From positions 1 to 33,854 of the forward strand of contig NZ_CAMCEC010000024.1 of the NCBI RefSeq assembly GCF_945873775.1: a stretch of DNA of 33,854 nucleotides, written 5' to 3'. The notes beneath the pieces were generated by a model, which did no database searches, was not told the origin of the DNA, and saw only the letters and a program-made list of their open reading frames with translations. Below, piece after piece: positions 1 through 33,854 of the stretch. The position numbers and the translations under genes were made by a program. Source of the stretch: an uncultured Treponema sp. (GTDB taxonomy: Bacteria; Spirochaetota; Spirochaetia; Treponematales; Treponemataceae). Numbering within the stretch: the stretch's first letter is position 1; every line of letters begins with the position of its first letter.

Positions 1-153
1 GAATTTTCAATGGCTTTTTTCTACCCCAAATTGCGAACTTTATTGTACACTATCCGTGCAGCTCACAGAAAAATGTACATTCCTCTGGTAATCTCATAAA
101 AAAATTCTTTATACCCATAAACAAATCCATCCTAATTTTCCTCACATTTTTTT

Positions 154-218
154 GTTGTAACTATTGACATTACACCTAACTTGGGTTATATTTTACCTGT
201 AACCCAAAAAGTTACAAC
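154..218. promoter_or_regulatory. Nested inverted repeats around the promoter of the 251 gene
   Basis: Two nested inverted repeats surround the promoter. The outer arms are GTTGTAAC (154-161) and GTTACAAC (211-218). The inner arms are TTGGGTTA (181-188) and TAACCCAA (200-207), and the inner left arm overlaps the -10 box. This placement suits an operator bound by a dimeric repressor, or two dimers looping the DNA. The regulator is not identifiable here and no regulator gene is adjacent. The repeats are visible directly; their role is inferred. Confidence 0.5.
164..192 (+). promoter_or_regulatory. Sigma-70-type promoter for the 251 gene
   Basis: A perfect -35 box TTGACA (164-169), a 17-bp spacer and a -10 box TATATT (187-192) lie about 58 bp before the start codon at 251. 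The near-consensus sequence suggests a strong housekeeping promoter, which fits the need for a repressor acting at the overlapping palindromes. Confidence 0.7.
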
Positions 219-250
219 GTGCACGCAAAAAAAATTATTCGAGGTGAATT

Positions 251-1042
251 ATGAACACAACAAAAAATCTTTCGGCAGGAACTGTAACGGTTTATGACTT
301 TGGAAAAATCAAACTTCACGCTTACGACACAAAGGACGCTCTTTGCGACGCGGCTTTTATTGTTGAAGGCGAAAACTCGCTTGTGGGAATAGAACTTCCT
401 GCATTCACGGAAAATCTTGACGCCTGGAAGGAATACATTGCTTCTCTCAAAAAACCGATGAACGACGTTATCATCAGCGACCATCCGGCCGGCGCGGACT
501 ATATCAAGGGAATGAACGTTTGGGGAACGGCAAACGCGCAAAAATCTGTGAGCGGCGGAACTGCATTCGGAATCACGCAGGGGCTTTTGAAGGCGTTCGG
601 ACCTGGTTTCCGCGGAAATTTCGTGGCTTCAATCAAAAACATTCTGCACGAAGGAAAAAACACAGTCTCCGGAATCGACTTTGTGATTTATGACCGAGGA
701 TCTTCGTTCGACGTTGAGATTCCGGACGCAAACGCGATTTACACCCACATGCTCGGAAAGTACGTCCATTCTATTATCGGTTCAGACGCGCACGCCGCCA
801 CAATGATTGAAATTCTTGAGTCATACCAGAAAGCCGGCTACAAGTACATTCTTTCAAGCCACGCGAACGTCGAGGAGCAGGACGCGGTAGCAGAAAAAAT
901 TGCCTACGTGAAAGAAATCCGCGAGCTTGCCGCACAATGCAAAACCCGCGAGGCATTTCTTTCCGCCGCAGAAAAAGCGTTCCCGAAATACACCGGAAAA
1001 AACTATCTTGAAATGACGGCAGGGAATTTTTATTCTTTGTAA
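251..1042 (+). CDS. Degenerate metallo-beta-lactamase-fold protein, 263 aa
   Basis: The ATG at 251 follows a good ribosome binding site (GAGGTGA at 241-247). The layout resembles a metallo-beta-lactamase (MBL) fold: an N-terminal beta-rich segment (VYDFGKIKLHAY), then IISDHPAGADY near residue 75-85 where an MBL enzyme would have HxHxDH, and a C-terminal YILSSHANVEEQ segment. The metal-binding signature is incomplete, with SDHPAGAD replacing the His-rich motif, so it may be a non-hydrolytic or altered relative. No signal peptide or membrane segment is seen, so it is probably cytoplasmic. It stands alone, with its own promoter upstream and a terminator downstream. The fold is inferred from pattern only; an uncharacterised protein is the alternative. 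Confidence 0.6.
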   Translation: MNTTKNLSAGTVTVYDFGKIKLHAYDTKDALCDAAFIVEGENSLVGIELPAFTENLDAWKEYIASLKKPMNDVIISDHPAGADYIKGMNVWGTANAQKSVSGGTAFGITQGLLKAFGPGFRGNFVASIKNILHEGKNTVSGIDFVIYDRGSSFDVEIPDANAIYTHMLGKYVHSIIGSDAHAATMIEILESYQKAGYKYILSSHANVEEQDAVAEKIAYVKEIRELAAQCKTREAFLSAAEKAFPKYTGKNYLEMTAGNFYSL

Positions 1043-1051
1043 CATTCTAAA

Positions 1052-1105
1052 AAACGGCTCTCATAATAATCATAAAAACTATATTTGAGAGCCGTTTGCA
1101 TTTTT
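1052..1105 (+). terminator. Rho-independent terminator after the 251 gene
   Basis: A 12-bp perfect stem is formed by AAACGGCTCTCA (1052-1063) and TGAGAGCCGTTT (1086-1097), with a loop of about 22 nt, followed by a short T-rich tail at 1101-1105. It begins 10 bp after the stop codon. The loop is longer than usual but the stem is strong. Confidence 0.7.
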
Positions 1106-1140
1106 CAAGTGATTTTTAGGGCGACTTTTTGCTACGCAAA

Positions 1141-1240
1141 AACCGGGCTTTTCGGGGTTCCACTTTCGTTTCATTGTTTTGTTCTGGTTTCGACCGGCTC
1201 AACCGCCACAAAACAACGCTCCGCGCCCCTACAATCCCTG
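1141..1240 (-). repeat. Decayed copy of repeat family D
   Basis: Read on the minus strand, this stretch begins AGGGATTGTAGGGGCG and ends CCCCGAAAAGCCCGG. These match the ends of the better copies of the dispersed D element (AGGGATTGGAGC ... GAAGCCCCGG). A piece related to repeat family B (TTTCGACCGGCTCAACC) sits inside at about 1188-1204. No gene start follows it; it points into the terminator of the 251 gene. The assignment rests on short end similarities only. Confidence 0.35.
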
Positions 1241-1293
1241 CCGCGACAAACATATTTGCTGCAAGATTGATGGGCAATGACAGTTCGATTTAT

Positions 1294-1395
1294 TGTCATT
1301 CCCGCACTTGATGCTGCGATGTTTGCCTAGCAAACTCGGTCAGGAATCTGTTGCGATGCTTGAAAATGGATTGTCGGATCAAGTCCGACAATGAC
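1294..1395. repeat. Repeat family A copy with nested palindrome
   Basis: The copy runs from TGTCATT (1294) to AATGACA (1395). It contains a stem CCCGCACTTGATGC whose matching arm is interrupted at 1315-1342 by a short palindromic insert, GTTTGC-cta-GCAAAC flanked by GCGAT and TCGGTC. A second unit (ATTGTCGGATCAAGTCC, continuing to GACAATGAC) follows. The same design recurs at 16333, 20707 and 25466. Confidence 0.75.
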
Positions 1396-1403
1396 ACACA
1401 AAA

Positions 1404-1626
1404 TTAAGTCCGGCCGTGCTGAATCTTTGTCAATATCATCGCCAGGATTGCGGCGAAAATGCGTGCCAAAACTGTGCTCCACCAGATCATAATCTGACCG
1501 CCGAACAGAGGTGGCAGAATCAGCATGAAAAGAAGCATCAGAAGCGGCTCGACAAAAGTGAGAATGTAGGACAGCGTGCTTTTTCCATCGCATAAAAACT
1601 TGCGGTTGCAATTCTTGCTTGCTCAT
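1404..1626 (-). pseudogene. Internally deleted MATE-type efflux transporter
   Basis: The intact start is an ATG at 1626 behind AAAGGATAAAAC, giving MSKQEL. The rest of any transporter is found only in the next reading frame: about 70 codons ending at TAA 1404-1406 and rich in hydrophobic residues (LLMLLFMLILPPLFGG, then WWSTVLARIFAAILAMIL). This two-helix pattern with GG..IMIWWS resembles the last helices of MATE multidrug exporters, which are normally about 450 aa. I infer that most of the gene was lost by an internal deletion that also shifted the frame. The family call is from pattern only; another polytopic transporter is possible. A palindromic operator lies just upstream. Confidence 0.5.
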
Positions 1627-1641
1627 GTTTTATCCTTTGTA

Positions 1642-1665
1642 AATTAGTCTGATTTCGTACTAATT
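1642..1665 (-). promoter_or_regulatory. MarR-like palindromic operator before the transporter remnant
   Basis: AATTAGT (1642-1648) and ACTAATT (1659-1665) form a perfect 7-bp inverted repeat separated by 10 bp, 16-23 bp upstream of the transporter start codon. Such TTAGT/ACTAA palindromes are typical of MarR-family operators in front of efflux genes. No MarR gene remains next to it, which fits a decayed regulator-pump locus. Confidence 0.45.
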
Positions 1666-1685
1666 ATCAAGCAGAAAAATGTCGT

Positions 1686-1787
1686 TCATTTTGAAAGTTC
1701 GTGGCTTTTGCTGGTTCTGGTGCAGAATTTGTATGCGCCGTTTTGTAGGCAGAAGCCATAGTTTTTGAGTTTTTCAGAATTGATTTT
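1686..1787 (-). pseudogene. Possible C-terminal gene remnant
   Basis: A short open stretch without a start codon encodes a peptide including SEKLKNYGFCLQNGAYKF and stops at TGA 1686-1688. Its composition looks protein-like, but I cannot name the family. It lies between the XRE regulator and the transporter remnant and may be the tail of a lost gene of that locus. Chance coding is not excluded. Confidence 0.22.
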
Positions 1788-1804
1788 TCTATGAAGTCAC
1801 CGCT

Positions 1805-2131
1805 CTACAAATCCTCGCAGATTGCGTCAATCAGCGCGCCGACATTTTTTCTGTCGCGGGAAGACATGGACTCAAGTTTGTCAGCCATTTTGCGGATTTC
1901 CGGAGAATATTTTTTTTCGCTTTCGGCATGAGATTTTCCGTTCACAAGATACTCAACGGAGACATTCAGGGCGGATGCAATTTTTACGGCCACATCAGCG
2001 GACGGAATCGAGCTGTTCTCCTTAAGATAATTGCTCACCGAACCGGCGTTAAGTCCGGCGCGCGCGGCAAGCTCCTTTATCATCAGCCCCTGATAAGAAA
2101 TCTCGTCTCGTAAATTTTCCTTGAATCCCAT
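1805..2131 (-). CDS. XRE-family HTH transcriptional regulator, 108 aa
   Basis: Residues 10-65 form a cro/cI-type helix-turn-helix: MIKELAARAGLNAGSVSNYL followed by ADVAVKIASALNVSVEYLV. A charged C-terminal helix (about 75-108) probably serves dimerisation. The gene is divergent from the 2274 gene, and the shared intergenic region holds an inverted repeat that could be its operator, so autoregulation and control of the 2274 gene are likely. The ATG at 2131 has no clear Shine-Dalgarno sequence, and TACAAT sits just upstream of it, so a leaderless transcript is possible. It ends in TAG. Confidence 0.85.
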   Translation of the reverse strand: MGFKENLRDEISYQGLMIKELAARAGLNAGSVSNYLKENSSIPSADVAVKIASALNVSVEYLVNGKSHAESEKKYSPEIRKMADKLESMSSRDRKNVGALIDAICEDL

Positions 2132-2141
2132 GCATAAAATT

Positions 2142-2217
2142 GTACGTTAATTTACTGATTTTACGTTGACTTACAGTAAACTTACGTATATAATTCAAGT
2201 TAAGTAAATTTACGTAC
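2142..2217. promoter_or_regulatory. Inverted operator pair and promoter between the 2131 and 2274 genes
   Basis: GTACGTTAATTTACT (2142-2156) and AGTAAATTTACGTAC (2203-2217) are inverted copies with one mismatch. Between them lies a near-consensus plus-strand promoter: TTGACT (2166-2171), 17 bp, TATAAT (2189-2194). Further TTACGT and TTTACT half-sites fill the spacer. The XRE protein encoded at 1805-2131 is the obvious candidate ligand. The arrangement resembles a small divergent genetic switch. Confidence 0.65.
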
Positions 2218-2273
2218 AGACAGAATTACGCGTAGAAATACGAAATAGTAACAAGATATTGGAGGTATAGAAA

Positions 2274-2609
2274 ATGAGTTTTTTAACCTTAAATGAATTG
2301 ATTTCAAGACTGAATTTAAAAGAAAATGACAAAATAACTTGCGATGCTATTTACTCATTTTTTGGTAACAATGGATTCTATGGAAAACATTATGACAATT
2401 CAAATGGTTTAGACACCTATACAATAGAAATGAAAAAGGAACTCACCCTTGTTCAAAATGTAAACAGATGTGGATATAAATTTTCCGATGAAAAAAGCAG
2501 ATTCGTTTATGATGAGGAAACCAAAACAATATTCATATTCACCTATGATCCGGAAATGGAACACGGAATTTCAAAGGGGATTGTTTCTATTCTAAAAGTC
2601 AAAAGCTAA
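2274..2609 (+). CDS. Hypothetical protein, 111 aa
   Basis: The ATG at 2274 follows a strong ribosome binding site (TTGGAGG at 2260-2266). I do not recognise the family. The product is soluble, with no signal peptide or membrane helix; it has an N-terminal helical segment (LNELISRLNLKENDK) and then aromatic-rich beta segments (FFGNNGFYGKHY, TIFIFTYDPEME). The base composition is AT-richer than the neighbouring lipoprotein genes, hinting at acquisition. It is divergent from the XRE regulator and under a near-consensus promoter, so a two-gene module with the regulator is plausible. The next gene starts 17 bp later and may be partly co-transcribed. Confidence 0.7.
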   Translation: MSFLTLNELISRLNLKENDKITCDAIYSFFGNNGFYGKHYDNSNGLDTYTIEMKKELTLVQNVNRCGYKFSDEKSRFVYDEETKTIFIFTYDPEMEHGISKGIVSILKVKS

Positions 2610-2626
2610 ATAAGTCCGGCATTGTC

Positions 2627-3568
2627 TTGAAAAGGAACATTTTTCTTCTATTATATTTGCTCGTTTCTGCTCCGTTTTTTGCTGAGGATTATCTTGGCAG
2701 TCCGGATTTTATAGCGCAGCGCGGATTCGGAAAATCGGAGGCGGAAGCCCGGCAGAACGCGCTCGCCGCTCTGTCAAGATTTTTTCAGGTGAGCATTTCT
2801 GTAAATTCGGCGGAAAGGACAACGGTTATAGACACAGATTCCCGCACTTCGATTTCAGAGGAAGTTTTTGTGAATTCAAAAGCTGAACTTTTTGCAGTTC
2901 ATTTTACAAAAGCCCGATTTGACAGAAAACAGAAAATCTATGAGACAACGGCATTCATCGACCGCGAGGAAGCGTGGAAAATCTGCCGGCCGAGAATTGA
3001 AAGCGACCTAAAAACTTTTGAAGACTTCTGGTCAAATGCGGAAAAGCAAAAAGAAACACTCCTGAAAATAACAGAATTCTCAAAAGCCGGAAAATTCGCG
3101 GAAAAAAACGGACTTGAAGACAAACTTGATTTTGCTCTAGTTATTTATCCCGAAAGCGAATCACTTTTCGCAAAGACACGGAACCAAATTTCAGAACTGA
3201 AGCCTCTCATAAAACGGCTCTGCGGAAAATTTGCTGTTCAGGTTGAATGTGAAAACGACTTTGAGAATTCTGCTGCTCAAGCCGCAAAATCATCATTCGC
3301 AAAAATAGGAATCGTCACGGCGGAAAGCAATGCCGAATATATATGCCACATAAAAATCAGCCTGAACGGAAAAATCCTTCCTGCAGGATATTTCTACACA
3401 CCGTCTGTCACAATCGAAATCTCAAACGGAGACAGAACAATTTTGTCACTGTCAGAACAACTGGCAAAAACCGGTGCAAAAAATGAGCAAATTGCAGAGC
3501 GGCGCGCATATTCCGCAATAGCAGAATGTGTCTCGGATTTGTTAAACAGGGAATTCATGTCTTTTTAG
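2627..3568 (+). CDS. LPP20-like exported envelope protein, 313 aa
   Basis: A signal peptide (MKRNIFLLLYLLVSAPFFAED) suggests export with cleavage near residue 19. Residues 33-60 (GFGKSEAEARQNALAALSRF) match the start of the LPP20 domain, which is found in FlgP and related outer-membrane-associated proteins. The rest is charged alpha/beta sequence. The start is TTG at 2627, chosen because it directly precedes the signal peptide; no strong Shine-Dalgarno is visible. It heads an operon with two lipoproteins. In Vibrio, LPP20-type FlgP works with CsgG-like FlgO near the flagellar base; a similar envelope role is inferred, not shown. It ends in TAG. Confidence 0.65.
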   Translation: MKRNIFLLLYLLVSAPFFAEDYLGSPDFIAQRGFGKSEAEARQNALAALSRFFQVSISVNSAERTTVIDTDSRTSISEEVFVNSKAELFAVHFTKARFDRKQKIYETTAFIDREEAWKICRPRIESDLKTFEDFWSNAEKQKETLLKITEFSKAGKFAEKNGLEDKLDFALVIYPESESLFAKTRNQISELKPLIKRLCGKFAVQVECENDFENSAAQAAKSSFAKIGIVTAESNAEYICHIKISLNGKILPAGYFYTPSVTIEISNGDRTILSLSEQLAKTGAKNEQIAERRAYSAIAECVSDLLNREFMSF

Positions 3569-3594
3569 ACATAACAATATAGATAGGAGAACTT

Positions 3595-4611
3595 ATGAAA
3601 AAAATCATTTTTGGAACGGTCATTGCGGCGGCTCTTTTTGCGACAGGCTGCGCAACCACAGGAAATTCGGCAACAATCCCGATGGCGGAAAGGAAGTCAG
3701 ATTCGGGTGTGAAAATCGCCGGCATCGAGACAACCGTAGTTGACTGGGACGGAAGAACATTCGGAACGGAAGCGGTTCCTTCATGGCTTTCTGCGGCGGC
3801 ACGCGGAGACTATTCTGCATACATAAGCACTTTCAAAAAGAAGGACAGCGACATCTTCAGAAATTCCACGGGATACGGAGCTGACGTGCGTTCGGCTACA
3901 ATGCGTGCGGATATGGCTTACTCACGGAAAATTGCGCGTGAACTACAGCAGAGCATAAATGTCTATGCGGCGGAACAGGCAAGAAGCGGAAATCTAAACG
4001 ATGAGACACGTCAGGCGATTGAGGAAGTCACAAAGACACAGAGCGATGCTCAAATCACCGGACATCAGAAGGCGACTGAATTTTGGCAGCGCGTAATCAC
4101 AGAAGATCCTGACAGCGGCGAAAAGACAAGCCAGTACATCGTCTACCAAATTTATCAAATTTCGGCGGCAACATGGACGCAGACAACCGCAAAGTATGTG
4201 AAAAATGTTCTCGGTGAACTTTCTGAAAACTTGACGCCAGAACAGGATTTTGTGAAGAACCTGGTGAGTGAAATGATTCACGACGCACGTTTTCCGACCG
4301 TCATGAGTCAGGAAGAGGCAAAACAGAGCGCGGAAATCAACAAAAAAATTGCCGACGCGCAGATTGCGCTAATGCCGGAAGAACAGAAAGCAGCAGCAAA
4401 TCAGGCGCTCGCACAGATTATGCAGGACGGAAACACTGAACGGACAAAAATTCTTGCGGACGCAAAAACGGAGCAGACAAAGGCGGCGGCCGACGCCACA
4501 AAAATGGCCTACGCATCGGGAAACAAAATCTATCAGTCCGCGGCGACAATCTCAGCGGCGGATAAAGAATGGGCTGATGCAGAGGCGATTGCGGCTTCAA
4601 TTCTGTTTTAG
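3595..4611 (+). CDS. Lipoprotein with helical repeat-rich body, 338 aa
   Basis: The start ATG follows AGGAGAA. A lipoprotein signal peptide ends in the lipobox FATGC, so Cys19 would be lipidated. Residues 50-75 (TVVDWDGRTFGTEAVPSWL) suggest a compact N-terminal domain. From about residue 100 the protein is mostly amphipathic helix, and the C-terminal third (AEINKKIADAQIALMPEEQK onward) is Ala/Gln/Lys-rich and likely a coiled coil. It lies between the LPP20-like and CsgG-like genes and is probably a periplasm-facing partner of both. I do not recognise a named family. It ends in TAG; reading past it would add 39 unlikely codons. Confidence 0.75.
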   Translation: MKKIIFGTVIAAALFATGCATTGNSATIPMAERKSDSGVKIAGIETTVVDWDGRTFGTEAVPSWLSAAARGDYSAYISTFKKKDSDIFRNSTGYGADVRSATMRADMAYSRKIARELQQSINVYAAEQARSGNLNDETRQAIEEVTKTQSDAQITGHQKATEFWQRVITEDPDSGEKTSQYIVYQIYQISAATWTQTTAKYVKNVLGELSENLTPEQDFVKNLVSEMIHDARFPTVMSQEEAKQSAEINKKIADAQIALMPEEQKAAANQALAQIMQDGNTERTKILADAKTEQTKAAADATKMAYASGNKIYQSAATISAADKEWADAEAIAASILF

Positions 4612-4659
4612 AAGAACAATTAGAGGCACGACTTTCCAGTCAGATTTTTTTCCCGCCAG

Positions 4660-4682
4660 ATTCCCGCTTCAAGTGCGGGAAT
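4660..4682. repeat. Repeat family A half unit
   Basis: The palindrome ATTCCCGC (4660-4667) with GCGGGAAT (4675-4682) and a TTCAAGT loop is one stem of the family A element. It sits between the two lipoprotein genes and may reduce or process read-through in the operon transcript. Confidence 0.7.
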
Positions 4683-4718
4683 TACAATAGAATTTCAGTT
4701 CACAAATAAGGAAAATCA

Positions 4719-6197
4719 ATGAAAAAAAATCTTCCGGCAATCATCTTGGCAGCGACCGTCATTCTGGCGTCATGTGCGTCAAATTCGGTTTCAGCAGCCT
4801 CATCGGAATCAAAGGATTCCGGACAGACGATGTTTTCTGAAAACATCTCATCCGGGAATTCCCAAAAAAACTTGTACAAAGGAAAAGGAATCGCCGTCGC
4901 AGTATGTCAGCCGGAAATCAGCGTAACTGCAAAAAACGAAGAATGGATTTCGCAGTATTTTCAGGACTCGCTCACGACAAAATTCTCAAGATTCTCAAAA
5001 ATGACGGTTCTTGACAGAAAAAACGAGTCGCTGATAAAAGCCGAGCAGGAACTTTCCGAAAGCGGATACTACAGCGACGAGAATGCGGCTCAAATCGGAC
5101 AGCTGACAAACGCGCAGATTGTAGTAACCGGAAGCATCCGGAAAATCGCAGGCAGTTACGAGGTTAATTTCCGCGCAAATGATGTCGCCACAAATGAAAT
5201 TCGCGCAAGCACGGACGGACGCTATTCCGCCCCTGAAATTCAGAGCGGAAAAGCCGTAAATAAAACCGCAGAGTCGCTTCTTGAAGGACTTGGAATAGAA
5301 TTTACCGATAAAGAAAAAGCTGCCTTTGCGGAATCGGACAAAACTGAAAACAGCTCGATAATGAATCTTGCAAAAGGCAATTTCGCAAAGGAAAACGACA
5401 GTCTGATTGAGGCTCTCGCGGCATACAGCCAGGTCGGAGAAAAAGTGAAGTGGCAATACGAAGCTATGTCGAACAGCAGTCAGATAATTTCGGGTTCATT
5501 CAATACAGACGGAATTCTTGCGAAAATCGACAGCTACAGTACAAGAATAGAACACTGGAATAAACTTTTCTTGCAGCTTGAAGCATACATGAACGAAAAT
5601 TCAATGTTCATCGTCTATGACTTTTCTAACGTCAACGACAACATAAATATGCAAAAAAGGACTGCAGATTTTGAAATTCATCCAGGCATAAAATGCGTTC
5701 CGAACGCTGTCGCAATGAAAGTCTGGGCAACAGTCATGAACGAATGGAAGACCTTGTTTGAAGACAGGAACAACAATGTATGGACAAAAAGCGTCTCAAA
5801 ACCAGTGTTCGGAGCATACGAGGGCGGACGGCACTCAGCAGAAATATGGGTTCCCTATAGTTTAAGATATGTTTTCGCCGTGAATGTCGGACTGTTCGAC
5901 GATGACGGTTACCTCATCAAAAAATTCAAGGTAAACACAGATTCTGATGAAGGCTTTATAGCACGCGACGGCGGATTCATCGTAGACGAAATCGTTCCGA
6001 AACCACAGAGAAATTATTTCACCGGCGGAAAATGGAAAACAGTTTATTTTGAGGGAATAACCATAGATGACTTAAAGCACGGCATGAATTTCCAGGTGAT
6101 TGACGCAACGACCGAAATATTCAGCCGGCAGGGACGCGTTTACAAAAATCCAGCCGCGATTCTGAGTGCGGAAGAATTCATGCAGGAATATCCATAA
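4719..6197 (+). CDS. CsgG/FlgO-like lipoprotein, 492 aa
   Basis: The lipobox LASC gives a lipidated Cys19. Residues 50-190 have the CsgG/FlgO pattern: GIAVAVCQPEI, then TVLDRKNESLIKAEQELSES, then GQLTNAQIVVTGSI and YEVNFRANDVATNEI. This domain assembles into, or associates with, outer-membrane rings in curli and flagellar systems. The C-terminal half (about 200-492) is specific to this protein, with aromatic beta-rich stretches such as LRYVFAVNVGLFDDDGYL. It is the third gene of the LPP20-lipoprotein-CsgG set. There is no nearby csgA or flagellar gene, so the cargo or partner is unknown. Confidence 0.65.
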   Translation: MKKNLPAIILAATVILASCASNSVSAASSESKDSGQTMFSENISSGNSQKNLYKGKGIAVAVCQPEISVTAKNEEWISQYFQDSLTTKFSRFSKMTVLDRKNESLIKAEQELSESGYYSDENAAQIGQLTNAQIVVTGSIRKIAGSYEVNFRANDVATNEIRASTDGRYSAPEIQSGKAVNKTAESLLEGLGIEFTDKEKAAFAESDKTENSSIMNLAKGNFAKENDSLIEALAAYSQVGEKVKWQYEAMSNSSQIISGSFNTDGILAKIDSYSTRIEHWNKLFLQLEAYMNENSMFIVYDFSNVNDNINMQKRTADFEIHPGIKCVPNAVAMKVWATVMNEWKTLFEDRNNNVWTKSVSKPVFGAYEGGRHSAEIWVPYSLRYVFAVNVGLFDDDGYLIKKFKVNTDSDEGFIARDGGFIVDEIVPKPQRNYFTGGKWKTVYFEGITIDDLKHGMNFQVIDATTEIFSRQGRVYKNPAAILSAEEFMQEYP

Positions 6198-6328
6198 AAA
6201 TCATTCCAATCGCAGAGTTTTCTTACAAAAACTCGCATAAAAATAAATCCGTTGGAGAACCGCATAAAGCCCGACCGTTGCGGTTGTTTAGCTTGCCGAA
6301 ACTAAAGCGCAAGTAACGCCCTTGCACT
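6198..6328. other. Intergenic region with D- and B-like fragments
   Basis: No gene is seen. GAGTTTT (6215-6221) and AAAACTC (6228-6234) form a hairpin resembling the second hairpin of the D element, followed by a GGAG ... GCCCG stretch that may be a decayed D tail. At about 6286-6302, TTTAGCTTGCCGAAACTAAA resembles family B. The hairpin could end transcription of the lipoprotein operon, but no clear T-run follows. Confidence 0.3.
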
Positions 6329-6817
6329 TCACTTTCTTTCATCTGTTACGATGTGCTCGATTCCAGGGTGCGGGCGGGTCAGATAGTCTTTCAGGAAAGC
6401 TGGGAAGGCTTTGTGTTTGTCGAGGTCGTCGATGGGAATCCAGTGCATTTCTTCTTTTACGCCGTGGGTTATGCTGTCGCTTTTGAGTTTCTGAGTTCCG
6501 CGCGGTTTCATCAGGAAATAGAAGCTGATTTCGTGGCAGTCAAGTCCTTTTAGCGTTCCTCTGTTCTGGCTGAAGAAATTTTCGTGGATTACCGCGAGCC
6601 GGTCGATTTCGTAAGGCACGCCGGTTTCTTCCAGGACTTCGCGCTTAACCGCATCTTCGGCAGTCTCGCCGTGGTGGACTCCGCCGCCAATCGAATAGTA
6701 ATAATCCTCCAGCTCGTTTCCGGCGAACAGGACGCAGCCGTTTTCCACGATGATTGCCCCGGCCCGGTAGCGGAACCAGTTTTTTTCTTTTGTAAAGCAG
6801 CAGTCGAAGTCTTGCAT
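6329..6817 (-). CDS. NUDIX hydrolase, 162 aa
   Basis: The NUDIX box is complete: G45-x5-E51-x7-R59-E60-V-x-E63-E64-x-G66-V (GGGVHHGETAEDAVKREVLE...). This motif binds the metal and cleaves nucleoside diphosphate-linked substrates; the exact substrate cannot be told. I start at ATG 6817 (MQDFDCCFTKEKNWF) because GGGAG lies 6 nt before it. An upstream in-frame ATG at 6856 would add 13 residues without a good binding site. A promoter and hairpin leader lie further upstream. The gene faces away from the lipoprotein operon and ends in TGA. Confidence 0.85.
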   Translation of the reverse strand: MQDFDCCFTKEKNWFRYRAGAIIVENGCVLFAGNELEDYYYSIGGGVHHGETAEDAVKREVLEETGVPYEIDRLAVIHENFFSQNRGTLKGLDCHEISFYFLMKPRGTQKLKSDSITHGVKEEMHWIPIDDLDKHKAFPAFLKDYLTRPHPGIEHIVTDERK

Positions 6818-6870
6818 TTGAATCTCCCATAAAAACTCCGCATAGCGGCGAGCCATGGATGACGAGAATC

Positions 6871-6938
6871 ACAGTTTGTGAAAGCAACGCTTGAGCAAAC
6901 TGTAATGATAAAAATTACACGGATGTAATTTTTATCAT
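6871..6938 (-). promoter_or_regulatory. Hairpin leader with 7-codon ORF upstream of the NUDIX gene
   Basis: Two strong hairpins occupy the likely 5-prime UTR. The first is a 15-bp perfect stem, 6905-6919 with 6924-6938, around a CGGA loop. The second has arms ACAGTTTG (6871-6878) and CAAACTGT (6896-6903). A strong Shine-Dalgarno (GGAGGC at 6939-6944, minus strand) stands just before an ATG at 6938 that opens a seven-residue ORF, MIKITSV, ending at 6915 inside the first hairpin. Leader-peptide or RNA-structure control of the NUDIX gene is possible; a decayed mobile palindrome is the alternative. Confidence 0.45.
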
Positions 6939-6953
6939 GCCTCCTTGTGTGTT

Positions 6954-6986
6954 TGTGATTATATCACAGAAAATGTGATTTGTTTA
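6954..6986 (-). promoter_or_regulatory. Minus-strand promoter with TGTGAT/ATCACA operator
   Basis: On the minus strand, -35 TAAACA (6981-6986), a 17-bp spacer and a perfect -10 TATAAT (6958-6963) precede the NUDIX leader. The perfect palindrome TGTGATTATATCACA (6954-6968) covers the -10 box, and a third TGTGAT half-site at 6974-6979 makes a second inverted pair. The half-sites resemble those of CRP/FNR-family regulators, though the spacing is one base shorter than a classic CRP site. Location over the -10 suggests repression. Confidence 0.6.
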
Positions 6987-7004
6987 CCTGAGGCATACAA
7001 ATGC

Positions 7005-7125
7005 GTGAGGGATTGGAGTGGCGGCGCAGCCGTTGCGGAGCGGAGCAAGGCGAAGTGAAGCAATGTAAGGGCTTTGCCCTGAAACCACGGAAAGCCCGGC
7101 CGGAGCGAAGCGGCGGACACGCCCG
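7005..7125 (+). repeat. Divergent copy of repeat family D
   Basis: The copy starts GAGGGATTGGAGTGGCG and contains GGCGAAGTGAAGCAATG and GGAAAGCCCGGCCGGAGCG. These match the conserved parts of the D elements at 8064 and 9697 in the same order. It points towards the 3-prime end of the DUF554 gene and not to a start codon, so any downstream cassette gene has been lost or was never present. Confidence 0.55.
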
Positions 7126-7144
7126 AAAACAGCAAATCAGGCTT

Positions 7145-7870
7145 CTAAAAATTCCACGGAAGGTAGGCGGCGGCGACTGCGAGAATCACCGAGGGAAGCA
7201 TGTTGGCGACTTTCAGTTTTTTGCCCCAGACGAGGTTCACGCCGATGCAGAAAATCAGGACTGAGCCGATCAGCGAAAGGTACGCGAGCGCGGCCGGGGT
7301 CATCAGCGGAGAGAGAAGTTTTGCAAGAAGCGTCATGGCGCCTTCAAAGACGAAAACCGGAACTGCGGAAAAAACTGCGCCTTTGCCCATTGCGGAAGTC
7401 ATCACCGCGACGATTATAAAGTCCAGAACCGATTTGACCGCGAGAGTTGAAAAGTCTCCGAGCAGACCGTCCTGAATCGCGCCCACAACCGCCATCGCCC
7501 CGATTGAGACCGTAAGCGACGCCGTAACAAATGCGTTCACGAAAGTTGAGTCGCCGCTGTTTCCGCTTTTTTTCTTGAGCCAACCGCCGAAATTCTCAAA
7601 GCCTTTTTCAATGCCGAAAAGCTCGCCCATAATCGTTCCCAGAGCAAGGCAGAGAACCACAAGCATGGATTTTCCGCTGACGATTTCCGCGCCTTCGATT
7701 TTCAACATTCCCTGCATCGCTCCTGCGACCGCAATAAAAATCACGCTGATTCCGCAGGCTTTGTTCAGGGATTCCTGCTGCTCCGGCCTGAAAAATTTTC
7801 CGGCAAAATACCCGACAAGCCCGCCCGCCACGATGCTTGCGCTGTTTATAACTGTTCCAAGTCCTGTCAT
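7145..7870 (-). CDS. DUF554 family membrane protein (YdfK/YqgA-like), 241 aa
   Basis: The N-terminus (GTVINSASIVAGGLVGYFAG) and the following hydrophobic segments fit DUF554, a family of inner-membrane proteins with about seven helices. Hydrophobic stretches are visible near residues 10-25, 40-55, 68-82, 105-130, 143-160, 185-205 and 220-238. The function of the family is not established. The gene starts at ATG 7870 with a weak GGGCGG site upstream. It stands alone on the minus strand, between two D elements, and ends in TAG. Confidence 0.85.
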   Translation of the reverse strand: MTGLGTVINSASIVAGGLVGYFAGKFFRPEQQESLNKACGISVIFIAVAGAMQGMLKIEGAEIVSGKSMLVVLCLALGTIMGELFGIEKGFENFGGWLKKKSGNSGDSTFVNAFVTASLTVSIGAMAVVGAIQDGLLGDFSTLAVKSVLDFIIVAVMTSAMGKGAVFSAVPVFVFEGAMTLLAKLLSPLMTPAALAYLSLIGSVLIFCIGVNLVWGKKLKVANMLPSVILAVAAAYLPWNF

Positions 7871-8063
7871 TTTCCGCCCGCGTTCCGCAAATTGACTTAT
7901 TTTATATTTTTAATTAAAACATAGCTAGCAGTCCGAACAAAAAATTCAGGCTGAAAATTATCAAAAGTTTTCTTCGGAAGAGGAATATATATGGAAGATT
8001 TTATGAAAAAAATTAGGGAAAAGGCGAATCTGATTTTTTATTCTATTGCAATGTGAGCATAAC

Positions 8064-8193
8064 AGCTTAGGGATTGGAGCTCCTGCTAAGCAGTTCCGAA
8101 ACGAAGTGAAGGAATGAGCCGCGGTTAGACGGCGAAGTGCGGAAAGCCCGACGGCGGAGGCGGAGTAAAACGAGCCGTAGCCGGAAGCCCCGG
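8064..8193 (+). repeat. Repeat family D, short form, heading the GNAT gene
   Basis: The copy runs from AGCTTAGGGATTGGAGC to GAAGCCCCGG and contains the conserved core GCGAAGTGCGGAAAGCCC, then GACGGCGGAGGCGGAGT. It lacks the three-hairpin front half found at 9697 and 18191. It is followed by an A-rich stretch and TTTGGAG, which serves as the ribosome binding site of the acetyltransferase at 8220. The rest of the 7871-8219 gap is AT-rich with no gene seen. Confidence 0.7.
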
Positions 8194-8219
8194 AAAAACA
8201 AAAAAATTTGGAGAGAAAA

Positions 8220-8669
8220 ATGGTGATTAGAAAAGCTGAAAAAAAGGATTTGTCCCGGATTGCGGAGATTTTTGTGTTCAACAACCGGATTAATTATTTT
8301 CCGATTTTCAAGGACGAGGAATATTCGTTCGGAAAGTTGCAGGTTGTTTTGGCGGCTGACAATTTTGGAAAGGATGAGACGCTGGGCAATCTGTTTGTGG
8401 CGGAAGAGGACGGAATCATAAAGGGATTTGCCGAAATCCGGAAAACGGAAATCGTGAAGCTGTACGTGGAGCCGCTTTTTCAGAACTGCGGAACAGGAAG
8501 CGCGCTGATTGAATTTGCCGTTCAGAATTTTCAGGCGGATTTTCTGTGGGCGCTGGAGAAAAACGCAAGAGCCGTTTCTTTTTACAGGCGGCACGGATTT
8601 TTCCCGACCGGCGCAAGAAAATACGAGGAAGGCACAACAGAATTTCAGATTGAGCTTCGGCGGAAATGA
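8220..8669 (+). CDS. GNAT family N-acetyltransferase, 149 aa
   Basis: The sequence follows the GNAT fold: MVIRKAEKKDLSRIAEIFV at the N-terminus, a central EIVKLYVEPLFQNCGTGSAL segment (motif A, acetyl-CoA pyrophosphate loop QNCGTG), and the C-terminal ALEKNARAVSFYRRHGFFP typical of motif B. The start at ATG 8220 has GGAG at 8210-8213; an in-frame TTG at 8208 lies inside the binding site and is rejected. The acceptor is unknown. It directly follows a D element and is the only gene of that unit. Confidence 0.85.
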   Translation: MVIRKAEKKDLSRIAEIFVFNNRINYFPIFKDEEYSFGKLQVVLAADNFGKDETLGNLFVAEEDGIIKGFAEIRKTEIVKLYVEPLFQNCGTGSALIEFAVQNFQADFLWALEKNARAVSFYRRHGFFPTGARKYEEGTTEFQIELRRK

Positions 8670-8712
8670 GCGGGATTCTTCAAATGTGATTATTGCTCGA
8701 CGCAAATTCCGT

Positions 8713-8785
8713 GTCATTCCCGCACTTGATGCGGGAATCCTTTTCGCTACAAGATAAAGATTATCGGGTCAAGCCCGATAATGAC
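8713..8785. repeat. Repeat family A, two-unit copy
   Basis: GTCATTCCCGCACTTGATGC plus GGGAATC forms the first palindrome and TTATCGGGTCAAGCCCGATAA the second, closing with AATGAC. The outer ends GTCATT/AATGAC are inverted. This copy lacks the nested insert seen in others and so shows the uninterrupted form. Confidence 0.8.
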
Positions 8786-8928
8786 AATCAGATACTTGCG
8801 GTTGCCGTTTTTGCAAGGTCTGGCTGGTGGAACTGCGGAAAATTCTGTTTTATAATTTTTGAACCGGTTTTGCGGTCAGGATTTTTGATGCCGCGCCGGA
8901 TTTTTTTGTTGTATTTGGAGGTGCGGAT

Positions 8929-9678
8929 ATGTCTTTGGCGGAAAAAATCACGTGTTTGAGGAAGAGGAATTTTCTGTCGCAGGAGGAACTTTCGGAGCGG
9001 CTTGGCGTTTCAAGGCAGGCGGTGTCCAAGTGGGAGGCGGCGGAATCCGTGCCCGACATCGAGAATCTTGTGCGGATTTGCGGACTATTCGGTGTTTCGG
9101 TGGATTTTATGGTCAAGGACGGCTGCGGAACTGCGGAATTTGCGGCGGATGATGTGCGTTCCGCTGAACGGAATTCTTCCGCGACGTCAACTGAAACGGT
9201 GAACGGGGCCGACTTTTACGATTCCGCAGAAGTAAGGGAATTTCTGTGTCGGGCAAAGCGTGCCACCTACGCCGGAAAAGGAAGCGAGGTTCAGCCGTGC
9301 CGAAAGAATTCGCACGACCTTTTTTATTCGGAGGACTTGGGCGCGGATTTCGGAACTCTTGAATATTATGACACATACCTTGGCGGAAGGAATTTCAGCG
9401 GTGAGGAGGCTCTGTGGAAGGACGGAATTCCGTTCTGGGCTATGAACTACTGCGGACGCGTGCTCGATGAGTCGTTTTCAGGCGACTTTCTGAAAAGCGC
9501 GCTCCATGTGGTTAAGCCGGAACTGCCTTTCCGCGGACCGGAATTCTTCCGCGATGGAGACAAAACATACATCTGCAAGGTTTGCGGCGGCTTTGACTGG
9601 TTCAGCGGAAGCGAGGCGATTTTCCATGGAACAAAAAAAGTTTACGAATGCGTTTTTCACGGCGGAATCGTGCGGTAA
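8929..9678 (+). CDS. XRE HTH regulator fused to DUF5680 domain, 249 aa
   Basis: Residues 3-60 are an XRE helix-turn-helix (LSQEELSERLGVSRQAVSKW, then ESVPDIENLVRICGLFGVSV). After a Ser/Thr-rich linker, residues 95-249 match the DUF5680 pattern: FLCRAKRATYAGKG, SHDLFYSEDLG, YYDTYLGGRNFSGEEALWKD, PFWAMNYCGRV and a C-terminal VYECVFHGG. DUF5680 is thought to sense a ligand or condition, but this is not established. A GGAGGTG site (8917-8923) precedes the ATG, and a TATAAT box at 8851-8856 is the likely -10. The next element downstream is the long D copy. Confidence 0.85.
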   Translation: MSLAEKITCLRKRNFLSQEELSERLGVSRQAVSKWEAAESVPDIENLVRICGLFGVSVDFMVKDGCGTAEFAADDVRSAERNSSATSTETVNGADFYDSAEVREFLCRAKRATYAGKGSEVQPCRKNSHDLFYSEDLGADFGTLEYYDTYLGGRNFSGEEALWKDGIPFWAMNYCGRVLDESFSGDFLKSALHVVKPELPFRGPEFFRDGDKTYICKVCGGFDWFSGSEAIFHGTKKVYECVFHGGIVR

Positions 9679-9696
9679 TATATGGAAGGCAATGAC

Positions 9697-9950
9697 AGCT
9701 TAGGGCTTCGCATACCTGACGGTATGCTGCGAGATTTTGCTTACGCAAAACTCGGTTATTTTACGTGTGCGCTCACGCGCACGTCCTAAGCTAAAGCTTA
9801 GGGTATGGAGCACTGGCGAAGGTTGTTTGAACAACCGAAGCCAAAGACCGCAGCCGTGCGATTTGCACGACGAGGACTTAGAGCGTGAGCGAAGTGCGGA
9901 ACGCCCGACGGCGGAGGCGGAGTGAAACGAGCCGCAGCCAGAAGCCCCGG
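9697..9950 (+). repeat. Repeat family D, long form with cloverleaf front half
   Basis: Arms AGCTTAGG (9697-9704) and CCTAAGCT (9785-9792) enclose three perfect or near-perfect hairpins at 9710-9727, 9730-9754 and 9767-9782, with loops TGAC, TTAC and TCAC. A second half (9795-9950) starts AGCTTAGGG and contains GGTTGTT/AACAACC and CGTGCGA/TGCACG hairpins and the conserved core, ending GAAGCCCCGG. From 9697 to about 9923 it matches the copy at 18191 with one mismatch seen. GGAGG for the 9982 gene follows 16 bp later. Confidence 0.85.
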
Positions 9951-9981
9951 AAAAATAAAAAAATTTGGAGGAAAATGAAAA

Positions 9982-10392
9982 ATGAAACTTGACGGATTTG
10001 GAATTTTTGTGGATGACATGGCGAAAATGATTCGCTTTTACCGCGATGTGCTCGGCTTTGAAATCAGGGAGACGGAGGACGCGAGCAACGTCTATCTCGT
10101 AAAGGACGGCACGCTTTTTCTGCTTTACGGACGCGGCGACTTTGAGAAAATGAGCGGGCGCAGATACGAATACGTGAAAGGTCTGAACGGACATTTTGAA
10201 ATCGCGCTTTACGTTGACACATTTGATGAGGTTGACGCAGAATTCAAGAAGGCTGTGGAAAAAGGAGCTGTTCCGGTGCTTGAGCCTGAAACCGAGCCAT
10301 GGGGACAGCGAACCTGCTACATCGCCGACCCGGAAGGAAACCTTGTCGAAATCGGCTCGTTCAACAGACCTTTCAGACAGCAGGAAAAGTAA
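9982..10392 (+). CDS. VOC superfamily (glyoxalase/bleomycin-resistance-like) protein, 136 aa
   Basis: The sequence shows the paired beta-alpha-beta modules of the VOC fold: MKLDGFGIFVDDMAKMIRFY, RDVLGFEI, then LFLLYGRGDF, HFEIALYVDTFDEVDAEF and the C-terminal TCYIADPEGNLVEIGSF (metal-ligand Glu in NLVEI). Family members isomerise or cleave small substrates or bind antibiotics; the substrate cannot be told. The ATG at 9982 lies 10 nt after GGAGG. It is the first gene of a three-gene operon (VOC, AlkD-like, GNAT) headed by the D element. Confidence 0.85.
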   Translation: MKLDGFGIFVDDMAKMIRFYRDVLGFEIRETEDASNVYLVKDGTLFLLYGRGDFEKMSGRRYEYVKGLNGHFEIALYVDTFDEVDAEFKKAVEKGAVPVLEPETEPWGQRTCYIADPEGNLVEIGSFNRPFRQQEK

Positions 10393-10406
10393 GGGGAACG
10401 GAAAAA

Positions 10407-11063
10407 ATGAACGGATATTTTGCACTTACGCCGCAGCTTGTTCAAAAGGATTTGGATGCGCTCGGGAAATACAAGACCGCCGATGTTGACCGGCTGATCC
10501 GCAGTTACGTCAAGAAAAATGCGGACGCTTGCCTACTCCGCGAGCACGTTTTGACGCAGCAGCAGTTTCACAGGATTTATTTTTATGTCAGCCTTGAGCA
10601 GATAAAAAATGCTGACGGGCGGATGGCGTTTATCCATGAGAACCTGCTTTTTTCGGACTGGTGGCACACGGACGAGCTGATTGGCTTCGTTGCGGATCTG
10701 GATTTTGAGGCGGCTTTGAAATATGCGGCGGAATACGTAAAATCAGAAGAACCTTTTGTGCGCCGCTGGGGTTACGTGCTTTTCATTTCGCGGCTGGGAC
10801 GAGGGCACGCGGAACAGCTTCTTCCGCTGATGAAAAACGACGGGCATTATTACGTTCAGATGGGCGAAGCCTGGCTGATTGCGGAGCTTGCCGTAACCGA
10901 GCCGGAATCCGTGCACAAATGGATGGCGACCTGCGGACTTGACTACAAAATCTGCGGCAAGGCGATTCAAAAAATCTGCGATTCTTACAGAATTTCACAG
11001 GATTGGAAAGAAAAGTTCAAGGCACTTCGGGCGGAACTGAAAAACAATCCGGAGGGAAAATAG
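10407..11063 (+). CDS. AlkD-like DNA alkylation repair protein, 218 aa
   Basis: All-helical HEAT-like repeats and the segment FSDWWHTDELIGFVADLDF followed by EPFVRRWGYVLFISRLGRG match the AlkD/DNA alkylation repair family, which excises alkylated bases. The start is ATG 10407 after GGGGAACGG, 14 bp past the VOC stop; a longer upstream reading overlaps the VOC gene and is rejected. The stop is TAG and the following GNAT is in the same frame 12 bp on, so read-through would make a fusion, but the GNAT has its own binding site. Substrate specificity is not visible. Confidence 0.75.
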   Translation: MNGYFALTPQLVQKDLDALGKYKTADVDRLIRSYVKKNADACLLREHVLTQQQFHRIYFYVSLEQIKNADGRMAFIHENLLFSDWWHTDELIGFVADLDFEAALKYAAEYVKSEEPFVRRWGYVLFISRLGRGHAEQLLPLMKNDGHYYVQMGEAWLIAELAVTEPESVHKWMATCGLDYKICGKAIQKICDSYRISQDWKEKFKALRAELKNNPEGK

Positions 11064-11075
11064 AGGAACGGAAAA

Positions 11076-11597
11076 ATGACTTTAATTAGGGCAACGGAAA
11101 GCGACTTTGAGCGGCTGGCGGAATTCTACCGGCGCACGGTTTCGGAAACAAAAGGCATGGAGATTTATGCCCGCTGGATTTACGGACTTCATCCGACGGA
11201 CGGGATGATATACGGACACATAAAGTGCGGAAATATGTTTTTCTCAGAGCTGAACGGAAAAATTGCGTCGGCGGTCGCAGCCGTGCCTTGCCAGGGAATG
11301 GAATATCATGATGCGCCGTGGAAACTGGATCTGGCTGATGATGAAGTTTCCGTGGTTCACATTCTGTGCGTCGCCCCGGAACTTCAGAAAAAAGGAATTG
11401 CCGCCCGGACAATGCGCCGCATGATTGAGATGAACCGTGAATCCGGGAAAAAAGCGGTCCGCCTTGACGCGCTGAAATGCAATACGCCCGCCCGCCGCCT
11501 CTACGAATCGCTCGGATTTTCCCAAGTCGCCGAAAGAAACTGGCATACAGAAAACGCTGGCTGGACAGATTTCGTCCTGTACGAGCTGGAACTGTAA
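11076..11597 (+). CDS. GNAT family N-acetyltransferase, 173 aa
   Basis: GNAT motif A is clear: VVHILCVAPELQKKGIAART, with the QKKGIA acetyl-CoA loop, followed by KAVRLDALKCNTPARRLYES and LGFSQV. This is the common small-molecule or protein N-acetyltransferase layout; the acceptor is unknown. GAGGAACGG precedes the ATG, and the gene begins 12 bp after the AlkD-like stop, so it is the last gene of the D-headed operon. No terminator is obvious; a degenerate repeat array follows. Confidence 0.85.
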   Translation: MTLIRATESDFERLAEFYRRTVSETKGMEIYARWIYGLHPTDGMIYGHIKCGNMFFSELNGKIASAVAAVPCQGMEYHDAPWKLDLADDEVSVVHILCVAPELQKKGIAARTMRRMIEMNRESGKKAVRLDALKCNTPARRLYESLGFSQVAERNWHTENAGWTDFVLYELEL

Positions 11598-11605
11598 ACG
11601 GAGGA

Positions 11606-11797
11606 GAAATTTCATGGCTTACGCAGTGTGTTTTTTATCCATGCAAAAATTTCATTCACTGCCCAACGTGTTTTTTGACTGTGAAATTTCTGCATTATTC
11701 GGCAAAACGTGTTTTTGCGTTGTGAAATTATTTCATTCGCCTGCCAACGCGTTTTCGGCTCATGCGGAAAATTTCATGCGTTGCCCAACGTAAAATC
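11606..11797 (+). repeat. Family E: five degenerate direct repeats upstream of the DpnII locus
   Basis: Five related units start near 11606, 11647, 11683, 11724 and 11766 (spacing 36-42 bp). The shared pattern is GAAATTTCATTC, a short variable part, CTGCCCAACG, then a T-run, for example AAATTTCATTCACTGCCCAA at 11647. The copies are imperfect. They fill the gap between the GNAT stop and the methylase promoter. No coding or CRISPR function is evident. Confidence 0.6.
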
Positions 11798-11853
11798 ACT
11801 ATGGAAATTTTATCTAGTAGAAAATCTGACAAATTTACAGTACAGTATATTTT

Positions 11854-12750
11854 ATGTCGCAGATTGCACATCCCTTTGTAAAATGGGCAGGCGGAAAAAC
11901 TCAGCTCTTACCGGAAATCAGAAAACATTATCCTCAGCAAATAAAAAAATACTGTGAGCCATTTGTCGGCGGCGGCGCAGTTCTGTTTGATGTGCATCAA
12001 AAATGCCACCCGGAAGAAGTTTTGATAAATGATGTGAATACGGAGCTGATAAATACATATTCGCAGATAAAAAATAATTGCAACCTTTTGATAGAGCGAC
12101 TTTCTGAAATCCAAAATAAATACAAAAGTCAGACTTTGGAAGAAAATAAAATTTTCTTTTACGAAAAACGAAACCGATACAACGAATTAAAAATAAATGA
12201 AAATTACACTGAAAATCTTGAAAAAGCCGCACTGTTCATTTTTCTAAACAAAACTTGCTTCAACGGACTTTACCGCGTGAACAAAAAAGGCGAATTTAAC
12301 GTTCCGTTCAACAATGCAAAAAATCCTCTGATTTGCGATGAAGAAAATTTGAAAGCGTGTTCAGAACTTTTGCAGAATGTGCAGATGAAAGCCGGCGATT
12401 ATTCCGACTGTAAGAATTTTATCGACTCAGAGACTTTTGTTTATCTTGACCCGCCGTATCGTCCGCTTACGCAAACTTCCGCATTTACTTCGTATTCAGA
12501 AAATCAGTTTTCAGACAAAGAGCAAATCGAACTCGGAAAATTCATAACCGAAATTTCAAATAAAGAGGCGAAGGTTCTTGCAAGCAACTCCGACCCAAAA
12601 AATACAAACAAAGAAGATGATTTTTTCGATAACCTGTATTCAAACTTTGAAATCGAAAGAATCTCGGCTTCACGAATGATAAATTCAAATGCGAAAAAAC
12701 GCGGCGCAATCAGCGAACTTTTAATAAGTAATATTGCATCGGTTTTTTGA
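11854..12750 (+). CDS. dpnM: DpnM-like GATC adenine methyltransferase (D12 class), 298 aa
   Basis: The N-terminal PFVKWAGGKTQLLPEI and EPFVGGGAVLFD (SAM-binding motif, residues 35-46) and catalytic DPPY (199-202) define the D12/alpha class of N6-adenine methyltransferases. With the adjacent R.DpnII homologue this marks the protective methylase of a GATC system. The length matches DpnM (about 284 aa). ATG 11854 has no Shine-Dalgarno; TATATT at 11846-11851 and TACAGT at 11841-11846 lie directly before it, suggesting a leaderless or nearly leaderless mRNA. It is the first gene of the locus. Confidence 0.9.
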   Translation: MSQIAHPFVKWAGGKTQLLPEIRKHYPQQIKKYCEPFVGGGAVLFDVHQKCHPEEVLINDVNTELINTYSQIKNNCNLLIERLSEIQNKYKSQTLEENKIFFYEKRNRYNELKINENYTENLEKAALFIFLNKTCFNGLYRVNKKGEFNVPFNNAKNPLICDEENLKACSELLQNVQMKAGDYSDCKNFIDSETFVYLDPPYRPLTQTSAFTSYSENQFSDKEQIELGKFITEISNKEAKVLASNSDPKNTNKEDDFFDNLYSNFEIERISASRMINSNAKKRGAISELLISNIASVF

Positions 12751-12781
12751 TAAAAGAATAAGTAACTATATGGAGGTTTTT

Positions 12782-13033
12782 ATGACATTTGATGTAAGAG
12801 GAAAGAAAACAGAATCGTCTAATCCTGTTTTTAAAGAATTTGTTGATTTTATAAAGGCACAAGATTTTAATGAATGGCAGTATATGGGAATGGATGTGGA
12901 ACTTGATCCTACAGTTTGTTTTGCTGATGAATCAGTTCTTGTTAGATGGACTGATTTTGAGAACGGTTTTAATGATAGGATAATTGTGAAAACAAAAGAA
13001 CAGTTTTTACAGAATTTTTCAAAAGCATGTTAA
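12782..13033 (+). CDS. Small hypothetical protein within the DpnII locus, 83 aa
   Basis: The ATG at 12782 follows TGGAGG (12771-12776), which decides this start over an in-frame upstream codon. The product is acidic with aromatic residues (DFNEWQYMGMDVELDP, SVLVRWTDFENGF) and no membrane segment. I do not recognise it. It sits between the methylase and the endonuclease, is as AT-rich as the endonuclease, and is probably co-transcribed. An immunity-like, control or accessory role is possible, but nothing in the sequence shows a helix-turn-helix. Confidence 0.65.
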   Translation: MTFDVRGKKTESSNPVFKEFVDFIKAQDFNEWQYMGMDVELDPTVCFADESVLVRWTDFENGFNDRIIVKTKEQFLQNFSKAC

Positions 13034-13055
13034 TTGTCCTCTAGGAGAGAATAAA

Positions 13056-13916
13056 ATGAAACGAGATTTCACAGACTGGCTTTCGACTTTTCGTGATAGC
13101 ATTGCGACTTATTCCTATTATATTGATTTTGAAAAAGTTTATGGAAATGTTGAGAATATAAAAATCGAGCTGAATATTTTGAATTCACTGATAGGCTCAA
13201 AGACAATTGAAAAAGATTTTGAAAATATTCTTTCAAAATATCCAGAAACTTTGAAGTGTATTCCAATTCTTCTTGCTGTCCGCAATTCTGAAATTTCAGT
13301 TTCTGATGAAAACGGAAGTTTCGTTTTTGATTTTTCGACTTCAAAGCAAACTGTTTCTGAATATTCTGATTTTATGAAAAAATCTGGACTTTTTGACCTT
13401 TTGCAGAATCATCTTGTGAACAATCTTGTTGATTATGTTACAGGCGTTGAAACCGGGCTTGATTCAAATGGCAGAAAAAATCGTGGCGGTCATCTTATGG
13501 AAGATTTGGTTGAAAGCTACATAAAAAAAGCCGGTTTTGAAAAAGACAAGAATTATTTTAAGGAAATGTACATTCACGAAATCACGGAAAAGTGGAATGT
13601 TGATTTGTCCGCAATCTCAAATCAGGGCAAAATGGAAAAGCGGTTTGATTTTGTTGTAAAGACCGAAAATCAGATTTATGTTGTTGAAACAAATTTCTAC
13701 GGAAGCGGCGGCTCAAAACTGAATGAGACCGCAAGAAGCTACAAAACTTTATCAAGCGAAATTGACACGATTGACGGAGTAACCTTTGTCTGGTTTACGG
13801 ACGGGAACGGCTGGCAAAGCGCACGCCACAATCTCGAAGAGACATTCGATGTAATGGAAAATATTTATTGCATAAAAGATATGGAAAACGGCGTGATTGA
13901 AAAAGTGTTTAACTAG
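13056..13916 (+). CDS. dpnB: Type II restriction endonuclease DpnII-like (GATC), 286 aa
   Basis: The sequence follows R.DpnII closely from memory of that family: DFTDWLSTFRDSIATYSYY at the start, NILNSLIGSKTIEKDFENIL, the signature DLLQNHLVNNLVDYVTGVE, GRKNRGGHLMEDLVESYI, and FDFVVKTENQIYVVETNFYG, where D and the E-T-N segment probably form the catalytic core. It cleaves unmethylated GATC. The length equals the family length (about 288 aa). AGGAGAG precedes the ATG. It stops at TAG, and the next gene starts 12 bp later. Confidence 0.92.
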   Translation: MKRDFTDWLSTFRDSIATYSYYIDFEKVYGNVENIKIELNILNSLIGSKTIEKDFENILSKYPETLKCIPILLAVRNSEISVSDENGSFVFDFSTSKQTVSEYSDFMKKSGLFDLLQNHLVNNLVDYVTGVETGLDSNGRKNRGGHLMEDLVESYIKKAGFEKDKNYFKEMYIHEITEKWNVDLSAISNQGKMEKRFDFVVKTENQIYVVETNFYGSGGSKLNETARSYKTLSSEIDTIDGVTFVWFTDGNGWQSARHNLEETFDVMENIYCIKDMENGVIEKVFN

Positions 13917-13928
13917 GAGGAGAAAAGT

Positions 13929-14477
13929 ATGGTACCTAAAATGGCGAACTCAATAAGCAAAAAAAGAAGAAAACTTCCTCTTTTGCTTCAGTTTCCTGTA
14001 AATGATCATTTTGTGATTGGAATCTATCAAGGAACGATTTCAAAATTTGATATGATTATAAAGTACCGCCAACTTATTAATGGAAAATGGCAACGATCTA
14101 GAACTCCTAAGCATATTCACTGGGCTGTTGATATTCTAATCAAACAAAATGAAAAACCCGAAGAAACTAATAAACTAATTCAATTTCTTTTGGATTATTG
14201 GGAAAATGTTCAACCAATAGAGAATGATGATGAAAGAGAACATCTGTTAAATATTGATAACCTAAAGGCTGAAGTCAATAAAGAAGCAAAAAACTATGAG
14301 GCTTTGGCAAACAGCGGAGAATATAGTGTAAAATTTTTGCTGCTGCTTGCAAAGCTTCTGATGTTTCAAGAAAAAACAAATACCCCTAATGCATACATGT
14401 TTAAAAAATTATTGTCGCAGCTAAAAGATTGTCCATGTATTTTTGAAATTATATCTACGGCAACTCATCATCGTTAA
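13929..14477 (+). CDS. Hypothetical protein within the DpnII locus, 182 aa
   Basis: AGGAGGAG lies 6-8 nt before the ATG. The N-terminal half is basic with beta-like segments (FVIGIYQGTISKFDMIIKYR, WQRSRTPKHIHWAVDILIK), and the C-terminal half is helical. I do not recognise the family and see no catalytic motif. It lies between the endonuclease and the second methylase, whose ATG follows its TAA directly (TAAATG), so translation is probably coupled. The gene is AT-rich and probably arrived with the restriction locus. Confidence 0.75.
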   Translation: MVPKMANSISKKRRKLPLLLQFPVNDHFVIGIYQGTISKFDMIIKYRQLINGKWQRSRTPKHIHWAVDILIKQNEKPEETNKLIQFLLDYWENVQPIENDDEREHLLNIDNLKAEVNKEAKNYEALANSGEYSVKFLLLLAKLLMFQEKTNTPNAYMFKKLLSQLKDCPCIFEIISTATHHR

Positions 14478-15356
14478 ATGCTCCATTCCTTCTACAAATC
14501 CCCGAACCGCGACTTTACTCTTCTTCAAGGCGACTGTGTCGAGCTTTTGAATCAGTTTGATTTCAAGTTTGATATGATTTTTGCTGACCCGCCGTATTTT
14601 CTTTCAAACGGAGGAATTTCCGTTCAGTCGGGGAAGCAGGTGAGCGTAAACAAAGGTGAGTGGGATAAATCTCAGGGTTTTGAAAAGGACAATGAGTTCA
14701 ACCGCAAGTGGCTTTCTGCCTGCCGCTCGCACTTGAAGGACGACGGAACTATTTGGATTAGCGGCACTTATCACAATATTTTTTCGGTTGCGCAGATGCT
14801 GAACGAGCTGGACTTCCGCATTTTGAACTGCGTCACTTGGGCAAAGACGAATCCGCCGCCGAATCTTTCGTGCCGGTTTTTCACTCATTCGACCGAATTT
14901 ATTTTGTGGGCTAGAAAAAGCAAAAAAATTCCGCATTATTTCAATTACGAGCTGATGAAGGAAATCAACGGAGGAACTCAGATGCGCGACTTGTGGAGCC
15001 TGCCGGCAATCGCGAAGTGGGAAAAATCCTGCGGGAAGCACCCGACCCAAAAGCCGCTTCCGCTCCTTGCACGGATTATTCTTGCGTCAACAAAGGAAAA
15101 TGCCTGGATTTTAGACCCGTTCACGGGAAGCTCAACAACAGGAATTGCCGCTTCGCTCCTGAAACGCCGATTTTTGGGAATTGACCGTGAAACGAAATTT
15201 TTGGAACTTTCAAAGGTACGGCGCGAGGAAATCGAAAATCCGCAGATTCGCCAAAACTACCGCGATAAAATCCTGAAATATTCCGACAAGCCGATTCGCG
15301 GAATTGTTGAAATTCATGAGGACGAGCCGTATTTTGGTGTGGATTTGCCGTTTTGA
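14478..15356 (+). CDS. dpnA: DpnA-like adenine methyltransferase (beta class), 292 aa
   Basis: Catalytic DPPY (37-40) precedes the target-recognition region and the SAM motif DPFTGSSTTGIAASL near the C-terminus, the order of beta-class N6-adenine methyltransferases. In the pneumococcal DpnII system the DpnA enzyme also methylates single-stranded GATC DNA and helps incoming DNA survive restriction; the same role is inferred. GC content is higher than in the two preceding genes. It starts immediately after the stop of the 13929 gene and has no separate binding site except within that gene. Confidence 0.88.
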   Translation: MLHSFYKSPNRDFTLLQGDCVELLNQFDFKFDMIFADPPYFLSNGGISVQSGKQVSVNKGEWDKSQGFEKDNEFNRKWLSACRSHLKDDGTIWISGTYHNIFSVAQMLNELDFRILNCVTWAKTNPPPNLSCRFFTHSTEFILWARKSKKIPHYFNYELMKEINGGTQMRDLWSLPAIAKWEKSCGKHPTQKPLPLLARIILASTKENAWILDPFTGSSTTGIAASLLKRRFLGIDRETKFLELSKVRREEIENPQIRQNYRDKILKYSDKPIRGIVEIHEDEPYFGVDLPF

Positions 15357-15416
15357 TTTTCTAATTGCCCACTCCACTTGCCCCCACAAAACAAAAAATC
15401 ATTGTATAATAAAACC

Positions 15417-16295
15417 ATGAACAACTTGAAAATTGCACTTTTGCAGATAATGCCGGGCAATAATATAGAAGAAAACCGGCGGATTGGTGAGGAGGCGTGC
15501 CGAAAGGCGAAACTTTTGGACGCGGACATTGCGCTTTTTCCTGAAATGTGGAGCTGCGGTTACAACATTCCGGAAAATCCGGCGGAACTTGAAGAACTTG
15601 CGGTGAGTGCGGACGGAGAATTTGTTTCGTTCTTCGGGAATCTTGCGGCAGAGCTTGATATGGCAATTGGAATCACTTTTTTGGAAAAGCACAGTCCGCA
15701 GCCGCGGAACACGCTCCGGCTTTTTGACCGTTTCGGAAAATCCGTTTTCACTTATGCGAAAGTCCACACCTGCGATTTTGGCGACGAAAAAGTTCTTTGC
15801 GCCGGCGATGATTTTTACGTGGGCGAACTTGACACGAAAAACGGCGTTGTGAAAACCGGAGCGATGATTTGCTACGACCGAGAATTCCCCGAAAGCGCAC
15901 GGATTTTAATGCTCAAAGGCGCGGAAGTGATTCTTGTTCCGAACGCCTGCCCGATGGAAATCAACCGCCTTTCCCAGCTGCGCGCAAGAGCCTACGAAAA
16001 TATGTGCGCCGTTGCGACCGCAAACTATCCCGGCGGAAAACCCGACTGCAACGGACATTCTTCCGCATTCGACGGAATCGCATACCGCCCCAAGGATTCA
16101 GGCTCACGCGACACGCTCGTTGTGGAAGCCGGTGAAAATGAAGGAATCTACATCGCGAACATCGACATTGACGAACTGCGGGACTACCGAAGCCGCGAAG
16201 TTCATGGAAACGCCTACCGCCACCCGAAAAAATATTCGCTCCTCACAAAGGAAGAAATCCGCGAGCCGTTTATCAAGGAAGATTACAGGGAATAA
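15417..16295 (+). CDS. Carbon-nitrogen hydrolase (nitrilase superfamily), 292 aa
   Basis: The catalytic triad is visible as Glu43 (LFPEMWSCGY), Lys115 (TYAKVHTCDF) and Cys152 (GAMICYDREFPE). These enzymes hydrolyse amides or carbamoyl groups through a Cys acyl-enzyme; the substrate is not clear. I start at ATG 15417, since the family begins shortly before KIALLQ. A TATAAT box (15405-15410) ends only six bases before this ATG and there is no Shine-Dalgarno, so the mRNA is probably leaderless. The C-terminal RHPKKYSLLTKEEI is family-like. It stands alone. Confidence 0.88.
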   Translation: MNNLKIALLQIMPGNNIEENRRIGEEACRKAKLLDADIALFPEMWSCGYNIPENPAELEELAVSADGEFVSFFGNLAAELDMAIGITFLEKHSPQPRNTLRLFDRFGKSVFTYAKVHTCDFGDEKVLCAGDDFYVGELDTKNGVVKTGAMICYDREFPESARILMLKGAEVILVPNACPMEINRLSQLRARAYENMCAVATANYPGGKPDCNGHSSAFDGIAYRPKDSGSRDTLVVEAGENEGIYIANIDIDELRDYRSREVHGNAYRHPKKYSLLTKEEIREPFIKEDYRE

Positions 16296-16332
16296 AGCAG
16301 GCTGACTTGGAATTGCCCGGAGTTTTGTAAAT

Positions 16333-16446
16333 GTCATTCCCATACTTGATTTCTATGTCATCTTCGGGCTTGACCCGAAGATCTGTTGCATAAGATTGCT
16401 GACCGAGTTTGCTTCGCAAACATCGCGTGTCAAGCCCGGCAATGAC
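16333..16446. repeat. Repeat family A copy with nested palindrome
   Basis: The copy runs from GTCATTCCC to CCCGGCAATGAC. A complete unit (TCTTCGGGCTTGACCCGAAGA) is followed by a second unit whose arm is split at 16399-16426 by GACCGAGTTTGC-ttc-GCAAACATCGC. It fills the gap between the amidohydrolase and the convergent surface lipoprotein and may act as a bidirectional terminator. Confidence 0.75.
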
Positions 16447-16474
16447 AAAAAAATTAAGAGTGCAATGACAGAGC

Positions 16475-18093
16475 CTACTCCCCGGTGTAGTTGTAAACAA
16501 TATTTGCGCCGGTGAGCTTTTCGTTGTAAACATCGATTTTGATTTGTGCCCATTGCGCCTGCGTGCCTTTGTAGTTTACGGTTTCCAGTCTGTCACATCC
16601 AGAAAATGCATATTCGCCAATATTAGTCAGACTTGCAGGAAGAGTTATTTCTGCAAGCTTATGACAGCCTTTAAAAGCCTCTGCTTCAATGATTCTTACT
16701 TTATCAGGGATTACAATTTTTTCAAGAGTGTATGTTTCCAGAAAAGCCTTAGTTTTAATACTCTCTAAAGAGTTTGGCAATGTTATTCCTAATAAATTGG
16801 CACCATCAAAAGCATTCTCTGGAATTTCTGTAATTCCACTTGCGGAAAGGTCAAGATTAACTTTGACATATTCCCTCCACCTTGAATATATTTTATCGTT
16901 TATTTCTCTCAGAAAATCCTTATCACTTTCTTCTTTGCTGATGATTTTTACCGTATAGACATTCGGATTTTCACTAGTTCCGCTTTCCAGTCCGGCAATT
17001 ACAGTTGCGGCATTGTCGGCAGTTACGAATTTTCCCCACACGGCATAGAGCGTAACGTCCGCCGCGCCGATTGTGTATTCGGAATTGTCATCGTAGGCTA
17101 TGCTTCCGCCGGAAGTTTTTGCCCAGCCAAGAAACTCCTTGCCGTCCACTGAAAATTTGTTTGGTAAAAGATTCTGAGGCTCACCGTAAGTAAAAATCTG
17201 CGGATTCATTTCGCCTGTTCCGCCGTTCGCGTCAAATGTTACGGTGTAAGTTTTAGTCCATTTTGCGGTCAAAGTCAGGCTTGAAGTGATTTCCGTTTCG
17301 GCGGTGAACCGGGTTTCGCCGTAAAACCAGCCGTCGAATCTGTAGCCTTCTGCCGTAAGTTCTTGAAGTTTGTCACCAAGCGTGTCGCCTTTTTTCAAGC
17401 CTTCGATTTTTAGCGGAACGTCTCCGTGTGCGGTTTCAAATGTAACTGTGTATTTTTTCACGGTGAATGTGGCGGTTGCCATTTCGCTGTCCTTCATTCC
17501 GTCCTTTACGGCGGCTGCGGCAATCACGGCATTTTCGGTGATTGTTATCGGTCCGGAATATTTCTGTTTTGATAAGGAGAATTCCTCGGCGGTAGGTGCG
17601 CCTGTTCCGGCAACGAGCGCATAATAGATTGTCGCGCCTTCCGTTCCGCAAGAGAGCGTGATTTTATCATTGTAATCGACCTCGCCTGTCGCGCTGAATG
17701 TGACTTTCTGAACCTTTCCGATTTCCGTCCACTGCGCGTAGAGCGTCAGGTTTTCTGTCAGCGTGATTTTCGCTTCATCCTTATAGACAATGTTTCCGTC
17801 GTCGGATGTCGCCCAGCCGGAGAATGTGTAGTCTGTTCTGGTAAAGGTGTTTGAGGCAAGTGTGACTTCGCTTCCCGATTCGGCAGGCTGCGTTTTCATC
17901 TCGCCGCTTCCGCCGTTTGAATTGAATGTTATTGTGTAGGAGATTGAAAGATTTTCTGTCGGATTTGTTATCTGTCCGCTGTCGTCGTTAGAACCACTGT
18001 CTGTCTCGGTCATGCAGCCGGTTAGCAGCGATAAAGTTAAAAATAATGTAAAAATTACATGGGGGGGGTAAGGAATTTGCGGTTGATTTTCAT
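16475..18093 (-). CDS. Surface lipoprotein with InlB-B repeats, HEX-C-like domain and leucine-rich repeats (out of frame at a poly-C tract)
   Basis: ATG 18093 has AGGAG 7 nt upstream and encodes MKINRKFL, then eight C residues shift the frame into ATG TAA. With nine (or six) C, the frame continues into HVIFTLFLTLSLLTGC, a lipoprotein signal peptide with lipobox LTGC, and then 512 residues. The mature part has three InlB-B/Flg_new repeats (each ending W..Y or LYAQW, LTAKW, LYAVW), a chitobiase C-terminal-like segment (TEGATIYYAL) and BspA-type leucine-rich repeats (ENAFDGANLLGITLPNSLES). Such proteins act in adhesion on the cell surface. As written the gene is off. It ends in TAG. Confidence 0.75.
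18061..18068 (-). promoter_or_regulatory. Poly-C (plus-strand poly-G) slippage tract
   Basis: Eight consecutive G on the plus strand (C on the coding strand) lie at codons 9-11 of the lipoprotein. Homopolymer tracts of this length slip during replication. Eight C gives a stop within two codons; nine gives the full signal peptide and mature protein. This is the usual design of phase-variable surface antigens. Confidence 0.75.
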
Positions 18094-18126
18094 GACCTGA
18101 CTCCTGAAAGTTTGTAGATTTCTTCT

Positions 18127-18154
18127 ATTATATATGATTGTCTGAAAATTACAA
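18127..18154 (-). promoter_or_regulatory. Promoter of the surface lipoprotein
   Basis: On the minus strand, -35 TTGTAA (18149-18154), a 16-bp spacer and a perfect -10 TATAAT (18127-18132) precede the start codon at 18093 by about 34 bp. The position leaves a leader of about 25-30 nt containing AGGAG. Confidence 0.7.
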
Positions 18155-18190
18155 TGAGGAATTGTAAAAAGAGCTGCCGCTTGCACTGTC

Positions 18191-18457
18191 AGCTTAGGGC
18201 TTCGCATACCTGACGGTATGCTGCGAGATTTTGCTTACGCAAAACTCGGTTATTTTACGTGTGCGCTCACGCGCACGTCCTAAGCTAAAGCTTAGGGTAT
18301 GGAGCACTGGCGAAGGTTGTTTGAACAACCGAAGCCAAAGACCGCAGCCGTGCGATTTGCACGGCGAGGACTTAGAGCGTGAGCGAAGTGCGGAACGCCC
18401 GACGGCGGAGGCGGAGTGGAACGAAGTGAAATGCAGGCAACCGACGGAAGCCCCTGA
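18191..18457 (+). repeat. Repeat family D, long form, second copy
   Basis: The copy has the same AGCTTAGG/CCTAAGCT closing stem (18191-18198, 18279-18286) and three TNAC-loop hairpins as the copy at 9697, and is nearly identical to it through about 18417. The tail then differs (GGAACGAAGTGAAATGCAGG) before GAAGCCCC. Between the A-rich end and the TTTGGAGG binding site this copy has about 45 extra bases carrying a promoter, absent from the copies at 8064 and 9697. Confidence 0.85.
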
Positions 18458-18475
18458 GAACAAAAAAATCTGTCA

Positions 18476-18504
18476 TTGACAAAAACTAGTGCAATTAGTT
18501 TAAT
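18476..18504 (+). promoter_or_regulatory. Promoter with MarR/HxlR-like palindrome for the FMN reductase
   Basis: TTGACA (18476-18481), 17 bp, TTTAAT (18499-18504). The spacer contains AACTA (18484-18488) and TAGTT (18496-18500), an inverted repeat of the MarR/HxlR operator type, so binding would block RNA polymerase. It lies inside the D element tail region, upstream of the oxidoreductase gene. Confidence 0.6.
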
Positions 18505-18534
18505 GTATGGAAAAATTTGGAGGTAAGAGGAAAA

Positions 18535-19086
18535 ATGAAAATTCTTGTAATCAACTGCAGCCCGGTAAAAAACGGTGCGACTGCGGAAATTGTGAAAATG
18601 GTTTCTTAGTTCGTGGACAAGGGCAATGAGGTCCGTGCGGTTTGCATTGACGACTACGAGATAAAATTGTGCCGGGGCTGCCGGAAATGCCACGAGACCG
18701 CGGAATGCTCGATTTTGGACGACACGAAAAAACTGATGGCGGAATATGAATGGGCGGACAAAATCGTTTCCGTTTCGCCGTCGTACTGGGCGGACATTCC
18801 GGGACAGTTCAAGGTTTTTATCGACAGATGCACGCCATGGTGCAACACCCACGAGCCTCACGCAAAAATTCCGAGCGGAAAAAAGGGCTACACAATCGCG
18901 CTCAGAACCGGACCTTCAATGCCAGAATGTGAAAAAATAATCGGCAGCATCGAGCATTTTTACGGTCATCTTGAGATTGAGCCGAGCGGAAAACTCGAAC
19001 TTTGCAAAGTTGAACACAAAGAAGATGTTGCAGCACGCGCGGAGGAGATTCGGGAATTTTGCGATGGGATTTTAGCAAGCGCATGA
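18535..19086 (+). pseudogene. NADPH-dependent FMN reductase/flavodoxin-fold protein with in-frame TAG, 183 codons
   Basis: ATG 18535 follows TTTGGAGG. The N-terminus KILVINCSPVKNGATAEIVK is the flavin-binding start of the family, and CRGCRKCHETAECSILDD is its typical Cys-rich motif. PSYWADIPGQFKVFIDR completes the fold. Codon 25 is TAG (18607-18609); everything else is open to the TGA at 19084. A single CAG or GAG to TAG change would explain it. Without read-through only a 24-residue peptide is made, unless translation restarts downstream. It is the first gene of a D-headed operon with VOC and adenylyltransferase genes. Confidence 0.8.
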
Positions 19087-19134
19087 AGTTTCAATTCCCC
19101 GACCGGCAAAACTGCTCCCCCGAAATGAGGCATT

Positions 19135-19518
19135 ATGAAAATTGAACACGTTGAACTTTATGTGAGGGATTTGGAAAATGCGCGGAAGTTTTTTGAAAAA
19201 TATTTCTGTGCAAAATCGGGCGGACTTTACCACAACAGAACTTCCGGATTCAAGTCTTATTTTCTGACTTTTGACGGCGGAGCAAGGCTTGAGATTATGA
19301 CGCGTCCGGAAATTCAAAATGACGAGAAAAATCCTTTATGCGCAGGCTACGCCCATGTCGCCTTCAGCGTGGGAAGCAAAGCTGCGGTTGACACTCTTAC
19401 CGAAAAACTGAAAGCGGACGGCTACAAAGTTACAAGCGGACCAAGAACAACAGGCGACGGCTACTACGAAAGCTGCGTTGTCGGAATCGAAGAAAATATG
19501 ATTGAAATCACGGAATAA
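19135..19518 (+). CDS. VOC superfamily protein, 127 aa
   Basis: The VOC fold is recognisable: MKIEHVELYVRDLENARKFF (His5 a likely metal ligand), LTFDGGARLEIMTRP (Glu ligand), GYAHVAFSVGSKAAVDTLTE (His) and VVGIEENMIEITE (Glu). With four ligands in the classical positions it could bind a metal and act like a glyoxalase I-type enzyme; the substrate is unknown. GAGG lies before the ATG. It begins 48 bp after the FMN reductase stop and is followed 18 bp later by the adenylyltransferase. Confidence 0.87.
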   Translation: MKIEHVELYVRDLENARKFFEKYFCAKSGGLYHNRTSGFKSYFLTFDGGARLEIMTRPEIQNDEKNPLCAGYAHVAFSVGSKAAVDTLTEKLKADGYKVTSGPRTTGDGYYESCVVGIEENMIEITE

Positions 19519-19536
19519 AAAATATTGGGTAAAAAA

Positions 19537-20394
19537 ATGAGCACTACAACAACCAACACACCAGACAAATATCACGAAATAAAACAGCGGCTTCTTCTGC
19601 TTGCGGAAAATCACGCGGAAATAAAGGCGGTTGTCGCAATCGGCTCGTCAACAAGAAGCGGCGTTCCGGCGGACGAATATTCCGACCTCGACCTTATAAT
19701 TGCGACGGACGACACGGACTCTTGGCTCTACGGAAATCTTCCGGCGGAATTGGGCGACGTGAAAATCTCGTTTGTTGAGCCGACTCTTGGCGGCGGAATG
19801 GAACGGCGTGTTCTGTACGACGGCTGGCTCGATGTGGACATGATTGTTTTTACGGCCGAGCAGTTTTTGAGCGCGGTGAACAACGGAACGGCGAACTGGG
19901 TAATGAACAGAGGCTGGTGCGTGCTGCACGACAAAATCGGGGCGGCAGAACTTTTGAAGCAAAAAATCACTTTGGAGATTCACAAGCCGGATTTTTCCGA
20001 AACTGAATTCCAGAATCTTGTGAACAACTTTTATTTTCACACGGTATGGGCGGCAAAAAAACTTCTGCGCGGAGAGCTTTGGTTTGCTAAAATGTGTCTT
20101 GACTCATACCTCAAAAATCTTCTGCTCAAAATGCTGGAAGTTTACGCCGCAACAAAAAATCACGCTGATGTCTGGCACGACGGAAGATTCCTTGACCGAT
20201 GGGCAGACGCAGAAATTCGCATGGAACTGGAAAACTGCTTTGCCCGTTACGACAAGCTCGACATGAAAAACGCGCTAAAATCAACTCACAGGCTTTTTGC
20301 CAGAATCGCCAAAGAAACCGCCACGTTTAAAAACTTTGCGTACCCAAGTGAAGCGGAAAAGTTTTCAAAAGAATTTCTGGAAGAAAAATTGTAA
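19537..20394 (+). CDS. ANT(6)-like aminoglycoside 6-adenylyltransferase family protein, 285 aa
   Basis: The nucleotidyltransferase signature is present: GSSTRSG (36-42) then EYSDLDLII with Asp50 and Asp52 as metal-binding residues. The following KISFVEPTLGGGMERRVLYDGWLDVDMIVF, with further Asp residues, and the helical C-terminus fit the AadE/ANT(6) family (usual length 285-300), which adenylylates streptomycin. Whether this member confers resistance cannot be told. I start at ATG 19537; an upstream in-frame TTG at 19525 has no better binding site. It is the last gene of the D-headed operon. Confidence 0.85.
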   Translation: MSTTTTNTPDKYHEIKQRLLLLAENHAEIKAVVAIGSSTRSGVPADEYSDLDLIIATDDTDSWLYGNLPAELGDVKISFVEPTLGGGMERRVLYDGWLDVDMIVFTAEQFLSAVNNGTANWVMNRGWCVLHDKIGAAELLKQKITLEIHKPDFSETEFQNLVNNFYFHTVWAAKKLLRGELWFAKMCLDSYLKNLLLKMLEVYAATKNHADVWHDGRFLDRWADAEIRMELENCFARYDKLDMKNALKSTHRLFARIAKETATFKNFAYPSEAEKFSKEFLEEKL

Positions 20395-20439
20395 AGAGAT
20401 TTGCGTCGCATTTGCACGAGAATGACATAAAACTAGCCT

Positions 20440-20596
20440 GTCATTGTCGTGCTTGACGCGACAATCTATTTGTAACCAATTGAATAGATTCCCGCATCAA
20501 GTGCGGGAATGACATTATGGCGATTTGTCATTGTCGGACTTGATCCGACAATCTAATGTGTTGTTAGAGTTTCCTGTGTCATGGAACAGGAATGAC
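20440..20596. repeat. Two tandem family A repeats
   Basis: Copy one (20440-20513) runs from GTCATTGTCGTGCTTGACGC to CGGGAATGAC. Copy two (20527-20596) runs from GTCATTGTCGGACTTGATCC to ACAGGAATGAC. Each contains two hairpins with CTTGA- or TCAAG-type loops. They lie in a 460-bp gene-free stretch (20395-20857) that is built almost wholly of repeats. Confidence 0.8.
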
Positions 20597-20607
20597 AAGA
20601 AAACAAG

Positions 20608-20679
20608 AGGTGGTTGAGCCTGCCGAAACCACCTAATTTACAGAGTTCATTTCGACAAGCTCAATGAGCTCTGTAAATT
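20608..20679. repeat. Family B palindrome and adjacent long palindrome
   Basis: GGTGGTT (20609-20615) and AACCACC (20627-20633) form a palindrome around GAGCCTGCCGA. The same 25 bases occur inverted inside hsdS at 30448-30472. Next to it, AATTTACAGAG (20635-20645) and CTCTGTAAATT (20669-20679) form an 11-bp stem around a TTTCGACAAGCTCAATG core. Both look like REP-type elements. Confidence 0.75.
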
Positions 20680-20706
20680 GTATAGCCCCAGCAACCTTGC
20701 AAACCG

Positions 20707-20762
20707 TGTCATTGTCGTACTTGATACGCGATGTTTGCGAAGCAAACTCGGTCAGCAATCTT
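20707..20762. repeat. Repeat family A copy with nested palindrome
   Basis: GTCATTGTCGTACTTGATAC is followed at 20727-20754 by the nested insert (GCGATGTTTGC-gaa-GCAAACTCGGTC) and then by AGCAATC where ACGACAATC would be expected. The copy lacks an AATGAC end. It is the last repeat before the promoter at 20805. Confidence 0.7.
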
Positions 20763-20804
20763 CTAAACAAATCCCCAACCAAGTTTTCTATAAAAATTCC
20801 AACC

Positions 20805-20832
20805 TTGAAATAAATCAGGAATATGATATATT
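20805..20832 (+). promoter_or_regulatory. Promoter of the small ORF and DUF6064 gene
   Basis: TTGAAA (20805-20810), a 16-bp spacer and TATATT (20827-20832) lie 26 bp before the small ORF at 20858, with GAAAGGAGG between. Confidence 0.6.
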
Positions 20833-20857
20833 TTTAAAGAACTGAAAGGAGGTTGCC

Positions 20858-20953
20858 ATGAAAACAGCGGCATTCAATTCGATTGTGGCTCAAGTGGACA
20901 CTTTTTCCTATGACCAATGCCTTGCGCTTCTTGGGAGAAAAATTGTAGAATGA
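20858..20953 (+). CDS. Small protein, 31 aa
   Basis: The ATG at 20858 follows a near-perfect AAAGGAGG and a good promoter. The peptide contains AFNSIVAQVDTFSYDQCLAL, which resembles the short N-terminal helix (SLSYEQRLALL) of several antitoxin-like proteins, but no toxin gene follows. It may be a truncated antitoxin, a leader peptide for the membrane gene 18 bp downstream, or an independent microprotein. The strong translation signals are why I list it. Confidence 0.5.
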   Translation: MKTAAFNSIVAQVDTFSYDQCLALLGRKIVE

Positions 20954-20971
20954 TTTTTATGGAAAGCAAAA

Positions 20972-21577
20972 ATGAGCGCACAAGAATTTTGGAATGTCAT
21001 AGGAAATTATAACAACCAGACTTTGTTTATTCAAATTGTATTGCTTTCAATTTTAGTTTTGGCAATCGTGCTGTCTTATCTTAAAAAACTGAACTGGGCG
21101 GCTAAAATTGCACTTGGAATTGCAAATCTTTTTATTGGAATTGCTTTTTTTGCCGATTACGGAACAGAGCCGATTCAGATTTTTTTTGCAATGCCGCTTT
21201 TTATAGTCTCAGGAATTTTATTTTTATACGAGGCTTGGAAAAACAAAGATGACGAATTGAATAAGCCTTCAGTTTTTCAAATAATTTTGCTGTCGCTTTA
21301 CGCAGTTTATCCTTTGTTTTCAGTTGCTTTTGGCGCAACTTTTCCGCAGATGGTAACTCACATTATGCCGTGTCCAGTCACCAGCTTAAGCATCGTCGCG
21401 TATTCGGGATACAAGCTCAAAAACAGAGTTCTGCTTGCGTTGCTGACCATTTGGGGATTTACAGGAATAAAATCCATTTTCTTTAACGTCTACGAAGATT
21501 TGATTCTTTTGATATGCGGATTCTACGGACTTTTCGTCTTGATAAAAATGTTCCAGAACGGAAAAGTTAAAAAATGA
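20972..21577 (+). CDS. DUF6064-like membrane protein, 201 aa
   Basis: Six or so hydrophobic helices are visible: residues 19-36 (TLFIQIVLLSILVLAIV), 44-60, 68-86, 101-118, 132-150 and 175-193. The start MSAQEFWNVIGNYNNQTLF and the arrangement fit DUF6064, an uncharacterised inner-membrane family. GGAAAG upstream of the ATG is a weak binding site, so coupling to the 31-residue ORF 18 bp upstream is plausible. It ends in TGA, convergent with the following GNAT gene. Confidence 0.75.
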   Translation: MSAQEFWNVIGNYNNQTLFIQIVLLSILVLAIVLSYLKKLNWAAKIALGIANLFIGIAFFADYGTEPIQIFFAMPLFIVSGILFLYEAWKNKDDELNKPSVFQIILLSLYAVYPLFSVAFGATFPQMVTHIMPCPVTSLSIVAYSGYKLKNRVLLALLTIWGFTGIKSIFFNVYEDLILLICGFYGLFVLIKMFQNGKVKK

Positions 21578-21614
21578 ATTACAAAAAGTCAAGCAAAAGA
21601 ATGGTATTTTTCGC

Positions 21615-22157
21615 TCACTTATAAATTTCTTCCCAATGTTCTTTGGTCATAATATTTGTGTGGCCGACGCGTACTTCATTCAAAAGTGGAACAGGAAGTT
21701 CTCTGCAGGTATGATGGAAGACGAATCCCAGTTTTTCCTGCACGCGCTTTGACTTTGCGTTTCCGTCGTAATATCCGCACCAGACTGTTGTCATGCCGAG
21801 TTCCTCAAATGCACGGCGCAAAAGTTCTCCGGCGGCTTCGGGCATATAGCCTCTTCCCCAGAACGGCTGTGCGAGCCAGTAGCCGAGCTCACATTCATCG
21901 TTGCGTTCGGTCATGTCGGTGTGTCCGTTCAGCTTGAGTTCCACCGCCCCGATTGCGATGTTGTTTTCCTTTTCGCATAAGGCGTAACATTCCGCTCCGT
22001 TGAGCACGTTCTTAATTATCTTTTTGCTTTCTTCTACACTTTTATGTGGAGGCCAGCCTGCAATCGGTCCCACTTCGGGATTTTTCGCGTATTCAAACAG
22101 GCTTTCCGCGTCAAATTCAGTCCATTTTCGCAATATAAGTCTTTGTGTTTTCAACAT
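21615..22157 (-). CDS. GNAT acetyltransferase, RimJ/RimL-like, 180 aa
   Basis: The start LKTQRLILRKWTEFDAESLF and the core CELGYWLAQPFWGRGYMPEA (acetyl-CoA loop WGRGYM) followed by NAKSKRVQEKLGFVFHH are typical of RimJ/RimL-type N-acetyltransferases, which acetylate protein N-termini or small amines. ATG 22157 is preceded by GAGGTG; the in-frame TTG ten codons upstream is rejected. The gene starts 27 bp after the stop of the ATPase gene and may be co-transcribed with it. Confidence 0.88.
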   Translation of the reverse strand: MLKTQRLILRKWTEFDAESLFEYAKNPEVGPIAGWPPHKSVEESKKIIKNVLNGAECYALCEKENNIAIGAVELKLNGHTDMTERNDECELGYWLAQPFWGRGYMPEAAGELLRRAFEELGMTTVWCGYYDGNAKSKRVQEKLGFVFHHTCRELPVPLLNEVRVGHTNIMTKEHWEEIYK

Positions 22158-22183
22158 TTTTTCACCTCGGTTAATTTTTTTCG

Positions 22184-23413
22184 TCAAAAGAAATCGGTTG
22201 CCTTCACGACGTTTACGGTCATTCCGTCATATTCAATTTTATCGCTTTGATTTAATGTTACAATAAAACCTTCAAGATTATTGAATTTTCTGCAGGTTTC
22301 TACGATTCCCCGGACTTCGCGCTCCCTGTTTTCATTTGTCAGCTCAAGGCAAGCCTGAACCGCTTTTTCCGGAACAGTCGAAGCGCTGTATAAAAAATCG
22401 CATTCAAAACTGTTTTCCGAATAATACCAGATATTCTTTGTTTCCCTCCGGATTTTACAGAACACTGCATTTTCAAAAAGCCGTCCTATGTCTTTTGACG
22501 AGGAAACGGAGATGTTTGCGGCCATTCCTGAATCTATGCTGTAAACTTTTTTAGGATTCACCGACTGTGCTTTTGCTGAATGACTGAACTTCGGGACAAA
22601 CGAGAACAGATAGCTTTGCTCAAGAAAAGAAAGATATTCGAGTATTGTAGCCGTTGTTTTCAATCCGAGCTGGGCCGACAGCTTTGTTCCCGTAACAAGA
22701 TTTCCGCAGTTTGAGCAGAGATAAACAGCAAGAGTTCGTAGCGATTTTGAGTCCTTTATTCCGTAGCGGACGACAATATCCCTGAAAATAATGTCATCAA
22801 AAAGCTGCGTAAGAATTTGACTTTGCCTGTAATTCAGGAATTCCGGAAAGCCACCTTTGAAAATATATTCTTCAAAGGATTCCGCATTTTTTTGTTTCTT
22901 CAGGAAAGTGCAGAATTCATTGTAACTGAACGGAAAAAGCTCATAGTCCAGATGACGGCCGGTAAGTCTTGTTCCCAGTTCCTGACTTAATAAAGATGCG
23001 TTTGAGCCGGTTACCGTAACAAGGTTTCCTTCCTTTAGCTTTGAGCTTACATAAGTTTCCCAGCCGGAAATAATCTGAATCTCATCAAAGAAAAGCTCAT
23101 TTGAACTTCCATACTTTTTTCTGTAATCGGCGATGGCTTCGTCAAGTATCAAAAACGAATTTGAATCAAATTCCGAAAGTGCGGGTTCATCAAAATTCAG
23201 ATAAAAAGCATTTCCGCATCGATTTTTCATGTCCTGACAGACAAAGGTGCTTTTTCCGCATCGTCTGATTCCTGTGATTATTCTGACGAACTGAGGAATA
23301 GGAGAGTGAATGTTTTGCAGACCCTCCCTGTTCACCTCAAGATTCATGGGAGATCTTAAAATTTCATTCTTCTGTTTTTCTGCCATCCGCAAAATCAATT
23401 CTTTTGTAACCAT
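22184..23413 (-). CDS. AAA_14/DUF4143 ATPase, 409 aa
   Basis: Walker A is GIRRCGKST (48-56) and a Walker B-like segment is LFFDEIQ, followed by GSNASLLSQELGTRLTGRH, a hallmark of the AAA_14 domain; the C-terminal half (IWYYSENSFECDFLYSA) fits DUF4143. This family of ATPases is common in bacteria and archaea and has no firm function; some act like toxin-antitoxin or DNA-linked proteins. I start at ATG 23413, which follows a TATAAT box by six bases with no Shine-Dalgarno, so it is probably leaderless. Three tandem operator-like palindromes lie upstream. Confidence 0.85.
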   Translation of the reverse strand: MVTKELILRMAEKQKNEILRSPMNLEVNREGLQNIHSPIPQFVRIITGIRRCGKSTFVCQDMKNRCGNAFYLNFDEPALSEFDSNSFLILDEAIADYRKKYGSSNELFFDEIQIISGWETYVSSKLKEGNLVTVTGSNASLLSQELGTRLTGRHLDYELFPFSYNEFCTFLKKQKNAESFEEYIFKGGFPEFLNYRQSQILTQLFDDIIFRDIVVRYGIKDSKSLRTLAVYLCSNCGNLVTGTKLSAQLGLKTTATILEYLSFLEQSYLFSFVPKFSHSAKAQSVNPKKVYSIDSGMAANISVSSSKDIGRLFENAVFCKIRRETKNIWYYSENSFECDFLYSASTVPEKAVQACLELTNENREREVRGIVETCRKFNNLEGFIVTLNQSDKIEYDGMTVNVVKATDFF

Positions 23414-23419
23414 GAATGT

Positions 23420-23490
23420 ATTATAGTATTTAGTGACACTAAACACAAGTGTTTAATGATACTAAATATAAGTGTTTAGTACTACTAAAT
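23420..23490 (-). promoter_or_regulatory. Leaderless promoter with three tandem 17-bp operators
   Basis: On the minus strand, -35 TTGTGT (23443-23448), 17 bp, -10 TATAAT (23420-23425). Three palindromic units follow one pattern with exact 23-bp spacing: ATTTAGTGACACTAAAC (23428-23444), GTTTAATGATACTAAAT (23451-23467) and GTTTAGTACTACTAAAT (23474-23490). The first lies within the promoter spacer. A dimeric repressor binding cooperatively along one face of the DNA is likely. Confidence 0.65.
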
Positions 23491-23501
23491 AAATTTTGCT
23501 G

Positions 23502-23711
23502 TTACATCACGATTTTTTCAAACGCAACCGTTTTGTTTTTCATTGAGATTTTCGCGACTTTCCAGCCGAATTCTTCCGGTTCTTTTTTATATGTCAGGAA
23601 TGAATGGTCAAGAGGCACGCCTGCGATTCGTGCGATTTCGTCAAAAGTCAGGCTGAAAGATTCCGTTCCGTTTTCTTCTATATAATTCCAAAGTTTTTCG
23701 TATTTGCTCAT
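23502..23711 (-). CDS. Small conserved hypothetical protein, 69 aa
   Basis: The sequence KYEKLWNYIEENGTESFSLT followed by FDEIARIAGVPLDHSFLTYK has the look of a small conserved family seen in Firmicutes and spirochaetes; I cannot assign a function. Its ATG overlaps the TGA of the TfoX-like gene (ATGA, 23708-23711), so translation is coupled. It is the last gene of a five-gene minus-strand operon starting at 25180, and its stop is 12 bp from the operator array of the ATPase. Confidence 0.7.
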   Translation of the reverse strand: MSKYEKLWNYIEENGTESFSLTFDEIARIAGVPLDHSFLTYKKEPEEFGWKVAKISMKNKTVAFEKIVM

Positions 23712-24031
23712 TTTGATTTTTTCTTCTTTGGAATTGGTGTAATTTCTTCCAGAAACGGAATCACTTTGTCCAGAAGCTCGCGGTTCTCAATGTCGAGGAT
23801 AAAATGTTCCTTTGCGCCGTCGTAAGGAAATCCGCACTCCGCGTTGAATTCATTCATAACCGGCTCGATTTCCGGCAGCTTTTTCACAAAAACCGTGTTG
23901 TCGCACACAAGAAGAACTGGCTTTTCGTTCAAGTACGCCATATATTCGCCGAACATCTTGCGGTTCCGCACCTCGCCGTAACGTTCAATCTGCTCGCACA
24001 CAAAATCGATGTATTCTTTTGTTGTCGCCAT
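23708..24031 (-). CDS. TfoX/Sxy N-terminal domain protein, 107 aa
   Basis: The start YIDFVCEQIERYGEVRNRKM, then FGEYMAYLNEKPVLLVCDNT and FVKKLPE fit the TfoX N-terminal domain (also found in standalone small proteins). A Lys-rich tail ends the protein. TfoX in Gammaproteobacteria promotes competence, but standalone versions need not. ATG 24031 has AAGGCAAGGG upstream; an upstream in-frame start at 24076 runs into the preceding gene and is rejected. Confidence 0.8.
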   Translation of the reverse strand: MATTKEYIDFVCEQIERYGEVRNRKMFGEYMAYLNEKPVLLVCDNTVFVKKLPEIEPVMNEFNAECGFPYDGAKEHFILDIENRELLDKVIPFLEEITPIPKKKKSK

Positions 24032-24044
24032 TTTCCCTTGCCTT

Positions 24045-24323
24045 TTATTTATCCGCTTCCACTGGCTCTTGTCCAATCCAGCTTAACGCTTCGTTTATGT
24101 CCAGCGTTTTTCTTCCGTCGGCGTTCACAAAGAATGGGATTCCGATTCCGCCTTTCGCCTTGATTTCGTCAAAAACAGGCTCTCTGTCGCGCATTGCAAG
24201 AAATTCCTTCAGGTTCGATGTGTCCGACGTTATGCTGATGAACTCCGCCTCAAAACCTCTTGCCTTCTGAATCGCCTTGTAATTTCTGCAGTCAATGCAA
24301 ATCTCCGTTCCGTATACTTTCAT
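24045..24323 (-). CDS. Glutaredoxin-like protein, 92 aa
   Basis: A CxxC motif (CIDC, residues 9-12) follows the first strand MKVYGTEI, and GIGIPFFVNADG carries the cis-Pro loop of the thioredoxin fold. This is a small glutaredoxin-related thiol protein of the cytoplasm. ATTTGGAGG precedes the ATG, the same ribosome-binding context as at the D-headed genes. It sits between a VOC and a TfoX-like gene in the operon. Confidence 0.8.
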   Translation of the reverse strand: MKVYGTEICIDCRNYKAIQKARGFEAEFISITSDTSNLKEFLAMRDREPVFDEIKAKGGIGIPFFVNADGRKTLDINEALSWIGQEPVEADK

Positions 24324-24343
24324 TTTTCCTCCAAATATCTGTT

Positions 24344-24805
24344 CTATTTATTCAGGCACGATTTTACAAAGTCAACCGGAATATTCATTCGCGCGGCGGT
24401 TTCTTCTGCGGAAAGTCCCTGTTGCATAAAACAGAAAATCACGGTCTCAAGTTTTTCCGCCACTTCGATTATGTGCTTGTCCAAATCGTAAAAACGGATG
24501 ACGCGCTGTCCCCAAGGATGTTCGTGCAGTCCGTGAATGTAGCAAACGTCGAACGACTTCAGATGCCCGCAGAACGCGTCCAGATTGTCCTCCTCAAAAT
24601 AAAGTTCCCCGGCATTGTTCTGAAAAACAACATCGTCTGTGCGGATAAACTGCTGCCAGGTTTCAAGCGTCTGCAAAACTACGCCGCCTTCAAGAGTAAC
24701 GTTCGCCCCAAAATCAGCGACAACATTCAGCCCAAGCACATCATTATAAAAACGTTTGCTCGCCCCGATGTCTTTTACCGCAATCAAAGTTCCTGTAAAT
24801 TTCAT
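24344..24805 (-). CDS. VOC superfamily protein with helical C-terminal tail, 153 aa
   Basis: The VOC pattern is clear: FTGTLIAVKDIGASKRFYND, VLGLNVVADFGANVTLEGG, ELYFEEDNLDAFCGHL, and PWGQRVIRFYDLDKHIIEVA. After residue 118 a helical extension (SAEETAARMNIPVDFVKSCL) of about 35 residues is unusual for a one-module VOC protein. Substrate unknown. It is the second gene of the D-headed minus-strand operon (DUF3795, VOC, glutaredoxin, TfoX, small protein). It ends in TAG. Confidence 0.85.
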   Translation of the reverse strand: MKFTGTLIAVKDIGASKRFYNDVLGLNVVADFGANVTLEGGVVLQTLETWQQFIRTDDVVFQNNAGELYFEEDNLDAFCGHLKSFDVCYIHGLHEHPWGQRVIRFYDLDKHIIEVAEKLETVIFCFMQQGLSAEETAARMNIPVDFVKSCLNK

Positions 24806-24844
24806 TTTTTTCTCCTGACCTCGTTCGTTGCCATTACAATTTTT

Positions 24845-25180
24845 TCAACGCGCAAGCAGATTGTTCTTTGCGCACGGATTGTTCTTGTGAATCATTGCGA
24901 CTTTTCCGCAGCCTTCCATTTCCGCACAATCGTCGCAGGTACTTACTTTTTTGACGAGCGCACATTGTCGGATAGGGCAAAGTGAATCGCAGAACGGAGT
25001 TTTCCGTCCGTCTATGCGGCAGCCGTCGCAGTTTATCATTTCTGCAGTGATTTCAACGCCGTTCAGTTTTGACCATTCAGCTGCAACTTTTTTCCGCAGT
25101 TCCGAATCGTCTTCGACAGTCGCTTTTCTGGCCTCGCAGGATTCGCAGTCCAGTCCGCAAAATGCAATCAAGTTTTTCAT
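24845..25180 (-). CDS. DUF3795 Cys-rich protein, 111 aa
   Basis: IAFCGLDCESCEARKA is the DUF3795 start. Further cysteines at NCDGC, PFCDSLCPIRQC and TCDDCAEMEGC give 13 Cys in 111 residues, enough for a zinc or iron-sulphur site; the function of the family is not known. AAGGAAGG precedes ATG 25180. It is the first gene after the inverted D element, and a related domain is fused to a GNAT at 25586. Confidence 0.85.
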   Translation of the reverse strand: MKNLIAFCGLDCESCEARKATVEDDSELRKKVAAEWSKLNGVEITAEMINCDGCRIDGRKTPFCDSLCPIRQCALVKKVSTCDDCAEMEGCGKVAMIHKNNPCAKNNLLAR

Positions 25181-25203
25181 TTGTTTTACCTTCCTTTTTT
25201 TTT

Positions 25204-25440
25204 CTGGGGCTTCCCCTCGCTCTGTTTCGACAAGCGTTGGAGGGGAAACTTCGTCAACGGTCTCAACAACCGCTCGGGTCGGGCGTTCCGCACTTCGCTG
25301 TCCGCTCTAAGTCCTCGCCGTGCAAATCGCACGGCTACGGTCTTTGGCTTCGGTTGTTCAAACAACCTTCGCCAGTGCTTCATGCCCTAAGCTACGTTCG
25401 CACGCTCACTACCGAGTTTTTGCGTTGCAAAAACTCGCAG
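25204..25440 (-). repeat. Repeat family D, inverted copy heading the DUF3795 operon
   Basis: Read on the minus strand it has the hairpin with a TTTTTGC-aac-GCAAAAA stem, AGCTTAGGGCATGAAGC, GGTTGTT/AACAACC, CGTGCGA/TGCACG, the core GCGAAGTGCGGAACGCCC, and ends GAAGCCCC. Its front half is shorter than in the 9697 copy. Its tail has taken up a B-like piece (TTGTCGAAAC). The tail ends about 23 bp before the DUF3795 start. Confidence 0.8.
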
Positions 25441-25465
25441 TGAATGTTCCGTAAGTATCTTTTAT

Positions 25466-25563
25466 GTCATTATCGGGCTTGACCCGATAATCAGTTGAAA
25501 AGTTACAGTAGATTGATGACCGAGTTTGCTACGCAAACATCGCAGGTCAAGCTGGGCAATGAC
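25466..25563. repeat. Repeat family A copy with nested palindrome
   Basis: GTCATTATCGGGCTTGACCC to AATGAC, with one intact unit and a second split at 25515-25542 by GACCGAGTTTGC-tac-GCAAACATCGC. It lies between the D element and the stop of the GNAT-DUF3795 gene. Confidence 0.75.
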
Positions 25564-25585
25564 ATTGAGTCGCACCGTTTGCCTG

Positions 25586-26506
25586 CTACAAATTCTCTTC
25601 AAGAATTCTCATTCCTTCTTCTACGCTCTGACCGAGGATTTCCTGCATTTTTTGGAACTTGTATTTTTTGTGCAGGTTGTCTAGGACTTTGCGGTGGGCT
25701 TCTTTTCCGTGCCGGCGGATGAAGATTGCCTGTGCTTTGCTTGCGGCGGCTCCGTCGTTGCTTGGCGTGTAGAATCCTTTTTCGCATTTTTCGAGTTCCG
25801 GGCAGTCAAAGCAGCCGTCAAGTTTTTTTTCTTCGCAGCATTTTACGTTCGGGCATTTTCCGCCGGGAAACAGCGTGCCGAACGAGCAGCAGCTGAACAC
25901 CGAGCGGCAGCCTCCGCACCATTCGCCCAAAAAACAGTGGCCGCACGAAAGTCCGCAGATTGCCGTCATGTCAACGCCATGTTTTGCCGCCGCCACGATT
26001 TCAGCTTTCCAGCGTCCGCCGTTTTCCATCCGCTTCTGTTTTTCTTCTCCTTCTTCGGAAAGTTCCTTGCGGTAGATTCTCGTTTCCTCGCCACCGACCG
26101 ATTTTGCCGCCTTAAAAAATTCATAGCCGTATTTTTCGTAAAGTCCGATGTGGTCTGTTGAAATGTAGACCGCCTCGCGCCCCATGACGGTTGCAACGCT
26201 TTCCGCCCAGTTCAAAAGCTCGCCTGCGTAGCGATGGCCGCGATATTCGGGCGCGGTGTAGACAAAGCCAATCCAAGGAGAAAGTTCCGTCGGCTGAACA
26301 TCATCGAGCGGCGCAAAAGTACAGAACGAAACAAGTTTTTCGCCGTCGATCAAAAGAGGAACAAGCGTGGAATCCCCAAGCGTTTCTTTCAGTTTGTCTT
26401 CGTTCAAAAGCTGATAAAGAAATTTCGCCGCGCCCCAGTCAGCTTTCGCGATTTCCGCAAGCCAATGCGCCTTGTCGTTTGATGTGAAGTATTCGATGAT
26501 TTTCAT
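25586..26506 (-). CDS. GNAT acetyltransferase fused to DUF3795 domain, 306 aa
   Basis: Residues 1-150 are a GNAT domain (WIGFVYTAPEYRGHRYAGEL, acetyl-CoA loop RGHRYA; then HIGLYEKYGYEFF). A charged linker leads to a Cys-rich DUF3795 domain from about residue 178 (AICGLSCGHCFLGEWCGGC, CSFGTLFPGGKCPNVKCCEE, GCFDCPELEKCEKG). The fusion suggests that the Cys-rich domain binds a metal or acts as the acetylation partner. AGGAAGGAG precedes ATG 26506. It ends in TAG. The related standalone DUF3795 is 0.4 kb downstream on the same strand. Confidence 0.85.
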   Translation of the reverse strand: MKIIEYFTSNDKAHWLAEIAKADWGAAKFLYQLLNEDKLKETLGDSTLVPLLIDGEKLVSFCTFAPLDDVQPTELSPWIGFVYTAPEYRGHRYAGELLNWAESVATVMGREAVYISTDHIGLYEKYGYEFFKAAKSVGGEETRIYRKELSEEGEEKQKRMENGGRWKAEIVAAAKHGVDMTAICGLSCGHCFLGEWCGGCRSVFSCCSFGTLFPGGKCPNVKCCEEKKLDGCFDCPELEKCEKGFYTPSNDGAAASKAQAIFIRRHGKEAHRKVLDNLHKKYKFQKMQEILGQSVEEGMRILEENL

Positions 26507-26585
26507 GCTGTCTCCTTCCTATAAAAACAACGCCATTTCCGGCAGAGTTTATCTTATATCCTTAAAAATATAAGTAAAAATATAT

Positions 26586-26601
26586 CCTACCGAATGATAG
26601 G
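26586..26601 (-). promoter_or_regulatory. Possible operator upstream of the GNAT-DUF3795 gene
   Basis: CCTACCGAATGATAGG is an imperfect palindrome of the kind bound by TetR-family repressors, about 80 bp upstream of the gene, next to AT-rich -10-like sequences. No regulator gene is adjacent. Confidence 0.3.
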
Positions 26602-26651
26602 TTGTCAAGGGAGGGGAAACTCTTTACGTAGAATGTCCAGTTCTCTTTTTT

Positions 26652-26733
26652 GTCACGCGGATTTGTGATTTGCTACGTAAATCACTTTTTTTTTTACCGG
26701 CGGATTTCGTAGAAATCTGCAAATCCGTGTGAT
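26652..26733. repeat. Repeat family C, intergenic copy
   Basis: The 82-bp element has inverted ends GTCACGCGGATTTG and CAAATCCGTGTGAT, and two internal palindromes, GTGATTT...AAATCAC (26665-26685) and GCGGATTTC...GAAATCTGC (26700-26720), separated by a T-run. Two closely related copies lie inside hsdS. Confidence 0.8.
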
Positions 26734-26737
26734 TCTT

Positions 26738-26827
26738 TTACCCACCTAGCTTCTCGCCCAGCGGAAGCAGCTCTTCTTCTACTTTCTTATTTATATGGTG
26801 ATAGATGGAATATTTAGCCGCATATAT
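26738..26827 (-). pseudogene. C-terminal remnant of an HsdS specificity subunit
   Basis: The minus-strand reading VEEELLPLGEKLGG stop matches the C-terminus of the intact HsdS at 28960 (EQLLPLCEKLGA). Only about 29 codons are readable before an upstream stop. The DNA around its stop also matches the hsdS 3-prime end. It lies just below the nuclease gene and shows that the island once held a second hsdS or has been rearranged. A family C element follows directly, as in hsdS. Confidence 0.6.
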
Positions 26828-26863
26828 TTATCTAAATCTAACCAACTTATTAGTATTGCTGTT

Positions 26864-27535
26864 TTAAAAATCTACATTTATTTCATTTAACATGGTATCA
26901 AATATTTTTAGTTCCTTCTCATAACTCTCTTTTACAATAAATATTACATTCCCAAGTTCCGATGTCCAATATGATTTTTTATATGTGTTTAAATAATTCC
27001 TTATATCATTTTCACTCTTATTGATTATTAGGTACACACTGAATTGAAAATTTAATAATGATATGTATTCATTTAATTTGAAAAAATCATTATTAAAAGC
27101 ATCTTGGGTTAAATTTTCTGTTTGGGTTTTACACTCTAAAATCAGAAATTGGTCATCAATCTTTCTAGACTTTTGATTAGTATGAATTACAAAATCAGGG
27201 AACACTTTATCTTTGTCTAATTCGGATTTTGTTTCTTTATATTTTTTCTCTGTAACATTCTCTTGTAAATATGTTGTTCTTTCTAGCTTTTTATAAATCT
27301 CGGCATCTACAAAAAACTCATCATAAAAACCACTATTTTGTCTCTCTTTTTCAATTATTATCCTTAATTGATGATAAAGTTCATAAGTAAAAAGGCGTTC
27401 TGGATGACGTTCTAATTTTGAATACCCCTGAGGATTTGACAAACTATAATAATGTTTCGGAACATTCCGAATAGCTTCACAAAGATAGCCTAAAAGTTTT
27501 TCTCCCATATTATACACCTCATAATTTGTACACAA
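26864..27535 (-). CDS. PD-(D/E)XK nuclease-like protein, 223 aa
   Basis: Residues 115-150 carry FPDFVIHTNQ followed by FLILECKTQTE, the PD...ExK core of the PD-(D/E)XK nuclease fold. The N-terminal half (about 1-100) is helical with charged residues. The C-terminus has a strand-helix pattern (FSVYLIINKSEND). I infer a DNA endonuclease or restriction-related role. GAGGTG precedes the ATG at 27535. The gene is AT-rich. It lies beyond a terminator from the hsd operon, next to an HsdS remnant. Confidence 0.65.
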   Translation of the reverse strand: MCTNYEVYNMGEKLLGYLCEAIRNVPKHYYSLSNPQGYSKLERHPERLFTYELYHQLRIIIEKERQNSGFYDEFFVDAEIYKKLERTTYLQENVTEKKYKETKSELDKDKVFPDFVIHTNQKSRKIDDQFLILECKTQTENLTQDAFNNDFFKLNEYISLLNFQFSVYLIINKSENDIRNYLNTYKKSYWTSELGNVIFIVKESYEKELKIFDTMLNEINVDF

Positions 27536-27572
27536 TTAAAGCAATTCCTCGATTGCGTTGGATATTTCTTGC

Positions 27573-27595
27573 AAAAAAAACGCATCCGGATGCGT
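27573..27595 (-). terminator. Rho-independent terminator of the hsd/Abi-alpha operon
   Basis: On the minus strand ACGCAT-CCGG-ATGCGT (27580-27595) is followed by eight T. It lies 128 bp after the Abi-alpha stop. The gap up to 27722 holds no gene; a minus-strand TTGACC-17-TAATAT pair lies near 27627-27655 on the upstream side of the terminator. Confidence 0.8.
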
Positions 27596-27722
27596 GAAAT
27601 CTTTAGATTTTTGGTCTTCATATTGATATTAATAGTATTGACAAAAGTGGTCAAGTTTTTATTAAGTTCAATTTTAAATTATAAAACTAGAAATCAAGAG
27701 TATTTAGAACATTTTTTCTTGC

Positions 27723-28490
27723 TTAAAGTTTTATAAATTCATCACATTTATCAGAAACGCACACATTGCAAAACTGTTTTCCAAAATCAGTCAATTTAAA
27801 TTCAGAAAAAATTCTTATCCCAGTTTGCTTATTTCTTACAGATGAAAAAGCACCGTTTTGTTCTGTAACAGTTTTATCACTAAAAATAGGTTCTTGACTC
27901 TTGTATTCCCAGCAGCCTGAAAGATTCAAATGAGTTAAAAGACTATTATAAAGCCAAATATTTTCCTTAAAATAGAAATTTTCTAAAGGAAGCTCATTCA
28001 ATATTTCTCGGCTATTAAAAAATATCTGTTTATCTTCATCAATATCTTGCTCGTGATGAAATTTATATGATTTCTTACTTAACAAAAGCAAAAACAGACA
28101 TTCATCTCTTGTTAACTGTTCCAAAATACGAGGAAAAGCTGGACTATTAAACTTCTGTTTTTCTTTATCTACTGAAGATTTCAAAATATTATAAAACATT
28201 TCTCCAATAATACTTTCGTCTTGATTAATTGCTAGAGCCTGAATAGTTGGAATTGTAATATTAGGATTTGCTTCTACTAAATTTTCTTTTGGAACTTCAG
28301 AATTGATTCTAGCAAACCACTTTTCAATGCGATTATTCAAAAATTTAGTAGGCTGATAAATTGGACTTAAAATCAATTTTGCAACTTCTGCTGCAGAAAT
28401 TCCAATTTGCTTTGCAATAGGCGAAACAATATCTTTATATGCTTCTAATAATAAACCAGAATCCTTTGACATATTCTTCAAACGCCCCAT
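27723..28490 (-). CDS. Abi-alpha (DUF4393) protein, 255 aa
   Basis: LLLEAYKDIVSPIAKQIGIS at the start, then VAKLILSPIYQPTKFLNNRI, ENLVEANPNITIPTIQALAI and FYNILKSSVDKEKQKFNSPA match the DUF4393/Abi-alpha family, proteins linked with abortive infection. The C-terminal part (LTRDECLFLLLLSKKSY and following) extends the family pattern. The mechanism is unknown. Its ATG at 28490 lies one base after the TAA of the small membrane protein (TAA-a-ATG), so it is in the hsd operon. An internal ATG at codon 7 is an alternative start. Confidence 0.8.
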   Translation of the reverse strand: MGRLKNMSKDSGLLLEAYKDIVSPIAKQIGISAAEVAKLILSPIYQPTKFLNNRIEKWFARINSEVPKENLVEANPNITIPTIQALAINQDESIIGEMFYNILKSSVDKEKQKFNSPAFPRILEQLTRDECLFLLLLSKKSYKFHHEQDIDEDKQIFFNSREILNELPLENFYFKENIWLYNSLLTHLNLSGCWEYKSQEPIFSDKTVTEQNGAFSSVRNKQTGIRIFSEFKLTDFGKQFCNVCVSDKCDEFIKL

Positions 28491-28491
28491 T

Positions 28492-28956
28492 TTATATTTT
28501 CTTTTTTCTTGAAACTATATAATCAGTCATTTTTTTCAAAAACTTCTGTTTCTTTTTAGAGTTTTCCAAGAAATGTTTTTCTAAACCAGTTTTTATAGCC
28601 CATACTGTATAAGGATTATTACAAGGCTCTGCCATATCATACGCATTTGAAAACCAAAAAGTATTTCTTGCAGAAAGCCAATGACAATATAAATTGTAGA
28701 ACAATTTTTTATCTATTTTATTATTAAACAGCAAAAAGCAGGCAGTTTCTAATTCTCTGTCAATTTTCCATTTTAATTTTTTTGCATCTTCATCTTGATT
28801 TTTAGATTGCAATTTAGCATTTGCAGATTCAAGCCTGTCATACATAGTCATTAAAATTTCAAACCGATTATTTTTATTATCTCTAACAACTACATAAACA
28901 GAAACGGCAAGCGAAAGCAATGCTATAACAATTGTTGTTATTTCAAGTATTGACAT
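28492..28956 (-). CDS. Small membrane-anchored protein, 154 aa
   Basis: One N-terminal membrane helix (TTIVIALLSLAVSVYVVV, residues 7-24) is followed by a charged, helical cytoplasmic part with NRFEILMTMYDRLESANAKL and FYNLYCHWLSARNTFWF. It recalls DUF4760-type proteins but the match is not certain. It begins three bases after the hsdS stop and ends just before the Abi-alpha start, so it lies in the same transcript and may anchor or sense for the Abi-alpha protein. Confidence 0.7.
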   Translation of the reverse strand: MSILEITTIVIALLSLAVSVYVVVRDNKNNRFEILMTMYDRLESANAKLQSKNQDEDAKKLKWKIDRELETACFLLFNNKIDKKLFYNLYCHWLSARNTFWFSNAYDMAEPCNNPYTVWAIKTGLEKHFLENSKKKQKFLKKMTDYIVSRKKKI

Positions 28957-28959
28957 ATT

Positions 28960-30570
28960 TTACGCCCCCAGTTTCTCGCACAGCGGAAGCAGCTGCTCGA
29001 TTGCGGCGACTATGCGCTTCTGCTCGGCGAGCGGCGGAAGGGGAACAAGTCCTTTGTATAATTTATCATCATTTATTGCTGGATATGCCACCCCTTTTGC
29101 ATTTTCAGTGTCATTTGCATAATTATCAAACGTTGGCGAAAGCAAATAATAAAATAGGAATTTATTATAAATTGCATCGCAACACGACATTACAGCAAAA
29201 CCTGTACTTGCAATAGGGTCTTCTGAAAAATCTTTATCAATAATGCACATATTGTGAAGGTAAGGTCTAACAGTTGAATAAATAATATCGCCTTTCTTCA
29301 CAATTTTTCTTGCTCGTGATGGTGCTTTTTCTGGCAAAATCAAATTTTCTTTTTCATTCAATTTTTGATTGATATTATCAATAGAGCCGATGTCTATATA
29401 ACTGAATTTTTTATCAGGAGTTTTCTGTCCATTGTTATAAATCAAATCCCCCAGTCTGCACCAGCACCAGTTTTCCGGGATTTCAAACGGAATCTCGTCT
29501 TCTGTGATTGGCGGAAGCTCTTTTTTTGTCACGCTTTTCTTGCCGGCAGATTTCGTAGAAATCTGCAAATCCGTGTGATTCTTTTTTATCTCTGCAAGCA
29601 AGTCTTTTGCGCTGCCTTCGCCTGCAATCTGCGGAACAAGCTTGCCCTGCACGGCTTCCTGCAGAATGGCTTTTTTTACATTGTCTTTAAGCGCGCCTTT
29701 CAGCAGCTCTTTCTGGAGAACCGCATTCTCGTAAGCGTCCACCAGCGGCAGCACCTGCTCAAGCTTTGAGACAATGGCGTTCTGGACAGCGAGAGGGGGA
29801 AGAGGGACAATCATTTTAGATAAAGTCTGTCCATTACAATTCGGCTGTGCAGTTGCAATAGTTCCATTTTTTAATTGATCCCAATAAAGCTGACTTTCCA
29901 TAAACAGTTTCATGTATTTGGGATTCAATTTCTCAAAATCATATTGTGTACGAATTAAGTATCCTGCAAATACAGCATCTTTTAGTTCTTCATCAACTAA
30001 AAATGATTTTCCTACAGTTCCTCCTGTACGGGCAAACAGAATGTCATTTTTTCTTAATTTATAAGTAATTACATCTTCATCGGATATTTCACAAAATGGC
30101 ACGTTTTCCCATTCAACTTTACCGTTTTGAATATCAGTTATTCTGACCATTTTTATCCGACCGCTTTCTTTTGCCGGCGCATTATAACCATATTGAATTG
30201 AATCTGATAATTCACCCCATCTGCACCAGCACCAGTTCTCCGGGATTTCAAACGGAATCTCTTCTTCTGTAATTGGCGGAAGTTCTTTTTTTGTCACGCA
30301 GATTTGTGATTTACTACGTAAATCACTTTTTTTGCCGGCAGATTTCGTAGAAATCTGCAAATCCGTGTGATTCCTTTTTGTTTCTTCAAGCAGTTTTTTA
30401 TTGCGTTCCTCGATAATTCTGTCTAAAAGCTGCCTGCCGGTTTCAATGGTGGTTTCGGCAGGCTCAACCACCGCACTAGCTGGCTCAACCACCGTAGAAA
30501 TCAACTTGCCCGTAACCGCCGCCTGTAGAATCGCTTTTCTTAAGCTCGTGTCTTTTTTTATCTGTGTCAA
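28960..30570 (-). CDS. hsdS: Type I restriction-modification specificity subunit HsdS, 536 aa
   Basis: Two target-recognition half-repeats are visible: TRD1 from ENWCWCRWGEL (about 110) to PLPPLAVQNAIVSKLEQVLP, and TRD2 from ENWCWCRLGDL to PLPPLAEQKRIVAAIEQLLP, joined by conserved helices (KAILQEAVQGKLVPQ). The longer-than-usual length comes partly from in-frame palindromic insertions: residues about 25-41 (VVEPASAVVEPAETT, family B), 67-93 and 331-348 (NHTDLQISTKSAGKK, family C). The start is TTG 30570, 9 bases after AAGGA. It ends 3 bp before the next gene. It sets the DNA specificity of HsdM/HsdR. Confidence 0.88.
   Translation of the reverse strand: MTQIKKDTSLRKAILQAAVTGKLISTVVEPASAVVEPAETTIETGRQLLDRIIEERNKKLLEETKRNHTDLQISTKSAGKKSDLRSKSQICVTKKELPPITEEEIPFEIPENWCWCRWGELSDSIQYGYNAPAKESGRIKMVRITDIQNGKVEWENVPFCEISDEDVITYKLRKNDILFARTGGTVGKSFLVDEELKDAVFAGYLIRTQYDFEKLNPKYMKLFMESQLYWDQLKNGTIATAQPNCNGQTLSKMIVPLPPLAVQNAIVSKLEQVLPLVDAYENAVLQKELLKGALKDNVKKAILQEAVQGKLVPQIAGEGSAKDLLAEIKKNHTDLQISTKSAGKKSVTKKELPPITEDEIPFEIPENWCWCRLGDLIYNNGQKTPDKKFSYIDIGSIDNINQKLNEKENLILPEKAPSRARKIVKKGDIIYSTVRPYLHNMCIIDKDFSEDPIASTGFAVMSCCDAIYNKFLFYYLLSPTFDNYANDTENAKGVAYPAINDDKLYKGLVPLPPLAEQKRIVAAIEQLLPLCEKLGA
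29528..29579. repeat. Repeat family C copy inside hsdS (short form)
   Basis: The copy keeps the ends GTCACGC and CAAATCCGTGTGAT and the GCAGATTTC...GAAATCTGC palindrome but lacks the first palindrome. Its 52 bp are 27 bp (nine codons) less than the other hsdS copy, so the reading frame is kept. It encodes residues 331-348. Confidence 0.8.
30293..30371. repeat. Repeat family C copy inside hsdS (full form)
   Basis: All parts of the intergenic 82-bp copy are present in 79 bp: ends GTCACGCAGATTTG and CAAATCCGTGTGAT, GTGATTTAC-tac-GTAAATCAC and GCAGATTTC-gta-GAAATCTGC. It encodes residues about 67-93 of HsdS in frame, in the linker before TRD1. Confidence 0.85.
30448..30494. repeat. Repeat family B copy inside hsdS with tandem duplication
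   Basis: GGTGGTT (30448-30454) and AACCACC (30466-30472) enclose TCGGCAGGCTC, the exact inverse of the intergenic element at 20609. GGCTCAACCACCG then recurs 21 bp (seven codons) on, giving the peptide VVEPASAVVEPAE in frame. Confidence 0.8.
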
Positions 30571-30642
30571 TTTTACTTATCCTTCCATTTGAACTTGTGC
30601 AAAAAAATGCGTAAGTTGAGTCTTGTCCCAAAAATCGCTTTT

Positions 30643-30692
30643 TTGGTACATAAGTTGTTGCTCATGTACCAATTTTTAAGTTTTTGGTACAT
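30643..30692. repeat. Three TTGGTACAT motifs between hsdM and hsdS
   Basis: TTGGTACAT occurs at 30643-30651 and 30684-30692, with its inverse ATGTACCAA at 30664-30672. The first pair forms a perfect 9-bp hairpin. It may act as a processing site or weak terminator between hsdM and hsdS in the minus-strand transcript. Confidence 0.55.
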
Positions 30693-30694
30693 AA

Positions 30695-32185
30695 CTACAG
30701 CTCAATTCCAAGAATCTCGGTGATTTTTTTTAGCGTGGAGCTTATTTTTTCGTCTGCGGCTTGGCTGTGCTTTTTGTAGTTCTGGATTGTTTTCGCAATG
30801 CTCAGTATTTCCTCTTCCTCGTGAGGGTAGCCGCAAAGGTCAAGGTTGCAGTCATTGTCGAGCAGTTCCTTTGTGGTGTACTTTTTGGCCTTAGGGTTTC
30901 CGTCGGAATCAAGAAGTTCTTTTCTGTTGTTCCACCAGTCAATGCAGCCGTCAAAGTGCTTTAGTTCCATCGGCTTCGTCTTGCTGAAGTGCTTGCGGTC
31001 GCTTGGAATGTCCACGCGGTAAAACCAGGTTTCGCCTGAAGGCTCTTCATTGTTGAAGAACAGGATGTTTGTTGTGATTGAAGTGTACGGACTGAACACA
31101 CTTCCCGGCAGGCGGACAATTGTGTGCAGATTAAAATCTGTAAGAAGTTTTTTCTTCAGATTGTTTTTTGCGTTGTCGTTTCCAAATAAAAATCCGTCCG
31201 GAACAATCACTGCGGCGCGACCTTTTTTTTTCAGGCGGTACATGATGACTGCCATAAACAAATCCGCTGTCTCGCTTGAACGCAGGTCGGCTGGAAAATT
31301 CTGCTTGATGTCTTCCTTTTCGCTTACGCCGTAAGGTGGGTTCATAAGGATTACGTCGAATGCGTCTTTTTCCGTGTAGTCCAGAAGTTTTTTTGTAAGT
31401 GAGTTTCCGTGGAATACTTTCGGGCTGTCGATTCCGTGAAGAAGCATATTTGTTACGCAGAGCATATACGGAAACTGTTTTTTTTCGACCGCATAAATTG
31501 AGTTGTAAAGTTTTTCTGATTCTTCGTTTGAAATGCTGCCCTTTGCATCTTTTATCGCCTCAAGTTCCTTTATCCAGTTTGAAAGAAATCCGCCGGTTCC
31601 GCAGGCAAAGTCCGCCATGTTTTCGCCAATCTGCGGCCTTATCATTTTTGCCATGAACTGAGTTACGGCTCTTGGCGTGTAGAATTCGCCCGCGCTTCCC
31701 GCGCTCTAGAGTTCTTTTAGAATTGTTTCGTAAATCTCGCCGAATGCGTGGGTTTCCTCGTAGCTTCCAAAATCAAGCTCGTCGATAATGTTCACAATCT
31801 GGCGCAGAAGAACGCCGTCTTTCATGTAGTTGTTCGCGTCTTCAAAAGTTGTGCGCACAATTGACTGGCGGATTGGAGTTTCCGGAGTAACTTCAAGTGA
31901 TTTTAGCGTGGGAAAAAGCTTGTTGTTTACAAAGTTCAAAAGATTGTCGCCGGTAAGATCTTCGTTCTGGTTTTCTGAATGCGCCCAGTTTCTCCATCTT
32001 AAATCTTCTGGAATAATTGATTCATATTTTTCATCTTCAAATTCCCAGTCCTCTTCCTTTGCGTCATAAACTTTCAAGAAAAGCATCCAGACAATCTGCT
32101 CAATCCGCTGCGCATCGCCGTTAATGCCGGCATCGTTCCTCATTACATCGCGAATGCGTTTTACAAAGCCGCTTAAATTGCTCAT
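30695..32185 (-). pseudogene. hsdM: Type I methyltransferase HsdM with in-frame TAG, 496 codons
   Basis: The N-terminal domain (SNLSGFVKRIRDVMRND...IEQIVWMLFLKVYD) is followed by SAM-binding FACGTGGFLSNWI and catalytic NPPYG. The reading frame is open except for TAG at 31706-31708 between YETILKEL and SAGSAGEFYTPRAV; family members read LQSAGNAGEFYTPR here, so CAG (Gln) probably became TAG. AGGCAGGAAA precedes ATG 32185. Without suppression or restart the methylase is lost, which would also silence restriction or leave DNA unprotected. It lies 36 bp after hsdR and ends in TAG. Confidence 0.85.
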
Positions 32186-32221
32186 TTTATTTCCTGCCTT
32201 TTTTGGTTAAGTTATTGTCTA

Positions 32222-33854
32222 TCATGCTGCGTAAATTTCTTTTTCAAGTTCCTTTATAGCCTGCCTGTAATTTTTGTTTCCGCCGAACAGGGCTGCAATG
32301 CGGGCGGGCTTTCCGTATTTTGTGAACGGATTCTGCTTTAGTATTTCTGTTGACTCAATGTCGTAAATGCCAAGCTCCGCGTATTTGTCCAAAAGCGCGT
32401 TGATTACTTCTTTTGCTGCCTCGCCATACTTTCCGAACAGGCCGCGTTTTTTTACGTTGTTCACACGCTCGCGCCGGGTAAGCGGTTTTTGGTCGAACGC
32501 GATGTGGCAGATAAAATCAAAGTCATCAACATCTGTCATGTTCTGGTCTTTTTTTATAAGCTCAAGGTCGATTCCTTTTTCCTTCAGCATATTGCGGATA
32601 ACTTCTTTTTTCTGCTCCTCGTTCCAAGTCTGAATAAAATTGTCCAATGTCTGATAAGCTCCGATTATGCTTTCTTTTGTGTAATCCTCAATCGATTCCT
32701 GCTTTAAAAGCTTGCCGTCTGTGTCATAAATAGAAACAAGCCGCTGCAAAACCTTGATTTTGATTCCGCCCTTGCCGACAATTTGAACTGATTTTTTGTT
32801 TCTGCCGTTCTCTCCTGAATCTGTGGAATCTTCTGAACTTTCAGAATTTGTTTTGCTGACTTTACCGGCACTATTTTCTTGCGAAGAATTTCCGAATTCT
32901 TCATCCTGCTCAATTTCTCCGTCCCATTCTGGGTCTGCAAAAAGTCGGCTCACTCGGCGGAAGTCCATAATCGCAAAATGAGTTTTTCCTTCGTCGTAGC
33001 GCAGGCGTGTTCCACGCCCGATTATCTGCTTGAACTCTGTCATGGAATTTATAAACTCGTCGATTACAATCAGCTTTACCATCTTGCAGTCAGAGCCGGT
33101 CGAAAGAAGCTTTGAAGTTGTGGCAATCACAGGATATTTTTCCCTTACGGAAATAAAATAGTCCAGTTTTTCCTTGCCGTATTTGTCGCTTCCTGTAATG
33201 CGGACAACATACTACTCCTTTACGTTTCCGTTCGCATCGCGCAAAATCATGTCTGTGTTCAGATTGTTCAGAGTGACTCTCATTCGTTCAGCGGCATCTT
33301 CTGTAGGGCAAAAAACGATTGTCTTTGACATTCTGTCTGTTTCTTTCAAATACTTTGTGATTTCCGCCGCGACTTCATCGATTCTGTCCTGAACAATTAT
33401 GTTGTAATCATAGTCGGAAAGACCATATTCGCGGTCTTCAATCTCTTTTCCATAAATATCTTTCTGACCTTTCTTTGGCCGCCAGCCGTCATCAATATTT
33501 GTGTGAACATTTATGACTTTGAACGGAGCTAAAAATCCGTCTTCAATTCCCTGCTTTAGGCTGTATGAATAAACCGGCTCTCCAAAATAGTCGATGTTTG
33601 AGACATACTTTGTTTCCTTTGGAGTTGCAGTCATTCCGATTTGCGTTGCGCTGTTAAAGTAGTCAAGAATTTTCCGCCAGCGGGAATCTGCTTTTGCTGA
33701 GCCACGATGACATTCATCAACAATAATCAGGTCGAAAAAATCCGAATCAAAAAATTCTTTGTACTTTGAAACTTCCAGTTCAATTTCTTCTTCTGTTTCT
33801 TTATAATAAGCCTCAGATTTAGACACGGAGGAGAAAAAATAACGAATTTGTGCT
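32222..33854 (-). pseudogene. hsdR: Type I restriction subunit HsdR, 3-prime part with in-frame TAG, cut by window edge
   Basis: Helicase motifs are visible: [10 protein letters not shown] (Walker B/DEAH), GMTATP (motif III), and IIGRGTRLR (motif VI). The frame runs open from the window edge ([14 protein letters not shown]) to TGA 32222, except TAG at 33212-33214 between ANGNVKE and YVVRITGSDKYGKEKLDYFI. The 5-prime part with the nuclease domain is outside. HsdR translocates DNA and cuts it away from the site. With the similar TAG in hsdM, the restriction system is probably inactive. The GTG at 33824-33826 is not the true start. Confidence 0.85.

Follow-up and report, generated by a model that had tools for sequence, protein, structure and literature searches.

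A palindromic repeat family in Treponema that occurs in frame in HsdS and other conserved proteins, and its relationship to a form carrying a GxxExxY gene

Rickettsia palindromic elements (RPEs) are coding repeats that lie in frame within genes, and one host enzyme, guanylate kinase, has been shown to be active; target-site duplication has not been established for these elements (PMC2229807, PMC10969869). Here we describe a repeat family in Treponema that, like the RPEs and the coding palindromes of Wolbachia, consists of short palindromic repeats found both between genes and fused within unrelated conserved proteins. The Treponema element is shorter (71-97 bp, as against 105-146 bp for RPEs) and belongs to a different phylum; moreover, unlike RPEs, it keeps its loops fixed while its stems vary and covary, it has a form with a GxxExxY gene, and several unrelated palindrome families share a single GltB site in Treponema. 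With REP sequences and REPINs it shares a pair of inverted hairpin units and a conserved motif at their ends, but its stems are not conserved in sequence, it occurs in frame in genes and, in contrast to REP/REPIN systems with a RAYT, it shows no association with a Y1 transposase. The original prediction, made from the sequence alone, likened the element to RPEs. As an analogy this is supported by the in-frame copies in GltB, CarB, AsnB and ABC proteins, but the encoded peptide is not matched by the RPE1 domain model (TIGR01045), which gave no match above its cut-off in 39 genus genomes and none in the genome from which this sequence comes. We found no prior description of palindromic elements in Treponema in the literature searched, mostly papers available without subscription, and novelty is accordingly provisional.

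The window, by which we mean the whole 33,854-nt stretch of DNA that was analysed, comes from an uncultured Treponema sp. and contains the following features:

28960-30570, minus strand: hsdS, encoding a type I specificity subunit of 536 aa; host gene of element copies 1 and 2
30293-30371, minus strand: element copy 1, in frame in hsdS (about residues 67-93) before the first target-recognition domain (TRD1); outer ends at 30293-30305 and 30359-30371, with two inner hairpins (30306-30326 and 30338-30358) separated by a spacer
29528-29579, minus strand: element copy 2, truncated, in frame in hsdS (residues 331-348) before TRD2; single inner hairpin at 29546-29566
26652-26733, no strand assigned: intergenic element copy, with hairpins at 26665-26685 and 26700-26720
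26736-26772, minus strand: 37-nt relic resembling the 3' end of hsdS (LLPLGEKLGG-stop), 86% identical to 28958-28994
30695-32185, minus strand: hsdM, 86% identical to its paralogue on contig C44, with one in-frame TAG; context, outside the element
32222-33826, minus strand: part of hsdR, with one in-frame TAG; context, outside the element

The element had been predicted to have inverted ends and two inner palindromes, and to occur once between genes and twice in hsdS. All three copies stand, although the one at 29528-29579 is truncated and has only one hairpin. From the sequence and a comparison of the repeats, the outer arms of the window copies read GTCACGC(A/G)GATTTG / CAAATCCGTGTGAT and the inner palindromes GTGATTTACTACGTAAATCAC and GCAGATTTCGTAGAAATCTGC. 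When folded as single-stranded DNA, each of the three copies outperforms all 200 of its shuffles (z = -5.0, -5.0 and -3.5). An Rfam search gave no match, and a tRNA search of the window found none.

Translation of hsdS bears out the expected segments, NHTDLQISTKSAGKKSDLRSKSQICVT at residues 67-93 and NHTDLQISTKSAGKKSVT at residues 331-348, each located 10-15 residues ahead of the conserved start of a TRD (IPFEIPENWCWCR). TRD2 aligns with the solved structure 3okg from residue 359 on; in a structure model of HsdS the inserts are the lowest-confidence coil, and this model (mean pLDDT 49) is too weak to use. The nine-codon difference between the two copies, which had also been predicted, equals one inner hairpin lost from the TRD2 copy, as read from the sequence. 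Since the two halves of hsdS are alike beyond the element on both sides (86 nt at 94% identity on one side, and 75 nt at 91% across the other), the two copies probably represent one insertion that was duplicated within the gene; the claim of two insertions thus holds for the number of in-frame copies but probably not for independent events, and duplication or conversion inside hsdS is the probable origin of the second copy. Element copies likewise precede the TRDs in the HsdS proteins of relatives (e.g. L207). The same segments in unrelated HsdS proteins would point to an ordinary part of the protein; instead, a distant HsdS (L311; 30% identity) and element-free Treponema HsdS proteins have a linker of the ordinary KEKAKLIKEGKIKKEK type. 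The inserts in hsdS are not cleanly inserted but take the place of part of the linker, which counts against the explanation that we prefer. A search of viral contigs returned one HsdS relative.

The intergenic copy adjoins the hsdS relic, such that it might have been no more than a fragment of hsdS. However, genome G084 has an orthologous intergenic element without the relic and with a different downstream gene, indicating that the intergenic copy exists independently of hsdS. In G084, another repeat is nested between the hairpins of this element (L029, 1501-1764). A search of the window's own genome with an 88-nt copy as query returned the three window copies and one on contig C44 (75% identity), which has a second hsdM-hsdS locus whose HsdS carries the element, with different inner hairpins, before each TRD; a structure model gave eight two-strand matches, equal to four elements, including, among the matches listed, those on C44. 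The element is therefore tied to hsdS loci in its own genome: coding copies there are confined to hsdS.

Apart from their single TAG codons, the frames of hsdM and hsdR (30695-33826) are open, and the C44 hsdM has glutamine where the window hsdM has TAG; judging from these frames, the restriction-modification locus in the window may be inactive. The window also contains two other dispersed repeat families, one at 9689-9930, 18183-18424, 25278-25393 and 8132-8219 (up to 98% identity over 242 nt), and another at 1294-1396, 8712-8801, 16350-16447, 20439-20764 and 25449-25564 (copies about 77-93% identical).

Across the genus, the ends of the family, TCACACGGATT and AATCCGTGTGA, bracket two hairpins with covarying stems and loops of C-TAAC-G or C-TAC-G. 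A pattern requiring exact ends matched 14 of 98 genus genomes, with no matches for the reversed control, and at least 119 stretches in the species collection. The structure model places the element in 39 of the 98 genomes, mostly metagenome assemblies, with more than 20 copies in some; these per-genome counts are lower bounds set by the number of candidates scored. We collected 117 unique sequences, from which a match in Bacillus siamensis (L110) and two others (L158 and L180) were removed as not belonging to the family, leaving 114 members. Perfectly paired stems at least 6 bp long were found in 186 of the 234 element halves, and in one after shuffling of the interiors; the loop is CTAACG in 124 and CTACG in 49, and there are 44 distinct stems. 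The covariation score was 0.329, versus 0.109 for shuffled sequences and no more than 0.182 when the structures were slid; thus, the stems differ while pairing is kept.

On the complementary strand, the loops read GTA and GTTA, closed by a C-G pair. GNA and GNNA loops form very stable DNA hairpins, and the loops of the element may be of a similar kind, which would fit a single-stranded DNA intermediate. Matches to the pattern also occur in Bacteroidales, Fibrobacter and Clostridia, and may be mis-binned. In rumen genomes of Neisseriaceae (L136, L145, L165, L188, L193, L198 and L200), the element is part of a longer fixed unit beside AGGCAGCCTGAA repeats, which look to us like the Neisseriaceae DNA uptake sequence; given these neighbours, the Neisseriaceae copies are probably not mis-binned.

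Twenty-seven of the 114 members are in frame within long reading frames, a set selected for being in frame; gene-breaking copies would have been placed with those lying outside genes. Among the hosts, CarB, GltB, AsnB and an ABC exporter are confirmed by Pfam, while other host names, such as methyltransferases, come from reading the sequences. The element is dispersed in both intergenic and coding DNA, and its in-frame hosts are conserved proteins unrelated to one another, with orthologues that lack the insert; in these respects it is an RPE-like coding palindrome. For one GltB loop with 20 readable orthologues, seven are empty, five have the Treponema element family, six have other palindrome-like inserts of four kinds, and two have short unclassified inserts; in the GltB of the window's own genome, an alignment gap implies an empty site. 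The other palindrome-like inserts at this site (L264, L265, L266, L268, L270 and L276) are also in frame, and read LGGGSLPLA.., HAELVSAS..KQVRGD, PCLTRE..SSPTMT and VPEPVEG. Copies outside genes have a mean of 0.84 open frames, compared to 0.86 when shuffled, so the reading frame is not built into the element, and copies are filtered after insertion.

Inverted terminal repeats, as expected of a MITE, are evident from the exact-ends, stem and covariation analyses. An offset scan of element flanks found no clear target-site duplication; the best among 225 offsets was a weak -3/+3 identity (z = 3.5). In the sister pair G020/G037, the compared stretches scarcely aligned, and no exact empty site was found.

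In several relatives, a GxxExxY gene lies exactly between the two hairpins, so that the short element resembles a miniature version of one that bears GxxExxY. In L222 (same contig as L098), the element around the gene has the ends of the family and lies in an hsdR-hsdM gap; the same arrangement, but with GCCACACGG as an end, is seen in L217 and L218, while L223, L225 and L226 show variants of it. By model match, the gene belongs to the GxxExxY proteins (TIGR04256 at 1.4e-43; PF13366 at 3.4e-40), and is PD-(D/E)XK-like. An exact flanking inverted repeat of at least 12 bp was found for 15 of 28 GxxExxY genes in the genus but only 12 of 2000 controls; across the phylum the enrichment is weaker (5 of 22, versus 18 of 2000). 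PF13366 is also more common in genomes that have the element (odds ratio 3.4, p = 0.011, ignoring the kinship of the genomes). However, the window's own genome and several high-copy genomes (G023, G096 and G072) gave no PF13366 match, such that GxxExxY may be a passenger. A structure model of the protein (mean pLDDT 46) is too weak to use, a sequence search of solved structures gave only marginal S100 matches, and the viral contig search gave one weak relative. GxxExxY genes outside the element family (L208, L210, L219, L224, L227-L232 and L339) have flanking inverted repeats of the CACAGATT, CACAGAG or CGCAGAT type. In full-text literature searches, with subscription papers mostly outside their reach, the name GxxExxY turned up in only two papers, and the function and inverted-repeat setting of these proteins were undescribed.

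Could the copies in hsdS be recombination sites that are kept for shuffling of TRDs, and hence for phase variation? Their position ahead of each TRD, which recurs in relatives' HsdS, and the near-identical flanks in the two halves of hsdS would fit such a role, but inspection of the window ORFs by eye revealed neither a silent TRD cassette nor a recombinase. Moreover, the same element is found between genes and in GltB, CarB and other proteins, such that any recombination within hsdS would be no more than a side effect, and we consider this explanation unlikely. The architecture, with two inverted hairpin units and a conserved end, also resembles that of REPINs, pairs of inverted hairpins that are moved, like REP sequences, by a Y1 (HUH) transposase. 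Yet the genome of the window lacks Y1_Tnp (PF01797), as do most of the genomes with many copies (G004, G020, G023, G050 and G096), and the two show no association across genomes (odds ratio 1.5 for Y1_Tnp and the element, p = 0.46), making mobilisation by a RAYT very unlikely. Lastly, the length of the HsdS linker differs from family to family, such that the inserts could be ordinary linker with incidental palindromes; the covariation of the stems, the in-frame copies in unrelated enzymes and the existence of intergenic copies make this extremely improbable.

We think it likely, instead, that the repeat is a miniature palindromic mobile element, similar to a MITE, that lies in frame in tolerant loops and is probably derived from the GxxExxY-bearing form. 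It consists of two inverted units separated by a short spacer, each with the conserved end TCACACGGATT and then a hairpin with a free stem and a fixed loop. Such an element would insert at many chromosomal sites, with surviving copies being mostly intergenic; where it is open in the frame of the host gene and falls in a tolerant loop, it could persist as an in-frame peptide. In hsdS, it sits in the flexible linker before a TRD. In the window, recombination between the repeated halves of the gene probably carried the element into the second linker as well, and the TRD2 copy would then have lost one hairpin. The short form probably comes from the longer one, in which a GxxExxY (PF13366) gene separates the same two hairpins; the GxxExxY protein is the best candidate for a mobilising nuclease. 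We propose more tentatively, and with somewhat less than even confidence, that GxxExxY genes mark palindromic mobile elements of a widespread and undescribed class, the miniatures of which insert in frame into proteins, and that GxxExxY acts on the hairpin ends to move both forms.

Coding palindromes that lie in frame have been described in Rickettsia and Wolbachia, and gut spirochaetes provide a second, richer instance. With sites both empty and filled, hairpins that covary and a form that has a nuclease-like gene, this instance would make the question of mobilisation testable, and the GxxExxY family could gain a first role.
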